DNA from: Desulfovibrio sp. ZJ369
GTDB lineage: Bacteria; Desulfobacterota; Desulfovibrionia; Desulfovibrionales; Desulfovibrionaceae
Length of the DNA stretch: 64,000 nt
Direction: 5' to 3'
Assembly: GCF_011039085.1 (NCBI RefSeq)
Contig: NZ_JAAKEI010000001.1
Coordinates: 1 to 64,000 of the forward strand
Part shown: positions 1-64,000 of the stretch, in pieces
Numbering within the stretch: the first letter of the stretch is position 1
Layout of the letters: each line of letters begins with the position of its first letter
Made by a program: the position numbers and the translations under genes
The notes under the pieces: model-generated
What the model saw: only the letters and a program-made list of their open reading frames with translations
Told to the model about the DNA's origin: nothing
The model's database searches: none

Positions 1-145
1 ATTGTCGCCAGCGTCACTGGTTTGCCAGATTCCGCCGAAAGTCGGTCGTTGTTTCACGAAGTCTGCACATGGTTGACTTGACGATGGCTCTTTTTGCCAG
101 GTTTCATGTGAATGGAACTCTGGATGATATTAAAACGTTATTTAG
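1..145. other. Left-edge non-coding stretch
   Basis: I see no convincing coding signal, repeat copy or RNA gene here. It is somewhat more AT-rich than the rest of the window and lies just beyond the broken 3' end of an aldo/keto reductase fragment, so it may hold a deletion or insertion junction. Confidence 0.4.
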
Positions 146-776
<631 letters not shown>

Positions 777-849
777 GGGGGTCTCCTTTGGGCGCAAAAA
801 TTGTTTTTCCGCGCCGTTTTTTATGTTTTTCCGCTGCAAAAAGCGCGGG

Positions 850-1530
850 CTACAGGCTCTCTCCCAGGGCCTTCGCCGCCCGGGGATAGGCCGTGCCTTC
901 GATGTCCTTGCGGGCGAAGACGTTCCTGGCGAGCACCACGCCCTGATCCTCCCACGGGAGGTAGCGCAGCAGTACCTTGTAATGGGCCATGATCGCGTCC
1001 ATGTTCCAGTCCGTATCGCTCCCGCAGGTGACGAGCATGGCGGATTTCACGGGGCGCCTGCGCAGGGCCTCGCGCTGCGGCATCAGGCGGTCCAGAACGG
1101 TTTTCAGTTGGGCCGTCATGCCGAAGTAATAGAGCGGCGTGACCAGCACGATCATATCCGCCGACAGGATTTCCGGCAGAATCTTTTGCATGGCGTCTTT
1201 CTGGACACATTCCCCGTTGTGCTTGTCGCAATAATAGCAGGCGCGGCAGGGGCCGACCTGCTCAAAGGCCGTATCGAAACGGACGATGGTATGTCCCCTG
1301 GACGTCGCCCCGGCGATGAATTCGTCGGCCAGCAGCGCCGACGTTCCCTGACGGTGGGGGCTGCCGGTGAGAACGATGATTTTCATGGGTATTCCTCCAG
1401 TGTCGCCCGCCAGAACGTCGGCGGGGGAAATCAGGCGGGGCAGAAGGTTCAGGGCCAGCGCGCCCCCGGCCATTTTCAGCAGGCAGCGGCGCGTCATCAT
1501 GCTGGCTTTCGTATTTCTCGCACTGTCCAT
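850..1530 (-). CDS. Flavodoxin-like NAD(P)H-dependent FMN reductase
   Basis: A 226-residue protein with the flavodoxin-fold FMN loop KIIVLTGSPHRQGTS near residue 50, a cysteine-rich segment CRACYYCDKHNGEC near 100, and TPLYYFGM for the second flavin loop. This is the NADPH-dependent FMN reductase/iron-sulfur flavoprotein-like group. Two starts are plausible. The one at 1530 has GAGGAA upstream and adds a twin-arginine-like leader (TRRCLLKMAGG), predicting Tat export. The one at 1386 has a better GGAGGAAT and gives a cytoplasmic protein beginning MKIIVL. I list the longer form because the RR motif with its hydrophobic stretch is unlikely to be accidental. Gene neighbours (cupin, ABM and CMD-like proteins) suggest a small-molecule redox or detoxification role. 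Confidence 0.75.
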   Translation of the reverse strand: MDSARNTKASMMTRRCLLKMAGGALALNLLPRLISPADVLAGDTGGIPMKIIVLTGSPHRQGTSALLADEFIAGATSRGHTIVRFDTAFEQVGPCRACYYCDKHNGECVQKDAMQKILPEILSADMIVLVTPLYYFGMTAQLKTVLDRLMPQREALRRRPVKSAMLVTCGSDTDWNMDAIMAHYKVLLRYLPWEDQGVVLARNVFARKDIEGTAYPRAAKALGESL

Positions 1531-1578
1531 GCGCGGTTCCTCATCTGGTGATCCATGCTCGTTTTCATAAACGGCATT

Positions 1579-1986
1579 TCAGGGAAGTTGGCTGTAGTCC
1601 GCCTCGCTGACGGTTTCGAGCCATTCGTTCCGGGCGTTTTCTCCCGGAACCTCCACGGCCAGATGGACGAACCAGCTGTCCCTGGCCGCGCCGTGCCAAT
1701 GCTTGACCCCGGCGGGAATGTTCACCACGTCGCCGGGGCGCAGTTCCCGGGCGGGCCTGCCCCATTCCTGATACCAGCCGCGCCCGGCGGTGCAGAGCAG
1801 AATCTGCCCGCCGCCCCTGGCGGCATGGTGGATGTGCCAGTTGTTGCGGCAGCCGGGCTCGAAGGTCACGTTGCCGATGACCACGCCTTCCGTGGACAGC
1901 ATGTTCAGATAGCTGTTGCCCACGAAGTATTGGGCATAGGCCGTATTCGCCCCGCCCCGCGGGAAGAGTTCCTTGATTTCGTTCAT
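1579..1986 (-). CDS. Cupin-domain protein
   Basis: A 135-residue single-domain cupin. Motif 1 is visible as GCRNNWHIHH with the metal-binding histidines, and motif 2 as PGDVVNIPAGVKHWHGA. Proteins of this type (starting MNEIKELFPRG) commonly sit beside carboxymuconolactone decarboxylase-like genes. They are small metal-binding enzymes of uncertain substrate. The start is set at 1986 because an AAGGAGG Shine-Dalgarno lies directly upstream. The open frame continues upstream into the SGNH hydrolase gene without a stop, but I regard that as accidental read-through, not a fusion. Confidence 0.78.
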   Translation of the reverse strand: MNEIKELFPRGGANTAYAQYFVGNSYLNMLSTEGVVIGNVTFEPGCRNNWHIHHAARGGGQILLCTAGRGWYQEWGRPARELRPGDVVNIPAGVKHWHGAARDSWFVHLAVEVPGENARNEWLETVSEADYSQLP

Positions 1987-2931
1987 GCTTGCCTCCTTGC
2001 GTGTTGCATCGTTCATGGGGCGGGCATCCCCGAACGCCTTTTTGACTTCCCCGGCCACAGCCTTGCCCAGCGCGGCGTGGTTTTCCGGCGTGAGATGGAT
2101 TTCATCCGGTTCTTCGGCGAAGGGGACCACGCTTGCCGCATCGAAAAAGGCGGCTCCGGCGGCTTCGGCCAGCGGGCGGAGGAGGCCGGGGAGGGCTTCG
2201 CTTTTGGCGAGGGAACCTTCAAAAAAGGTTTTATAGGCGCTTTGTTGAATATCCAGCTTTGGCGGGCAGATTACGAGCGCCCGGGGAGCGGGAAAGCGCG
2301 TGCGCTGCTGCCACTCGCCCCCGGTGACGATGGCGGCGAGCGCCGCCACGCCTGACGCGATGTCCGCGGCGCTGCGATTGCGATCCTTGCGCAGGTCATT
2401 GGTCCCCAACATGATGATGACCATATCAAGCGGCATATGCGAAGAGAGCGCCGCCGGAAGATATGCGGCCCCGTTCATGCCCGCGCCCGGAATGACGCCC
2501 GTGCCGGATCGCGCGGGGCTGTCGAGGGCGGTGGTGCGCCCGCTCAGCCCCTCGACCACCACCTCGTACTCAGGCCCCAGCCGTTCGGCCATCCTGCCGG
2601 GCCAGGTCACATGCAGAGGCAAACGCCCCACCACTCCCTGCGCGTCCTCGAAATAGAGCATTTTGCTTTTGAAATTATTCAATTTCAAAAGCGGCGCTGC
2701 CATCATTTCGCCTGAAAAACGCGGTTTTCAGGCTCATTCGGCGCGGGCGTCCGCTCCCGCGGCCGCCAGAGCGGTTGCCGTTTCCAACAGCAAACCGCTC
2801 TAGCCGAACGTGTTGGAATCGCCGAATACCAGAATGCGCTTCTTCGCGTCGGCGGCGACGGCGACGGCGGCGGCGCATCCTGCAAAGAGGACAAGCCACA
2901 TTGCGGCCATCAGTTTTGCCCGTGTTATCAT
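1987..2931 (-). pseudogene. SGNH/GDSL hydrolase (arylesterase-like), interrupted by a miniature element
   Basis: The 5' piece (2931 to about 2801) encodes a signal peptide or lipoprotein-like leader (MAAMWLVLFAGC) followed by ILVFGDSNTFG, the block I Ser motif of SGNH hydrolases. The frame then hits TAG inside a 145-bp TA-flanked element (2656-2800). On the other side it resumes as YFEDAQGVVGR, VEGLSGRTT and IIMLGTNDLR (block III), ending with the D-x-x-H block as DEIHLTPENH. Deleting the element and one TA rejoins GDSNTFG to YFED in frame, so the ancestral gene coded a secreted esterase or arylesterase of about 220 residues. As it stands the nucleophile serine is cut from the rest, so I call it inactivated. 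Confidence 0.85.
2656..2800. mobile_element. GAGC-type TA-flanked miniature element, full length, copy 1
   Basis: 145 bp, bounded by TA at 2654-2655 and 2801-2802. The left end is a hairpin with arms GCTTTTGAAATT and AATTTCAAAAGC. The centre holds a stem GCCTGAAAA with TTTTCAGGC and the family marker CTGCCATCATTTCG. The right end is a second hairpin built on GAGCGGTTTGC. It interrupts the SGNH hydrolase gene, and the single TA left after removal restores the frame, which identifies TA as the duplicated target. No coding capacity. Confidence 0.88.
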
Positions 2932-3054
2932 CTCTCCCCGTCATATCGTTGAAAGTTGCCTGAATCTGCATCCCCGCCTTGCTTCAGGAGATGGATATTT
3001 TCAATCAAAAAATGCTCCAGGGACGATGCTCACTTCATCCGATATGGTTTGAGC

Positions 3055-3813
3055 TCAGGAATCCTGCAGGACGGCGTTGACGCAGCCGAGGGCGTTCAGG
3101 GTGCGGGGGAAGCCGATGTAGGGCAGCATCTGGGCCAGCGCATCAATGAGGTTCTGTTTGCTGTTGCCCATATTCACATTGCCCTGCACATGGGCCTTGA
3201 CCTGCGCCTCGCAGCCGCCCAATGCGCTGATGATGGAAAAGGTCAGCAGTTCGCGGGTTTTCAGATCAAGCGCCTTGCGCGTGTAGATGTCCCCGAAGCA
3301 GAAGGCGGAAAGGTAATTCACCTTGATGTCCTTCTGTCCTGCGGGAGCCGTTGCGTGCATCTTGTCGATAACGTCTCCGAAGATGGCTTTCTGAGTGGCC
3401 AGCCCGTCCTGAAAGCGGCTCGCTTCCGTCACCGTGGCCTGGCTCTCCACCGGAAGGGTGATGCCTTTTTCGCTAAAAACGTCATTGACCAGACGCACCG
3501 CGCTTTCCGTTTTGGGAAAACCGACGTAGGGCGCGCACTGATAGAGCGCCTCCTTGATTTCCGCCGGGCTGACGCCGACGCGAAGCGCGGCCTCCGTGTG
3601 CGCCCTGATGTCGGCAAGGGTCTGGCTGGCGGTCAGCGTCACCAGAGTGATGAGCATCCGCTGCCGGTCGTCGAGCGTGCCGCGTTCCGCGATTTCGCCA
3701 TAGACGAAACGGTCGCGCATGGCGGCGAGATCGGGATCGCTCTTCGTCAGAGCGGACGGCGTGTTACCCAAAAATTTTTGCCTGTTTTTTTCCGCCGTCA
3801 GCGATCTGTCCAT
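3055..3813 (-). CDS. Two-domain carboxymuconolactone decarboxylase-like protein
   Basis: A 252-residue protein with two tandem CMD/AhpD-fold repeats. The first spans about residues 25-115 (ending AEIKEALYQCAPYVGFPKT), the second about 135-245 (ending IDALAQMLPYIGFPRTLNA). The strict CxxC of AhpD is absent, so peroxidase-type activity is not indicated. Exported relatives are common beside cupins and flavodoxin-like reductases. Upstream, in frame, lies a convincing signal-peptide sequence (FFLAALTALSFLGNAPSAWA), but it can be joined to its own ATG at 3941 only if one T is added to a 7-T run. As sequenced, translation can start only at 3813, where a fair AAGGGAG precedes the ATG, and would give a cytoplasmic product. 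Confidence 0.75.
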   Translation of the reverse strand: MDRSLTAEKNRQKFLGNTPSALTKSDPDLAAMRDRFVYGEIAERGTLDDRQRMLITLVTLTASQTLADIRAHTEAALRVGVSPAEIKEALYQCAPYVGFPKTESAVRLVNDVFSEKGITLPVESQATVTEASRFQDGLATQKAIFGDVIDKMHATAPAGQKDIKVNYLSAFCFGDIYTRKALDLKTRELLTFSIISALGGCEAQVKAHVQGNVNMGNSKQNLIDALAQMLPYIGFPRTLNALGCVNAVLQDS

Positions 3814-3941
3814 AGCCTGAACTCCCTTTTCGGGCTGGGATTGGGCGGCCCACGCCGAAGGCGCGTTCCCCAGGAAAGAAAGCGCCGTCAGGGCCGCAAG
3901 GAAAAAAACTGAAAACGTAAGATGTGATCACCCTTCGCCAT
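3814..3941 (-). pseudogene. Frameshifted signal-peptide region of the CMD-like gene
   Basis: From the ATG at 3941, preceded by GGGAGGTG, translation gives MAKGDHILRFQFF and then leaves frame at a homopolymer of seven A on the plus strand (3902-3908). With eight, it would continue FLAALTALSFLG, then APSAWA|AQ, into the mature CMD protein. It is therefore either a one-base indel that has cost the protein its export signal, a slippage-prone on/off site, or a sequencing error in the homopolymer. Confidence 0.65.
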
Positions 3942-3974
3942 GAAACACCTCCCGAATCGCGGGGAATTCCTTTA

Positions 3975-4119
3975 GAGCGGTTTGCTGTTGAAAACGGCAA
4001 CCGCTCTGGCGGCCGCGGGAGCGGACGCCCGCGCCGAATGAGCCTGAAAACCACGCTTTTCAGGCGAAATGATGGCAGCGCCGCTTTTGAAATTGAATAA
4101 TTTCAAAAGCAAAATGCTC
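3975..4119. mobile_element. GAGC-type miniature element, full length, copy 2
   Basis: 145 bp, the same length as copy 1 and in the opposite orientation, flanked by TA at 3973-3974 and 4120-4121. Left hairpin arms are GCGGTTTGC with matching GCAACCGC. The central stem is GCCTGAAAA with TTTTCAGGC, and the right hairpin is GCTTTTGAAATT with AATTTCAAAAGC. It sits in the divergent promoter region between the CMD-like gene and the AraC-type regulator, where it could separate operator from promoter. Confidence 0.88.
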
Positions 4120-4311
4120 TATTCCGGTTTGGAAATGGAAAACGGCCACGCCGCATAAATGCAGAATAAGCCGGGCACGTCATGGATGACAGATATGTTT
4201 CTCGCAATTTATTGCCCAAAATTCCCAAAGGGCTTCCCGAAGAAAAAAGTTGTGGCAGGGTTTTCCCAAACAGAGATTGTATTCCAGCAGACAGGCAGGA
4301 GGTCAGACACG

Positions 4312-4542
4312 ATGACGGCTGTTGCTGACGACGAAAGGGAACGAATACGCGAGGAACTGAAAGAAATGTTTGAAGGCTTGACACTCTCGCGGCGTCAGGA
4401 GATCAACAAGGCCGACAGTTGCTTCGGCAAACCGTCAGTGGCGTTGGTTGTACAGGGAAGCAAATGCGCCGTGATCGGAGAGCGGGAATATCGGTACGCG
4501 GAAGGGCAGTATTGCAGGGGTGGATTTGCCGAGCGCGTTCCA
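4312..4542 (+). pseudogene. AraC-family regulator, truncated and frameshifted
   Basis: From an ATG with a good AGGAGG upstream, the frame encodes a short helical N-terminus and then FGKPSVALVVQGSKCAVIGE and YRYAEGQY. This is the ligand-binding cupin-like AraC_N domain, normally followed by G-V-D-L-P-S. The bases for GVDLPSAF are present, but in another frame, implying a small deletion near 4512. About 25 bases later the gene runs into a miniature element, so the DNA-binding HTH domains (about 200 residues) are missing entirely. Divergent orientation to the CMD/cupin/reductase cluster suggests it once controlled that cluster. Confidence 0.75.
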
Positions 4543-4752
4543 GAGCGTTTTGCTCATGAAATGAGCTGAACGCTCTGGCGACAGCGTTAGAGCATTTTTT
4601 CTTTGAAAATGCTCTGCTGACGCGAAAGCGGCAGCCGCCGCAACGCGGCGTACATTCAGGCGAAAACCGCGTTTTTCGCCTGAATGCCACCTTTGACTTT
4701 CATAAAAAGTCAAAGGTAATCTGCTCTAGGTAACTTCATAAGCAAAACGCTC
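4543..4752. mobile_element. GAGC-type element with a second copy nested inside
   Basis: The outer copy begins GAGCGTTTTGCTCATG and ends AAGCAAAACGCTC-TA at 4753-4754. Within it, at TA 4588-4589 and 4727-4728, lies a complete inner copy (4590-4726, 137 bp). The inner copy has its own terminal hairpins (GAGCATTTT with AAAATGCTC; ACCTTTGACTTT with AAAGTCAAAGGT) and a central stem ATTCAGGCGAAAA with TTTTTCGCCTGAAT. The left outer flank is CA instead of TA. The right outer end supplies the G of the dapB TAG stop codon. Confidence 0.8.
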
Positions 4753-5531
4753 TAAAACATGTCCTGCATGCCGTAAAGCCTGCCGGGTTTGCGCGTCGCC
4801 AACCAGGCGGCGGCCCGCAGAGCGCCCTGGGCAAAGGTTTCGCGCGAGTGGGCCTGATGGCTGACCTCAATGCGCTCGCCCGGCCCCATGAAGTAGACGG
4901 TATGCACGCCCACCACGTCCCCGCCGCGCACAGCCTGGATGCCGATCTGCGCCCTGGGGCGTTCGCCGATAATGCCATCCCGGCCGGAGCAGCGCACATC
5001 CCCAAGCTCCCAGCCTCGCGCCCTGGCCAGACATTCGCCCAGGGTCAGAGCCGTGCCGCTGGGCGCATCCTTTTTGCGGTTATGGTGCAGCTCAACCATT
5101 TCAATATCATAGCTCTCGCCCAGGGCGCGCGTCAGCTCCGGCAGAATTTTCAGGAGCACATTGACGCCGATGCTCATGTTGGAAGACCAGAAAAGCGGCG
5201 ATTTGGCAGCTAAGGCGCGCAATTCTCCCATCTGGGCTTCAGTGAAACCGGTCGTGCCGATGACCAAAGCATGACCGGCGCGGGCCGCGCTGCGGGCCGA
5301 CTCCAGGCTCACGGCAGGAGCTGTAAAGTCGATGATCACCGCGCCCGGAGCCTGCGGAAGAATTTCCTCCAGCGTGGCGGCAACAGGACAATCCGCCCCG
5401 GCCAGACCAGCCAGATGATCCTTGTCGTCCACCAGACCGGCCAGCCTGTAAGCCGGATCTGCGGCCGCCAGAGTGCTGATGGTCCTGCCCATGCGTCCGG
5501 CGGCCCCCACCACGATGATGGCTGTGCTCAT
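4752..5531 (-). CDS. dapB: 4-hydroxy-tetrahydrodipicolinate reductase
   Basis: 259 residues, normal for DapB. It reduces 4-hydroxy-tetrahydrodipicolinate with NAD(P)H in the lysine and meso-diaminopimelate pathway, in the cytoplasm. Visible features are the N-terminal dinucleotide loop VVGAAGRMG (about 7-15), GTTGF in the middle, the catalytic ELHHNRKKDAPSGTA (about 147-161) with general acid His and substrate-binding Lys, and the C-terminal YGMQDMF. The gene starts 4 bases after the ligA stop, so the two are translated from one message. Its TAG stop is formed by the TA target and first G of the adjacent miniature element. Confidence 0.95.
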   Translation of the reverse strand: MSTAIIVVGAAGRMGRTISTLAAADPAYRLAGLVDDKDHLAGLAGADCPVAATLEEILPQAPGAVIIDFTAPAVSLESARSAARAGHALVIGTTGFTEAQMGELRALAAKSPLFWSSNMSIGVNVLLKILPELTRALGESYDIEMVELHHNRKKDAPSGTALTLGECLARARGWELGDVRCSGRDGIIGERPRAQIGIQAVRGGDVVGVHTVYFMGPGERIEVSHQAHSRETFAQGALRAAAWLATRKPGRLYGMQDMF

Positions 5532-5535
5532 TGTC

Positions 5536-7710
<2,175 letters not shown>

Positions 7711-7745
7711 TTAGAGAGTGTAGAAAAAACCTTGACCAGAATTTC

Positions 7746-9788
7746 TTATTCGGGCAGGGCCATGAGCCGGGCGCGCAGGCTGCGGATGCGATCGCGCAGC
7801 TCCGCGGCTTGCTCAAACTCCAGATCGCGCGCGGCCTGACGCATTTCCTTTTCCAGTTTGAGCACCAGGGCAGCGGCAGCCTCGGCCGTCAGGGGCATGG
7901 CCTCCTCGCCGTCGGCTTTTGCTTTACCCTTGCCGCGGCCTTTGCCGCGGCCATGACCGGCCTCATTCTCCACATACAGCGTATCCAGCGGAGATTCAAG
8001 GCTTTTCCGCGTGCTGCGGGGCGTGATGCCATGCTCTTGATTAAAGGCCGACTGTTTGGCCCTGCGGCGGGCCGTCTCGTCCATGGCCGCCTTCATGGAA
8101 GCCGTGATCGTGTCCGCATACAGAATCACCTTGCCCTGGACATTGCGCGCCGCCCTGCCAAAGGTCTGGATCAGCGAGCCCGTGGAGCGCAAAAAGCCCT
8201 CCTTGTCCGCGTCCAGGATGCAGACCAGGGAGACTTCAGGAATATCCAGACCTTCCCGCAAGAGGTTGATGCCAACCAGCACGTCAAATTCGCCCAGACG
8301 CAGGGCGCGGATGATCTGCAGGCGTTCCAGCGTGTCAATATCCGAATGCAGGTAGCGGGCCTTGACGCCCATGTTGCAGCAATATTCGGTCAAATCCTCG
8401 GCCATGCGCTTGGTCAGGGTGGTCACGAGCACGCGCTCGCCGCGCGTGATCCGGGCCCGGCATTCGCCCAGAAGATCTTCCATCTGGCCTTTTGTGGGGC
8501 GCACTTCCACTTCCGGATCCACCAGGCCCGTGGGCCGGATGATCTGCTCGGCCACGACGCCCTGGGCCTGATCCAGCTCATAGCGGCCGGGCGTGGCCGA
8601 AACATAGACCACCTGATTGAGCAGGGCCGTAAACTCGTTGAACTGCAAAGGGCGGTTGTCCAGCGCCGAGGGCAGGCGGAAGCCGTACTCCACGAGGGTC
8701 AGCTTGCGCGAGCGATCTCCTTTGTACATGCCGCCTATCTGCGGCACGGTGATGTGCGACTCATCCACAAACAAAATAAAATCACGCGGGAAATAGTTGA
8801 GCAGGCAGGAGGGCGGCTGGCCCGGCTTGCGGCCGTCCAGATGGCGCGTGTAGTTCTCAATACCGTTGCAGTAGCCCAGTTCCTCAATCATCTCCAGGTC
8901 AAGCTGGGTGCGTTGCTCCAGGCGCTGGGCCTCCACAAGCTTGCCGTGCTCTTTAAAGTATGTGAGCCGTTGGGCCAGCTCGCTGCGGATGTCCGAGGCC
9001 GCGCGCTTCAGATTGTCCTGTGCCGAGACAAAGTGACTGGCCGGATACAGCACGGTTTTGCTCATCTCGGCCAGCACTTCGCCGGTGAGCGGGTCCACGT
9101 CGCGGATGGCGTCAATGTCGTCCCCGAAAAAGTCCACGCGCAGGGCGCGCTCATGGCGGTAGGCCGGAATGATTTCCAGAGCGTCGCCGCGTACCCGGAA
9201 CGTGCCGCGATGAAAGTCATAGTCATTGCGCTCATAGTGCACCTCCACCAGGCGGCTGATCAGCTCGTCCATGGGCAGGCGCTGCCCCACCTCCACGGGA
9301 ATGACCATTTTGGCGTAGAATTCCGGCGAGCCGAGACCGTAAATGCAGGATACCGAAGCCACAATGATCACGTCGCGCCGCGTCAACAGGGCGTGCGTGG
9401 CCGCATGGCGCAATTTGTCAATATTGTCGTTGATGGCGGAATCTTTTTCAATATATGTGTCCGAGGCAGGCACATAGGCCTCAGGCTGGTAGTAATCATA
9501 ATAGCTCACGAAGTACTCAACGGCATTGCGCGGGAACAACTCGCGAAATTCGTTGTAGAGCTGCGCTGCCAGGGTTTTATTGGGCGCGAGCACCAGGGCC
9601 GGACGATTGCAGCGGGCGATCACGTTGGCCATGCTGAAGGTTTTTCCCGATCCGGTCACGCCGAGCAGCACCTGGGCGGGCACCCCCGCCCGGAGGTTCT
9701 CGGTCAGGGCGGCAATGGCGGCGGGCTGATCGCCCGTGGGCGTATAGCCGGTCTGGAGAAGAAAAGGAGAGCTTTCGAGGTCTTCCAT
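7746..9788 (-). CDS. uvrB: Excinuclease ABC subunit B
   Basis: About 680 residues. UvrB is the DNA-damage verification helicase of nucleotide excision repair, loaded by UvrA and recruiting UvrC. Walker A is GVTGSGKT near residue 43-50, the beta-hairpin region [12 protein letters not shown] follows, and the helicase motifs [26 protein letters not shown] and QTFGRAARN are all present. The C-terminal UVR coiled-coil ([20 protein letters not shown]) contacts UvrC. I place the start at the ATG at 9788. A longer frame opens at a TTG at 9827, but neither has a strong Shine-Dalgarno, and family members start near [10 protein letters not shown] basic [11 protein letters not shown] linker precedes the UVR motif. 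Confidence 0.95.
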
Positions 9789-9848
9789 AGGTTCTGCTTT
9801 TCGGTTATAAAGCGGTAAATCCGTCAACTGTCGTCAACAGGAAAAAAC

Positions 9849-10343
9849 ATGGAAAAAAACTTTCTTGCCGCGCCGCCGGATGCCCCTCTGCAAAGAATTT
9901 ACATCATGGTCGCTACCCTGCGGGCCTTTAAAGGCCGCCGCCATGTGGACGTGCATATCTTCCGCCACGGGGCAACGGAAGAGGAGCTGGCCGCGCTTGA
10001 AAGCCTGGCTCCGGTAGGCGCGCCCGACCCCTCCGTGCCGCCGGAGGCCTTGCAGGGCGCGACGCGGGAAGCCGCGCTGCGCTGCGTGCTGGAAGCCTTT
10101 ACCGCTGAAGAAAGCCGGGCCTTGCTGGACTATCTTGAGCAACGCTACGCCGGGCACATTGAAAAGATCACGGTCTGCCCCCTGGATCTGCCCGTGCCTC
10201 TGGGCGTGGCGCCCCTGGGAGACATACCCGAAGGCAAGAGCACGGGATTCATCCGCTTTGACGCGGCGCCCGGTTATCCGCTTGCTTTCACGGCACGGGG
10301 CTTTTACGATCTGGCCGTCCACGAGCCCTTGCTCACGGAGTAG
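9849..10343 (+). CDS. Conserved protein of unknown function, 164 residues
   Basis: A well-formed frame with AGGAAAAAAC before its ATG, divergent from uvrB (60 bases between starts) and convergent with aat. There is no signal peptide, membrane segment or cysteine motif. The N-terminal half contains MVATLRAFKGRRHVDVHIF, the middle is acidic and helical (EAFTAEESRALLDYLEQRY), and the C-terminal half is rich in Pro and Gly (CPLDLPVPLGVAPLGDIPEG). I do not recognise the family. Codon use matches the neighbours and the product is soluble and mildly acidic. Its last 40 bases overlap the 3' end of aat on the opposite strand. Confidence 0.7.
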   Translation: MEKNFLAAPPDAPLQRIYIMVATLRAFKGRRHVDVHIFRHGATEEELAALESLAPVGAPDPSVPPEALQGATREAALRCVLEAFTAEESRALLDYLEQRYAGHIEKITVCPLDLPVPLGVAPLGDIPEGKSTGFIRFDAAPGYPLAFTARGFYDLAVHEPLLTE

Positions 10344-11089
10344 ACGTAAGCCGTTTCCCAGGGCCTCCACGGAAAAGCCGCAGCGTCCGACCCGTGCGGA
10401 TCCCTGCCCGCAAACGCGCGCGCAGGCTCCAGAGCGTGCGCGAGCTGCGCGAGAAAGACCGCGCGCGGCAACAACAGACCGCCCATGCGCATGATGTGCG
10501 GCGTTTCCTGCTGGCAATCCAGCAACAGAGCGCCGCGCAGACGCAAAAGGGCCACCAGACCGGCCAGGGCCGCGCGCGAGGCCTCGGCCCGCACATGAAA
10601 CATGGACTCGCCGAAAAAGGCCCGCCCCAGCGCCACGCCGTACAGGCCGCCTGCCAGACGCCCGTCTTGCCAGGCCTCCACGGAATGGGCAAAGCCCAGC
10701 ACATGCAGTTTTTCGTAAGCCGCGATCATTTCCGGGCTGAGCCATGTGCCGGGCCCTGTGCTGCGGGGTGCGGCACAAGCCCGTATCACCTCATTGAAAG
10801 CCGCGTCCAGCGTGAGCTCAAAGGGATGCCGGCGCAGGGCGCGGGCGCTGCGCCGCGGCAGCCTGAAACCGTCCAGCGGCAACACGCAACGCGGGTCCGG
10901 CGACCACCAGAGGATGGGCAGGCCCTGCTCATACCAGGGGAAAATGCCCCGGCTGTAGGCAGCCAAAAGGCGCTCTGGCCGCAAATCCCCGCCCATGCAG
11001 AGCAGCCCGTCGGCACGCGCCGCCTGTGGCGGCGGAAATTGCGCGGCCAGGCTTGTGAATGTCCGGAGCATCCCGGCTCTGCCGTTCAC
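10304..11089 (-). CDS. aat: Leucyl/phenylalanyl-tRNA--protein transferase
   Basis: 261 residues. Transfers Leu or Phe from aminoacyl-tRNA to N-terminal Arg or Lys, creating N-degrons for ClpS-ClpAP. The hallmarks YSRGIFPWYEQGLPILWWSPDPR (written here as consecutive motifs YSRGIFPW and WWSPDPR), HSVEAW, GGLYGVALG and FFGESMFH, and DCQQETPH are present. The start is a GTG overlapping the clpA stop by 4 bases, so it is translationally coupled. Grouping with clpA and clpS puts tagging enzyme, adaptor and unfoldase of the same degradation route in one operon. An alternative ATG at 11071 would shorten it by six residues. Confidence 0.93.
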   Translation of the reverse strand: MNGRAGMLRTFTSLAAQFPPPQAARADGLLCMGGDLRPERLLAAYSRGIFPWYEQGLPILWWSPDPRCVLPLDGFRLPRRSARALRRHPFELTLDAAFNEVIRACAAPRSTGPGTWLSPEMIAAYEKLHVLGFAHSVEAWQDGRLAGGLYGVALGRAFFGESMFHVRAEASRAALAGLVALLRLRGALLLDCQQETPHIMRMGGLLLPRAVFLAQLAHALEPARAFAGRDPHGSDAAAFPWRPWETAYVYSVSKGSWTARS

Positions 11090-13404
11090 ACCCGCGCAAG
11101 TTCCGGCGCGGCTTTGGCCGGGGCGCGCGGGGAAAGCACGGGCCCCGCCGGCTCAAGGGCCAGGGCGTCGCCCTTGAGCGTCAGGCGCGCCGCGCCGCCT
11201 TTTTTCAATGAGCCGAACAAGAGCTCATGGGCCAGGCGATCCTCCAGCTCGTTGCGCAGCAGGCGGCGCAACGGCCGCGCGCCCATGGCCGGATCAAAGC
11301 CCTTGTCGGCCAGCCATTGCCGCGCCTTGTCGCTCACGCTCAGTCTGACGTTGCGTTGCGCAAGGGTTTTCCGGATTTGCGCCGTGAACTTGTCCACAAT
11401 GCGCAGCATCATTTCCCGCGACAGGCTCTGGAAGGGCACCAGCGCGTCCAGACGGTTGCGGAACTCGGGGGTGAAAAGGTTTTCCACGGCCCTGAGGCCC
11501 TTGCGGGCCGCGTCCTGAGGCGCGGCGTCGGCAAAGCCCATAGCTTGACGGGACATTTCAAAGGCCCCGGCATTGGAGGTCATGATCAGGATGACATGCG
11601 AAAAGTCGGTTTTGCGCCCGGTGTTGTCCGTCAGGGTCGCGTAATCCATGACTTGCAGCAGCACATTGAAGATGTCCGGGTGGGCTTTTTCCACCTCGTC
11701 GAGCAAGACCACGGAATAGGGAGCCTTGCGCACGGCCTCGGTGAGCAGACCGCCCTGATCAAAGCCCACATAGCCCGGAGGCGCGCCGATCAGCCGGGAA
11801 ACCGCGTGCTTTTCCATGTATTCGCTCATGTCGTAGCGCAGAAATTCCACCCCCAGGCTCTGCGCCAGGCTGCGCGCCACCTCTGTTTTGCCAACGCCTG
11901 TGGGGCCGTAGAATAAAAAGGCCCCGGCCGGGCGCTGTTCCTGCCCAAGCCCTGCCCTGGCGCGCAGAATGGCCCGCACGGTCAGCTCAATGGCCTGATC
12001 CTGGCCAAAGACCATGTTTTTCAATTCCTTTTCCAGACCGGCCAGCCTGGTCCGCTCCCGCCCGGAAACAGTGCGCAGCGGAATGCCCGCCATGCGGGCC
12101 ACTACCCGCTCCACATCCGCCATGCTCACGGCCGGGCGCGCGTTTTTGCCGGCAGTCGGGACGCGCTTGCCGTCACTGTATCTGAGACGCACGGCCGCCC
12201 CGGCTTCATCCATGACGTCAATGGCTTTGTCCGGCAAAAGGCGATCCCGCACATGGCGGGCCGAAAGTTCCACCATGGCTTTCAGCGTCGGCTGGCTGTA
12301 GCGTACCTTGTGGTGATCGGCATAGCGCTCTTCCAGACCCTGCAGGATGGCCACACATTCGTCTATGCTCGGCTCGTGCAGATCAATGCGCTGAAAACGG
12401 CGGGCCAGGGCGCGATCTTTTTCGAGGTTATTGCGGAATTCTTCATAGGTGGTGGAGCCGATGCACCGCAGCTCGCCGCTTGCCAGCACGGGCTTGAGCA
12501 GATTGGAAGCATCCATGGAACCGCCGGAGGTGGAGCCGGCTCCCACGATGGTATGGATCTCGTCAATGAACAAAATGGCGTCCGGCAAGGCTTTCAGGGC
12601 CTGGACAATGGCCTTGAGCCGTCCTTCAAAATCGCCCCTGTAGCGGGTGCCTGCAAGCACCAGCCCCATATCCAGGGCAAAGAGCCGGGTCTTGGCAAAG
12701 AGTTCGGGCACCCGGCCCTGGGCTATGCGCAGTGCCAGGCCCTCGGCCAGAGCCGTTTTGCCCACGCCCGGATCGCCCACAAAAAGCGGGTTGTTCTTGC
12801 GGCGACGGCAGAGCACCTCAATGGCGCGATCCAGTTCCTGCTCACGCCCCACCAGAGGATCGATTTTCCCTTCCCGGGCGCGCTCCGTGAGATCAACGGC
12901 ATACTGCTTCAAAGGGTCGCCCTTGGCCGCGCGTTCATCACTGTTTTCTTTTTCCACGCCGCGAGAGCCGCCGCCCTCTTCCAGGCCGTGCGAGACAAAG
13001 GTCAGCACATCCAGGCGTTCCACGCCCTGCTTGTGCAGATAAAAAACCGCGTAGCTTTCGTCCTCGTCCATGATCGAAATCAGCAGGTCTCCGAGTTCCA
13101 CGGAGTCTCGGCCCGCCGAGCGAATATGGTTGAGCGCCCGTTCCAGCACGCGCTGCACGCCTTCGGTCTGGGTGACTTCAGGATTGGCCGCGCGCTCCAC
13201 AGGCTCCAGCTCGGTGCGGAAAAAACCCTCCAGCTGTTCACGCAGCACGGCCACGCTGACCCCGCTGCCTTCCAGGATAATCCGCCCTTTCATGCTGTTG
13301 GTCAGCGCGTAAAGCACATGCTCCACAGTGAGCAGATCGTGCCTGCGCCGCTGCACTTCCATGAGCGCATCCCTGAGGACTCCCTGTACATTTTTACTCA
13401 GCAT
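11086..13404 (-). CDS. clpA: ATP-dependent Clp protease ATP-binding subunit ClpA
   Basis: 772 residues. AAA+ unfoldase that feeds substrates to ClpP. N-domain with two repeats (residues 1-145); first AAA module with Walker A GDPGVGKTALAE (about 215) and DEIHTIVGAG; second with GPTGVGKTEVAR (about 500) and DEVEKAHPD. The absence of the ClpB-type coiled-coil insertion between modules separates it from ClpB and ClpC. The C-terminal domain carries GARPLRRLL. The gene starts 9 bases after clpS, the adaptor for N-end-rule substrates. Confidence 0.95.
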   Translation of the reverse strand: MLSKNVQGVLRDALMEVQRRRHDLLTVEHVLYALTNSMKGRIILEGSGVSVAVLREQLEGFFRTELEPVERAANPEVTQTEGVQRVLERALNHIRSAGRDSVELGDLLISIMDEDESYAVFYLHKQGVERLDVLTFVSHGLEEGGGSRGVEKENSDERAAKGDPLKQYAVDLTERAREGKIDPLVGREQELDRAIEVLCRRRKNNPLFVGDPGVGKTALAEGLALRIAQGRVPELFAKTRLFALDMGLVLAGTRYRGDFEGRLKAIVQALKALPDAILFIDEIHTIVGAGSTSGGSMDASNLLKPVLASGELRCIGSTTYEEFRNNLEKDRALARRFQRIDLHEPSIDECVAILQGLEERYADHHKVRYSQPTLKAMVELSARHVRDRLLPDKAIDVMDEAGAAVRLRYSDGKRVPTAGKNARPAVSMADVERVVARMAGIPLRTVSGRERTRLAGLEKELKNMVFGQDQAIELTVRAILRARAGLGQEQRPAGAFLFYGPTGVGKTEVARSLAQSLGVEFLRYDMSEYMEKHAVSRLIGAPPGYVGFDQGGLLTEAVRKAPYSVVLLDEVEKAHPDIFNVLLQVMDYATLTDNTGRKTDFSHVILIMTSNAGAFEMSRQAMGFADAAPQDAARKGLRAVENLFTPEFRNRLDALVPFQSLSREMMLRIVDKFTAQIRKTLAQRNVRLSVSDKARQWLADKGFDPAMGARPLRRLLRNELEDRLAHELLFGSLKKGGAARLTLKGDALALEPAGPVLSPRAPAKAAPELARV

Positions 13405-13413
13405 ATCTTTTTC

Positions 13414-13734
13414 TCAATGGATCTTTTCCATAGTGCATTTAAGGGGAAAACCGGCAGCCCGTGCCTGCCGGTGGACCCGGCTGACCTTGGCTTCGGCTAC
13501 TTCATGGGTAAAGACGCCGCACTCGCCCACGCCGCGCTGATGCACGGCCAGGGTGATGGCTGCGGCTTCCTGCGGGGATTTATGAAAAATCCCGCAGAGA
13601 ACGTCGACCACAAAATCCATGCTGGTGTAGTCGTCATTATGCAGCAATACAAGATAGCGATCCGGCTCTTTGAGCTTTTTTTCGACGATGATCCGGATTT
13701 CTCCGTCGGACTCGCCCGAAGTATGCAAAGGCAT
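13414..13734 (-). CDS. clpS: ATP-dependent Clp protease adaptor ClpS
   Basis: 106 residues. Binds N-degron side chains and delivers them to ClpA. The diagnostic block YLVLLHNDDYTSMDFVV lies at about 28-44, with the paired aspartates and the Met of the hydrophobic pocket, followed by HKSPQEAAAITLAVHQRG and GVFTHEVAEAKV. Length and order are typical. Together with clpA and aat it forms a complete bacterial N-end-rule module. Confidence 0.95.
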   Translation of the reverse strand: MPLHTSGESDGEIRIIVEKKLKEPDRYLVLLHNDDYTSMDFVVDVLCGIFHKSPQEAAAITLAVHQRGVGECGVFTHEVAEAKVSRVHRQARAAGFPLKCTMEKIH

Positions 13735-13769
13735 GGGATGCTTCTCCTCACTGATGATCCGCGTCTTGA

Positions 13770-14411
13770 TCAGGGCAAAGGCTCCTCTCCCGGCTGCGGG
13801 GCTGCCTTGTATGTCAGGCCCAGCCTTTGCCGCCAGAGCTGATTCTGCTCCTTGTCAAAGACAAAGGAAAGGGCCGGCGGCAGGCTGTATCGGAGGCGCC
13901 AGTCCTGATGCAACTGATGATAAGTTTTGATGCTTATTTGCGCATTGTCAAGGCCCAGTCGCTGCTGGACGCTGGAGATGCGCCCGGCCGGGCCTTCCAT
14001 TTCCACTACATTTGCAAAAGGCAGGATATCCAGTTCCACTTCCACGTCTTCCAGCCGCCAGGGCTCGCGGATTTTTTCGTAGCGCGCGGCCACGCCGTAG
14101 CCCATGCCCTCCAGCAGGTTCTGCATGGCGGTCTTGTCCGCGATTTCCAGTTCATGCTCCTCACGCACCTTGAAATGCTCGCTGTGCGGCACAGGCAGCT
14201 TGAGCGTGAGCAGATGGCGGATCCTGCCCGGCCATTCCCGGGTGCGCAGGCGCAGAAGCCGGCGATTTGCACGCAACTGCCCCGCCGCGGTGTCGAAAAT
14301 CAGATTGCTTTCAAAATGCGCTCCGGCACTTTCCGCCCCCTGTTCCTGAAGGCTGCGGCGCAGAAGTTCAAAATCCACATTGAGATATTTTCGCTCCACT
14401 TCCAATGGCAT
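13770..14411 (-). CDS. CYTH-domain protein (class IV adenylate cyclase/triphosphatase-like)
   Basis: 213 residues beginning MPLEVERKYL, the E-x-E-x-K signature of CYTH triphosphate-tunnel enzymes, which hydrolyse inorganic triphosphate or thiamine triphosphate or, in CyaB, make cAMP. Further charged strands of the tunnel are RRLLRLRTRE, LLTLKLP, REEHELEI and EVELDILP, and YHQLHQDW lies near the C-terminus. The sequence alone does not decide the substrate. The gene follows radA by 15 bases in the same direction and precedes clpS. Confidence 0.8.
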   Translation of the reverse strand: MPLEVERKYLNVDFELLRRSLQEQGAESAGAHFESNLIFDTAAGQLRANRRLLRLRTREWPGRIRHLLTLKLPVPHSEHFKVREEHELEIADKTAMQNLLEGMGYGVAARYEKIREPWRLEDVEVELDILPFANVVEMEGPAGRISSVQQRLGLDNAQISIKTYHQLHQDWRLRYSLPPALSFVFDKEQNQLWRQRLGLTYKAAPQPGEEPLP

Positions 14412-14426
14412 GACCGGCTCCGAATA

Positions 14427-15776
14427 CTATGCGCCTCTGTGGAACAGGCGTTGCTGGAGGGCCGCAATGGCGGCAATGCCGCCCTGATCCGCGCCGGGGT
14501 GCACAATGGGCGTAAAGCCCAGCCGCCGGGCCTGGGAAAGGCGCAAATCATGCGCGGCCACATGCCGGACCTGGCCGTTGAGATCCACCTCGCCCCAGAA
14601 CACGCATTTTTCCGGCAGGGGCACGTCATAGTAGGAGGAAAGCACGGCGGCAACCAGCGCCAGATCCAGGCCCGGCTCCTGCAGGCGCATGCCGCCCCCG
14701 ACCTTGGCATAGATATCGACCTGCCCGAAATTGAGCTTGAGCCGTTTTTCGAGCACGGCCAGCAGCAGATGCAGGCGATTGGCGTCAAAGCCCAGGGCCG
14801 CGCGGCGCGGGATGCTCAAAAAGGTGCGCGCCACCAGGGCCTGCACTTCCACGGCCAGGGGCCGCTGCCCGTCCACAGCCATGACCACGGCCGTGCCGGA
14901 AAGCGATGCGTCGCGCGCGCCCAGAAAAAAGGTGGAGGGATCATCCACAATCTGCATGCCGCTCTCGGCCATGCGAAAGACCAGCAATTCTTCATTGGGG
15001 CCGAAACGGTTCTTGAAGACGCGCAAAAGCCGGAACATCTGGCGGCGATCCCCTTCCAGGGAAATCACCGTGTCCACCATGTGCTCCAGCAGGCGCGGCC
15101 CGGCCAGCACGCCGTCCTTGGTCACATGCCCCACCAGAATCAGGGTGCAGCCCAGCCGGCGGCAGGCCTCCAGCAGGGCCGTGGCCACGGCGCGCACCTG
15201 GCTGACGTTGCCGGGCAGGCCTTCGGCCTCAAGGCTGGTCAGGGTCTGCACCGAATCCACCACCACCAGGGCGGGCGGCGCGGCGTTCAGGGCTTCCAGC
15301 ACGTCTTCCACCCGTGAGGTGGCCATTGCCAGCAAATTGGGATCGAGCATGTCAAGCCGCTCGGCGCGGGCCTTGATCTGCGGCAGGGATTCCTCGCCGC
15401 TGGCATAGAGCACGGGCCGCCCCTGGGCCGCCACCAGACCGGCCACCTGCAAAAGCAGGGTGGATTTGCCAATGCCCGGCTCGCCGCCCAGCAAAATGGC
15501 CGCGCCCGGCATCAGGCCTTTGCCCAGCACTCTGTCCAGGGCCTTGAGCCCGCTGCCGTAAGGCGTATGCCCGGCATCGGCCACGTCACGCAACGGCACA
15601 GGGCGATCGGCCGCCGCCCCGGCAACAGCCCCGGCGCGCTGCCGCCCGGCAGGTTGCCGGGCCTGGCTCACGGCCTGAAGCGTGTTCCATTCGCGGCACT
15701 TGGGGCACTGGCCGCGCCACTGGGGGGTCTGGGCCCCGCAGGCCGAGCAGATAAACACTTCACGCGCCTTTGACAT
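14427..15776 (-). CDS. radA: DNA repair protein RadA
   Basis: 449 residues. RecA-like branch-migration helicase for recombination intermediates. N-terminal zinc finger CSACGAQTPQWRGQCPKC (about 11-28), Walker A GGEPGIGKST (about 97), the RadA-specific KNRFGPNEE (about 257), and a C-terminal Lon-like domain (GFDANRLHLLLAVLEKR; LPEKCVFWGEVDLNGQVR). An Ala/Gln/Arg-rich linker follows the zinc finger. It starts just downstream of the terminator that follows the sigma-54 regulator gene. Confidence 0.95.
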   Translation of the reverse strand: MSKAREVFICSACGAQTPQWRGQCPKCREWNTLQAVSQARQPAGRQRAGAVAGAAADRPVPLRDVADAGHTPYGSGLKALDRVLGKGLMPGAAILLGGEPGIGKSTLLLQVAGLVAAQGRPVLYASGEESLPQIKARAERLDMLDPNLLAMATSRVEDVLEALNAAPPALVVVDSVQTLTSLEAEGLPGNVSQVRAVATALLEACRRLGCTLILVGHVTKDGVLAGPRLLEHMVDTVISLEGDRRQMFRLLRVFKNRFGPNEELLVFRMAESGMQIVDDPSTFFLGARDASLSGTAVVMAVDGQRPLAVEVQALVARTFLSIPRRAALGFDANRLHLLLAVLEKRLKLNFGQVDIYAKVGGGMRLQEPGLDLALVAAVLSSYYDVPLPEKCVFWGEVDLNGQVRHVAAHDLRLSQARRLGFTPIVHPGADQGGIAAIAALQQRLFHRGA

Positions 15777-15791
15777 GCCTGAAAACTACGG

Positions 15792-15819
15792 AAAAAAAAG
15801 GGCGGAAGCAAGCTTCGGC
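15792..15819 (-). terminator. Rho-independent terminator after the isl operon
   Basis: In the leftward direction a stem with arms GCCGAAGC and GCTTCCGC (one mismatch) is followed by CC and eight T. It lies right after the stop codon of the sigma-54 activator gene and before radA, so it probably closes the islA-islB-regulator transcript. Confidence 0.75.
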
Positions 15820-17247
15820 TCACTCTGTCTGACGCGAGCGGCCTTTTGCCCTGGAGGCCGGTCGCCGGGCCTGAAGCTTGCGGAAGATCGTGCTGCGATT
15901 GACTTGAAAAAAATCCGCGACCTTTTGCACGGAACCGTGCACCTGTACAGCCTTCAGCAGAAAATCCCGTTCCATGTCGGCCATGATTTCCTTCAGGGGC
16001 CGCCGGGCCGCGAAAATCTCCTCGTCATACAGGGAAACGTCACGATCCGCTCCGGAAATCTGCGCGGGCAGATCTCTTGGCGAAATCAAGGGGCCGTTGA
16101 GGGTGATCACCAGGCTGTGGATCAGGTTCTGAAGCTCGCGCACGTTGCCGGGCCAGGCATACCCGCTGAGCAACTCCAGGGTCACGTCCATGAAAGCCAT
16201 ACATTTTCGGTACTTGGCCGTATACTGGCGCAGAAAGTGCTCGGCCAGGGGGCGCACGTCCTCCGGGCGCTCGCGCAAAGGCGGAATCCGCACTGTGGCC
16301 ACGTTCAGGCGATAATACAAATCACGTCGAAAGGTCCCGGCCTCCACGCTTTCGGCCAGATCGCGATTGGTGGCGGCAATGACACGCACGTCCACCTTGC
16401 GCGGCGCGGACGAGCCCACCCTCACTATTTCCCCGTCCTGCAGCACACGCAGCAAACGTGTCTGCATGGCCAGCGGCAACTCGCCCACTTCATCCAAAAA
16501 AATAGTGCTGCCGTCGGCGATCTCGAAGTATCCGGCCTTGCCCTTGAGCGAGGCTCCGGTGAACGCGCCGGGCATATAGCCGAACAGCTCGGATTCGGTC
16601 AGCGTCTCGGAAATGCCGCCGCAATCCACTTTGAGCAGGACTTTATCCTTGCGCGGGCTCAGGCTGTGGGTCAGGCGGGCAAAAACCTCTTTGCCCGCGC
16701 CGGTCTCTCCCAGAATCAGCACTGTGGCGTCGGTGGCGGCAAAGCGCGTCAGCAGCGACACAACCTCGTTCATGGCCTGACCGGCGAAGACCGGCTCGCC
16801 GGCACGGGCCTCATGGGCCATATACGCCAATTGATCATTGATTTGATCAATGAGGCGGCACTGCCCGGCTACCTGATCCTGAAGCTGGGCAAGCACGGTG
16901 ATGTCCCGCGCGAAGGTGACCACCAGGCAGAGCTCCCCGGCCTCGTCAAAAACCGGAAAGCCCGAAAGCACCAGCTTTTTGCCGTTTTTGAGCTGCTGCA
17001 CATGTGTGACCGGCCTGCCGGTGCGCACTATTTCCGGATTCAGGATGCGATCAAACACGCCCTCTTCCACCAGGGCGCGCACATTCCTGCCCTGCACGTT
17101 TTCCTGTTTCAGGCCGGTCAACTGCTCATACATGCGGTTGATGCGCAGGGCCGTGCCCGATGTGTCGGAAATGAACACCCCGTCGGAAAGGGCATCAAGA
17201 ATGTGTTCAAAGTATTTGGAAAGAAGCTCCGCGGAGCGGCCGGTCAT
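15820..17247 (-). CDS. Sigma-54-dependent activator (PAS-AAA+-HTH), likely regulator of isl genes
   Basis: 475 residues from the ATG at 17247; longer frames run back into islB and lack a ribosome site. An N-terminal PAS domain (about 8-115; GVFISDTSGTALRINRMYEQ) would sense a ligand. The AAA+ core has Walker A GETGAGKE, the sigma-54 contact loop GAFTGA intact, Walker B TIFLDEVGEL, and RRDLYYRLN. The C-terminal Fis-type HTH is SVQKVADFFQVNRSTIFRKL. The start is 25 bases downstream of the islB stop. By position I infer that it activates islA from the sigma-54 promoter near 21.18 kb, possibly in response to isethionate or a related sulfonate. Confidence 0.9.
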   Translation of the reverse strand: MTGRSAELLSKYFEHILDALSDGVFISDTSGTALRINRMYEQLTGLKQENVQGRNVRALVEEGVFDRILNPEIVRTGRPVTHVQQLKNGKKLVLSGFPVFDEAGELCLVVTFARDITVLAQLQDQVAGQCRLIDQINDQLAYMAHEARAGEPVFAGQAMNEVVSLLTRFAATDATVLILGETGAGKEVFARLTHSLSPRKDKVLLKVDCGGISETLTESELFGYMPGAFTGASLKGKAGYFEIADGSTIFLDEVGELPLAMQTRLLRVLQDGEIVRVGSSAPRKVDVRVIAATNRDLAESVEAGTFRRDLYYRLNVATVRIPPLRERPEDVRPLAEHFLRQYTAKYRKCMAFMDVTLELLSGYAWPGNVRELQNLIHSLVITLNGPLISPRDLPAQISGADRDVSLYDEEIFAARRPLKEIMADMERDFLLKAVQVHGSVQKVADFFQVNRSTIFRKLQARRPASRAKGRSRQTE

Positions 17248-17272
17248 GGCAGTATCCGGATTGAAGTGTCGC

Positions 17273-18214
17273 CTAGCGCGGAATTTGCACCCGCTCGCCC
17301 AGAATGTCCAGTGCGACGCGTTGCAGCCGGGGCAGAACGCCTTCCGCCAATGTGACATCCCCCATGGGCGGTTGGCGATCCAGAAAATGATATTTCTGCG
17401 TGCCCAGGCGATGATACGGGAGGAGCTCGTAGGTGACCCGCTCAAAAGGCCGCAGGAAGGAAGCTATGGCGCGGATGGCTTCCTCATTATCGTTAAAGCC
17501 GGGAATCACCGGCGTGCGCGCCAGAATGGGCAGATCAGGGAACTCCCCGGCCAGGATGCGGAAATTTTCCAGAATGCGCGCATTGGGCCGGCCGGTCTGG
17601 GCCTCATGCACGGCGCTGTCCGGATGTTTGATGTCGAAAAGCGCGTAACTGAGCCAGGGCCCGGCAGCCCGCACGGTTTCCGGCGCGACCATGCCGCAGG
17701 TTTCCACCGCGGTTTTGATCCTTCTGCGACGCGCCTCGCGCAGCAGGGCCACGGCAAACTCGCCCTGCAGCAAGGGTTCGCCGCCGGAAAGAGTCATGCC
17801 GCCGCTGGAGCGAGTATAAAAGGCGGCATCCTGCTCCACCGCGGCCAGCACGTCCTCAACGCTCCGCTTTTTCCCGTACACCAGAAGGCTCTGGGCCGGA
17901 CAGGCTTCGGCACAGGGCATGTCGCAGCCCTCGCAACGAGAGCGGTCAATGCGCAGTTTGCCGTCCTCTCCACACGTCAGGGCTTCGCGTGGGCAGGCCG
18001 CCAGACAACGCGTGCACTTCTCCAGCGTCAGGCAACGCCCGGCATTGTATGCCAGTTCGGGGCGCGCATTCTGGGATTCGGGATTGCTGCACCAGCGACA
18101 GGCGAGCGCGCAGCCCTTGAGAAAAACAATGGTCCGGATGCCCGGCCCGTCATGCACCGAATATTTCTGAATATTGAATACAACGCCTTGCCGTTTACCG
18201 TCTTCCTGGCACAT
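17273..18214 (-). CDS. islB: Glycyl radical activase for isethionate sulfite-lyase
   Basis: 313 residues. A radical SAM enzyme that abstracts hydrogen from the glycine of IslA. The SAM cluster motif is C-x3-C-x2-C within KGCALACRWCSNPE (Cys35, 39, 42). Two extra ferredoxin-like cysteine clusters follow (CTRCLAACP; CEGCDMPCAEACP), as usual for activases of this family, then TLSGGEPLLQ and TPVIPGFND. The start at 18214 has AAGGAAGG upstream. It is separated from islA by about 390 bases containing a stem-loop and a miniature element, so it may be transcribed with islA but expressed at a lower level. Confidence 0.92.
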   Translation of the reverse strand: MCQEDGKRQGVVFNIQKYSVHDGPGIRTIVFLKGCALACRWCSNPESQNARPELAYNAGRCLTLEKCTRCLAACPREALTCGEDGKLRIDRSRCEGCDMPCAEACPAQSLLVYGKKRSVEDVLAAVEQDAAFYTRSSGGMTLSGGEPLLQGEFAVALLREARRRRIKTAVETCGMVAPETVRAAGPWLSYALFDIKHPDSAVHEAQTGRPNARILENFRILAGEFPDLPILARTPVIPGFNDNEEAIRAIASFLRPFERVTYELLPYHRLGTQKYHFLDRQPPMGDVTLAEGVLPRLQRVALDILGERVQIPR

Positions 18215-18240
18215 ACGCCTTCCTTTCCATATGGGGGTAT

Positions 18241-18273
18241 GGCGCGGGAAGAGGGCTGCCCCCCTCCCGCGCC
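18241..18273. other. GC-rich hairpin in the islB leader
   Basis: Inverted repeat GGCGCGGGA ... TCCCGCGCC about 25 bases upstream of the islB start codon. There is no T-run after it in the direction of islB, so it is not a standard terminator. It could reduce ribosome access or stabilise the processed islB message. Confidence 0.4.
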
Positions 18274-18378
18274 CGGGAACCTCCAGAACCTTTTCCGACT
18301 GGAATTATCGCATTGTAATCGGAATCCGCGCCGCTCGCGACCGGGTGGCGACCCGCAGAACCCCTTCAGCCGTTTGAG

Positions 18379-18502
18379 AGCATTTTGCCAATGAAATCAG
18401 CTAGAGCAGATTACCTTTGACTTTTTATGAAAGTCAAAGGTGGCCGCTTTCGCGTCAGCAGAGCATTTTCAAAGAGAAAATGCTCTAAAAGCAATATGCT
18501 CC
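18379..18502. mobile_element. GAGC-type element remnant with a nested shorter copy
   Basis: An outer fragment starts GAGCATTTTGCCAATG and ends near CAATATGCTC. Inside, at TA 18402-18403 and 18486-18487, is an 82-bp copy (18404-18485) with ends GAGCAGATTACCTTTGAC and GAGAAAATGCTC and an internal hairpin CCTTTGACTTT with AAAGTCAAAGG. It lies between islA and islB. Confidence 0.7.
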
Positions 18503-18518
18503 AAGGATAGCTGTGCTG

Positions 18519-18555
18519 GCTTCATCCCTGACGGCGAAGCCGTCAGGGATGAAGC
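18519..18555 (-). other. Perfect 17-bp stem-loop between islA and islB
   Basis: Arms GCTTCATCCCTGACGGC and its exact complement enclose a three-base loop (TTC in the transcript). No T-run follows, so it is more likely an mRNA-stabilising or processing hairpin at the 3' end of the islA message than a terminator. It lies about 50 bases beyond the islA stop. Confidence 0.6.
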
Positions 18556-18602
18556 CAAGGGGCAGCGCTACGCAGGCAAAAGAACCAATGCAGAGACAGC
18601 CT

Positions 18603-21098
18603 CTAGAGAGATCCATGCTCGGTACGAGCGATCAGGTCATTTTGCAGATCCGGCGAAAGATCCACAAAATAGGCGCTGTACCCGGCAATACGCACAATCA
18701 GGTTGCGGTATTTCTGCGGATCTTTCTGAGCTGCGAGCAAGGTTTCACGGTTGATCACGTTGAACTGCACATGCCAGAGCTTGAGATCGCAGAACGTACG
18801 GATAAAGGAAACCAGCTTTTCCGTGCCCTGCTCCCCTTCCAGGCATTTGGGCGTAAACTTGATGTTCAACATGCGCGCCGCACGGTCGCGCATGCCCATA
18901 TTCTTGGTATTGTAGTTGGAGAGCAGCACAGCCGTGGGGCCGTTGACGTCCGCGCCGTGCGAGGCGGAAGAGCCATCGGAAAGCGAAAACCACTCGGCGC
19001 GGCCGTTGGGCGTGGCGGAAACCACCTTGCCGAAAGGCACATGCGAGGTAAAGGGCACATAGCGCACGTCATTGTGCATGCCCAGATCCTTCATGGCGTA
19101 TTTGCCGCCGTATTCCACGGAGATTTTGTCAATTTCGCGGCCGATGGCGTCGGCATACTCGTCGTTGTTGCCGTAGCACGGCGCCGAGCGCAACAGAGCG
19201 CGTACATCCTCATACCCTTCAAAGTTGGCGTCAAGGGCCTCGATCAACTGCGCCATGCTCAGTTTCTTTTCTTCAAATACCAGTTTTTTGACCGCGGCCA
19301 GTGAATCCACCACCGTGCCCAGGCCCATATATTCAAAGTAGCCCAGGTTGATGCCCTCGGGGATCTGCTCCTGATGCAGATCCATGCAGTGCTTCATGCA
19401 GAGATCATGCATGGCCGAGCCCATGGGCTGAGCAAAATGCTTGGCGCGCAGCTTGTTGATGATGTACTGCTGGGTGAAGGCTGTTTTCAAAAACAGCACA
19501 TGCTGCTGCACATAGGCGTTCCAGAACTCTTCCCAGGTTTTGAAGGTGCAAGGGTCGCCGGTTTCCACGCCCAGCACGCGGTCGCCATACTTTTTCATGC
19601 GGCCGTTGCGCAAGACCATTTCCACAGCCGCCGCAAAGTTGATGTAGGCGCCGCCCGATGTATAGGTGTCGCGATTGGGCATGCGCGCCTCGGTGCAGCC
19701 GGACACCGCATAGTCCAGGGCTTCCTCGAACGTGGCGCCCTTGGAGACATAGAGCGGTATCACTTCCTCATCGTTGATCAGTTTGGGGAAACCGGAGCCG
19801 TCCTTGATGGTCTCGGCCACATCCCACAGATAACGCTCGGGCGCGCGGGCATGGATGCGCGCGGCCAGATCCGGATAGTGCAGGGGGAATTCGCGCTTGG
19901 ACTTGAGAATCAGATAGGTCAGCTCATTGGACGCGTCGCGCCCGTCCGGGGTCTGGCCGCCCACGGTCACGGCTTCCCAATGGGCGTAGCCCTCATTGAA
20001 GGCCCCGCCGGTGGGGGAAATGTACATGTCGATGAATTCGGCCATGCCGACCCACATGCATTCCAGAAGCTCAATGGCCTGCTGGTCCGTGATTTTGCCT
20101 GCGGCGCGATCCTGTTGATAGTAAGGATAGAAATACTGGTCCATGCGGCCGTTGGAGATGGTGGTGCCGGTCTTCTGCTCCAGGCGGGAGAACATCTGGG
20201 TGAACCACTGGCTCTGGCAGGCTTCGTAAAAATCCCTGGCCGGTTCGCCGGGCACGCGTTCGGCATTCTCGGCCATGCGCAGCAATTCAGCCTTGCGTTG
20301 CGGGTTCTTTTCCGTGGCGGCCATCTCGCGGGCCAGGACAGCGTGACGCTTGGCCCAGAGCACAATGGCTTCGCAGACGATCACCACGGCTTCCAGGAAG
20401 GGCTTTTTCTCGCAAGTGTCTTTGGCGCTCAGGGGATCAAGAGCGGCCAGCTTTTCCTGAGCCTCTTTTTTTATGCCGTTAAAACCGCGTTTGAGGATCT
20501 TGGCGTAATCATGCACCCACTGGATGGAAGAGCGAAAGGATGAAGTCTCGTTAACGATGAAGCGGGAAACAAGCCCCTGGGGATCGTCATAGGTCAGCTT
20601 GTGCACTTCCGGCGGCAGGGCCGCGTTGAGCGCTTCGTGATAGGTCTTGCCTTTCCAGTACGGAGCTATTTCCTCAATGACGCGTTTGGCGTCTTCCGGC
20701 GTGATGGTGGCCGGCGAGGTCTGGCGGGTGGGCAGATCCCGCACCGCGATATCCAGAAAATCACCGTCGAGCTCAGGATACAAAATGCCATAACGGCCGT
20801 CGCAACCCGCGCGCCCCAGCAAAAGCTGGTCTTCCTGCACATACACGGTGATGTTTTTTGCGATGTGCATCAAGGCCTTCGCCCAGCGCAACACCAGGGG
20901 CTGCCCCTGGGTTTCTTTCATGGATTGGGTGAAGTACAGGGCCCGCTCAATATCAATGCGCGGCTTCTGGCCGTCAAAGCGTTCCAGCAGGCGAAAAACG
21001 CGCGCATGCGTTTTCCGAAACCTGTCTTCCTTGCCTTCAATTCTGTCATACAGGCGCTGTTCCTGGGGGGACCGACATTCGCACGTTGTCATGGTCAT
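18603..21098 (-). CDS. islA: Isethionate sulfite-lyase (glycyl radical enzyme)
   Basis: 831 residues. Cleaves isethionate (2-hydroxyethanesulfonate) by C-S bond lysis to acetaldehyde and sulfite; the sulfite is then reduced to sulfide. Start at 21098 chosen for GAGGAG at the right spacing. Residues known to define IslA are in place at the published positions: Arg189 and Gln193 in SSFRSSIQW, Cys468 and Glu470 in VSGCTEARM, and an Arg/Phe pair in [15 protein letters not shown]. The radical glycine is Gly806 in [11 protein letters not shown], choline lyase and diol dehydratase lack this Arg/Gln pair. The Thr between Cys468 and Glu470 is unusual to my knowledge. It heads the operon with islB and the regulator. 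Confidence 0.94.
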
Positions 21099-21169
21099 GG
21101 GCTTGGACTCCTCGCGCTGGAAAAGTTTATCCATCTTGCCTTGCGGCATTTCCTCACTTGCCTGCCCTG

Positions 21170-21185
21170 TGCATGGGCCATGCCA
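21170..21185 (-). promoter_or_regulatory. Sigma-54 (-24/-12) promoter for islA
   Basis: On the minus strand TGGCATG-GCCC-ATGCA matches the consensus TGGCACG-N4-TTGCA with the essential GG and GC exactly 12 bases apart and two other mismatches. The predicted transcript start is near 21159, giving a leader of about 60 bases before the islA ATG. A sigma-54 activator gene in the same operon and three dyads 250-450 bases upstream support the call. Confidence 0.65.
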
Positions 21186-21225
21186 GAACGTGCCTGCCTG
21201 TGATTTTAAAGCGTGGTAACGTGAC

Positions 21226-21344
21226 AATGCTCTCACGCCGCACACGCTGCGGCGCGCCGCAACACGGCGTAGATTCTACCGAAAATTGCGTTTTTCGGCA
21301 GAACGGAACATTGAGAGGCACTGCGTTTCAAAGGTAATCTGCCC
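21226..21344. mobile_element. Degenerate GAGC-type element
   Basis: About 120 bp that align over most of their length with the nested copy at 4590-4726: CAATGCTCT, CGCCGCAACACGGCGTA, a weakened central stem ACCGAAAA with TTTTTCGG, and a terminal CAAAGGTAATCTGC. No intact TA flanks. It lies between the sigma-54 promoter and its upstream dyads. Confidence 0.6.
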
Positions 21345-21405
21345 CGGTGAAAAATATCCTGCTGACGGCGCTCCCATGTGTCCTTTGTAGGTTATGCGGC
21401 GCATA

Positions 21406-21615
21406 GTCGCAAATTTGCATCTTCGACGACGTGTTTCGCAGGCTTCAGCGCAAAAACAGGCGCAAAATTGCGACCACCAGGCAAAAACCCTCCAGGCGCA
21501 GCCTCCTGGGATGATGCAGGCTGCCTTCATCCGCCCGGCGCACCTGGTTTCTTTTTTCACAAGCATTCCCGCCAAGCACAAAAAGAATTATTCCCAGTTG
21601 GTGCAATTTTGCGAC
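21406..21615. promoter_or_regulatory. Three GTCGCAA-WW-TTGC dyads, candidate activator sites for islA
   Basis: Site 1 (21406-21420, plus strand) is GTCGCAA-AT-TTGCAT. Site 2 (21459-21475, minus strand) is GTCGCAA-TT-TTGCGC. Site 3 (21601-21615, minus strand) is GTCGCAA-AA-TTGCAC. All share the palindromic core GCAA-WW-TTGC and a GTC extension on one side. They lie about 250, 310 and 450 bases upstream of the predicted islA transcript start, the usual range for enhancer-like sites of sigma-54 activators. The link to the regulator gene is inferred. Confidence 0.6.
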
Positions 21616-21869
21616 TAGCGTTTCCTGTCTTCGCGTGTGCCGCACTTCATATTCCTAATAATACATTGAAATAATACAAGTATTTTTACCATAGCCTACG
21701 AGATTTTTCCTGGCGGCATGGCATGCATCTTGAAAAAAGAAAAATATCACACGAATAGTGCAATGCTGCGATGTCGAGCAAGGCACAGTGCGCGGCAAGG
21801 AGAAGCAACTTTTACGCAAAGAGTCTGCCTGTAAAGCGCTCGACCGGAAAATACGGCGAACCTTGCCGA
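21616..21869. other. AT-rich intergenic stretch
   Basis: No gene seen. The part around 21640-21700 is the most AT-rich of the neighbourhood and may host promoter or nucleoid-protein sites for either divergent gene. A partial sigma-54-like match (TGGCATG-CATC-TTGAA) on the plus strand near 21717 lacks the conserved C of the -12 box. Confidence 0.35.
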
Positions 21870-22014
21870 GAGCGTTTTGCTAATGAAATTAGCTAAACGC
21901 TCTGGCGGCCGCGGGAGCGGACGCCCGCGCCGAATGAGCGTCCAGACCGCGTTCTGGACGCGAAATGATGGCAGCGAAGTGATTGAAAATGAATATTTTC
22001 AATCAAAAATTGCC
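21870..22014. mobile_element. GAGC-type miniature element, full length
   Basis: 145 bp: left hairpin GAGCGTTTTGCTAAT with ATTAGCTAAACGCTC, central stem GCGTCCAGA with TCTGGACGC, marker GAAATGATGGCAGCG, and right hairpin GATTGAAAAT with ATTTTCAATC. The right flank is TA and the left is GA. The central stem sequence differs completely from copies 1 and 2 yet pairs perfectly. Confidence 0.85.
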
Positions 22015-22045
22015 TAGGGTCAGCCGAGCGAAAAAACATACTGTG

Positions 22046-22078
22046 CCAGGGCTGCCGCATACGATGCGGCAGCCCTGG
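22046..22078. repeat. CAGGGCTG-type hairpin, copy A
   Basis: A perfect 15-bp stem, CCAGGGCTGCCGCAT with its complement, around the loop ACG. Closely similar hairpins occur after the amidohydrolase gene and after prmA. No T-run. Confidence 0.6.
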
Positions 22079-22157
22079 CGGCGATGCGCCAGCATCGCCC
22101 GACACCGCAGGCTTCGTGGGAGCGCAGTACGGCCCCGCCGCCGAAGCGGCTCTCCCA

Positions 22158-22201
22158 GCGTTTATGGTAACATAGCAAAATTATTGCGTTTACTATTTAG
22201 A
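22158..22201. repeat. 44-base repeat, copy 1
   Basis: Begins GCGTTTATGGTAACATAGC and continues AAAATTATTGCGTTTACT. A second copy with few changes lies at 44361-44402 after rho. AT-rich; it could contain a promoter or protein-binding site. Confidence 0.55.
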
Positions 22202-22286
22202 TGTGTCTGCCCTGCATACTATGCAAGTTTCGGAACCGGCCTGCCGAAGCGGGCGGAATACTCAAGGCCAGCCAGGAGAATGTCGC

Positions 22287-23120
22287 ATGAAGATCATTGA
22301 TTTCCGTTTCCGACCCAACACGCCGGAGATTGTCAACGGCATTAAAAACAGCGCCATGTTCAAGGCAGCCTGCAAGGCTATCGGCTTTGAGCAACGCAAA
22401 GCGCAAACCCTGCCGGAGATTGTGGCAGATCTGGATCGCCTCGGCGTGGAACTGGCCGTGATCACCGGCCGGGACTGCGAGACGACCTATGCCTCTCCGG
22501 CCAACAACGCCTCTGTGCTGGAATTCTGCCGGGCCTATCCCGAAAAATTTGTGGGGTTCTGGGGCATTGATCCGCACAAAAAAATGGCGGCGGTGCGTGA
22601 AATTGAGCGTGCTGTCACAGAGTACGGCATGAAAGGCATGGCCGTTGATCCCTATCTGGCGCATATCCCGGCTTCCGAGGCGCGGTTTTATCCGCTCTAC
22701 GCCAAGTGCTGCGAACTGGACGTGCCTGTGTTCATTACGATGGCTCCGCCGCCGCAAGTCCCGGGCGCAATCCTGGAATATGCCCATCCGCAGGATGTGG
22801 ACAAGGTGGCGCGCGACTTTCCGGAGCTGACCCTGATTATGAGCCACGGCGGCTATCCCTTCGTCAATGAAGCCATCTATACCTGCCTGCGCAATGCCAA
22901 CGTGTACATGGACATCTCCGAATATGAACGCGCGCCCATGATCGACGTCTATGTGCGGGCCATGAACAGCAGCATCGGCGACAAGGTGCTTTTTGCCAGC
23001 GCGCATCCTTTCATTGAGCTGGCTGACGCGCTTGAGGCCTATGCGGATTTTGAACTCGGCCCGGATGTCCGCAATAAAATCATGTACGAAAACGCGCGGC
23101 GCGTCTTGCGCCTGGCCTGA
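22287..23120 (+). CDS. Amidohydrolase-fold (PF04909-type) protein lacking metal ligands
   Basis: 277 residues, start at 22287 with AGGAGA upstream. The amidohydrolase-2 TIM-barrel pattern is clear: KFVGFWGIDPHKK, GMKGMAVDPYLAHIPA, YPLYAKCCELDVPVFITM, TLIMSHGGYPFVNEA, and a final NARRVLRL. The usual N-terminal metal motif (H-x-H or E-x-H) is replaced by DFRFRP, and the late G-S-D is replaced by ASAHPF. The middle His residues are kept. Either it works without metal, or it uses another ligand set, or it is a non-catalytic relative. It is divergent from islA and 1.2 kb away, so a shared regulation is possible but unproved. Confidence 0.75.
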   Translation: MKIIDFRFRPNTPEIVNGIKNSAMFKAACKAIGFEQRKAQTLPEIVADLDRLGVELAVITGRDCETTYASPANNASVLEFCRAYPEKFVGFWGIDPHKKMAAVREIERAVTEYGMKGMAVDPYLAHIPASEARFYPLYAKCCELDVPVFITMAPPPQVPGAILEYAHPQDVDKVARDFPELTLIMSHGGYPFVNEAIYTCLRNANVYMDISEYERAPMIDVYVRAMNSSIGDKVLFASAHPFIELADALEAYADFELGPDVRNKIMYENARRVLRLA

Positions 23121-23125
23121 AAGGA

Positions 23126-23156
23126 CAGGGCTGACGCAGAAGATGCGTCAGCCCTG
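23126..23156 (+). terminator. CAGGGCTG-type hairpin after the amidohydrolase gene, copy B
   Basis: 13-bp perfect stem CAGGGCTGACGCA with its complement, loop of five, six bases beyond the stop codon. The following bases are CCTGAAAAG, with no T-run, so termination is plausible but not certain. Belongs to the same repeated hairpin type as 22046-22078 and 45095-45129. Confidence 0.5.
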
Positions 23157-23198
23157 CCTGAAAAGAGAAGCCGCAGTCAGCGCGTGGAGAGCCTTCCA

Positions 23199-23270
23199 GA
23201 GCAATTTCACTTGAAATTGTTCCAGGGGCTGTCGCCAGAGCGTGTAGCTATTTCCATTAGCAAAACGCTC
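23199..23270. mobile_element. GAGC-type element relic
   Basis: Contains the terminal hairpin GAGCAATTTCACTTGAAATTG and, 30 bases on, an opposite terminus reading ATTAGCAAAACGCTC followed by TA. The central region is mostly lost. The bases from 23271 to 23524 hold no gene; they begin with an AGCAAGAACCAATGCAGAG repeat also seen near 18580 and 42020. Confidence 0.65.
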
Positions 23271-23524
23271 TAAAGCAAGAACCAATGCAGAGCCAGCCCC
23301 TGGCGACACGCAGCCAGGGCCCGACAGCTCCCGCGTGGCCGCGTGAGCGAGCGCAGCCTGAAACTGAATCCCGGCAGTCCGGCAGGTCGGTGCGGCATGA
23401 TCAAGAAGCGCAACGCCTGCCAAGCAGACGCTGCGCCGGGAAAAGCCCAACCAGACGCCCAAAGCGCCCCCGGTGCGAGCATGCTGCCGCGCTGGGGGCG
23501 CGCTTTTCAAGGCAGGAGTAAAAA

Positions 23525-24229
23525 CTATTCTTTTGGAGACGGTATGTCTTGCACATCCGCAATTTTCACGCCGAATTCAGCCACACCCTCAGGCGGCGCA
23601 TAAAAGAGCACCATAAAGGGCACTTCGCCGCCGTGCGGCACATTGGTATTGTTGGAAAGAATTTCCACCTTGTTATTCAGGAAGGATTCCATCTCCTTCT
23701 CACTCAGCACCTGCAACTGAAAAAGCGAAAGCTGGGTGCCGGCCAATTGCTTTTTGACGGCCAGAGGTTTTTTGTCCTTGTCATAGATGGCGGCCTCCAC
23801 GGCAATCAGCTCCTTGGGCTGCGGGAACTCGTTGACCACCTGCCCTTCAATCACAAAGACCTTGCCCACCTTCTCATTGTCCACATAATACTGGCGCACG
23901 TTGCGCATGGTGAGCAATTCCACCTTCTTGGCAAGCTCCTGCTCGGTAAGCGGGCTGGCCGCTTCCCTGGCGGCAAAATACCAGTACGCGCCGCCGCCGA
24001 TGCAGAGCAGCAACAGGGCCGCGAGCCAGAGTCTGGGACGGCCGGAACGCTGTTTTTTCCGGGCGGGCGGCATTTCGTCGCTTCCCGGAAGTTCGTCGCC
24101 GGATACGCGGGGTTCCGGCTGAAAAGGAAAGACAGTCTTGCAGACAGAGCAACGCAGTTTGGCGCCCGCTTTTGCAAGACCGTCGGGCAGGTTGAACCTG
24201 CTTGAACACTGAGGACATTTTACTTCCAT
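23525..24229 (-). CDS. Zinc-ribbon membrane protein of the DUF3426 family
   Basis: 234 residues. It starts MEVKCPQCSSRF with a four-cysteine MJ0042-type zinc ribbon (CPQC and CSVC), then an acidic and basic linker (ARKKQRSGRPR), one membrane segment (LWLAALLLLCIGGGAYWYF), and an extracytoplasmic DUF3426 beta-sandwich with VFVIEGQVVNEFPQPKELIAV. The start at 24229 has GGAG upstream. Its function is unknown; related proteins are widespread in deltaproteobacteria and often described as MJ0042 zinc-finger proteins. It is the last gene of the tlpA-like/GNAT/hpt run. Confidence 0.85.
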   Translation of the reverse strand: MEVKCPQCSSRFNLPDGLAKAGAKLRCSVCKTVFPFQPEPRVSGDELPGSDEMPPARKKQRSGRPRLWLAALLLLCIGGGAYWYFAAREAASPLTEQELAKKVELLTMRNVRQYYVDNEKVGKVFVIEGQVVNEFPQPKELIAVEAAIYDKDKKPLAVKKQLAGTQLSLFQLQVLSEKEMESFLNNKVEILSNNTNVPHGGEVPFMVLFYAPPEGVAEFGVKIADVQDIPSPKE

Positions 24230-24271
24230 GCCGCAACTCCACAAACAACAACCGGCCTCAGGCCGGAATGG

Positions 24272-24814
24272 CTATTCCGGTATAATTTCGCAGATCCCTG
24301 GCAAGCCGCGATAGCGCTCAGCGTAGTCCATGCCGTACCCCACGATAAAGCCCCTGCTCAGCTTGAACCCCGCAAAATCCACTTTTACCTCGGCCTCCCG
24401 ACGCTCATGCTTGTCCACCAGAGCGGCCAGCCGCAGGCTGCGCGGCTTGCGGGCGGCAAACTGATCCAGAAGAAAACGCATGCTGTGCCCGCTGTCCACC
24501 ACATCTTCCACAATGAGGACATGCTTGTCGCGGATGTCGACTTCCACATCCTTGCTGAAAATCACATGTCCCGAACCGGATGCGTTTTTGCCGTAACTGG
24601 AGAGCCGGATGAAATCCAACTCCAGATTATCATTACGCAAAAACCGTACCAGGTCGCTGAAGAAAAGAAAACCGCCTTTCAGCACGCAGACCGCGACCAG
24701 GGGTTCCCGGCCGTAAAGCCCGTTGATTTCCCTGGCCAGCGCGCGCACGCGGCTTGCAATCTGCTCCGCGCTGAATACCGGCTTGAGTTCCTTGACCGTG
24801 ATGGCGTCAGACAT
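24272..24814 (-). CDS. hpt: Hypoxanthine phosphoribosyltransferase
   Basis: 180 residues. Converts hypoxanthine (and guanine) with PRPP to IMP (GMP) in purine salvage. The PRPP-binding motif VLIVEDVVDSGHSM (about 98-111), the loop residues LKGGFLFFSDLVR near 45, and DYAERYRGLPGIC at the C-terminus are all as expected. It lies between the GNAT gene and the zinc-ribbon gene in the same direction. Confidence 0.94.
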   Translation of the reverse strand: MSDAITVKELKPVFSAEQIASRVRALAREINGLYGREPLVAVCVLKGGFLFFSDLVRFLRNDNLELDFIRLSSYGKNASGSGHVIFSKDVEVDIRDKHVLIVEDVVDSGHSMRFLLDQFAARKPRSLRLAALVDKHERREAEVKVDFAGFKLSRGFIVGYGMDYAERYRGLPGICEIIPE

Positions 24815-24866
24815 GTTCCCCTCGGCTTTTCAAGATGCAGCGGATCGGATGGACCACATGCCGCGC

Positions 24867-25352
24867 TCATGCTGTGCGGGCCTCTCCCAGATGCAGGAAA
24901 ACGGCGGTTTCGTCGCAGTCCGGATATTTGGGGCAATGCACGCAGTCGGCCCAGATTTTTTGCGGCAGAATGCTTTTCTCGACCACCTCAAAACCTGAAC
25001 GGGTAAAAAAGCCTTCCTGATAGGTCAGGGCAAAAATTTTTTGCAGATGCAGCTCCCGGCACTCGCCGAGACAGGCCTGAACGAGACTGCGGCCAATCCC
25101 CCGGCGGCGCATATCATCGCGCACCACAAGGGAGCAGATTTCGCCCAGGTCTTCCCAGACCGGCGCAAGGGCGCAGCAGCCCGCCAGCTCGCCGCCCGGC
25201 ATCTCGGCCACAAAAAAGTTGCGGATATGGCCGTAAAGATAAATCAAGGCGCGCGGCAGCAGCAATCCCTTTTGCGCACAGTGCAGCAAAAGGCCGTGCA
25301 TGGCTTTGACGTCGTCCAGATGCGCCTTGCGGATCACATACTCCACGGTCAT
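24867..25352 (-). CDS. GNAT N-acetyltransferase, ArgA-like
   Basis: 161 residues with a single GNAT fold: motif A SLVVRDDMRRRGIGRSLV with the acetyl-CoA loop, and YQEGFFTRSGFEVVE. The C-terminal CVHCPKYPDCDETAV is typical of the short, stand-alone N-acetylglutamate synthase-like acetyltransferases of deltaproteobacteria, which lack the kinase-like domain of classical ArgA. Arginine biosynthesis is therefore the most likely role, but the substrate is inferred from resemblance only. Its start overlaps the stop of the TlpA-like gene by one base. Confidence 0.78.
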   Translation of the reverse strand: MTVEYVIRKAHLDDVKAMHGLLLHCAQKGLLLPRALIYLYGHIRNFFVAEMPGGELAGCCALAPVWEDLGEICSLVVRDDMRRRGIGRSLVQACLGECRELHLQKIFALTYQEGFFTRSGFEVVEKSILPQKIWADCVHCPKYPDCDETAVFLHLGEARTA

Positions 25353-25813
25353 TATTTCTGGCTCAAGAGTTTGTCGATGACCATCTTCAACATGCTTTCG
25401 TCAGCCATGCCCGGCTCGGAAAGAACCAACTGGCCGTCTTTGCTGTAAAAAGCGTTATGCGGAATGCTGCTTACCCGGTAGGCCAGCGTTATATCGCGAT
25501 CGGCCAGATACACGGGATACTCCATACCCATTTTTTTGACAAAAGGCGCCACGGGCCCTGCATCTTCATCCACTGCCAGGCTGATGATCAGCACGCCCTT
25601 GTCGGCGTATTCCTTGCTGGTCCTGATCAACTCCGGGATTTCCACGCGGCAGGGAGGGCACCAGGTGGCAAAGAAATTGAGCAGCACCACTTTGCCCCTG
25701 TTGCTGGCCAAAAGCTCGGTCAGCCCGGCCAGATTCAGACGAGGCAAAGACCCGGCCAGGGCGGCGCAGGGCAGAAGCAGGCACACCAGCAAGGGCAAAA
25801 GTATTTTTTTCAT
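25352..25813 (-). CDS. TlpA-like thiol-disulfide oxidoreductase
   Basis: 153 residues. Signal peptide MKKILLPLLVCLLLPCAALA, then a thioredoxin fold with the active site FFATWCPPCRVEIPE (WCPPC, as in TlpA and ResA) and the cis-Pro loop SSIPHNAF. Such proteins reduce disulfides in the periplasm, for example during cytochrome c maturation. The cysteine near the end of the leader might make it a lipoprotein, but no good lipobox is seen. Confidence 0.87.
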   Translation of the reverse strand: MKKILLPLLVCLLLPCAALAGSLPRLNLAGLTELLASNRGKVVLLNFFATWCPPCRVEIPELIRTSKEYADKGVLIISLAVDEDAGPVAPFVKKMGMEYPVYLADRDITLAYRVSSIPHNAFYSKDGQLVLSEPGMADESMLKMVIDKLLSQK

Positions 25814-25948
25814 GGCACGATCCGAAGAAAAGTTAAGGGAAAGGGCAGGTCTGAAATAAACATTGTTATCGCGAAAACAAACAGCAGGCCCGCCGCGGAG
25901 CCGTTCCCGACAGCAGTAGAGAGCCCCCGGCGCGCAGCCCCACGCCGT

Positions 25949-28345
25949 TTACAAGAAATTTTTCGCGGCGCGCACCGCGCCCACGGCATCCGCGCAATAG
26001 GCATCCGCGCCTATGACATCCGCAAAAGCCTGGGTCACGGCCGCGCCGCCGACCATGACTTTAATGGGCAGCTTTTGCTCCCTGATAATCCGGATAGTGT
26101 CTTCCATGCGGATCATGGTTGTGGTCATCAGCGCCGACAGGCCAATGATACGCGCGTTATGCTTCAGGGCGCAAGCCACAATGGCTTGGGCAGGCACGTC
26201 TTTGCCCGCGTCAACCACGTCAAAGCCGTGATTGCCGAGCAAAAGGGCCACAATATTTTTGCCGATGTCATGAATATCGCCTTCAACCGTTGCCATGACC
26301 ACCACCGGGCGCTTTTCCGGCCCCCGTCCGGCCTCCAGGAGCGGCTTGAGCGCGGCGAAAGCCGTCTGCATGGTCTCGGCGGCGCGGATCAACTGGGGCA
26401 GAAAGTATTCGCGCCGCTCATAGCGCGCGCCTACCTCGGTAATGGCCGGGATCAGCGTGTCCTGCACCAGGCCGAAGGGCTCGGCCCCGGCGTCCAGTTC
26501 CGCCTGCAACAGGCCCAGCACATTTTCCTTGTCCCCTGTGAGCACGGCTTCGCCGAGCGTGGCGGCGGCCCCGGCCTTGCCGCCCTGTACGCCGACGCTG
26601 CCGCCCGCGGGCTTCCATTCCGCATACGAGGCGATAAAGGATTCCGCGTGCGGATCATGATCGCAGAGCACATTGAGCGCATCCCTGGCCTCGCGCAAGC
26701 GCACGGCAGCGGGATTGGCTATGCAGGAGGTCAGGCCCGCGCCCACGGCCGCGGACAAAAACGTGGCGTTGAGCAGTTCGCGGGCAGGCAGTCCAAAAGA
26801 AATATTGGACAGCCCCAAGGTGGTGGGCAGGCCCTGGCTCCGGCACCAGCGGGCCATTTCCAGACATTGCCGGCCGCCTTCCGCCTTGGAGGAGACCGCC
26901 AGAGCCAGAATGTCGACCATCATCAGACGCCGCGGAATGCCCAGGTTTTCGGCCTGAAGCAGCAGGTTTTCCACAATGCGGATGCGCTCCGCGGCCTTTA
27001 CCGGCAGCCTGGCGCCCTGCAGCGGCAGCAGAATAAAGGGCGCGCCGAAATCCCGGCAGAGCGGGCCGAGTTGCGCCATGCGCTCCGCCTCGCCGCTCAC
27101 GGAATTGACCAGAAACGAGCCCGGACAATACGGCAGCGCCCGCGCAATGGCCTCGGCATTGGAAGAATCCAGGGAGAGCGGCGTTGTCAGCCGCGCCGCC
27201 AGGCGCTGCACCAGCTCGGGCAGCAACAGGGCCTCATCCACCAGCGAAGCGCCCACATTCACGTCCAGCACTGCGGCGCCGGCCTCCACCTGCCGGTCAG
27301 CCAGTTGCAGAGCCTCGTCGAAACGGCCCTCCTGCAATTCGCGGGTCAGCGTTTTTTTGCCGGTGGGATTAATGCGCTCCCCGATGATGACCAGGGGCTC
27401 TTCAGGGCCGATGCGCACCAGTTCCGCGCGGCTGGTCAGGCAGATGCCCTCACGGTGAACGGGTTTTGCGGCCGTGAAAGCCGAGCCGCGCAACACCCGG
27501 CAGAGCGCCGCCAGATGCTGCGGCGTCGTGCCGCAGCAACCGCCCAGAATGCGAGCGCCCAGGGCGGCAAAGGCCGCTGTTTTCCGCGCAAATTCCTCTG
27601 GTCCCAGGGGAAAAACCGTGGCGCTGCCGCGCAATTCCGGCAGCCCCGCATTGGGTTCGGCCATGACCGGGCAGGCGCAGACGTCAAGCAACCCCTCAAC
27701 GACCGGCAACATTTGCTCCGGCCCGAGGCTGCAATTGGTGCCCACCACGTCCACGCCGAGATTTTGCATGGTTTCGGCAAAAACAGCCGGCGAGGAGCCT
27801 GTCAGGCTCACGCCCTGTTCAAAGGTCATGGAGACCATGATCGGCAGGTCGCACTCCTGGCGGGCGGCCGCCACCGCGGCGCGGGCCTCGGCCAGATCAA
27901 ACTGGGTTTCAATGAAGATCAGATCCGCGCCCCCGGCCGCCAGGCCGCGGATCTGGGCGGCAAAAGCGGCTATCAGGTCTCGCGGCTCAACCGATCCCAA
28001 CGGCTTGGCAAACTGGCCGCTGGGCCCCACGTTGCCGGCCACAAAGACCGGACGCCCGGCATCCTCGGCAGCCGCGCGGGCCACTTGGGCCATGCGCTTG
28101 TTGAATGCGTGGACATCCATATTTTTCGGCAGCTTGAAGGCATTGCCGCCAAAAGTGCAGGAAGTGAGGATATCCGCCCCGGCATCCACATAGGCTTTAT
28201 GGATGCCCCGCAACACGTCCGGGCATTCCATGCAGTATTGTTCCGGGCTCATGCCCACCGGCAGCCCGGAGGCTTGCAGCATGGTGCCCATTGCTCCGTC
28301 CAGAAGAAGCGGCCGCTCAAGGCCGAGTGCCTGTCTGAAGGTCAT
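25949..28345 (-). CDS. metH: Methionine synthase, cobalamin-dependent, without reactivation domain
   Basis: 798 residues. Transfers methyl from methyl-tetrahydrofolate to homocysteine via cobalamin. Homocysteine domain (1-300) with zinc cysteines GTNCS and GGCCGTTP; pterin domain (about 315-580) with GERINPTGKK and DVNVGA; cobalamin cap and Rossmann domain (about 620-798) with the B12 ligand motif GDIHDIGKN. The AdoMet/reactivation domain of the 1,200-residue E. coli enzyme is absent, as in many anaerobes that use a separate reactivase. No such gene is in the window. I looked for a cobalamin or SAM riboswitch upstream and found none. Confidence 0.94.
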   Translation of the reverse strand: MTFRQALGLERPLLLDGAMGTMLQASGLPVGMSPEQYCMECPDVLRGIHKAYVDAGADILTSCTFGGNAFKLPKNMDVHAFNKRMAQVARAAAEDAGRPVFVAGNVGPSGQFAKPLGSVEPRDLIAAFAAQIRGLAAGGADLIFIETQFDLAEARAAVAAARQECDLPIMVSMTFEQGVSLTGSSPAVFAETMQNLGVDVVGTNCSLGPEQMLPVVEGLLDVCACPVMAEPNAGLPELRGSATVFPLGPEEFARKTAAFAALGARILGGCCGTTPQHLAALCRVLRGSAFTAAKPVHREGICLTSRAELVRIGPEEPLVIIGERINPTGKKTLTRELQEGRFDEALQLADRQVEAGAAVLDVNVGASLVDEALLLPELVQRLAARLTTPLSLDSSNAEAIARALPYCPGSFLVNSVSGEAERMAQLGPLCRDFGAPFILLPLQGARLPVKAAERIRIVENLLLQAENLGIPRRLMMVDILALAVSSKAEGGRQCLEMARWCRSQGLPTTLGLSNISFGLPARELLNATFLSAAVGAGLTSCIANPAAVRLREARDALNVLCDHDPHAESFIASYAEWKPAGGSVGVQGGKAGAAATLGEAVLTGDKENVLGLLQAELDAGAEPFGLVQDTLIPAITEVGARYERREYFLPQLIRAAETMQTAFAALKPLLEAGRGPEKRPVVVMATVEGDIHDIGKNIVALLLGNHGFDVVDAGKDVPAQAIVACALKHNARIIGLSALMTTTMIRMEDTIRIIREQKLPIKVMVGGAAVTQAFADVIGADAYCADAVGAVRAAKNFL

Positions 28346-28632
28346 CCGAGCCGTCTCCTTCGCTGTATTGTTGTTGGGTGGTCCATCGGCGCGGACCGCG
28401 TCGCCTCACGCCCTGCCCGCGCCCTTTGCTCTTGGGTCCGATACCTGTATAGTGGGGATACGGGGACAACAGCCGCCGGCTCACAGCCCTTTGGGCGCGG
28501 ATACGCCCCTGAAAACGGCAGCCCGGCCGCGGCTGGATTTTTACTACTGAAAAATATTGAAAAGGACAAACCAAAACTATAGCATGACATATTGCCGCAC
28601 GTTCCGAGCGGCAGTGTTTGAGTATTAATAAA
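28346..28632. promoter_or_regulatory. Divergent metH/rpoH-like intergenic region with a possible sigma-70 promoter
   Basis: On the plus strand TTGCTC (28426-28431), a 16-base gap and TATAGT (28448-28453) could drive the sigma-factor gene with a leader of about 170 bases. Near 28521-28545 a small GC-rich hairpin (CAGCC ... GGCTG) followed by GATTTTT resembles an attenuator. No riboswitch class is recognised on either strand. Confidence 0.35.
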
Positions 28633-29793
28633 ATGAAAAAAAATAGCAAGATAGCGGCTTCTGCGCCGTCTAATGGCGAAAAAAAGAAAACGGCTCTGCG
28701 AAAAAGAAAACCTGAAATCGAAGTGCTGAACGTCCCGCAGGAGGCCGAAAAAGAGGAAGAAGATCACGCCCTTGAGTCGCTGGATCTTTTGGACGATGAC
28801 GCCCTGACTGCCACGGCGGTTCTTGATCTGGACGAGGAAAAGGATGCCGTGCTTGCGGAGCCTGCTTTGGCTTCTGAAGACGGGAACGGCGACGCCCTGC
28901 CCGCGCCTGCGGCTCCGCGTCTTCCCTCCCCTGCCGGGAGCCGGGACAGCCTGTATCTTTATCTGCGGGAGGTGAGCCGGTTCCCCATGCTCAAGCCTGA
29001 CGAAGAGCATGAACTGGCTTTGCGCGTGCGCGATCACAATGATCCCGATGCGGCTTTCCGTCTGGTTTCCTCGCATCTTCGCCTGGTGGTGCGCATTGCC
29101 ATGGATTTTCAGCGCCGCTGGATGCAGAATGTGCTGGATCTTGTGCAGGAGGGCAATGTGGGCCTGATGCGCGCCGTCAACAAATTCGATCCGGACAAGG
29201 GGATCAAGTTTTCCTACTATGCGTCCTTCTGGATCAAGGCGTATATACTCAAGTTCATCATGGACAACTGGCGGATGGTCAAGATAGGCACCACCCAGGT
29301 CCAGCGCAAACTGTTCTACAATCTGAACCGCGAACGCCAGAAACTCATTGCCCAGGGCTATGATCCTGACGCGGCCATGCTTTCGGAGCGTCTGGGCGTC
29401 ACGGAGGAACAAATCAATGAGATGGATCAGCGTCTGGCGTCCACGGATCTTTCGCTGAACATGCAGGTAGGGGAGGATCCGGGCGGAGCCAGCCGCATGG
29501 ACTTTCTGCCCGCTCTGGGGCCGGGCATTGAAGACACGCTGGCCACAGACGAAATCGCCACTCTGCTGCGCTCACGCTTGAAAAGCATCATGCCCAAACT
29601 GAATGAGAAAGAAATCTATATCCTGCAAAACCGCCTGCTCACTGACGAGCCGGTCACCTTGCGCGAGATAGGCGAACGGTATAACGTCACGCGGGAGCGC
29701 GTCCGCCAGTTGGAGGCCCGGCTGCTGGAAAAAATCCGCCAGCATCTGTCGTTGGACATCAAGGACTTTTCAGATGCATGGATACAATCGTAA
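28633..29793 (+). CDS. rpoH: RpoH-like (sigma-32 family) RNA polymerase sigma factor
   Basis: 386 residues from the ATG at 28633 (an in-frame TTG lies five codons upstream). It has a long acidic, low-complexity N-terminus (about 1-105, rich in Glu, Asp and Ala) not found in E. coli RpoH. Region 1.2/2.1 starts at DSLYLYLREVSRFPML. Region 2 contains LVQEGNVGLMRAV and FSYYASFWIKAYIL. The RpoH-box-like QRKLFYNLNRERQ follows, and region 4 carries the HTH VTLREIGERYNVTRERVRQLEAR. It probably directs heat-shock genes. The next gene begins immediately after its TAA. Confidence 0.85.
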   Translation: MKKNSKIAASAPSNGEKKKTALRKRKPEIEVLNVPQEAEKEEEDHALESLDLLDDDALTATAVLDLDEEKDAVLAEPALASEDGNGDALPAPAAPRLPSPAGSRDSLYLYLREVSRFPMLKPDEEHELALRVRDHNDPDAAFRLVSSHLRLVVRIAMDFQRRWMQNVLDLVQEGNVGLMRAVNKFDPDKGIKFSYYASFWIKAYILKFIMDNWRMVKIGTTQVQRKLFYNLNRERQKLIAQGYDPDAAMLSERLGVTEEQINEMDQRLASTDLSLNMQVGEDPGGASRMDFLPALGPGIEDTLATDEIATLLRSRLKSIMPKLNEKEIYILQNRLLTDEPVTLREIGERYNVTRERVRQLEARLLEKIRQHLSLDIKDFSDAWIQS

Positions 29794-31572
29794 ATGAAAC
29801 AAAATACTATAGCGTTGCTTTGCGCTCTGGCGTTCATTGCAATCGCGTCCTTCTCTCTTCTCGGTTGCGGCGGCTGTGCCGGCGGCAAACCCGGCGCAAG
29901 GCAGGATGCCGGGAGCCCGGATGCGCCCCTGGAGGCGGTGCCCCGGAATCCGCAGCCCTCTCCCCTGCAGGACGTGGCCGTGCGCCCGGTGGAATCCGCG
30001 CTCTCGCCCGATGCCCAGTGCACCTTTGCCTATCTGATCTATATCCAGGCGCTGACCGACGAGGATGAAGACGCGCTGATCCTGGCGGCGGCACAACTCA
30101 AAAAGGCGCGCGTTCCAGCCAGGATCTGGCTTGAGGGCGGCGTCTGGCTGATGAGCCGCAAATCGCCCAAGGTTCTGGATCTTCTGGAACAGGCCCTGGC
30201 GGTCTGGCCGCAGGATCTGTCGCTCAACCTGCTCCATGCCGAAGCCCTCATGGAACACGGCATGCCCGAAAAGGGCGTCGCGCTCATGCGAGGCTATCTG
30301 CAGGCCCATCCCGAATCGCTGGACGCCCGTCTGGAGCTGGCTCTGCTGCTGGTCAAAAGCAAGCAGTTCCAGGAGGCCGAAAAACTGCTCGACACCATAC
30401 CGGCCAGGCAACGTTCGCCTCTGGTGGACTATTATCACGCCAGGGCGCTGATCGGCATGCAACGTCCCGGCGAGGCCATCCCCTATCTTCAGAAGGCCAT
30501 CAAGGATCTTCCCGATTTCGTGGAAGCAATGGCCGAACTGGCTTTTCTTTATGAGCAGCGCTCGGATCTGCGCCAGGCCCGGGCCGTCTATGAACGACTG
30601 CTCAAGCTCAACTTTTCCTCCCAGGATGTGGCTCTCAGGCTGATCAGCATTTCCCTGCGCCTGAAACAGCCGGAAAAGGCCCTGCAATATATGCGTCGGG
30701 CGCCTGACACCCTGCCCTTCAAGCTCACAGTGGCCAGCATGTTCATGGAGTCGCGCCATTATCTTCAAGCCGAAAGTCTGCTCAAGCAAATCGAGGCGGA
30801 AGGCGGCGCGCCCAGTCAGGTCTATCTCTTGCTGGCTGACCTGACCTACGAGCAACGCCGCGATCTCCCCATGGCCATTGCCTGGCTGGATAAAATGCCC
30901 CCCAAAAGCAAACATGCCGCCAGGGCCGAGCTGTTGCGCGCGCAACTGCTGGCCGAAGCCGGGCAGAATGAGGCCGCGCTCGCAGTCGTGCGGCAGGGCC
31001 AGCGGGACTATGCCGAAGTTCCCGACTTCTGGGAATTTGAAATTCGTTTGCAGGCGCGGCAGAAGCAAATGACGACAGCGCTCGAAAGCGCTCGAAACGC
31101 AGTGAAAAAATGGCCCGACAATACTGACCTGAGTTTTTTGCTGGGTTCCCTGCTGGATGAAAACGGCGACAAAAAGGCCGCTTTCGCGGTCATGGAAAAG
31201 ATTCTGGAACGTCAGCCGGACAATTTCCAGGCCCTCAATTATGTGGGCTACACCCTGGCCGAAGAAAACCGCGACCTGGAACGTGCCGTGAAACTCCTCA
31301 TCCGGGCTGACGAGCTTTCGCCAAATCAATCCTATATCGTGGACTCCCTGGCCTGGGCTCTCTTCAAATCCGGGCGTCTTGACGAGGCGCTGAAGGAAAT
31401 TCGCCGGGCCGTGACTCTGGGAGAGGATGTGGATCCCTCCATCTGGGAGCATTACGGCGACATTGCTTCGCGCATGGGCCTCAAGGACGAAGCCCGCAAG
31501 GCTTACAACAATGCTCTGGAACGCAAACCCGACAATGCCGAGGCCCTGCGGCAGCGTCTCTCAAAACTATGA
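29794..31572 (+). CDS. TPR-repeat lipoprotein
   Basis: 592 residues. The leader MKQNTIALLCALAFIAIASF ends in a lipobox-like LLGC, so it is probably a lipoprotein. About ten tetratricopeptide repeats follow to the C-terminus (for example EAEKLLDTIPARQRSPLVDY, and the last, WEHYGDIASRMGLKDEARKA). The family resembles the periplasmic or outer-membrane TPR proteins that scaffold envelope complexes; no partner can be named from sequence. It starts directly at the end of the sigma-factor gene and overlaps the next lipoprotein gene by 4 bases, so the three are one operon. Confidence 0.82.
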   Translation: MKQNTIALLCALAFIAIASFSLLGCGGCAGGKPGARQDAGSPDAPLEAVPRNPQPSPLQDVAVRPVESALSPDAQCTFAYLIYIQALTDEDEDALILAAAQLKKARVPARIWLEGGVWLMSRKSPKVLDLLEQALAVWPQDLSLNLLHAEALMEHGMPEKGVALMRGYLQAHPESLDARLELALLLVKSKQFQEAEKLLDTIPARQRSPLVDYYHARALIGMQRPGEAIPYLQKAIKDLPDFVEAMAELAFLYEQRSDLRQARAVYERLLKLNFSSQDVALRLISISLRLKQPEKALQYMRRAPDTLPFKLTVASMFMESRHYLQAESLLKQIEAEGGAPSQVYLLLADLTYEQRRDLPMAIAWLDKMPPKSKHAARAELLRAQLLAEAGQNEAALAVVRQGQRDYAEVPDFWEFEIRLQARQKQMTTALESARNAVKKWPDNTDLSFLLGSLLDENGDKKAAFAVMEKILERQPDNFQALNYVGYTLAEENRDLERAVKLLIRADELSPNQSYIVDSLAWALFKSGRLDEALKEIRRAVTLGEDVDPSIWEHYGDIASRMGLKDEARKAYNNALERKPDNAEALRQRLSKL

Positions 31573-32357
31573 AAAAGATCCTGCTGTTCTGCGTGGCTGT
31601 TCTGCTCTGCGCCTGCGCCAAACAGCCGCCTGTCGAGCGCGGCCCTGAAACGCAGACGCAATTGGATAGCCGGTGGCTGAAATTCACCGCGCTCAGCGCG
31701 GCGGTTCCCGCCAGCCCCTACCGCTTGCAACTGAGCATGCGTTTCGGGGCCAAAGGCGATACCCGCCGCGTCACGGCGCTGTTCTGGGGAAACAGCGAAC
31801 GGCAACTGCGCCTGGATGTCATGGCAGGCGTGGGCGCGGTGGTGGCCAAGATCCTTGAAGACGGCCAGCACTTCCTGGTCTACAGCCCAAGAGAAAACAA
31901 AGGCTATTTCTATCAGGGAGCGTCGCAGCCGCTTTTGCAGGTCGGCGTGCCGGTGCCCTTTGATCTCGGGCATCTGGCGGATCTGCTCAATGGCCGCTAT
32001 GCCGCCGTATTCGGTGAGAATTTTGCCGCGGCTTCCAGTCTGAAAGACGGCCTGGCGCGTTACGAGCTTCCCGGCACGCCGGGGGGGAGCCTGGACCTCA
32101 ACAGTCAGGGCTTGCCGGTCTTCTGGCGTGAATCGTCCGACGGGGGCAGAGGCTGGAGCATGGAAATCGCGTATGACGACGGCGTCCATCCCCCCCTGCC
32201 GCGTCGCCTGACCCTGATCCACAGTAACGGCAAGCGCGCGATTTTGCTGGTCAAGGAAAGGGAAAAACCGGCCACTGCCTTTACTGCGGAACAGATGAGC
32301 CTTGCCTTGCCTGAAAGCGCGCCCCTGCTGCCCTTGGCTCAGTATAAAAACCAGTAG
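31569..32357 (+). CDS. LolB-like/DUF4292-type outer membrane lipoprotein
   Basis: 262 residues. The signal and lipobox are MKKILLFCVAVLLCAC, with the acylated Cys in LCAC. The body is a predicted beta-rich cup with YRLQLSMRFGA, ALFWGNSERQLRLDVMAGVGAV and QHFLVYSPRENKGYFY, resembling LolB and the DUF4292 group that handle lipids or lipoproteins at the outer membrane. Function is inferred from shape and context. It overlaps the preceding TPR lipoprotein gene by 4 bases. Confidence 0.7.
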   Translation: MKKILLFCVAVLLCACAKQPPVERGPETQTQLDSRWLKFTALSAAVPASPYRLQLSMRFGAKGDTRRVTALFWGNSERQLRLDVMAGVGAVVAKILEDGQHFLVYSPRENKGYFYQGASQPLLQVGVPVPFDLGHLADLLNGRYAAVFGENFAAASSLKDGLARYELPGTPGGSLDLNSQGLPVFWRESSDGGRGWSMEIAYDDGVHPPLPRRLTLIHSNGKRAILLVKEREKPATAFTAEQMSLALPESAPLLPLAQYKNQ

Positions 32358-32405
32358 CCTGCCGCTCCCTGAGGGCTGGCAGACGTTGCAACAGCGGGAG
32401 TTTTT

Positions 32406-32849
32406 ATGCAACGCGTTCACTTTGCATCGGATCACGCCGGATTTGAGCTGAAAGAAGTTTTGGCCCGGGCAGTAAAGGATCTGGGGCATGAAGTCATTGA
32501 TCACGGCACCTTCTCCAAAGAAAGTTGCGATTACCCGGTGTTCGCGCATAAGCTCTGCGATGCTGTGGAGCAGGACGCCTGCCCGGGGATTTTGATTTGC
32601 GGCACGGGCATCGGCATGTCCATTGCCGCCAACCGGCATCCGGGCATCCGGGCGGCGCTGTGCGGCACGGAACTGCATGCCCGCCTGGCGCGCCGCCACA
32701 ATAACGCCAATGTGCTGTGCCTGGGTTCGCGCGTCACCGGCGTTGAGCTGGCGCTCGCAATCATGACCGCGTTTCTGGAAAGCAGCTTTGAGAACGGCCG
32801 CCATCAGCGCCGCCTGGATCAGCTCAATATCCCCTGCCGCGGCTTCTGA
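32406..32849 (+). CDS. rpiB: Ribose-5-phosphate isomerase B
   Basis: 147 residues. Interconverts ribose 5-phosphate and ribulose 5-phosphate. Typical RpiB/LacA fold with ASDHAGFELKE at the start, the catalytic Cys and loop in YPVFAHKLC and GTGIGMSIAANR, and the helix around NNANVLCLGSR. GGGAG lies just upstream of the ATG. It precedes cysS by about 60 bases. Confidence 0.94.
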   Translation: MQRVHFASDHAGFELKEVLARAVKDLGHEVIDHGTFSKESCDYPVFAHKLCDAVEQDACPGILICGTGIGMSIAANRHPGIRAALCGTELHARLARRHNNANVLCLGSRVTGVELALAIMTAFLESSFENGRHQRRLDQLNIPCRGF

Positions 32850-32907
32850 AACAGATTTTCACCAACGGCGAAACACGTTCAATTTTATTTTGTTTTAAAG
32901 GATTGCC

Positions 32908-34359
32908 ATGCTGCTTTACAATACTCTGGGGCGTCAGAAAGAAGAATTCATTCCGGTTCGGCCGGGCAAGGTCAACATGTATGTCTGCGGCATCACAGCC
33001 TATGACTATTGTCACATCGGCCATGCGCGCTCGGCCCTGGTCTTCGACGTCCTTGTCCGCCATCTGCGCCATCGTGGTCTTGATGTTTTTTTTGTCCGCA
33101 ACTTTACCGACGTGGATGACAAAATCATCAATCGCGCCAACAAGGAAGGCCGCGCCTGGCGGGAAGTGGCACAGACGTATATTGACGCCTTTCATGAAGA
33201 CATGGATCGCCTGCATGTGCTGCGCGCCGACGCCGAACCCCGCGCCACGGAGTATATAGCGGAGATAGAGGCGCTCTGCGCAAAATTGATTGCCGAAGGC
33301 AAAGCCTATGCCGCGCCTTCCGGCGACGTGTATTTCAGGGTTCGTTCCTATGCGCCGTACGGCAAGCTCTCCGGGCGCGGCCTGGACGAGCTCCTGTCCG
33401 GCGCGCGCGTGGCCCCGGGCGAAGAAAAGGAAGACCCTCTGGATTTTGCGCTCTGGAAGGCGGCCAAACCCGGCGAACCCTCCTGGGAGAGCCCCTGGGG
33501 CCAGGGGCGGCCGGGCTGGCACATCGAATGCTCGGCCATGAGCGCCCCTTACCTGCCCCTGGATATCCACGGCGGCGGCCAGGATTTGATCTTTCCCCAT
33601 CATGAGAATGAAATTGCGCAGTCCGAGGCTGCTTGCCGTTGTGAGCTGGCCCGTTACTGGGTGCATAACGGTTTTGTGCAGGTCAATGCCGAGAAAATGT
33701 CCAAATCCCTGGGCAATTTCAAAACCATCCGCGACATTTTGGAGAGCTATCTGCCGGAAACCCTGCGCTTTTTCCTGTTGGGAAAACACTATCGCAGCCC
33801 CATTGACTTTACCCCCGAAGGGATGGACGAGGCGGAAAAGGCCCAGCACCGGGTCTATGCGTCCATGCTGGAAGCCGAGAAAGCGCTTGCCCGGAGCACA
33901 TGGAAAAAATCGCCCCTGCCCCAACAGTTGCTTCAGGAGTGGGCGGCCTTGCCGCAGGCCTTTGAGGCCTCACTGGACGACGATCTGAACACCGCGCAAG
34001 CTCTGGGGCAGATATTTTCGCAAGTGCGCATCGTCAACCGCCTGCTGGAAGAAAAAAGCCTGCGCTCGTCGGAAGGCGCGCGCGGATTGCTGGAAGAATT
34101 TCTGGAACGCAGCCGCAACTGGGAGGCGCAGCTCGGTCTTTTCGGCCGGGAGCCCGCCGCTTTTCTGGCTGATTTGCGCGCCATGCGCGGCAAACGCAAA
34201 AACCTTGATCTGCATGCCGTGGAATCGCTGCTGCACGAGCGCCAGGACGCCCGCAGCAGAAAGGATTTCGCGCGTTCCGACGCTCTCCGCGACCGCTTGC
34301 TTGCCCTGGGCGTCACTGTGCGCGATACGCCGGAAGGGCAGACCTGGGATCTTGAATAG
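32908..34359 (+). CDS. cysS: Cysteinyl-tRNA synthetase
   Basis: 483 residues, class I synthetase. HIGH-type motif in [16 protein letters not shown] (about 28-43) with the first zinc cysteine, the remaining zinc ligands in HIECSAM and HHENE, and the KMSKS loop as [10 protein letters not shown] (about 263-272). The C-terminal DALR region contains [25 protein letters not shown] precedes the ATG. Confidence 0.96.
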
Positions 34360-34396
34360 CGTTTCCGGCTCAGCCCCTTGGGGGCAGAGGATGACT

Positions 34397-35809
34397 ATGC
34401 TGTTCCGCCATACACGCACACGCCGCTGGGCGGCCCTGCTCGCCCTGCTCGGCTTTTTGCTGCCGCAGATCATTCCCGCTGCCGCTCAGGCCTTTTTCTT
34501 TGGCGGGGTTTCGATCAAAGATGAAAAGGATATGGGCCGCAAGTTCGACATCATGGTCCGTTCAAGCCTGTCCGTGGTCGACGACCCGGAAGTGAGCCAA
34601 TATGTGAAGTATCTGCTTGATCGCCTGGTCAGTGCCCTCCCTCCCCAGCCGTTTGATTTCAAGGCTACGGCGGTTCTGCATAATTCCTTGAACGCCTTTG
34701 CCGTGCCGGGCGGCTATGTCTTCGTCTTCACGGGCCTGATCATGAATCTGGATCGGGAGGATGAGCTGGCCGGAGTGCTGGCCCACGAGCTGGCCCATGT
34801 GACCCAGCGCCATGTGGCTTCGCGCCTGGAGCGGGCCCAGTACCTGACAGTCGGCTCGCTGCTGCTGGCCATTGCCGGCGTGGCGGCGGGCGGAGCCGGC
34901 GGCGGCGCGCTGGCGATGGGCGCTTTGGGGGCCGGGCAGTCGGCTATGCTCAACTACAGCCGCGTGGATGAAAACGAGGCCGATCATATTGGCCTGCAAT
35001 ATCTGACGGCGGCAGGCTATCCGCCCGGCGGCATGGCAGGCGGTTTCAAGGTCTTGCGCCAGAAAAGCTGGATGAGCGGCACGAGCGTGCCCACCTATCT
35101 TTCCACCCACCCGGCCATAGGGGACCGCATAAACGGCTTGCAGGCCCGGATCAAGACCCTGCCCGCGCAGGTTCAAAACCGCAGGCTGGACAACCGGCGC
35201 TTCATCCGCGTCAAAACGCTGCTCTGGGCCCGGTACGGCGATGAGCAGGCCGCCCTGCAACGCTTTTCAGGCAAAGACGGGCTTTCGCAGATGGGGCGGG
35301 GCATCGTGCTTGCCCGCCAGAACCGAATCAATGAAGCCAGCGCCGCTTTTGACCGGGCTCTTGCCGCAGCCCCCGCCGATCCGCTGGTGCTGCGCGAAGC
35401 CGGAGCCTTTCATTACCGCAAGGGCGACATGAACCGGGCGGACGGGCTCTTGCGCCAGGCCATGCGCCTGGATCCGCGCGACTACATGGCCGCTTTTTTC
35501 TACGCCCGCATGTTGGATGAAACCGGAAACCCGGCCCAGGCGGGCAAGTATTATACGGATGTGCTGCGCTATGTGCCTGAAGATGCCGAAGTGCATCAGG
35601 CCTTTGCCCGTTCCCTGGGAAAAAGCGGAAAGACCCTGGAGGCCTATGTGCATATGACGTACAGCGCCCTCTACTCCAACAACAGAAAATTGACTGAACG
35701 TTACTTTAATCAGGCCAAAGGCCTGGCAAATCACGCTGCGGACAAGCGGCCCTTCCAACGGCTGGAAGCGGCGTACAAAGAACGCAAGGAAATATGGGAC
35801 AAGAATTGA
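34397..35809 (+). CDS. M48 family metalloprotease with TPR domain (BepA-like)
   Basis: About 470 residues. Signal peptide [19 protein letters not shown] to about residue 31. The zinc-binding motif [10 protein letters not shown] lies near 130, the third zinc ligand in [10 protein letters not shown], and the C-terminal half has TPRs ([20 protein letters not shown], then [13 protein letters not shown]). This is the layout of BepA (YfgC), a periplasmic protease-chaperone that assists or degrades outer-membrane proteins such as LptD. Two ATGs (34391, 34397) share the AGAGG site; the second has the better spacing. The stop overlaps the hslV start (TGATG). Confidence 0.86.
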
Positions 35810-36342
35810 TGCAAACGCACGCCACAACCATACTGGCAGTGAAAAAGGACGGGCATGTGGCCATGGCCGGCGACGGGCAGGTGACCCTGGGCCAGAATAT
35901 GATCATGAAGCATTCGGCCCAAAAGGTGCGTCGTCTTCATGATGGCAGGATTCTCGCGGGTTTTGCCGGGGCCACGGCCGATGCCTTTACCCTTTTTGAG
36001 CTTTTCGAGGCCAAACTGAAAGAAGTGCGCGGCAATCTGCTGCGCGCGGCCGTGGAAATGACCAAGGAATGGCGCAAGGACAAATACCTGCGCAAGCTTG
36101 AGGCCATGCTGCTGCTGGCCGACAACGAGCATCTGCTCATTGTATCGGGCACGGGTGATGTCATTGAGCCTGACGACGACGTAGCGGCCATCGGCAGCGG
36201 CGGCCCGTTTGCTCTGGCCGCGGCCAGGGCCTTGCGGCGGCACAGCGGGCTGGACGCCGAGGCTGTTGTGCGTGAATCCATGCGCATTGCTTCCGAAATT
36301 TGCGTATACACCAACGATCATCTGACGGTTGAGCTTTTATAG
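35809..36342 (+). CDS. hslV: ATP-dependent protease subunit HslV
   Basis: 177 residues. Threonine protease of the HslUV complex. After a short propeptide (MQTHA) the mature N-terminus would be [20 protein letters not shown], with Thr1 as nucleophile, and Gly45-region [10 protein letters not shown]-like sequence [25 protein letters not shown]-like helices follow (here [14 protein letters not shown]), and [14 protein letters not shown] is typical. An earlier ATG at 35794 (MGQEL) is possible. The unfoldase gene hslU, usually adjacent in proteobacteria, is not here. Confidence 0.93.
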
Positions 36343-36429
36343 CTTGCCTCATGACGTGAAAAGGCCAGCGCGCACCATCTTCCGTCCGGGCAACAGGGGC
36401 GGCCGCCTGCGTTGCCCCGGCCGCATTTA

Positions 36430-36577
36430 GAGCGTTTTGCTAATGAAATTAGCTAAACGCTCTGGCGACAGCGTTAGCTGGCGCCCGCGCCGAATGAGCG
36501 TCCAGACCGCGTTCTGGACGCGAAATGATGGCAGCGAAGTGATTGAAAATGGATATTTTCAATCAAAAAAAATACTC
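36430..36577. mobile_element. GAGC-type miniature element, full length, directly before the ispE ribosome site
   Basis: 148 bp with TA at 36428-36429 and 36578-36579. Left hairpin GCTAAT with ATTAGC, central stem GCGTCCAGA with TCTGGACGC, right hairpin GATTGAAAAT with ATTTTCAATC. The TA at the right end is the beginning of TAAGGA, the Shine-Dalgarno of ispE, so the right hairpin ends within about 15 bases of the start codon. It replaces most of the hslV-ispE spacer. Confidence 0.87.
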
Positions 36578-36591
36578 TAAGGAATCAGCCC

Positions 36592-37491
36592 ATGATCCAC
36601 ATCACAGCGGGTTGCAAAGTCAATCTGGGTCTGCGCGTCACGGGCGTGCGGGCTGACGGCTATCACGAGCTGGACTCCTTTTTCTATCCCCTGCCAAGCC
36701 CCTGCGATCATCTCGGCATCAGCCTTTTGGAGAAGCCGGGGCTCATTCTTCGCTGCAACGCCCCGGGCATTGATCTCACATGCAATACCCTGACCAGGGC
36801 GTACGCGGCTTTTGCCGAAGCAGCGGGCGGCGCTCCCGGCATTGAGCTGGAACTGAAAAAGGGCATTCCGGTGGGGGCCGGCCTCGGCGGGGGAAGCAGC
36901 GATGCGGCCGCTCTGCTGCTCTGGCTCAACAGTCGGCTCACCAGGCCTTTCAATCAGGCGGGCTTGATTGAAATCGCTCTGCGGGTGGGCGCGGATACCC
37001 CCTTTTTCCTGCAACATTCTCCCTGCCGGGTGCGCGGCATAGGCGAAAGGCTGACGCCCCTTGCCCATGATTTTTCAGGCTACCGTCTGGTGCTGGTCTG
37101 CCCGGATATCTCTGTCAGCACCTCCTGGGCTTTTGCCCGCTATGACGAGCTTTGCGCGGCTCCGACAGCGACTGCCGCGCAAAAGAGCTTGACAAAGCGC
37201 CCCTGCAAGGCTAATGGAACTTCTCTCCCGGGACCGGGGGGCAGCGAAGCCGCGGACGCCTGGTCCCTCCGGGAGATCGGCAACGATCTGGAGGCCGCCG
37301 TGTTTCCCCGGTATCCGCAGCTGGCGGCCATCAAGGCGGATCTGTTGCGTCTGGGGGCTGACGCGGCCTGCATGAGCGGCAGCGGATCCAGCATCGTTGG
37401 CGTGTTCGGTCGCGCTGAAGCCGCGCTGGCCGCCAAGGCTGCGGAAGCGTTGCGGAAAGAGAAAAGACGCGTTTTTCTGCTGCAGTTGTGA
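36592..37491 (+). CDS. ispE: 4-diphosphocytidyl-2-C-methyl-D-erythritol kinase
   Basis: 299 residues. GHMP kinase of the methylerythritol phosphate route to isoprenoids. N-terminal CKVNLGLRVTGVRADGYHEL, the ATP loop VGAGLGGGSSDAAALL (about 97-112), the ADTPFF motif, and the third GHMP motif MSGSGSSIVGVF (about 261) are all present. About 25 residues of Pro/Gly/Ser-rich insertion precede the DLEAAVFPRYP segment. It is followed in six bases by a tRNA-Gln gene. Confidence 0.95.
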   Translation: MIHITAGCKVNLGLRVTGVRADGYHELDSFFYPLPSPCDHLGISLLEKPGLILRCNAPGIDLTCNTLTRAYAAFAEAAGGAPGIELELKKGIPVGAGLGGGSSDAAALLLWLNSRLTRPFNQAGLIEIALRVGADTPFFLQHSPCRVRGIGERLTPLAHDFSGYRLVLVCPDISVSTSWAFARYDELCAAPTATAAQKSLTKRPCKANGTSLPGPGGSEAADAWSLREIGNDLEAAVFPRYPQLAAIKADLLRLGADAACMSGSGSSIVGVFGRAEAALAAKAAEALRKEKRRVFLLQL

Positions 37492-37496
37492 CGTAC

Positions 37497-37571
37497 TGGG
37501 ATGTAGCCAAGTGGTAAGGCAACGGGTTTTGGCTCCGTCATTCGAAGGTTCGAACCCTTCCATCCCAGCCA
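37497..37571 (+). tRNA. tRNA-Gln (anticodon TTG)
   Basis: 75 bases with CCA encoded. Acceptor stem TGGGATG with CATCCCA, D-arm GCCAAGTGGTAAGGC, anticodon stem ACGGG with TCCGT around the loop TTTTGGC (anticodon TTG), T-arm AAGGTTCGAACCCTT with the TTCGA loop, discriminator G. It lies between ispE and prs, an arrangement I associate with Desulfovibrio-type genomes. Confidence 0.96.
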
Positions 37572-37709
37572 TACCTTGCTCCTGCGACAGTGCCGTGCTA
37601 ACGGCGAAAACGCCCGGCACAGAGGCTTGCCCCGGCCGGGCTCTTCCGGCCATGACAGACGGAGCTTTTCGGTTTTAATCGCCCTTTGGCGCACAAGCAA
37701 GGCGGCCCC

Positions 37710-38657
37710 ATGTTCAGCGACCTGAAAATCGTCACCGGCTCGTCCAATCCGGATCTGGCAAAGGCCATTTGCGATCATCTGGGCTGCCAGCTTACTCCCA
37801 CGCTCGCCACCACGTTCAGCGATGGGGAGCTGCGCATTGAGATCGGCGACAATGTGCGCGGGGACGACGTTTTTGTGGTCCAGCCCACCTGCCCGCCGGC
37901 GGTCAACCGCAATCTTGTGCAGCTCTGTCTGATGCTGGACGCGCTCAAACGGGCAAGCGCCGGGCGGATCACGGCAGTGATTCCCTATTACGCCTATGCC
38001 CGCCAGGATCGCAAAGTCAGCCCCCGCGCGCCTATCAGCGCAAAAGTAGTCTCGGATTTCATCAGTGTGGCCGGCGCTGAACGCGTTGTCACCATTGATC
38101 TGCACGCGGGCCAGATCCAGGGCTTTTTCAACTGCCCTGTGGACAATCTCTTTGCCGTGCCGGTTATGCTTGACGCTTTGCGCCAGCTCAATGAGGACAA
38201 GCTCGTCATTGTCTCACCGGACGCCGGAGGCGTGGAACGCGCGCGCGCCTATGCAAAAAGGCTCAACGCGCCCCTGGCGATTGTCGATAAACGCCGCGAC
38301 CGGCCCAATCAGGCCCAGGCCATGCATGTCATCGGCGACGTGGAAGGTCGCCTGGCCATTGTGGTGGACGACATGATCGATACCGCGGGCACGCTTTGCG
38401 CCGGTGCTGAGGTGCTGCTCAAATACGGCGCCACGAAAATCGTGGCCTGCGCGACGCATCCGGTTCTTTCCGGGCCGGCCATTGATCGCATTAATGCCAC
38501 CGAAGCGCTCTCCCAGGTTTTTGTCACGGACACCATTCCCCTGGGCGACAAACTGGAGCGCTGCCCCAAGCTGCGGATTATTTCCGTGGCGGCGCTTCTG
38601 GGCAAAACCATTCACAACATCCATACCGGCTCATCCGTAAGCGTGTTGTTTGTGTAG
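37710..38657 (+). CDS. prs: Ribose-phosphate pyrophosphokinase
   Basis: 315 residues. Makes PRPP from ribose 5-phosphate and ATP. FSDGELRIEI, the ATP flexible loop YYAYARQDRKVSPRAPISAK, VTIDLHAGQIQGFF, the catalytic loop KRRDRPN, and the PRPP motif VVDDMIDTAGTL are all intact. The start at 37710 has AAGGCGG upstream. rpiB, which supplies its substrate, lies 5 kb upstream on the same strand. Confidence 0.96.
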   Translation: MFSDLKIVTGSSNPDLAKAICDHLGCQLTPTLATTFSDGELRIEIGDNVRGDDVFVVQPTCPPAVNRNLVQLCLMLDALKRASAGRITAVIPYYAYARQDRKVSPRAPISAKVVSDFISVAGAERVVTIDLHAGQIQGFFNCPVDNLFAVPVMLDALRQLNEDKLVIVSPDAGGVERARAYAKRLNAPLAIVDKRRDRPNQAQAMHVIGDVEGRLAIVVDDMIDTAGTLCAGAEVLLKYGATKIVACATHPVLSGPAIDRINATEALSQVFVTDTIPLGDKLERCPKLRIISVAALLGKTIHNIHTGSSVSVLFV

Positions 38658-38827
38658 CGGATGTGAATTGTGAACAGGCACGCCCTGCCTGGCCGTCATT
38701 GCGGCCCAAAACGGCACGACGCGCTTTTCCACGGATTCGGACAACGTACCGTCCCGCAAGGGAACGGCAACTGCGCATCAGAACTTTTTCCGCACGTTTC
38801 AGGCGGCGGTAAGCCAAGGAGTGGACC

Positions 38828-39445
38828 ATGAACATTGAAAAAACGTTGAGCGTGCAAAAGCGCGAGGGTTGCGGCAAAGGCCCCAGCGGCCGCTTGCGCG
38901 CCAAAAAATTGATCCCCGGCGTGTTTTACACAGGCAAGGGCGAAAACATCGCTGTGCAGGCGCCTGCGCTGCCGCTGGAAAAAATGTATGACGAAATGGG
39001 TCACACGACGGTGTTTAACCTTGAAATCGACGAAAACGGGCAAAAAAGCACATACCCCGTGCTGATCTGGCAGGTGCAACGCCATCCTTACAAAAAATGC
39101 TTCACGCACATAGATTTTTACGGGGTGGATCTGCATAAGGACGTCAAGGTGGATGTGCCCCTCGAATTCATCGGCGTTTCGCGCGGCGTCAAGTTGGGCG
39201 GCGTTCTGGAAACCTACCATGAAAGCATCCGCTTGAGCAGCAAGCCCATGGATATGCCCCAGAAAATCACCATTGACGTGTCCGACATGGATATCAATGA
39301 TACCCTCACTGTGGAAGATCTGCAGTTGCCTGCCAATGTGTCGGCCGTGTATGATCACAACTTTGCCGTGGTCAGCGTGCTGGCAAAATCCAAGGATGAT
39401 GCGGAAGAAGGCGCTGCGGAAGGAGCCGCTGCCGCGGCCGAGTAA
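38828..39445 (+). CDS. rplY: Large ribosomal subunit protein bL25 (CTC form)
   Basis: 205 residues, the two-domain CTC/TL5 version that binds 5S rRNA. The N-terminal L25 domain has REGCGKGPSGRLRAKKLIPG and HPYKKCFTHIDFYGVD, and the C-terminal beta domain has VPLEFIGVSRGVKLGGVLE. The tail is Ala/Glu-rich. CCAAGGAGTGGACC precedes the ATG, and a strong terminator follows the stop. Confidence 0.95.
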   Translation: MNIEKTLSVQKREGCGKGPSGRLRAKKLIPGVFYTGKGENIAVQAPALPLEKMYDEMGHTTVFNLEIDENGQKSTYPVLIWQVQRHPYKKCFTHIDFYGVDLHKDVKVDVPLEFIGVSRGVKLGGVLETYHESIRLSSKPMDMPQKITIDVSDMDINDTLTVEDLQLPANVSAVYDHNFAVVSVLAKSKDDAEEGAAEGAAAAAE

Positions 39446-39468
39446 TGCGGCTTTCCCCCATTTTGCGC

Positions 39469-39503
39469 AGGCCGGTTCCTTTTTGGGAACCGGCCTCCTT
39501 TTT
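39469..39503 (+). terminator. Rho-independent terminator of rplY
   Basis: A 12-bp perfect stem AGGCCGGTTCC(C) with its complement, loop of five T, then CCTTTTT. It begins 24 bases after the rplY stop codon and should end the prs-rplY transcript. Confidence 0.92.
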
Positions 39504-39506
39504 GGA

Positions 39507-39582
39507 GCAGATTACCTTTGAGATTGTATAATCTTAGAGCATTTTTTGATTGAACATATTCATTTTCAATCAAAAAATGCTC
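39507..39582. mobile_element. GAGC-type end hairpins without the central module
   Basis: 39537-39582 is a 46-bp hairpin, GAGCATTTTTTGATTGAA with the matching end TTTTCAATCAAAAAATGCTC, bounded by TA at 39535-39536 and 39583-39584. It equals the right end of full-length copies. In front of it, GAGCAGATTACCTTTGAG resembles the other end type. It sits immediately upstream of the hydrolase gene. Confidence 0.75.
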
Positions 39583-39601
39583 TAGGGTAGTATGCATTGC
39601 C

Positions 39602-40501
39602 ATGCGGGAACGTGAAATCAGCTATACCACATTGAAGCGCGATGGGCGTTGCGTGACCATTGAGCTCTGGCCCAATGCCGAAGCCGGGCTGATGCTCTTT
39701 TATCCCGGCACCATGCTCTCGCCCATTCAATACCGGCCCATGCTTGCCGCCTTGCACGAGGCAGGCTTTGCAGTAGCCGGACTGCATTTGACCGGCCACG
39801 GTCTCAATCCGCACTCCGTAAGATTCAGCTTTGAGGATCTCCTGCAAGACGGCCTTGATGCCGAAGAATGGCTGCGCAATGCCGGTTTTGCGCAGATTGC
39901 CGTTTGCGGCCACAGCCAGGGCGGCATTCTGACGCTGGCGCACGCCGCGGCCTCCAGGCGGCTGACAGCGGCCTTTCCCATTTGCGGCATACTGCCGCAG
40001 CGGCCCGAAGCCATTGAGCTGACTCTTTTCCGGGCGTTGGGCTCCCGACGCGACGCGCTTATGACCTGGCTCAACGCCCTGGCCCGCTGGCTGCCTCGTT
40101 TGCCTTTGCCTGTGTCTGCCTATCTTTCCTTGAGGCGGGTCAGCGCAAACGCGCGCCACATACGCATGAACAGGCAGAAAAGCCGAGTAAGTTATCCCCT
40201 GAGCTATGTGGCCAGTTTGTTCAATGCCCGTTTGTCACGGCATCTGCAATGCCCGCTGTTTTTTTTCAATGCCAGGGATGACGCCTTGTTCACTCCCGCT
40301 CTGGCCAGCTCTACATTCAGGTTTTTGCATGCGCCGCAAAAACAATTGATCTGGTTGCCCGGCGGCGGTCATCTTGCCGCGTTGAACCTTGCGCTCTGCC
40401 GCTATACGGCGCGAATCGCCGCAGCGGCCTGCGCGGGTTTGGGCCTGCCCCTGCATTTGGAAACGTCATGCCCCGCGGAAGGTGCAAAAGATGGAATATA
40501 G
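39602..40501 (+). CDS. Alpha/beta hydrolase
   Basis: 299 residues. Alpha/beta-hydrolase core with FYPGTMLSPIQY near the oxyanion hole, GLHLTGHGLNPHS, the nucleophile elbow CGHSQGGIL (Ser about 103), an aspartate in FFFNARDDALFTPA, and the catalytic histidine in PGGGHLAAL. A variable cap (about 140-195) is Arg/Leu-rich. Lysophospholipase- or carboxylesterase-like; substrate unknown. There is no signal peptide. Its end overlaps the start of pth by 11 bases. Confidence 0.8.
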   Translation: MREREISYTTLKRDGRCVTIELWPNAEAGLMLFYPGTMLSPIQYRPMLAALHEAGFAVAGLHLTGHGLNPHSVRFSFEDLLQDGLDAEEWLRNAGFAQIAVCGHSQGGILTLAHAAASRRLTAAFPICGILPQRPEAIELTLFRALGSRRDALMTWLNALARWLPRLPLPVSAYLSLRRVSANARHIRMNRQKSRVSYPLSYVASLFNARLSRHLQCPLFFFNARDDALFTPALASSTFRFLHAPQKQLIWLPGGGHLAALNLALCRYTARIAAAACAGLGLPLHLETSCPAEGAKDGI

Positions 40502-41123
40502 CGGCATAGTGGTCGGGCTGGGCAACCCCGGTCCGCGTTACCAGGGCACCCGCCACAACTGCGGCTTTGCCCTGGTCTCGGCGCTGGTGCAGGAAGCGGA
40601 ACGCGAAGGTCAGGTCACGGAATGCAATGGCGGCAAATTTTCCTGTGAACTCTGGCGGCTGCGCCTGCCCCGCCTGAAAGGCGCCTGGCTTGCGGCCAGG
40701 CCGCTGACATTCATGAATCTGAGCGGGCAATGCGTGCAGCCCTTGCTGGCATGGCACAAGCTCACGCCGAATCAGCTTCTTGTGGTCCACGATGAACTTG
40801 ACATCCCGGCCGGGGAACTGCGCTTCAAGCTGGGCGGCGGCAATGCGGGGCATAATGGACTCAAATCCATCACCGAACTGCTCGGCACCCCGGATTTTTA
40901 CCGCCTGCGCATTGGCATCGGCCGCCCTCAGCACAAGGGAAATGTGCTTAACTGGGTACTCGGCCGGCCTGATGCCGAGGATGCCGAACATTTGCGAGAA
41001 GCCATGCCCAAAGCGCTTGAGACCCTGTTCGTTTTTGCCGACAAAGGCCTGGAGGCCGCAATGCGACAGGCGCGCGGCGCTGCGCCCCGCAAAAAAGCGG
41101 AACAGCCGGGCAAGAGCAAATAG
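40491..41123 (+). CDS. pth: Peptidyl-tRNA hydrolase
   Basis: 210 residues. Recycles peptidyl-tRNA. VVGLGNPGPRYQGTRHNCGF carries Asn and the catalytic His at about 26, PLTFMNLSG the second Asn, and VHDELDIPAGELRFK, GGNAGHNGLKSI and FYRLRIGIGRP complete the site. The start at 40491 (GGAAGGTGC upstream) was preferred to the longer frame. The C-terminus KKAEQPGKSK is basic. Its TAG stop consists of the TA target and first G of the adjoining element. Confidence 0.95.
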   Translation: MEYSGIVVGLGNPGPRYQGTRHNCGFALVSALVQEAEREGQVTECNGGKFSCELWRLRLPRLKGAWLAARPLTFMNLSGQCVQPLLAWHKLTPNQLLVVHDELDIPAGELRFKLGGGNAGHNGLKSITELLGTPDFYRLRIGIGRPQHKGNVLNWVLGRPDAEDAEHLREAMPKALETLFVFADKGLEAAMRQARGAAPRKKAEQPGKSK

Positions 41124-41410
41124 AGCATTTTGCTTTTGAAATTATTCAATTTCAAAAGCGGCGCTGCCATCATTTCGCGTCCAGGCTTCAGCCGTTGCGA
41201 CGAAGGAAGCTACGGATGGAGACAGCAATTAGTTACCACAAAAAACATGCAACGAAACCGCTGTCGCCATCCGTAAGGCTCGCAGACTCGCCAACGGCTG
41301 GCGCAAGCAAGCAAAGCTTGCTAACGGCTACCGCAACGCGGTCTGGACGCTCATTCGGCGCGGGCGTCCGCTCCCGCGGCCGCCAGAGCAATTTCAAAGT
41401 GAAATTGCTC
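41123..41410. mobile_element. GAGC-type miniature element, expanded 288-bp form
   Basis: Bounded by TA at 41121-41122 and 41411-41412. The termini are GAGCATTTTGCTTTTG and CAAAGTGAAATTGCTC, and both family core blocks are present (CTGCCATCATTTCGCG near the left; GCGGTCTGGACGCTCATTC and CGGGCGTCCGCTCCCG near the right). Between the arms GCGTCCAG and TCTGGACGC about 135 extra bases are inserted. They contain their own inverted repeat (TACGGATGG-AGACAGC with GCTGTCG-CCATCCGTA). Confidence 0.75.
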
Positions 41411-41412
41411 TA

Positions 41413-41541
41413 GGGCCTGTTCACGCTTATCAGAAAAAACCTTGTTTTTTCGGAACACTGCCTCGTAATTCTGCCGGGGAAAGGATTCTCGTTGAACTCT
41501 TTAAAATAGTTGAGAATGCGCAGGATAGTGCTAACAGGCCC
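41413..41541. mobile_element. Second, unrelated TA-flanked inverted-repeat element
   Basis: 129 bp with termini GGGCCTGTTCACGC and (complement of the other end) GGGCCTGTTAGCAC, flanked by TA on both sides; the left TA is shared with the preceding GAGC-type element. No coding sequence is recognisable. The ends resemble those of small IS-derived elements, perhaps IS5-like, but this is a guess. Confidence 0.55.
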
Positions 41542-41543
41542 TA

Positions 41544-42325
41544 GAAGCCCTTGTTGCGGGACGCATGCGCATACGTTTTTTTCTCTGGACTCCCGGCCGC
41601 GGTTGGGATATGTTTTCTGAAGAGTGGATATTTGTATCCATAACTTCCCAAACATGACTTTCAACTCCCTTTGCGTATTGCTGATTTTTCCATGAGTCAG
41701 CAACTGTCGAACTTCAGGCCCGTTCGTCGCTGCACGCGTCATCAGGCGCCGACATACTCCCCGGCGGCAAAGTCGATAAACGCTTATGCACCAAGGCTGA
41801 GCCGCACGCGCGCCGCAGGCGTCGCCGGCAGTCAACTCTCGCTTATCGGCGTCCGGATCTGTGCATAGAGCGGCTTCACGTTGAAACTGCCTGCTGGCGT
41901 GAAAGCGGCGTCGCCGCGTAGCGGCATGCAAACAGCGACAGCGGTTTCCTTGGGCAAAGCCCGGTGCAAGCCAAGTGCTGCCTTTATCCGTGCCGCTCGC
42001 CAGCTCGCCTGCGGCTACAGCAAGGACCAATGTAGAGAGACCCCTGGCGTGGCTCGCTGCCGCAAGGGCAGACCGGGCTTTCTCAGGGCGAAAAGGCCGG
42101 GAGTCAGCAAGAGAGTATTTTGCCGTTTTTACGAATGCCTTATCCCCGGAGGTTTGGAAGGAGTCTTTCAGGCCTGAAGCAACGGCAGCACTTTGCTGTC
42201 GTCGCCGTCCGGGAAGGTTGCCCGCTTGAGAAAAAATCTTCTCAAGGAGGACAGGCATCCAAGATGCGCAGCCGTTACCTGCGCCAGCTCAGCAGCGGCG
42301 TCCCTTTGGGGCGTGTGGTGAAATC
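41544..42325. other. Long non-coding stretch upstream of carD
   Basis: No convincing gene in about 780 bases. It contains a possible decayed GAGC-type copy near 41869 (TA-GAGCGGCTTCACGTTG, then GTGAAAGCGGC) and the repeat AGCAAGGACCAATGTAGAG near 42018. A long leftward open frame here shows no known domain and biased composition, and I treat it as chance. The carD promoter should lie in the last 100 bases. Confidence 0.45.
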
Positions 42326-42841
42326 ATGTTTACACCGGATGATCTCGTCGTTTACCCGGCACAGGGGCTTGGAAAAATTGAACGCATTGACCGGCAGAAT
42401 ATCGGCGGCATTGCATGTCAATTCTACATTGTGCGTATTCGCGCCAATAACATTACGCTGATGGTCCCGGTGAATAATGCCGCCAATGTGGGACTGCGCA
42501 AACTTACTTCACCGGAGGAAGCCAGGCGGATCCTTGATTCTTTATATGCCGAGACGGACAAGATCATCTATACCGGCCAGAATTGGAACCGGCGTTTTCG
42601 GGAGTATTCCGAACGCCTGAAAAGTCCGGAACTTGCGGTGGTCAGTGAAGTTTTGCGTGAACTGCTGCTCATCGGGCGCGTCAAAGAGCTTTCTTTCGGC
42701 GAGCGACGCCTGCAGGAGCAGGCTATGTGCCTTGTGACCGGGGAACTGGCGGAAGTGCTGCAACTCAGCGAAGAAGCCTTGCGCGAGGAACTGCTTGAAA
42801 TCTATGCGCCGCCGCTTGCGTCCGAGGCTGTAGCCAACTGA
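42326..42841 (+). CDS. carD: CarD family transcriptional regulator
   Basis: 171 residues. The N-terminal RNAP-interaction domain starts FTPDDLVVYPAQGLGKIERI, and the C-terminal helical DNA-binding part includes NRRFREYSERLKSPELA and ELSFGERRLQEQA, with a final LSEEALREELLE. CarD-type proteins bind the RNA polymerase beta subunit and stabilise open complexes, notably at rRNA promoters. It lies upstream of rho on the same strand. Confidence 0.9.
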   Translation: MFTPDDLVVYPAQGLGKIERIDRQNIGGIACQFYIVRIRANNITLMVPVNNAANVGLRKLTSPEEARRILDSLYAETDKIIYTGQNWNRRFREYSERLKSPELAVVSEVLRELLLIGRVKELSFGERRLQEQAMCLVTGELAEVLQLSEEALREELLEIYAPPLASEAVAN

Positions 42842-43051
42842 CGCTCGAATCGTCACCCGGAGCATGGGCGCTGCAATGCCTGAGCGTTGGTTTGGTCGGC
42901 GCTCTATTTTTTTCTTGCCATAATGACAAAGATGCGCTAATCGCTTTGCACACGTCTTCTTTGTCCCCTTACCATCCGCCCCCAGTATTACAATGCCATT
43001 CGGCATTGTGCATGTTGTATTATCTATTCTCTTCAAAAAAACCGGATTGTT

Positions 43052-44347
43052 ATGCGCAAAAAGAAAACTACCACCGCACTGTTGACAGACAGCGTCATGA
43101 GCCTCACAGTTCTGAAAACCCGCAGCATGCAAGAGCTCATGGAGTTGGCGGAACAGTTTGAAATTGAAAATGCCAGTTCCATGCGCAAGCAGGAGATCAT
43201 TTTTGCCCTGCTTTCCACCTGTGCTTCACAAAACGGCTCAATTTACGGCGACGGCGTGCTGGAAATCCTGCCGGACGGCTTCGGCTTTTTGCGCTCGCCT
43301 CTTTGCAGTTACATGCCCGGCCCGGACGATATTTACGTTTCCCCATCCCAGATTCGCCGCTTTGCTCTTCGCAAGGGCGACATTGTCGCCGGGCAAATCA
43401 GGCCGCCCAAGGAGGGGGAACGCTACTTCGCTCTGCTCAAAGTGACCGAAATCGGCTTTGAGCCGCCGGAACACGCCAAAAACCTGGTTCTCTTCGACAA
43501 TCTCACGCCTATCTATCCCAATCAGCAACTCGTCATGGAAAACGGCGAGAAAAATCTTTCCAACCGGGTCATCGACCTCATGGCCCCCATCGGCTGCGGA
43601 CAGCGCGGCCTGATTGTCGCGCCGCCGCGCACCGGCAAAACCATCCTGCTCCAGTCCCTGGCCAACGCCATCAATGCCAACAACCCCGACGTCTACCTCA
43701 TTGTTCTGCTCATTGACGAGCGCCCGGAAGAAGTCACGGACATGGAGCGCACGGTCAAAAAAGCGGAAGTGATCAGTTCAACCTTTGACGAGCCGCCGCA
43801 GCGCCATGTGCAGGTCTGCGAGATGGTGCTGGAAAAGGCCAAACGGCTGGTGGAACGCAAGCGCGACGTGGTCATCCTGCTTGATTCCATTACCCGCCTG
43901 AGCCGCGCTTACAACGCGGTCACGCCCTCGTCGGGCCGCGTGCTTTCAGGCGGCCTGGACGCCAACGCCCTGCAGCGTCCCAAGCGCTTTTTCGGCGCGG
44001 CCCGGAACATCGAGGAAGGCGGCAGCCTGACCATCATTGCCACAGCGCTGATCGACACCGGCTCACGCATGGATGAAGTGATTTTTGAAGAATTCAAGGG
44101 CACCGGCAATATGGAAATTTACCTTGACCGGCATCTTTCAGAGAAGCGTGTATTCCCGGCCATCGACATCAACCGTACCGGTACCCGCAAGGAAGATCTG
44201 CTCCTGGCCGACGACGTGCTCAACCGCGTGTGGATATTGCGCAAAATTCTGGCGCCCATGTCTTCCATCGACAGCATGGAATTCTTGCTGGACAAAATGC
44301 GTGCCACCAAATCCAATAAGGATTTCATGAACGCCATGGGCAAGTAG
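43052..44347 (+). CDS. rho: Transcription termination factor Rho
   Basis: 431 residues. RNA helicase of factor-dependent termination. N-terminal helical Rho_N ([20 protein letters not shown]), the cold-shock-like RNA-binding domain with [14 protein letters not shown] and [13 protein letters not shown], Walker [13 protein letters not shown] (about 195), Walker B and R-loop in [16 protein letters not shown], and the Q-loop region [21 protein letters not shown] second ATG at 43097 (MSLTVLK) could also serve; neither start has a strong Shine-Dalgarno. Confidence 0.96.
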
Positions 44348-44360
44348 GATTTCATATATG

Positions 44361-44402
44361 GCGTTTATGATAACATAACAAAATTATTGCACTTACTAGT
44401 TA
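44361..44402. repeat. 44-base repeat, copy 2
   Basis: GCGTTTATGATAACATAAC followed by AAAATTATTGCACTTACT, differing at about six positions from 22158-22201. It starts 14 bases after the rho stop and its last TA is the left flank of a 33-bp GAGC-type hairpin. Confidence 0.55.
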
Positions 44403-44435
44403 GAGCGTTTTGCTAATGGAATTAGCAAAACGCTC
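44403..44435. mobile_element. Minimal GAGC-type element (33-bp palindrome)
   Basis: GAGCGTTTTGCTAAT, three loop bases, then ATTAGCAAAACGCTC, a perfect palindrome flanked by TA at 44401-44402 and 44436-44437. It equals one terminal hairpin of the full-length form, so a single end exists as an independent unit. Confidence 0.8.
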
Positions 44436-44449
44436 TACTATCGTAAAAT

Positions 44450-44486
44450 GCCGATTGTTCTGCCGTGCAGCGGCAAAACAATCGGC
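44450..44486. terminator. Bidirectional terminator between rho and tpx
   Basis: A 16-bp stem GCCGATTGTT(C/T)TGCCG with its complement around a five-base loop. In the tpx direction it is followed by ATTTTACG. It lies 22 bases after the tpx stop and about 100 after the rho stop. Confidence 0.7.
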
Positions 44487-44508
44487 AAGGGAACCAGTCA
44501 GGCCGGCT

Positions 44509-45012
44509 TTACACCAGTTTTTTGACGGCCGCCAGGGCCGCGTCATAATCAGGCTCGTCAGTCACTTCCGGAACAATCTGGCTGTAAGCCAGCGTTCCGT
44601 CAGGCCCCACCACGAAGATGGCGCGGGCCAGCAGACGCAATTCCTCGATCAGCACGCCGTAGTTTTTGCCGAACTCCGTGTCTTTGTAATCGGAAAGCGT
44701 TTCCACGGCCTGGACTCCGGCTGCGCCGCACCAGCGGGCCTGGGCAAAAGGCAGATCACAACTCACAGCCACAATGCGCACCTTATCGGAAAGCCTGGCG
44801 GCCTCGGTGTTGAAACGGCGCACCTCCATGTCGCACACCGGCGTGTCCAGAGAAGGCACACTGAGCAGCACAAGCACCTTTCCGGCATAGTCTTTGAGTC
44901 CGCGCGGGCTTAAATCATTGGCGGCCGCAGTGAAGTCAGGGGCTTTGCGCCCCTGGTCGGGCTGCCTGCCTTCAAGATGCAGCGGCTTGCCCTGAAATGT
45001 GACAGTATTCAT
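44509..45012 (-). CDS. tpx: Thiol peroxidase
   Basis: 167 residues. Atypical 2-Cys peroxiredoxin reducing H2O2 and alkyl hydroperoxides with thioredoxin. The peroxidatic cysteine is in SVPSLDTPVCDME (about Cys60), the resolving cysteine in RWCGAAG (about Cys94), and the Tpx signature DLPFAQARWC is clear. GGAG precedes the ATG at 45012. Monocistronic by its surroundings. Confidence 0.95.
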   Translation of the reverse strand: MNTVTFQGKPLHLEGRQPDQGRKAPDFTAAANDLSPRGLKDYAGKVLVLLSVPSLDTPVCDMEVRRFNTEAARLSDKVRIVAVSCDLPFAQARWCGAAGVQAVETLSDYKDTEFGKNYGVLIEELRLLARAIFVVGPDGTLAYSQIVPEVTDEPDYDAALAAVKKLV

Positions 45013-45094
45013 ATCTGAAACTCCTTCTACTTATGCAAATTTTTACTCAGCCTGCCTCAGCGGGCTTTATTTGTCAACAATGATTCCTGACAAG

Positions 45095-45129
45095 AGCAGG
45101 GCTGGCGCATGCGATGCGCCTGCCCTGCT
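45095..45129 (-). terminator. CAGGGCTG-type hairpin after prmA, copy C
   Basis: Stem AGCAGGGCTGGCGCAT with its complement (one mismatch), loop GCG, between the prmA stop and the tpx start. Same hairpin type as those at 22046-22078 and 23126-23156. No T-run, so the terminator role is tentative. Confidence 0.45.
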
Positions 45130-45171
45130 GCCAAGACTGGTGGCGAGCTTTGCCCGCAGCCTGCGCCTGTT

Positions 45172-46026
45172 TCACAGCTGCTGCCAGACCAGGGCGCACC
45201 ATTCGCCCTGGCGGGCACGGCGCGCAACCGGCAAGCCCTGGGCCTGATAGGCGGCTTCCACCCCGTCCGCCTGAATCTCCAGCAGGCCGGAAAGAATCAG
45301 GCTGCCGCCCGGTTTGCAGGCTGCGGCAATGGCCGGCGCAAGCTCAATAAGGGGCCGGGCCAGAATATTGGCCACTACCAGATCAAAAGTCCGCCCGGCG
45401 ACAGCCTCCATGCTTCCAAGGCTCGGCTCAAAGCCGTCGGCGGCATTCAGCAGGCGGTTTTCCAGGGCATTGTCCACGGCCAGAGGATCAATATCCAGGC
45501 CCAGACCGGCAAGACCGCTTTTGCAGCAGGCAATGCCCAGCACGCCGGAGCCGGTGCCCAGATCCAGAAAACTCTGCCCGGGCAGCAAGCGCCCCTGATC
45601 CAGAAGGTCGCTCAGCACCTTCAGGCAAAGCGCCGTGGTGGCGTGATGCCCGGTGCCGAAAGCGCTTTTGGGTTCAATGAGCAGATGCGTGCGGCCCGGA
45701 AAATCCGGGCTTTGAGCCAGCCACGGAGGCAAGACCACAAAGCGCGATCCGCAGCATACCGGCGTGAAAAATTGCCGCCAGGCTGCCAGCCAATCCTGTT
45801 CTTCCAGCTCTTCCAGCAGGCATTGGGCCTCAGGCGCGCAGCCCGTGATCCGGCTCTGCAAATCCCGCATAAAGCCGGGCTGATCGCAATGAACACGAAA
45901 TCGCGTTTCGCCGGTGGGCAGGCTTTCCTCTTCCCAGCCGAACGTAACGCACAAGGTCAGTACGCCGGTGATTCTGTCGATATCTTCTTCCCGCGCCAGA
46001 ATATCCAGGCGCAATGTATTTTTCAT
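45172..46026 (-). CDS. prmA: Ribosomal protein L11 methyltransferase
   Basis: 284 residues from the ATG at 46026, which has AAGGAGC upstream; a longer frame is less likely. SAM-dependent methyltransferase that modifies L11. The substrate-recognition N-terminal domain is diverged. The catalytic part has KSAFGTGHHATTALCL, motif I FLDLGTGSGVLGIA and motif IV VVANILARPLIELAP, all as in PrmA. Function in this organism is assumed from the family. Confidence 0.88.
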   Translation of the reverse strand: MKNTLRLDILAREEDIDRITGVLTLCVTFGWEEESLPTGETRFRVHCDQPGFMRDLQSRITGCAPEAQCLLEELEEQDWLAAWRQFFTPVCCGSRFVVLPPWLAQSPDFPGRTHLLIEPKSAFGTGHHATTALCLKVLSDLLDQGRLLPGQSFLDLGTGSGVLGIACCKSGLAGLGLDIDPLAVDNALENRLLNAADGFEPSLGSMEAVAGRTFDLVVANILARPLIELAPAIAAACKPGGSLILSGLLEIQADGVEAAYQAQGLPVARRARQGEWCALVWQQL

Positions 46027-46077
46027 CCGCCCTGCTCCTTCCTTATCCAGTACAGTGTAAGCCTGAAAAAAGTTCAC

Positions 46078-46349
46078 ATCCTCCGGCCGCGGGGCAGGGG
46101 CGTCCGATTCGGGGTAGCCGGATCAGCTGCTTGCAGCACATCAGAGATTTTTTGCCGTACCAAGGAGAGAGTACACGCCGTCTCCCCTGAAGACAAGAAC
46201 GGCCCAAAGCCGCGGGGGAACGCACAGGGGCGGCGCAAAAAGCGAAAGGCCCTGAAATCCCTGCCCGCACAAGAAATGAAGCATTGATCTGCCTTGAAAA
46301 CCCGGATATGAATAAAAATTCAACTGCACGACATATTCCGGCTTTTTTA
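46078..46349. other. Intergenic stretch between prmA and the methyltransferase gene
   Basis: No gene seen. It must contain the leftward promoter of prmA and the rightward promoter of the methyltransferase-YcaO pair, but I recognise no clear -35/-10 pair. It ends in a GAGC-type element. Confidence 0.35.
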
Positions 46350-46496
46350 GAGCGGTTTGCTAATGAAATCAGCTAAACCGCTCTGGCGGCCGCGGGAGCG
46401 GACGCCCGCGCCGAGTGAGCGTCCAGACCGCGTTCTGGACGCGAAATGATGGCAGCGCAGTGATTGAAAATGGATATTTTCAATCAAAAAATGCTC
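46350..46496. mobile_element. GAGC-type miniature element, full length, directly before the methyltransferase ribosome site
   Basis: 147 bp between TA 46348-46349 and 46497-46498. Left hairpin GAGCGGTTTGCTAATG with ATCAGCTAAACCGCTC, central stem GCGTCCAGA with TCTGGACGC, right hairpin GATTGAAAAT with ATTTTCAATC. The right TA is the start of TAAGGA, the Shine-Dalgarno of the next gene, just as at ispE. Confidence 0.87.
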
Positions 46497-46508
46497 TAAG
46501 GAAGCACC

Positions 46509-47228
46509 ATGGCGCAGACGGAAGATCTCGACACACTTCTCGCCGCTATCCGGCGCACCTTTGACGTGGATTTCGAGCCCTTGCAGGTGGATGGCGACAC
46601 GTTGCAGGTTCTGACCATCCACAATATGCAGGCGCATCTGGACAAGCTGCTGCATAGACGCGCCATACGCAATCCGCTTAAGGATTTGCCGCTCTGGGCC
46701 AAGGTCTGGCCCGCTTCTTTCGTGCTCGGCCGGCTGCTGCGCAACTATGAGCCGGAGGGGAAAAGCCTGCTGGAGCTGGGAGCGGGCTGCGGCATTTTGA
46801 GCCTGATCGCCGCGCGCTACGGATTTTCGCGCATTGTTCTCAGCGATGTGCAGGAAGACGCGTTGCGTTTTGCCAGGGCCAATGTGTTGCGCAATCATCT
46901 GGATGATCGCGTGGACGTCTGCCATGTGGATGTGACCGCGCCCGGCAGGGACCCGCGCTTCAGCCCGATGTTTGATCGGATCGCCGCTTCCGAGATCCTT
47001 TACCTGGACGAGCTTCACGGGCCTTTGCTGAAATTCACGGCCCGTCACCTGGCCCCCGGCGGCAAGGCTCTGTTCTGCACGGACATGGCCCGCGCCAAAC
47101 CGCATTTCGCCAAACTGGCGGCCAAATCCTTCAGGGTCACGGAAGGCCGCGTGGGCGTCAAAAGCCGGGACGAGGAAGGCCGGGAGCAACGCCGCCTGTA
47201 CACTGTTTTGATCCTGGAGCGTCCATGA
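46509..47228 (+). CDS. Class I SAM-dependent methyltransferase paired with YcaO
   Basis: 239 residues. SAM site LLELGAGCGILSLIAARYG (about 87-105), acidic loop in LSDVQEDAL and ASEILYLDELHGPLLK after the fourth strand, as in the METTL21/PrmA-like protein methyltransferases. An N-terminal region (about 1-60) with LLHRRAIRNPLKDLPLWAKVWPA resembles the entry of protein-lysine methyltransferases. Its stop overlaps the ATG of the YcaO gene by 4 bases, so the two products are made together, probably for sequential modification of one protein. That role is an inference. Confidence 0.78.
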   Translation: MAQTEDLDTLLAAIRRTFDVDFEPLQVDGDTLQVLTIHNMQAHLDKLLHRRAIRNPLKDLPLWAKVWPASFVLGRLLRNYEPEGKSLLELGAGCGILSLIAARYGFSRIVLSDVQEDALRFARANVLRNHLDDRVDVCHVDVTAPGRDPRFSPMFDRIAASEILYLDELHGPLLKFTARHLAPGGKALFCTDMARAKPHFAKLAAKSFRVTEGRVGVKSRDEEGREQRRLYTVLILERP

Positions 47229-48979
47229 GCCGGAATACGCCAAAAATTCGCCTCCGTTCCTGTCCCAAAGCGTACACCAGGGATCTGGACAAAGCCGTCA
47301 GCCCGGTGCAAACCATCAGCCGAGTGCAACAACGGCTGGCAGCCGCGGATCTGGACATTCTGGCGCAAACCCGCCGCGTGGACGCGGGACGGCTGGGCAT
47401 TCCCGTCTATCTGAGCGTTTGCGGCGCGGACGCGCGCGCGATCATGCCCACCCGCAAACAGATGGGCAAGGGCTCCTCGCCGGAACAGGCCCAGGCCTCG
47501 GCGCTCATGGAGCTGATGGAGCGCTTTGCGTTTTTCAGCTTCTGGCAGGAGCGGCCGCATATGATCCGCGCCACCTGGAGCCAGGCCGAAGCCCGCTTCG
47601 GCAAGGATCTGCTGCCCCTGGAGGCCATGCTGCGCTCGGTGGACGATCCGCTTGGCCTGCCACAGGCCCGGCGGGTGCTCGATCTCGCGTCCTGGCTTTT
47701 TTATCCGGCCACCCACCTGCAAAGCGGCCGCACCGTATGGCTGCCCCTGGACTGGTTCAAGCTGCTCAGCGAGTTCAACGGCACCTCGGCGGGCAACAGC
47801 GCGGAAGAATCGCTTTTGCAGGGCTTGAGCGAACTGGTTGAGCGGCATGTGTGCTGCCGGGTGGATCGCGAGCGCCTGCGCACGCCGACCATTGACACGG
47901 CAAGCGTGACGGATCCCGCGCTGGGGGATTTGCTGCGGGCATTTGAACGTGAAGGCATCCGGCTGATTCTCAAGGATTTTTCCCTGGGCATGCCCCTGCC
48001 CACAGTGGCGGCTCTGGCCTGGGATCCGGCCACCTTCCCTCAAAGCTCGGAAATCGTCTTTACCGCGGGCACGGCCTCCTCTCCGGCCAAAGCCGCCATC
48101 CGCGCTGTCACCGAAGTGGCCCAGCTGGCCGGGGATTTCTGCACCAATGCCTGTTACGAGGCCTCCGGGCTTCCCAAGTTCAGCCGCCTGGAAGAAACCG
48201 CCTGGCTTCTGGACGGGCCGAAAGCAGCGCTGACGGATCTGCCCGGCGTGGAAGACGAGGATATCTGCCGCGAGTTGCAGGCCGCCCTGCGCGGCCTTGC
48301 GCCTCTGGAAGTCTATGCCGTGGAAACCACGCATCCGCGTCTGGGCATACCGGCCCATTATTGCATGGCTCCCGGCCTGGCCTTCCGGGAACGGGACCGC
48401 AACCAGAGCCTGGGGCTTTTCGTGGGCCGAAAACTGGCTGAAGAGGCGGATGCCAGGGAAGCCGCGGCCGGCCTGAACGTCCTGGAAGAATGTTATCCGC
48501 AGGCGCATTTTCTGCCCTTTTTCCGGGGCATGCTGGCCTTGCGGGCCCAACAGTGGGACGCCGCGCGCGAGCTGTTCAACACGGCCCTGCCCTTGCAGCC
48601 CGATGCCGACTCCGCGGCTCTGGCCGCTTTTTACGCCGGCTATGTCGACACCCTGCAAGAGCGCTGGCAGGAAGCGTTGCCCGCCCTGGCCCATGCCGTC
48701 GAACTCTGCCCTGAGATGAAAGAATACGGCAATCTGCTGGGCGTGGCGCGCTTCAAGACCGGGCGCTACGCCGAGGCGGCCGAGGCCTTTGCGGCTGTGC
48801 TCAAAGTGGATAAGGGCTCGGCCCTGGATCTGGCCAATCTGGGCCTCTGCCATAAATTCCTGGGGCAGAAAGAGGAAGCCGCGCGGCACTTGCAGGCCGC
48901 GCTGGAGATTGATCCCTCCCTGGACTTTGCCCGCCGCCACCTGCAGGAATTAGAGCGTTCTGCTGATGAAATCAGCTAA
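47225..48979 (+). CDS. YcaO-domain protein with C-terminal TPR repeats
   Basis: 584 residues. YcaO domain (about 15-400): MPTRKQMGKGSSPEQAQASA, ALMELMERFAFFSFW and SAEESLLQGLSELVERHVC carry the E-x-x-x-E/R ATP-binding residues, then TASSPAKAAIRAVTEVAQL. YcaO enzymes phosphorylate backbone amides to make azolines, amidines or thioamides. No TfuA, cyclodehydratase E1-like partner or precursor peptide is nearby. TPRs fill about 415-575 and may bind the substrate. The last eight residues (ERSADEIS) and the TAA are supplied by a GAGC-type element inserted at a TA. Substrate unknown; a ribosomal or other housekeeping protein is my guess. Confidence 0.85.
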   Translation: MSRNTPKIRLRSCPKAYTRDLDKAVSPVQTISRVQQRLAAADLDILAQTRRVDAGRLGIPVYLSVCGADARAIMPTRKQMGKGSSPEQAQASALMELMERFAFFSFWQERPHMIRATWSQAEARFGKDLLPLEAMLRSVDDPLGLPQARRVLDLASWLFYPATHLQSGRTVWLPLDWFKLLSEFNGTSAGNSAEESLLQGLSELVERHVCCRVDRERLRTPTIDTASVTDPALGDLLRAFEREGIRLILKDFSLGMPLPTVAALAWDPATFPQSSEIVFTAGTASSPAKAAIRAVTEVAQLAGDFCTNACYEASGLPKFSRLEETAWLLDGPKAALTDLPGVEDEDICRELQAALRGLAPLEVYAVETTHPRLGIPAHYCMAPGLAFRERDRNQSLGLFVGRKLAEEADAREAAAGLNVLEECYPQAHFLPFFRGMLALRAQQWDAARELFNTALPLQPDADSAALAAFYAGYVDTLQERWQEALPALAHAVELCPEMKEYGNLLGVARFKTGRYAEAAEAFAAVLKVDKGSALDLANLGLCHKFLGQKEEAARHLQAALEIDPSLDFARRHLQELERSADEIS

Positions 48980-48986
48980 ACCGCTC
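48953..48986. mobile_element. Minimal GAGC-type hairpin inside the 3' end of the YcaO gene
   Basis: 34 bp, GAGCGTTCTGCTGATG with ATCAGCTAAACCGCTC, between TA 48951-48952 and 48987-48988. It encodes the last residues and stop codon of the YcaO protein. The stem shows GCTGAT/ATCAGC where other copies have GCTAAT/ATTAGC. Confidence 0.78.
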
Positions 48987-49066
48987 TAAGCCCGGAGCAG
49001 GCGTTTCAAAAGCACTATGCCTCTGTGAGAGGCGTGGCGGCCCAATGCCCCGGCAGGCAAAGCTGC

Positions 49067-50257
49067 TCAAAAACCGCTGAAGCCGAAAATGCTGCGCGTT
49101 TTCACCACGCAGGAAGCCGGACTGCCCGGCATGGGGGGATCCGCGGGCAGATCGGCAAGGGTTATGCGGGCAGGCAAAAAAAGCGTTGCCCCGGTGAATG
49201 TCGTTTTGTCCGCCTGTGCCGTGGCTTTGGCCGATTGCCCGGCGGGCAGGGGCTGCGGCGCAAGCACTTCGGCCACCTGGCCGCGCACCGTCTCGCCCCC
49301 GGCAGTCAGCCGCACGTCGCAGGTCTGCCCCACCTTGATATTCTGCTGCGACTCCAAAGGAAAACAGGCCAAGACCCAAAAAGCCTGCGTCCGATCCGAA
49401 CCCTCAGGCAGAATCAGCATAACCGGATCGCCGCGTTGCAGTATTTGCCCGGACGCGGCAAGCGCGCGCAGCACACGTCCGCTTACAGGCGCGTAGAGCC
49501 TGTCGTCCACCTGCGCGGGCAGGGGTTCCGTGGATGGCCCGGCAACGGCGGCAGGGGCATAGCGGTTGCGGGAGGCCCATTGCCTGGCCCTGAGTATTTC
49601 ATCGCGAACCCGGCCCAATTCCTGATCCAGAGCCGCGCGCACCCTGCTGGCCTGCTCAAATTCGTCCTTTGCGCTCTGCATGCGGGCGCGGGCTTCTGCT
49701 TCAGCGCGACGGGCCGTTGCGTAGCGGGATTTTCCCACCATGCGCTCGCCGCCCTGACTGTCCAGCGAACGCAAAGCGAGCTGGGCGCGGACATGCTCGG
49801 TCACGCGCTCATCGCGCCGCGCGCGCATGGCTTCTTCTTCATGACGGGCCTGGGCAAGCCGCAGAACCATGTCTTTTTCCGCTTCCTGAGCCTGCTTGAC
49901 ACGGGCCGCGGTTTCCTGCATGTCCGGCGGCCTCAGCCCGGCAGCCTCCTGCCCGGCCCGGCGCAACTGCCGGGCAAAAGCGTCGGCGTCCATGCGCGCC
50001 ACAGGCTGACGCGCCTCCACACGCTCCCCCTCGCGCACATTGATTTCCGCAAGGTGGCCTGAAAAATCCGGGGAAACCGTGTAAATCATGCCGTCCAGCA
50101 TGCCCCAGACGCTGTCGACGCGGCCGCTTGCCAGCCACCACCAGGAGAGGCCCAGCAAAAGCGCCGCCAACGCGCTCATGAGCACGGACAGCCGCAACAA
50201 ACGCGCCGCAAGGGATTTTTTCCGCGCCGGCATTTCCAGATAGAGTAATTCCGCCAT
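49067..50257 (-). CDS. HlyD/EmrA-type membrane fusion protein
   Basis: 396 residues. A short cytoplasmic basic start (ARKKSLAARLLR), one membrane helix (LSVLMSALAALLLGLSWWWL), the first biotinyl-lipoyl half (SGHLAEINVREGERVEARQP), a long coiled coil (about 95-230, rich in Ala, Glu, Arg) and the second half with YAPVSGRVLRALAASGQILQ. It would bridge an inner-membrane exporter and an outer-membrane channel, but no transporter gene is adjacent, so it is an orphan in this window. GAGG lies at good spacing before the ATG. Confidence 0.82.
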   Translation of the reverse strand: MAELLYLEMPARKKSLAARLLRLSVLMSALAALLLGLSWWWLASGRVDSVWGMLDGMIYTVSPDFSGHLAEINVREGERVEARQPVARMDADAFARQLRRAGQEAAGLRPPDMQETAARVKQAQEAEKDMVLRLAQARHEEEAMRARRDERVTEHVRAQLALRSLDSQGGERMVGKSRYATARRAEAEARARMQSAKDEFEQASRVRAALDQELGRVRDEILRARQWASRNRYAPAAVAGPSTEPLPAQVDDRLYAPVSGRVLRALAASGQILQRGDPVMLILPEGSDRTQAFWVLACFPLESQQNIKVGQTCDVRLTAGGETVRGQVAEVLAPQPLPAGQSAKATAQADKTTFTGATLFLPARITLADLPADPPMPGSPASCVVKTRSIFGFSGF

Positions 50258-50430
50258 AAAAACCTCGCTGCATCAAGCCGCCAAAAGATCCCGCGCTCAA
50301 GTATGCAGATATTGTACCAGCTACGCAGGCAGGGCAGCCTTTACAAGTCGCCCGCGGACGCATACAAAGGCAGGGCTTGCGAGACCGTTCGGCCGGATAA
50401 AGCCCGGCGGAACTCGCCACAGGAGAAACT

Positions 50431-51141
50431 ATGTTCCGCATGCGCCTTGCCGCTCTGCTCTGTCTGGGCGGCCTGCTTTTCGGTTGTGCCACCAGGCCCG
50501 TGGTCGTGGTGGAAAAAGATCAATTCATCCGCATGGCCCGGCAGATGCGGCACGAACTTCAGGCTCGCGGACTGCTGGACAATGACGGCTCCTATCTGGC
50601 CTCCTTTTCTCTGGCGGGCTTCAGCGATTACGGCGAGACGCTTTTCCGCCGTCTTTCGCCCGCATTTATGCTCGGCGATGCCGGAGACGTCTTTCCGGGG
50701 GAAAGTTTTGCCGCGCTCCAGCCGCAAGGCCGGGTCAAACACTGGCCCAACGGCTTCAGCATAGACCAGCCCGCCCGGAAACTCACGCTCAATATGATTG
50801 CCATTGCCGATTGGAACAACGACGGCCAGGACGAATGGATCGTCTCTTGCCTGGCGGAACCCAAAAACGGCGGCCGCACCCGCACCTATTATCTGCTGGT
50901 GCCCCCGCCGCGCCATGAGCGCGAGCCGCTCAAGGGCACGGTTGCCGCTGTGTACGAATGCTTCGGCCTGGCCTGCAACCTGTATGTGCGCGACAGCAAA
51001 GTCATTGAGCGCGCCGCGGCGGATCCTCTGGCTCCGCCCACTGTGGTGCAGGACGTGGTGCCCGGCTTGCAGCCCGTTACAGCGCCGCCAAGCAAAAAAG
51101 CTCCGGCAGCCCGAAGCGGGATTGAAGAACGCAATCTTTGA
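50431..51141 (+). CDS. Lipoprotein of unknown function
   Basis: 236 residues. Lipobox LLFGCATRP after MFRMRLAALLCLGG, so it is probably lipid-anchored. The body has MARQMRHELQARGLLDNDGS, ADWNNDGQDEWIVS (an aspartate-rich, calcium-loop-like turn) and a Pro/Ala-rich C-terminus. I recognise no family. Divergent from the HlyD-type gene and upstream of the potassium channel gene on the same strand. Confidence 0.7.
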   Translation: MFRMRLAALLCLGGLLFGCATRPVVVVEKDQFIRMARQMRHELQARGLLDNDGSYLASFSLAGFSDYGETLFRRLSPAFMLGDAGDVFPGESFAALQPQGRVKHWPNGFSIDQPARKLTLNMIAIADWNNDGQDEWIVSCLAEPKNGGRTRTYYLLVPPPRHEREPLKGTVAAVYECFGLACNLYVRDSKVIERAAADPLAPPTVVQDVVPGLQPVTAPPSKKAPAARSGIEERNL

Positions 51142-51362
51142 GGCGGGACGCCCTGAAAAAAGTCCCGTTTGCCCGGCACGAAAAGAGACTTCGGCAAAGC
51201 CATCCGGCTGTTGGAACGTGTCCCGCGCGGTTTTTTTCAGGTTGATCCCGATTGAAACCGGCTCTCCTCCACCGGAAAATGTTCCGGAGTGCATTGTAGT
51301 GCAAGGCTGCTAAAAAAATTCGGATCTGTTTCCAGCACAAGCCCTTTCCTGATAAGAGTACG

Positions 51363-53087
51363 ATGAAATTTATTTCCTCACAAATCGCTCTTTTCATGCA
51401 GCAGCGCAGCACACGCCGCAACATAGAATTTCTGCTGCGTTTTTTTGCCATGCTGCTGGGGCTTATCGTCCTGTACAGCATTCTTTTTCACTTCATCATG
51501 CAGTATGAGGGCCGCAGCTATACCTGGGTGACCGGCGTTTACTGGACACTTACGGTCATGTCCACCCTGGGCTTCGGCGATATTACCTTCACCTCGGATC
51601 TGGGGCGCATATTTTCCATTGTGGTGCTCATGTCCGGCGTTTTTCTGCTGCTGGTCATGCTGCCGTTCACCTTTATCCAGTTTTTTTACGCGCCGTGGCT
51701 GGAAGCGCAAAAAAAAGGGCACACGCCCCGCTCCATTCCGCAGGAGGCCAAGGGGCATATCATTGTGGTCAACGCCAGCCCCATTGCGCTCAATCTGGTG
51801 GACGATCTGAAAAATTACGGCGCGCGCTGCGTGCTGCTCTGCCACGACAGCCCCACCACCCTGGAACTGCTGGATCAGGGCTACGACGCGGTGGTGGGCG
51901 AGCATGATCACAGCGAAGTTTACCGCAATCTGCGGCTGCCCCAGGCCGCCATGCTGGTGGCCCTGGACAACGACATGCGCAATACCAGCATTGTTTTCAC
52001 GGCCCGCGACGTGGACGCGCAGGTGCCCATCGTGGTCGGCGCCCAGAGCGATGACGCCATTGATATTTTGCTTCTGGCGGGCAGCACGCATGTGTATCAG
52101 TTTCACAAACTGCTGGGCGAGGCGCTGGCGCGCCGCGTGCTCAACGCCAGGGCGCGCTCCAGCGTGATCAGCCGCTATAACAAGCTGGTGGTGGCCGAGG
52201 CCCCGGTCATGCGCACGCCTTTGGTGGGGAAATCCCTGCGTGAGTGCGGCCTGCGCAAAGCCACAGGGGCCAACGTGGTCGGGCTGTGGGAGCGGGGCAA
52301 GTTTGTCCTTCCCGCGCCGGATACCGTGTTCACGGACACAATGGTCATGGTGATTGCGGGAACCAGACGGCAGATCACGGCCGTGGATCTTCTGCTCGGC
52401 CCCTGCGCTTCAGGAACGGAAGACGCCAACGACGCCCCTGTAGTGATCCTGGGCTGCGGGAGGGTTGGTCAGGCCGCGGCCCGGCAGTTGGCGGCCAGTA
52501 AACGCGAATACCGCATCGTGGACAAAAAGTTCAAAAGCGGCGTTGCCCGAAATCATCTCATTGTCGGGGACGCGGCGGATCTGGGGGTGCTGGAGCAGGC
52601 GGGCATCCGCACCGCGCCTTCGGTGCTGATCACCACGCACGACGATGACACCAATATCTATCTGACCCTGTACTGCCGCCGCCTGCGCCCGGATATCCAG
52701 ATCATCAGCCGCGCCACCCTGGATCGCAATGTGAACATTCTGCACGCGGCCGGAGCGGATCTGGTCCTGTCGCTGGCTTCTATGGTCACCAACAGCATCA
52801 TCAACCTGCTCTCGCCGGGCAAAGTGCTGATGGTCAATGAAGGATTGAACATCTTCCGCAGCACCGTGGGCAAAAGCCTGGCCGGAAAGGCGCTCATGGG
52901 CAGCGGCATCCGCAGCGGCACGCATTGCAGCGTGCTGGCGCTGCGCGACGCCAGCGGCACGATGCACATCAACCCGGATCCGGATCAGGTCTTTGAGGAA
53001 GGCGATGAAATGTATCTCATCGGCGACTCTCAGGCGGAAAAGGCCTTTTACGAAACCTTCGGGCGCGACGCGGATCTCACGGAGTAA
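51363..53087 (+). CDS. Potassium channel with two RCK/TrkA domains
   Basis: 574 residues. Two membrane helices around a pore with the selectivity filter STLGFGDITF (about 63-72), as in MthK- and Kch-type channels. The first RCK-N (HIIVVNASPIALNLVDDLKN) and RCK-C follow, then a second RCK with the classic nucleotide loop VVILGCGRVGQAAARQLAAS (about 362) and a final TrkA-C (VFEEGDEMYLIGDSQ). The doubled RCK in one chain suggests gating by nucleotide or Ca2+. Confidence 0.92.
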   Translation: MKFISSQIALFMQQRSTRRNIEFLLRFFAMLLGLIVLYSILFHFIMQYEGRSYTWVTGVYWTLTVMSTLGFGDITFTSDLGRIFSIVVLMSGVFLLLVMLPFTFIQFFYAPWLEAQKKGHTPRSIPQEAKGHIIVVNASPIALNLVDDLKNYGARCVLLCHDSPTTLELLDQGYDAVVGEHDHSEVYRNLRLPQAAMLVALDNDMRNTSIVFTARDVDAQVPIVVGAQSDDAIDILLLAGSTHVYQFHKLLGEALARRVLNARARSSVISRYNKLVVAEAPVMRTPLVGKSLRECGLRKATGANVVGLWERGKFVLPAPDTVFTDTMVMVIAGTRRQITAVDLLLGPCASGTEDANDAPVVILGCGRVGQAAARQLAASKREYRIVDKKFKSGVARNHLIVGDAADLGVLEQAGIRTAPSVLITTHDDDTNIYLTLYCRRLRPDIQIISRATLDRNVNILHAAGADLVLSLASMVTNSIINLLSPGKVLMVNEGLNIFRSTVGKSLAGKALMGSGIRSGTHCSVLALRDASGTMHINPDPDQVFEEGDEMYLIGDSQAEKAFYETFGRDADLTE

Positions 53088-53180
53088 GGCAGGGCGCGCC
53101 TGCCGCGCCCAAAGCCTGAGCGTGCAACCTCGCGCGCAAAGCAGGCCGACGGCTTTGCGCCCTGGGGTTAGCCCTCATTA

Positions 53181-53223
53181 GAGCGTTTTGCTAATGAAAT
53201 TAGCAAAACGCTCTAAAACGCTC
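53181..53223. mobile_element. Minimal GAGC-type hairpin plus partial second end
   Basis: 33-bp perfect palindrome GAGCGTTTTGCTAAT/ATTAGCAAAACGCTC between TA 53179-53180 and 53214-53215, followed by AAACGCTC-TA, the last bases of another copy. The final C and the TA (53223-53225) read TAG on the minus strand and are the stop codon of the glutamate synthase gene. Confidence 0.8.
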
Positions 53224-55520
53224 TAACACAGTTCCGCGTTGGCGCGCATGCTCCAGATGCCGCAGGGGCAGACACCCGCGCAGATGCCGCAGCCGATGCA
53301 GCGACCGGGATCCGAGACATACTCAAAAGCGCCTGAGGCCAATTCCCTGCGGTCAATGGCCTTTTCCGGGCAGGATGCCAGGCACATTTTACAATCCCGG
53401 CAGGCGCCGCAACTGAGGCAACGCGTGAAATCCTCCCGTGGCGCGGGCAGGTCCGCCCTATGGCATGTGGTGAAATAGGCCGTGTGCAGGCGGGCGGCAG
53501 GCACAGGCTGCCTTTGCGCGGGCGGCCGCCTTTCGCCGCGCAGCCAGGCATCCGCGGCCAGCGCGGCCTGACGGCCCGTGCCGATGGCGTGAGCCAGCAA
53601 GCCCGGCCTGATCACGTCGCCCGCCGCGAACACGCCGTCCATGACGCTCAGATCCGCTCCGGGCGCAAGCCAGTCGCGAAATTTTTCCACCCCCTCCGGC
53701 AGATAGGAAAGATCCGGCGACTCGCCCACGGCGACGATCACCATCTGGCCGGGGATCAGCCTGCCGTCCTGGGCGATCACCCCCTTGTCCGTGATTTCTC
53801 TGGTCTGCACGGGCCAGATCAGCTTGCCGCCCAGGCTTTCGATATGGGCGATCTCATGGGCAAAGGCCGCGGGCTTTTGCACGTCGATGCAGGTCACCTG
53901 GCGCGCGCCCAGGGCAAAGGCCGCGGCAGCCGCGTCCATGCCCGCGTTGCCGCAGCCGATGACCACCACGCTTTGCGGCACGGGGGGCCGTTCGCCGCGG
54001 TTCACGGCCTTCAGAAAATCCAGGCAGCCGATGCTCCTTTCATGGCCCGGCCAGGGGAAAATGCGCGGCAGATGGCCGCCCGTGGCCAGGATCAGGGCGT
54101 CATGCTTCTGACGCAGCTCTGTGAAGCGCGCGGCGTCCACGCGGTAATTGGTCACAAAATGCACGCCCATGTCCTCAATGCGCCTGAGTTCCCTGAGCAG
54201 CAGATCATGATCCAGACGCTGGCGTGGAATGACCTGCTCAAGCTTGCCGCCCATGCGGGCGTCAGCTTCGTAGACCGTGACCTCGTGCCCCAGGCGGGCC
54301 AGTTGCCAGGCGGCCGTAAGACCGCCCACGCCGCCGCCGATCACGCCCGGATGCCTGTTGCCGCGCTTTTGGGGCCGGGGCAGTTGCACATCCGCGGAAC
54401 AGGCGCCCAGTTTGTTGATCTGCACCGGGCTGTCCAGGCTGCCGCGCGTGCAGCCCTGCATACAGGGATTGGGGCAGACGCTGCCGCAGACCGAGCCCGG
54501 AAAGGGCGTATAGTCAAGCACCAGGCGGTATGCCTCTTCAATCCTGCCGTCACGCAGCAGGTTGAAACGGCGCTGGCTGGGGATGGCGGCCGGGCAATGA
54601 AACTCGCAGGGCGCGGCAAAGCGCGCATTTTCCCAGACAGGCACGCGCAGGCGGCCGTCGCCGCGGGCAACCAGACCGTTGACCGCAAAGTCGTCGGCGC
54701 AGACATCGCTGAAAATGCCGCCTTTGACCCATTCCTCGGCGCGATAGCGGGCAAGGCCCGGCGTCTCATTGGTTTCGCGCTCCTGGAACGGCAGGGGCGT
54801 GATTTTTTGCCAGTGCTGCCAGACCGCCAGATCTTTGCGCAATTCGGGCCGGTCAATGGCGATCAGAAAATCATCCAGCCCGGCATTGAGATATTCCCTG
54901 TCCGCCTCGTCCAGCGGGCTGACGCGCACTTCCGGCGGCAGAGAGCCCACAGGCCCGCGAAAATAGATCACGCCGCCCACCATGCCCACGCAGGATCGCT
55001 CGCCCAGCACCGAAGGCAGCGTCTCACACTCCCAGCCGCAGACCACGGCCCTGCCGCCGCCCATGAACTCAAAGGAAAAACTGCCCACGCTCTTGAGCAC
55101 CCAGAGTTCGGGCGGCTCATAGAGCGGATCGTGCTTCATCAGCGAGCCGGAGCGCGTGCCCGCGCGGCCGCCGATGAGGATCTTGCCGGCCGCGGCGCAA
55201 TGGGCGGCCGTGTCCCCGGCGTCGCCGCGCACCACAATGCGCCCCCCGGCGTTCAACCAGCCCACATCGGCAGGGGCCGGGCCCTGCACCAGCACTTCCG
55301 TGCCGGGCAGGCACATGGAGCCCACGCGCTGGCCCGGATTGCTGACCGTGAAGGTCAGCTTTTTGCCGTCCCTGTTCCAAAGCGGGCCGCCGATGTCGTG
55401 CTGGCCCGAAGCCTCAATGTAAAATTCCGTCTCGCCCCGCTCCACCGCCGCCTCAACGGACAAGAGCAGATCCTGGGTGGACATGCGTTCGTGATTGTGC
55501 ACCGTGCTTACGCGCAGCAT
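53223..55520 (-). CDS. Glutamate synthase, fused GXGXG domain and GltD-like NAD(P)H oxidoreductase with ferredoxin domain
   Basis: 765 residues from the ATG at 55520 (AAGGAG upstream). Residues about 1-230 are the GXGXG beta-helix of the glutamate synthase large subunit (GGRIVVRGDAGDTAAHCAA, GKILIGGRAGTRSGS). The GltD-like part has CPNPCMQGCTRGS, the FAD loop GVIGGGVGGLTAAWQ and the NADPH loop VVVIGCGNAGMDAAA. A C-terminal 4Fe-4S ferredoxin domain follows (CLSCGACRDCKMCLASCP; CIGCGICAGVCPCG). With the two upstream genes it makes one enzyme converting glutamine and 2-oxoglutarate to two glutamates. Confidence 0.88.
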   Translation of the reverse strand: MLRVSTVHNHERMSTQDLLLSVEAAVERGETEFYIEASGQHDIGGPLWNRDGKKLTFTVSNPGQRVGSMCLPGTEVLVQGPAPADVGWLNAGGRIVVRGDAGDTAAHCAAAGKILIGGRAGTRSGSLMKHDPLYEPPELWVLKSVGSFSFEFMGGGRAVVCGWECETLPSVLGERSCVGMVGGVIYFRGPVGSLPPEVRVSPLDEADREYLNAGLDDFLIAIDRPELRKDLAVWQHWQKITPLPFQERETNETPGLARYRAEEWVKGGIFSDVCADDFAVNGLVARGDGRLRVPVWENARFAAPCEFHCPAAIPSQRRFNLLRDGRIEEAYRLVLDYTPFPGSVCGSVCPNPCMQGCTRGSLDSPVQINKLGACSADVQLPRPQKRGNRHPGVIGGGVGGLTAAWQLARLGHEVTVYEADARMGGKLEQVIPRQRLDHDLLLRELRRIEDMGVHFVTNYRVDAARFTELRQKHDALILATGGHLPRIFPWPGHERSIGCLDFLKAVNRGERPPVPQSVVVIGCGNAGMDAAAAAFALGARQVTCIDVQKPAAFAHEIAHIESLGGKLIWPVQTREITDKGVIAQDGRLIPGQMVIVAVGESPDLSYLPEGVEKFRDWLAPGADLSVMDGVFAAGDVIRPGLLAHAIGTGRQAALAADAWLRGERRPPAQRQPVPAARLHTAYFTTCHRADLPAPREDFTRCLSCGACRDCKMCLASCPEKAIDRRELASGAFEYVSDPGRCIGCGICAGVCPCGIWSMRANAELC

Positions 55521-55619
55521 GGTTTTCTCCTTCTTCGTATCTGCATCCACGCAATGATGCCGCGTACCAATACTCTCCGCGCCCCGGCGGGAAGCCGGGC
55601 CCGCATGGAGAGACGGGCG

Positions 55620-57251
55620 CTAGCAGGCATAGGCAATGCCCAGCTTGTCCGCCACGGCCTTGTCTGTGGAGACCAGGGCGTCGGACCGCCCCACCGGCAG
55701 CGAACTGTTGCCCGCCGGGGCGAGCAGTTTGCGCAGCTCCGCGTCAAAGGTCAGCATATAGTCAACAATGTTCTGCGCGCCCCGGTCCACGTCCAGGCGT
55801 TTGACCAGGCGCGGATCCTGGGTGCAGATGCCCGTAGGGCATTTGCCGCTGTTGCAGGCGTTGCAGCGGCCATGCTCGTTGCCCACGCAGCCCAGCAACT
55901 GGATCAGGATCTTGCCCATGATCACGCCGTTGGCGCCCAGACAGATCATTTTAAAGGCGTCGGCCGCCGCATTGCCGCTCATGCCGATGCCGCCGCCCGC
56001 CCAGAGCGGGATCTGCCCCTGCAAGCCCTGGGACACGGCGGCCTGATAGCAGTCGCGCAGCTTGGAGACAATGGGATGGCCGGTATGCTCCAGCGAGATC
56101 TCATTGGCCGCGCCCGTGCCGCCCTGGATGCCGTCCAGAAAAAAGCCGCCGCAAATCCTGTAGGGATCGCGCAGCAGATTGTTGTAGACCGAGACCGACG
56201 TTGCCGAGGCCGCGCACTTGATGGCCACGGGCACACGGAAGCCAAAGGCCGCGTTGAGCGAGAGGTGCATTTTCTGCACCGACTCCTCAATGGAATAAAG
56301 CCCCTGATGGTTGGGCGGCGAATGCAGGGTGGCCCTGGGCACGCCCCGGATGGCCTGGATATGCGGCGCAACCTTGGCCGCGGGCAGCAGACCGCCGTCG
56401 CCGGGCTTGGCCCCCTGGCCGATCTTGATCAGCACCCCGGCCGGGTCGGTTTTCATTCTGGGCAGGGCCTTCACAATCCGGTTCCAGCCAAAATGCCCGG
56501 AAGCGATCTGCAAGATCATGTACTTGAGCTGCTCGGATTCCAGCAGCTTGCCGGGCATGCCGCCCTCGCCCGAACTCATGCGCACGGGCAGGCCGCATTT
56601 TTCATTAAGATACGCCGTGGCCAGGGCCAGAGCCTCCCAGGCCCTGGCGGACAATGCGCCGATGCTCATATCGCTGAAAATGACCGGATAGATCCAGCGC
56701 ACCGGCGGCGTGCGCCCGCTGAGCACCAGACTGTGGCCGTCCACGCGCAGGGGCAGCTCCCGGGCCAGCATCACCCGGCCCAGAGGCGCGCGGATGTCGA
56801 AGGTATGCCGCTCCGAATCCAGGGCCGGATCGGTCATCTGGCTGATGCGCCCCACCACGATGGCGTCCAGGGTGCGCGGCATGGCCAGATTGCTGCGGCC
56901 GCCCCGCTTGATGGGCCCCTGCGCGCGGGCCAGCAGGGAAAAGCGGTTATCGGGGTTGCGTACCGGCCGGATGGCGCCATTGGGGCAGATTTTCTCACAC
57001 ATGCCGCACCCCACGCAGGCGTGCCCGATGTCGGCCTTCTGCCGGATCACGGGCCGGGCCAGATGTTCGGGCGCGGGATCGGGAAAAGCCTTGCGCGAGA
57101 CAGTCACGCTGCGGCGCGAGACGTGGACCTCAATGGCATTGAAGGTGCAGGCCGCCACGCAACTGCCGCACATGGTGCAGCGTTGCGCATGATACTCGAT
57201 CTTCCAGGGCAGATCGTTGATGCCCAAATCCTGGGTTTTTACTGATTCCAT
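55620..57251 (-). CDS. Glutamate synthase, FMN-binding catalytic subunit with N-terminal ferredoxin domain
   Basis: 543 residues. Two 4Fe-4S clusters at the start (CTMCGSCVAACTFN; CVGCGMCEKICPNG), then the FMN barrel with FSDMSIGALSARAWEALA, SSGEGGMPGKL, KIGQGAKPGDGGLLP, DGIQGGTGAA and GGGIGMSGNAAADAFK. The 3Fe-4S cysteines are near CNACNSGKCPTGIC. This is the archaeal/deltaproteobacterial short form lacking the amidotransferase and GXGXG parts, which are encoded by the flanking genes. The start overlaps the end of the amidotransferase gene by 13 bases. Confidence 0.92.
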   Translation of the reverse strand: MESVKTQDLGINDLPWKIEYHAQRCTMCGSCVAACTFNAIEVHVSRRSVTVSRKAFPDPAPEHLARPVIRQKADIGHACVGCGMCEKICPNGAIRPVRNPDNRFSLLARAQGPIKRGGRSNLAMPRTLDAIVVGRISQMTDPALDSERHTFDIRAPLGRVMLARELPLRVDGHSLVLSGRTPPVRWIYPVIFSDMSIGALSARAWEALALATAYLNEKCGLPVRMSSGEGGMPGKLLESEQLKYMILQIASGHFGWNRIVKALPRMKTDPAGVLIKIGQGAKPGDGGLLPAAKVAPHIQAIRGVPRATLHSPPNHQGLYSIEESVQKMHLSLNAAFGFRVPVAIKCAASATSVSVYNNLLRDPYRICGGFFLDGIQGGTGAANEISLEHTGHPIVSKLRDCYQAAVSQGLQGQIPLWAGGGIGMSGNAAADAFKMICLGANGVIMGKILIQLLGCVGNEHGRCNACNSGKCPTGICTQDPRLVKRLDVDRGAQNIVDYMLTFDAELRKLLAPAGNSSLPVGRSDALVSTDKAVADKLGIAYAC

Positions 57252-58345
57252 CGCCGCACCGCCAGATCGTTGTCAATGACCAGCATTTCCCGCTCATGCG
57301 GGTAGATGTCGCGCGCCGCGTCGCGGCGCGGCAAAACGGCGTTCAGGCCGCAAACCTCCGAGGATACGGCCAGCATGCCGTCGTCGCCGCCCAGCACCAG
57401 GGGCCGCAGTTTTTTGGAGTCGCAACAGGCGATCATCCGCCCGTCGGGCAGCAGGCCGATGATCGCGTTGGGGCCGTTGATTTCCAGATGCGTCAGGGAT
57501 TCGCGGATAAGCTCAAGCACCTTGCGATCCGGGCGCTTTTCGACCTCCACAAAAGGCAGGGGCGTGATCACATGCTTATAATAGCTGATGGGCCAGTGCA
57601 GTTCATGCAGCACATAATGCAGGGTATAGAGGAAATTCTGCGAGTCTGACTCAAAGCCGATGTAGCCCCTGTGCAGGGATTTCTGAAATTCCTTGTTCCT
57701 GGTGAAAAAGGTGTTCTCGCCGTTGGCGCAGAGCGTATAGCCCTGCAAAAAGAAAGGATGCGCCGCGTAGCGCACAATGTCGTAATTGGTGTTCTGGCGG
57801 CACTGGGCCAGAATATTGCGGGCCGTAAGGCGGCCGTCGTCGTTCCAGAGCCGGAAATAGGCCGCGATATCCGCCGGGTCCCCGATTTCCTTGAGGGTCA
57901 GCACGTCGGGCCAGAACGAATAGACAAAGCCGTTGTTGCCCTCGTCCAGCAGGCCGCGCAGGGCCAGGCGCGTGTCCAAAAGCAGATCCTCGCGCTCCTC
58001 CGGGCTGCGGTAGCGGTAAATTTCAGGGTACTCGTAATTGCGAAAGACATAACGCGGCATGGCTTCAATCTTCAGGCCGGGCTGCCTGTCCACGTCCGGA
58101 ACCCATTGCGCCACCTGCACGAAACCCTTTTCCTCCATATAATCGTTGACCAGCTGCACGCCCTGGGGCGTGCAGGCCAGCGAAAGCAGGGGCTTGTCCT
58201 TGTAGTGGCCGAACACGCCGTCCAGATCCTGCATGACCAGGGCAAAGCCCGAATTGTCGTGCCCTTCCTGCTGCGGCAGCATGAGATTGAGCGCCACGGA
58301 AGGATGCACCGGGCTTTTGCTCTTGATGGAACCTATTCTGCACAT
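57239..58345 (-). CDS. Glutamate synthase, glutamine amidotransferase subunit
   Basis: 368 residues. Class II amidotransferase fold that releases ammonia from glutamine. Cys2 of MCRIGSIKSK is the predicted N-terminal nucleophile after Met removal. QEGHDNSGFALVMQD and the GFESDSQNFLYTLHY region are recognisable, and the C-terminus holds LEINGPNAIIGLLPDGRM. GAGGGAGAAAGC precedes the ATG. It is the first gene of the three-gene glutamate synthase operon. Confidence 0.88.
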   Translation of the reverse strand: MCRIGSIKSKSPVHPSVALNLMLPQQEGHDNSGFALVMQDLDGVFGHYKDKPLLSLACTPQGVQLVNDYMEEKGFVQVAQWVPDVDRQPGLKIEAMPRYVFRNYEYPEIYRYRSPEEREDLLLDTRLALRGLLDEGNNGFVYSFWPDVLTLKEIGDPADIAAYFRLWNDDGRLTARNILAQCRQNTNYDIVRYAAHPFFLQGYTLCANGENTFFTRNKEFQKSLHRGYIGFESDSQNFLYTLHYVLHELHWPISYYKHVITPLPFVEVEKRPDRKVLELIRESLTHLEINGPNAIIGLLPDGRMIACCDSKKLRPLVLGGDDGMLAVSSEVCGLNAVLPRRDAARDIYPHEREMLVIDNDLAVRRWNQ

Positions 58346-59272
58346 ACGCTTTCTCCCTCACTGTTTCTGAAATGCTCCCCCTGCGGAGGGGGGGCAGGCT
58401 TGCCGCGTCCCGGCACAGGCCCGGCGGCCGCCGCGGCGGCAAAGCAACGCGCATAACAGGCACAGGCCTGCGCTTGCCTGCAAAACAGCCGACCGTCACA
58501 ACAACGGCACAGATTTCAGGATAAGAATGAGCGTACGTTTCAGACTTGCCAGCGTTCCGAAACGGAACGCCGCGCTCTACAGTACAGGACCGGCAGGATT
58601 TTGCCGCTCAGGACGGCTGCGGGCCACTCTACTGGGGGGGGTGAAAAAATTCTGCAATAAATCATGAGGATAGGCAAGAAAAAAATTTTGCCCCGCGCAA
58701 CAAAAGAGAGACATGAGCAATGAGCCTGGCACGCGGGTACATGCCGGCAGCGGCGCGTGCTTGACAAGGGGCCGGGCGGCTTGCAAAGTCTGCGTCCTGG
58801 CCGGTTTTTTTCAGGGCAATTTCCCTTTGAACCGGAGCGGGCGTTTCGCAAATGACAAGCGTATCCGCCCAATTTGAATAAAAAATAGCTTCTGGACTTA
58901 AGATAATAAACGAAGTACCGATAAGTACTTCCATCTCCGCATGATCGGGCGGCGCGACACATTTTGCCGCTTTTTGGCCCCGCGCTTGCGCCGGGAATTT
59001 TTTCAGGGAAAAGCCATGCACTCGCACTACTCTATGTTTTCTACGCCTTCTTTGCAGCAGGTTCCCGGTCCGGCCGGCCTGGAGGGCCGTTGCGGCAGGG
59101 CTTTGCGCGCCGCGCGCGAGAGAGAGTGGCGGCGTATTCCCTGTTCTTCTTGCGTTGTGCCCAGGCTGCGCGATTGCCCCAGGTCTCCGGGCTGAGCGCG
59201 CGGCTTTTTTCGTGATGCGCAAAAGATATCTTAACCTTGCGGCATAGCCCGCATTCAGAAAGGAGATTGTTC
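58346..59272. other. Long intergenic region between the glutamate synthase operon and the chemoreceptor gene
   Basis: No gene seen in about 930 bases. It must hold leftward promoter sequences for the glutamate synthase operon and a rightward promoter for the chemoreceptor. A perfect 7-bp dyad, GAAGTAC-CGATAA-GTACTTC (58912-58931), lies in an AT-rich part about 340 bases before the chemoreceptor start and may be an operator. TTGAAT and TAAGAT near 58874-58904 are a weak promoter candidate (19-base gap). Confidence 0.4.
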
Positions 59273-61012
59273 ATGAAGCTGTCGACACAACTTACGTTGA
59301 GCATGGGGGTTCTGGTTATCCTGATCGCAGGCTTGGGCATCTATCTGCTTCAGCAGATGGCCAAACTCAACGATGTGTCCGCGGAACTGATCGAGCGCCA
59401 GATTCCCCTGGAAGAGCAGGTGGGCATCCTCAACAACGCGGCCTCGGAATACCGCCTGGCGGAAAACCGGCATATCTACGCCACCCAGCCGGCGGATATG
59501 CGGGAGCATGAAGCAAATATGCAGGCCCTGGCAAAGGAGATCGCGGAAAGCATCAAAATCATTGAAGGCCTGATCATCAGGCCGCAAGTCAGGAAAGTCT
59601 TCCAGAGCTATCTGGCGGCCCGGGAGGCGTACAGGGAAGAATCCAAAGAGGTGGTCGCCCTTTCGACCCAGTTGCGCACCGAGGAAGCCATTACGGCCCT
59701 GAAGGGCGAATCAATGGCGCAGTATGTAAGAATGAGCACGGCTCTGGATGAGATGGTCAAAACGCTCCAGGACGTCACCCAACAGATCGACGCCCAAACC
59801 GACGCCATGTACGATTCTTCGCGTATGACCAGCATTGTTCTGATCGTCGGGGCCATATTGATCGCCGTGGCCCTGACCTGGTTTATCGTGCGCACGACCA
59901 TGCGCCAGCTGGGCAAGGATCCCGGCGCGCTCAACTCCGTTGCGCACCGCGTGGTGGAAGGCGATTACGACATTGACGACGGCAGCAAAAAAGTGGGCGT
60001 TTACGGTTCCATTGTGGAAATGGTCACTGCCCTGAAGACGAACATTGAAAACGCCCAGCGCGAGTCGGAAAACGCCAGGGAGCAGTCGGCCAAGGCTCAG
60101 GAAGCCATGGAGAAGGCCGAGGCCGCCAGCAGGCAGGCCCAGGCCAAGACCGAAGCCATGCTCGTAGCGGCCGACAAGCTGGAGCAGGTGGGCAGCGTGG
60201 TCTCCTCGGCCTCCACCCAGCTTTCGGCCCAGATTGAGCAGTCGGATCGCGGCGCGGCGGAATCGGCGCAGCGCCTTTCCGAAGCGGCCACAGCCATGAA
60301 CGAAATGAACGCCACGGTGCAGGAAGTGGCCAAAAACGCGGGTTCGGCCTCCCAGGCTTCAGCCGAAACCAAGCAGAAGGCCGAAGCCGGGGCCCAGGTG
60401 GTGGAACAGGCCGTGCACAGCATTGAGCAGGTGCATCAGCTCTCTCTGGAACTCAAGGAAGACATGTCCCAGCTCAATGAGCATGCCCAGGACATCACCC
60501 GTATCATGGGCGTTATCTCGGATATTGCGGATCAGACCAACCTGCTGGCCCTGAACGCGGCCATTGAAGCCGCCCGCGCGGGCGAAGCCGGACGAGGCTT
60601 TGCTGTGGTGGCCGACGAAGTGCGCAAGCTGGCTGAAAAGACCATGGCCTCCACCAACGATGTGGGCAACGCCATCAAGGCCATCCAGGAAAGCACATCC
60701 AAGAGCATGACCGGCATGGACAACGCGGTGCAGCGCATTGGCGAGGCCACGGAACTGGCCGGACAGTCTGGCGCGGCCCTGCAGGAAATCGTGGCCACCG
60801 TGGAAGCCACGGCGGATCAGGTCAATGCCATTGCCGCGGCCAGCGAGGAACAGTCCGCGGCCAGCGAGGAGATCAACCAGTCCATCGTGCAGGTCAATGA
60901 CATGTCCCGCCAGACCGCCGAAGCCATGGCCGAAGCAGCCAAGGCCGTCTCGGATCTGGCCGCCCAGGCTCAGGGCCTGACCGCGCTCATTCAGGATTTG
61001 AAGGCCGACTAG
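59273..61012 (+). CDS. Methyl-accepting chemotaxis protein
   Basis: 579 residues, start at 59273 with AAAGGAGA. Membrane helix 1 ([18 protein letters not shown], about 9-27), a periplasmic four-helix-bundle sensor (about 30-180), helix 2 ([21 protein letters not shown], about 186-206), a HAMP-like stretch, then the signalling hairpin with the invariant tip [20 protein letters not shown]. Methylation helices are Ala/Glu/Gln-rich ([13 protein letters not shown]-like). No C-terminal CheR-binding pentapeptide. The ligand is unknown. Confidence 0.94.
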
Positions 61013-61055
61013 TACGCTCGCGCCGGGCTTTCGCCCGGCAACCGGTACCCTTCTA

Positions 61056-61085
61056 AAAAGCCGGGCGGCAACGCCCGGCTTTTTT
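61056..61085 (+). terminator. Terminator of the chemoreceptor gene
   Basis: AAGCCGGGC-GGCAAC-GCCCGGCTT followed by TTTT, 44 bases after the stop. An additional hairpin (GCCGGGC-TTTC-GCCCGGC) at 61022-61039 lies just before it. Confidence 0.9.
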
Positions 61086-61098
61086 GCAGGAAAAGGAA

Positions 61099-61128
61099 CC
61101 CCCCGGCTATGCCGGGGGGGCCTTTTTT
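61099..61128. terminator. Convergent terminator of adhE and the chemoreceptor
   Basis: 9-bp perfect stem CCCCCCGGC-TAT-GCCGGGGGG. Rightwards it is followed by GCCTTTTTT. Leftwards it is followed by TTCCTTTTCC and begins 19 bases after the adhE stop. Confidence 0.85.
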
Positions 61129-61147
61129 CGCGGGGCGTCAAAGCGCC

Positions 61148-63841
61148 TCAGACGTTTTCAGCCGTTGGGGCCTCCGGCGGAGTTTTTTCATGCCCGGCAG
61201 GGGCGCTTCCCGCGGGCTTGTCTTCTGCGAGCGCGGCCAGCGGCTCGCCATAATAGGCCTTGCGATACAGTTCCTTCAGCTCGGCAATCAGAGGATAGCG
61301 CGGGCTTGCGCCGGTGCACTGATCGTCAAAAGCCTGCTCGGCCATTTCATCCAGCTTTTGCAGAAAGTCGGCCTCCGGGATGCCGGCTTCGCGCAACGAG
61401 GCCGGTATCCCCAGATCCCGCTTGAGAGATTCAATGGCCCGCACCAGACGCGCGGTTTTTTCCGCCCGCGTTGCGGCGTCGTCGCCTTCCAGATCATCGG
61501 CCAGATGCAGCATGTCCGCCATGCGGGCATAGCGCCCCTTGACCCAGGGATATTTATACTGCGGCAGCATGCCCTGCTTGGTGGGCGTGTCCGTGGCGTT
61601 GTATTCGATCACATAGGAAAGCATGATCGCGTTGGCCAGACCGTGCGGCACATGAAAGCAGGAGCCCAGGGTGTGCGCCAGGGAATGGCAGATGCCCAGA
61701 AAGGCGTTGGCAAAGGCCATGCCCGCCATGGTCGCGGCATAGTGCATTTTTTCGCGCGGCACCAGCCTCTCCTCGCCGCCCTGATAGGAACGGCGCAGAT
61801 ACTTGAAAACCAGGCGCACGGCCTCCATTGCCTGCCCGTCCGTGAAATTGGTGGCCAGCGTGGAGGTATAGGCCTCTATGGCGTGCGTCAGCACATCAAG
61901 GCCCGCGTTGGCGATCAGGGAGGGCGGCAGATCCATGACAAATTCAGGGTCCACAATGGCCATGTCCGGGGTCAGGGCATAGTCCGTAACCGGGTATTTG
62001 ACGCCGGTAGCGGTATCGGTGATCACGGCGAAGGGCGTCACTTCCGAGCCTGTGCCCGAAGTGGTGGGAATGGCGACCATGACCGCCTTTTTGCCCAGAT
62101 CCGGGAAGGACACCACCCGCTTGCGGATGTCCATGAAGCGCAGGGCAACATCCTCAAACCTGATGTCCGGCACTTCATAGAGCAGCCAGATGATCTTGGC
62201 CGCGTCCATGGGTGAGCCGCCGCCCAGGGCAATGAACATGTCCGGCTGAAAGGCATTGACCATGTCCAGGGCCTTCCGGGCCGTGGCAATGTCCGGGTCG
62301 GGCTGCACGCCGGCAAAAATGCGGAACTCCATACCCATGCTTTCCAGAACGTCCGTCACTTTCTGCACATGCCCGAGCTTTTCCATGGTGGCATCGGTAA
62401 TGATGCAGGCCCGGCGGCGATCCGCATACTCTTCCAGCGCAGGGCGCAGGGCTCCGAGCTTGAAATAGATTTTGGGCGGCACACGGTACCAGAGCATGTT
62501 TTCACGGCGGCAGGCCACGGTTTTGACGTTCATGAGATGTTTCACCCCGATGTTTTCACTCACGGAATTGCCGCCCCAACTGCCACAGCCCAGGGTCAGG
62601 GAAGGCGCAATGCGAAAGTTGTACACATCCCCTATGGCCCCTTGCGAGGCAGGCATATTGATCAAGGTCCGGCCGGTGGTCATGGTATCCTGAAAAAGCT
62701 CAATGTGCGCCGTGTTTGACTCGCGCGTGTAGAGCACCGAAGTGTGCCCGGCCCCGCCCAATTGCACAAGGCTCTGGGCCATATCCACCGCGGCCGCGAA
62801 ATCCGGCGCCCGGTAAAAACCGAGCACCGGCGAAAGCTTTTCATGCGCAAAGGGATCGTCGGCCCTGATGGCCGCGCGCTCGGCAATCAGCACCTTGGTG
62901 TTTTCCGGCACGTCGATACCGGCCATTGCCGCAATGCGCGCAGCGGGCTGCCCGACTATGGCGCTGTTCAGCGCGCCGTTGACGAACAGGGTCCCGGCCA
63001 GGGCCTCGCTTTGCTTTTTGTCGGCAAACCAGGCCCCGCGTTTGAGAAATTCCTCGCGCACAGCGTCGGCAATGCTCTCTTCGGCGATCACAGTCTGTTC
63101 CGAAGCGCAGATCATGCCGTTGTCAAAGGTTTTGCTGAGCAGAATGGAATTGACCGCCATTTTGATGTCCGCCGTGGCGTCGATGATCACCGGCGTGTTG
63201 CCCGCGCCCACGCCGATGGCGGGCGTGCCGGAGCTGTAGGCGGCATGCACCATGCCCGGACCGCCGGTGGCCAGAATCAGGTTGACGTCCTTGTGGCTCA
63301 TCAGATGCTGGGAGAGCTCGGCGCTGGGTTCTTCCAGGCAGTCAATGATATTTTCCGGCGCTCCGGCCTGTACCGCGGCCTCCAGAATAATCATGGCCGC
63401 GGCCCTGGTGCTGCGCCTGGCGCGCGGATGCGGGGAAATAATGATGCCGTTGCGCGTCTTGAGGCAGAGCAGGGTCTTGAAAATGGCCGTGGACGTGGGG
63501 TTGGTGGTGGGCACGATGCCGGCCACCAGACCCAGGGGCGCGGCGATCTCCCGGTAGCCGGAAACCGGGTCGTCTTCAATGATCCCGCAGGTTTTGGCAT
63601 CTTTGTACTTGTTATAGATGTATTCCGAGGCAAAGTGATTTTTGATCACCTTGTCTTCCAGGACGCCCATGCCGGTTTCCTCCACAGCCATTTTCGCCAG
63701 CTCAATACGCTTGGCTGTGGCCACGGCAGCGGCATGGTGAAAAATCCTGTCCACCTGCTCCTGCGTGTAATGCGCAAAGATTGCCTGCGCCGCACGCACA
63801 CGCTCGATCATGGCGTCCAATTGTTCCGTTGCTTTGCTCAT
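61148..63841 (-). CDS. adhE: Bifunctional acetaldehyde-CoA/alcohol dehydrogenase
   Basis: 897 residues from the ATG at 63841 (AGAGGAGCGG upstream). N-terminal CoA-acylating aldehyde dehydrogenase (1-440) with the catalytic cysteine in FDNGMICASEQ; C-terminal iron-dependent alcohol dehydrogenase (about 455-865) with GGGSPMDAAKIIWLLYE, the metal-binding NAFLGICHSLAHTLG and HVPHGLANA. It interconverts acetyl-CoA, acetaldehyde and ethanol. A 30-residue Pro/Ala/Glu tail follows the last domain. Given islA in the same window, it could take up the acetaldehyde released from isethionate; that link is inferred. Confidence 0.93.
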   Translation of the reverse strand: MSKATEQLDAMIERVRAAQAIFAHYTQEQVDRIFHHAAAVATAKRIELAKMAVEETGMGVLEDKVIKNHFASEYIYNKYKDAKTCGIIEDDPVSGYREIAAPLGLVAGIVPTTNPTSTAIFKTLLCLKTRNGIIISPHPRARRSTRAAAMIILEAAVQAGAPENIIDCLEEPSAELSQHLMSHKDVNLILATGGPGMVHAAYSSGTPAIGVGAGNTPVIIDATADIKMAVNSILLSKTFDNGMICASEQTVIAEESIADAVREEFLKRGAWFADKKQSEALAGTLFVNGALNSAIVGQPAARIAAMAGIDVPENTKVLIAERAAIRADDPFAHEKLSPVLGFYRAPDFAAAVDMAQSLVQLGGAGHTSVLYTRESNTAHIELFQDTMTTGRTLINMPASQGAIGDVYNFRIAPSLTLGCGSWGGNSVSENIGVKHLMNVKTVACRRENMLWYRVPPKIYFKLGALRPALEEYADRRRACIITDATMEKLGHVQKVTDVLESMGMEFRIFAGVQPDPDIATARKALDMVNAFQPDMFIALGGGSPMDAAKIIWLLYEVPDIRFEDVALRFMDIRKRVVSFPDLGKKAVMVAIPTTSGTGSEVTPFAVITDTATGVKYPVTDYALTPDMAIVDPEFVMDLPPSLIANAGLDVLTHAIEAYTSTLATNFTDGQAMEAVRLVFKYLRRSYQGGEERLVPREKMHYAATMAGMAFANAFLGICHSLAHTLGSCFHVPHGLANAIMLSYVIEYNATDTPTKQGMLPQYKYPWVKGRYARMADMLHLADDLEGDDAATRAEKTARLVRAIESLKRDLGIPASLREAGIPEADFLQKLDEMAEQAFDDQCTGASPRYPLIAELKELYRKAYYGEPLAALAEDKPAGSAPAGHEKTPPEAPTAENV

Positions 63842-64000
63842 ATCCGCTCCTCTGCCGGGTTTGCGTTGCTCTTCATCATGTCTGAGGTCTTGCGGGCACT
63901 TGTGAGCCCTGCCGGACTGGCCCGAACCTTGCGTGGTCACGGCGCGCATGCGGCGACATTCAGCCATGCGCGGAAACATGAAAAGGCAAAGTCTCCAAGA
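63842..64000. other. adhE upstream region, right edge
   Basis: Contains the adhE Shine-Dalgarno at its left end. I find no sigma-54 motif or GTCGCAA-type dyad. The window ends here. Confidence 0.35.

Follow-up and report, generated by a model that had tools for sequence, protein, structure and literature searches.

A 145-bp MITE of a modular Desulfovibrio hairpin family, most likely moved by an IS630-type transposase, interrupts an SGNH-hydrolase/cupin gene at a TA

The closest known system to the element described here is RUP of the pneumococcus together with IS630-Spn1. RUP is described as 107 bp long, with 110 copies in one genome, a TA target and ends like those of a resident IS630 element; its mobilisation in trans by IS630-Spn1 has been proposed, and its insertions disrupt genes (PMC3049150, PMC2229807). 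BOX, also from the pneumococcus, is presented as modular and strongly folded, with 17 lone box modules (PMC3049150). The Chunjie MITE of Geobacter uraniireducens is termed recently active and is reported in 38 copies of 178-235 bp with conserved ends (PMC10969869), TIMEs (Tn3-derived inverted-repeat miniature elements) give rise to non-autonomous transposons of mosaic structure (PMC4133298), and hairpin MITEs with TATA ends and no known partner are described from Thiomargarita (PMC4853749). ISY100, an IS630/Tc1/mariner element, duplicates TA on insertion, its transposase is given as the only protein needed in vitro, and its minimal ends are put at a likely 24 bp (PMC2170065). Among the matches listed from open-access PMC, with subscription papers and ISfinder outside the scope, we found no paper on such a MITE family in Desulfovibrio; the one that combines Desulfovibrio, IS630 and MITE names Desulfovibrio a single time, as a possible horizontal-transfer partner of the fruit fly for a Tc1/mariner element (PMC7325037).

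The window analysed here is a stretch of 64,000 nucleotides from Desulfovibrio sp. ZJ369. We consider it very probable that a non-autonomous MITE of 145 bp has inserted there by transposition, at a TA within a Tyr codon of an SGNH-hydrolase gene, thereby truncating that gene, and that a resident IS630-family transposase most likely mobilised it in trans. As with RUP, the target is TA, the ends are similar to those of a resident IS630 element and a gene is disrupted, a likeness drawn from the descriptions. The family resembles BOX in being modular and strongly folded and in having lone modules, and it resembles Chunjie, again by description, in being a multi-copy MITE with conserved ends and variation in size, Chunjie being the larger. 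In contrast, RUP is called simple (PMC3049150), whereas the Desulfovibrio family has four hairpins, reassorting variants, end hairpins that also occur solo, and members in many species of one genus; BOX is given a variable number of boxB modules and ISSpn2 as its proposed IS (PMC3049150), whereas the Desulfovibrio family has alternative versions of its hairpins and IS630-type end modules. TIMEs, as described, differ in their Tn3-family ends and their 5- or 6-bp duplications. A single insertion of this kind is ordinary; what makes it of interest is its membership of a modular hairpin family with a genus-wide spread.

The element occupies positions 2656-2800 on the minus strand, bounded by GAGC...GCTC, and one copy of the target TA stands on either side of it (2654-2655 and 2801-2802). 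The 5' fragment of the SGNH hydrolase gene (2803-2931, minus) starts at 2931 with a signal-peptide-like start, carries the GDSNTFG block and reads MITRAKLMAAMWLVLFAGCAAAVAVAADAKKRILVFGDSNTFG up to an in-frame TAG stop, which is formed by the second TA copy plus the first G of the element. On the far side of the element the same frame resumes with YFEDAQG and stays open to 1579; this 3' part (1579-2653, minus) contains the remaining GDSL/SGNH domain (PF13472, 1.5e-12), together with a cupin match that is weak, falling just under its Pfam cut-off (26.9 bits against 27.2). An ORF spanning 1579-2706 borrows its ATG from within the element, and since it has neither the GDS block nor the signal-peptide-like start, we take the gene as broken. 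The interrupted gene, cut off from both, is most likely a pseudogene.

The element is not a chance arrangement, because BLAST with the 148-bp unit gives at least 40 matches, full or partial, within its own genome, at identities of 89-100% (this count covers the 40 scored out of 355 first-look candidates). A structure model of the family raises the number of copies in this genome to at least 51. The unit is thus short, without a transposase gene and present in many copies, with terminal inverted repeats (GAGC...GCTC), a TA duplication and empty sites, all as in a MITE. Ungapped comparison of the window copy with 12 copies of the same length gives differences at 3-4 of 149 positions for seven of them, at 7-11 of 149 for four, and at 42 of 149 for one copy with other modules.

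The initial annotation had proposed these element ends and this duplicated TA from the reading frame alone, and had expected an intact relative to read GDSNTFGYFED across a single TA. We searched the own genome and 60 relatives (61 genomes in all, E of at most 0.001), of which five gave a match: the own genome, the congener G017 and three others, whose matches of 22-46 bases (E 6e-4 to 1e-3) were taken as chance. The match in the congener G017 covers 618 bases of the gene at 75% identity (E 2e-119), and there the uninterrupted gene reads CATCCTCAACATAGCCAAAGG, with one TA, GDSNTFGYVEDAQG. The single TA was therefore as expected, while the residue that follows the tyrosine was not, being V in G017 and F in the window. 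When 145 bp and one TA are taken out of the window sequence, the joined flanks align to the G017 gene without a gap, which bears out the boundaries, the TA duplication and the in-frame rejoining.

That the insertion is recent, as had also been suggested, receives indirect support: the rest of the gene is still open and most of the copies compared are close to the window copy, so the window element may have moved not long ago. The downstream half of the gene shows 82 third-position differences over 200 codons against 41 at position 1 and 26 at position 2, a bias typical of constraint that mostly mirrors the time before insertion.

It could be argued that the filled state is ancestral and that G017 lost the element by precise excision. 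Tc1/mariner-type elements are indeed capable of excision, yet they usually leave a footprint, and G017 keeps a complete GDS block and a signal-peptide-like start and has no member of the family (0 matches by BLAST and by the structure model). We therefore regard loss from G017 as extremely improbable and read it as an empty site. The G017 gene apparently leaves its frame further downstream, in the cupin part and far from the junction. A search of genome contigs with the protein of the gene kept 80 loci, which matched mainly in the cupin half; the SGNH half was seen in none of these 80 named loci or in one own stretch, with the G017 gene serving as positive control, and thus the empty site of this gene comes from one congener. 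A corresponding search of plasmids returned 79 records, of which the listed ones match within the cupin half (query 686-1074, about 69%) and miss the junction.

Two further pairs of filled and empty sites came from viral contigs found by the core pattern (three contigs). At the end of a phage structural gene, the element sits exactly within the stop codon in two viral contigs, L241 and L242, as well as in genome G024 (L140), the site reading ...CAAGCC TA[element]TA AAGG..., whereas L243, whose protein is 95% identical, is empty and reads CAAGCGTAAAAG. Because of this empty reading we can say that the element's own TAG took over from TAA and that the protein is unchanged; an element of this family can therefore supply stop codons to genes. 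In L244 the element splits a tyrosine codon of a restriction-endonuclease gene, and a relative in L245 (55% identical) is empty, reading ...RVIAYTKNHNLG...; plasmid relatives of the L244 gene are of the BPTD_3080 family of restriction endonucleases in eight of the ten rows listed. Both pairs show the TA duplication, and so does a nested case in which a MITE (L116:11328-11476) stands within the loop TA of a solo hairpin. A contig of the viral collection has a family copy that interrupts a restriction-endonuclease-like gene (L240:4351-4492). Searched with the element itself, the plasmid collection and the phage collection both gave no match. Blind joining of flanks at 101 candidate end pairs gave long open frames that arise by chance in GC-rich DNA and have no value as evidence.

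These duplications bear on another possible origin, namely that the elements are palindromes of the REP/RAYT or IS200/IS605 type, moved by single-strand transfer through a Y1 (HUH) transposase, with the TA incidental. Solo palindromes of 28-51 bp in the family do resemble REPs, and the own genome has four Y1_Tnp (PF01797) matches. Against this, TA is duplicated in three independent filled/empty pairs, a target duplication that to our knowledge IS200/IS605-type insertion does not produce and that is likewise foreign to REP/RAYT, and the ends of the element match an IS630-type IS. Because TA is duplicated, a Y1-borne origin is refuted for the MITE, and across the family as a whole we give it very little credence.

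The same genome holds nine PF13358 matches, and one multi-copy IS type of the IS630 group could be delimited in L011, at 998 bp including both TAs, with the left end TAGAGCATTTTCACTTTTATTT and a right end that reads inward as TAGAGCATTTTGCTTTTAACTTT or near it. The B end of the MITE is TAGAGCATTTTGCTTTTGAAATT and has 17 nt including the TA in common with the IS right end (TAGAGCATTTTGCTTTT), exactly in three of the seven IS right ends read (L012, L017, L018), with one base off in L010 and L011 and two in L013 and L016. The A end of the window copy (AGAGCGGTTTGCTG) is a poorer fit to the IS left end (AGAGCATTTTCACT) than is the B end to the right end, while that of some other MITEs (AGAGCAATTTCACTTT) is similar to it. 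The MITE thus has ends in common with a full IS630 element in its own genome, as would an IS630-derived element. In two other congeners the ends have changed along with those of the IS, because MITE A ends match the local IS there over 21 nt: G021 and G098 have transposases 55-56% identical to the IS630-type transposase of the own genome, the first 21 nt of the G021 MITEs L153 and L190 (TAGAGCGTTTCAACTTTGAAA) are common with the G021 IS left end, and those of the G098 MITE L187 (TAGAGCGTTTCACCTTTGAAA) with the G098 IS left end.

Searched with 170 aa of the transposase, the own genome gives 37 matching places; identity is 95-100% in 26, many of which are short pieces at contig ends. The sole full-length IS copy seen in this genome, L011, has a frame-shifting A8 tract and a TGA near its end. 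The A8 tract, also in L010, puts the halves of the transposase in different frames, whereas A7 (L012 and L214 of G024) keeps one frame; judging by sequence, this may reflect either slippage control or decay. G024 encodes an intact transposase of 310 aa with TA on both sides (L214:191-1123), which scores 196.5 bits on the NCBI IS630 model (an NCBIfam equivalog, cut-off 100) and has Sleeping Beauty as a remote PDB match (1.7e-6). Among the matches listed, transposase identity of at least 80% over at least 100 residues occurs only in G000 and G024, and these two also carry the best-matching MITEs.

From these comparisons we infer that an IS630-type transposase would bind the element and move it by transposition. 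The transposase of a resident IS630-family (Tc1/mariner-type) IS with the same TAGAGC ends would act in trans; the MITE would be cut at both ends and joined at a TA, which would thereby be duplicated; at this locus the TA of the Tyr codon in the SGNH-hydrolase/cupin gene would have served as target, leaving the gene truncated.

The family reaches well beyond this genome. A covariance model built from 18 aligned sequences of the own genome and G024 matches 49 of 79 genomes of the genus, the own included, and BLAST with the window copy finds 32 of the 79. Among 61 genomes drawn from the order, the model matches nine of the ten from the genus (own included) and none of the 51 others. Counts per genome are lower bounds at 39 in the genus set and at 51 in the order set, and weak matches fall to the strict filters. 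For a MITE family present, by the structure model, in 49 of 79 genomes of its genus, the analysis fixes the ends, the target and a likely partner. Its host, like Geobacter uraniireducens, belongs to the former Deltaproteobacteria.

The co-occurrence of MITEs and transposase agrees in G000 and G024, but across the 79 genomes there is no association. A PF13358 transposase occurs in 28 of the 79, namely in 7 of the 22 genomes with at least ten model hits and in 21 of the 57 others (Fisher p 0.80), and for 15 of the 22 MITE-rich genomes none was shown. G064 and G088, two congeners assembled as single contigs, have 37 and 34 model hits and no PF13358 match, and their MITEs are either orphans or moved by another transposase. 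The lack of a genus-wide association therefore means either that many lineages have lost the IS and keep their MITEs as relics, or that a different transposase acts there.

On the element strand, the family plan consists of an A hairpin, an S hairpin, a C hairpin within a short stem, and a B hairpin. The window copy reads A1, S1, C1-like and B1 along the minus strand (2656-2800), with the A1 end hairpin AGAGC...GCTCT at 2768-2801 and the B1 end, made of the hairpin at 2665-2692 and the outer end, at 2655-2692 (both minus). Further copies lie in the window: a second one of the same type (A1-S1-C1-B1) at 3973-4121 on the plus strand with TA on both sides; A2-S1-C2-B2 at 46348-46498 and A2-S2-C2-B2 at 36428-36579, both plus, with modules assigned by eye; a copy with decayed outer ends at 21868-22017 (plus); and A3-S1-C2-B1 with a diverged core insert of about 120 bp at 41121-41412 (minus). 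With a motif search limited to four possible 4-base starts of an end, TA was present on either side of 23 of 28 family copies (a 29th row, from L117, was dropped for its other core).

A census of modules covered 709 kb of own sequence, including 399 kb picked around hits, and classified 43 core places, 40 of them completely. The A and C modules combine as A1C1 (17), A2C2 (10), A3C2 (5), A1C2 (4), A2C1 (2) and A3C1 (2), and the S and B modules as S1B1 (30), S2B2 (7), S1B2 (2) and S2B1 (1); no C1, A1 or A3 with B2 was seen among the classified core places. Because blocks that differ at many positions occur in mixed combinations, copies have evidently exchanged modules, and the mosaicism would be due to recombination, gene conversion or gap repair. 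An extra insert of 120 bp is found at two alternative positions in the core with no evident target duplication (L113:13782-13901, L114:10916-11035, L118:2676-2795, L107:6828-6947, L116:12514-12633 and L110:9519-9638).

The fold of the family invites a different explanation, in which it is a conserved structured RNA, a regulatory or stability element of 3' ends that was spread by duplication, and the insertion is a by-product. The window copy folds with a z of -6.5. In a structure alignment of 18 elements from two genomes (14 own, 4 from G024), 98.3% of cells are paired, with two-sided changes in 20 of the 49 pairs. For four of five covariation measures none of 500 shuffles reaches the observed value, and for the fifth, further pair types, 11 of 500 do; sliding the pairing partner destroys the signal. 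These counts are not independent events, since the alignment also supplied the structure and linked changes occur within each module. The hairpin order recurs in ten elements from four other congeners, which have other sequence and show little variation, with two-sided changes in 5 of 51 pairs. Placement by a simple gene finder, which placed 64 of 66 strictly paired elements, also seems to favour an RNA: 22 lie between convergent genes, 37 between tandem and 5 between divergent ones, against 11, 37 and 16 expected from intergenic length (chi-square p 1e-4). Intragenic insertions could not be counted, because the gene finder splits broken genes, and the window element itself was scored tandem.

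Several observations speak against an RNA function, however. One-sided change cells such as G-U, counted from the alignment of 18, number 10 against 104 two-sided, and such a scarcity of intermediates fits correction of a DNA palindrome or block exchange better than selection on RNA. Both element strands fold. At the gathering threshold, Rfam matched only a tRNA in the window and nothing in the element, and its four matches in 2600-4800 are all below threshold (E 0.11-0.52). The placement fits purifying selection and a preference for TAR at stop codons equally well, and a structured RNA leaves the TA-flanked insertion into coding sequence unexplained. We thus consider the RNA explanation unlikely and retain that of a mobile DNA element.

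With regard to the target, the TA of the element is that of a predicted stop codon in 24 of the 66 strict elements. As proof of a preference for stop codons this coincidence is weakened by flanks away from stop codons, which share an R after the TA (73 of 84, compared with 27 of 30 at stop codons), so that a general YTAR preference covers much of it. Overall, R stands outward of the TA in 103 of 121 flanks in four length classes, against 40% at intergenic TA; for elements of at least 130 bp the figure is 70 of 83 flanks, and for the three solo classes it is 16 of 20, 8 of 8 and 9 of 10. The TA flanks of the strict set are there by construction, since TAGAGC was required, and the neighbouring base was free. 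A 4-bp YTAR duplication, the target duplication of IS5-like elements, was rejected: the outer bases differ between the two sides, and empty sites have a single TA. Strict elements number 10 in 246 kb without the window and 20 in 310 kb that include it.

The end modules also exist alone, as TA-flanked palindromes. The window has four with TA on both sides: a B2 palindrome of 50 bp (39535-39584), two A2 palindromes of 37 bp (44401-44437 and 53179-53215), and an A2-like one of 38 bp at the 3' end of a YcaO-like gene (48951-48988). The 66 strict elements include four solos of 28-29 bp, three of which are an A3-like palindrome with ATTTT for AATTT, ten of 36-38 bp (A1 and A2 types) and five of 50-51 bp (B1 and B2 types). 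The reassorting and the solo hairpins allow one to ask questions of how MITEs are assembled and of how short an IS630 substrate can be. As a tentative and rather doubtful proposal, palindromes of 28-51 bp, each an IS630-type end head-to-head with its own inverted copy, might be the smallest mobile units; pairs of them flanking a core would form the larger MITEs, modules would be swapped by transposition and gap repair, and hairpins would be kept perfect by arm-to-arm correction of the DNA and not by RNA function. In comparison, ISY100 is autonomous, and its likely minimal ends of 24 bp (PMC2170065) exceed both the 17-21 nt held in common here and half of a 28-38-bp solo hairpin.

At the YcaO-like gene (47225-48979), the solo hairpin provides the last residues and the stop codon. 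In the readable relatives ycaO stops at about this point, with different tails (ELED, QLEG twice, ELEEKQS, ELGD, ELAV and ELEGSAN), and by eye the congeners L225 and L227 have element-like sequence after the ycaO stop. An empty site of the solo with its TA was not found at the ycaO 3' end in the seven readable of 17 congeners, the right flank being unalignable.

A second family with TAGAGC ends, about 141 bp long, has a similar plan and a different core (window position 4588, L100:2737, L102:3321, L117:5371 and others). Its window copy measures 141 bp (4588-4728, plus); this length is shared by 16 of the 66 strict elements, which are candidate members of the second family. An element of the second family in L101 (3466-3632) abuts an IS630-type left end, so that its right flank is the IS end. 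At 4541-4754 of the window, nested TAGAGC elements stand immediately at the 3' end of dapB, whose TAG stop (4752-4754, minus) consists of the TA and the first G of a hairpin end.
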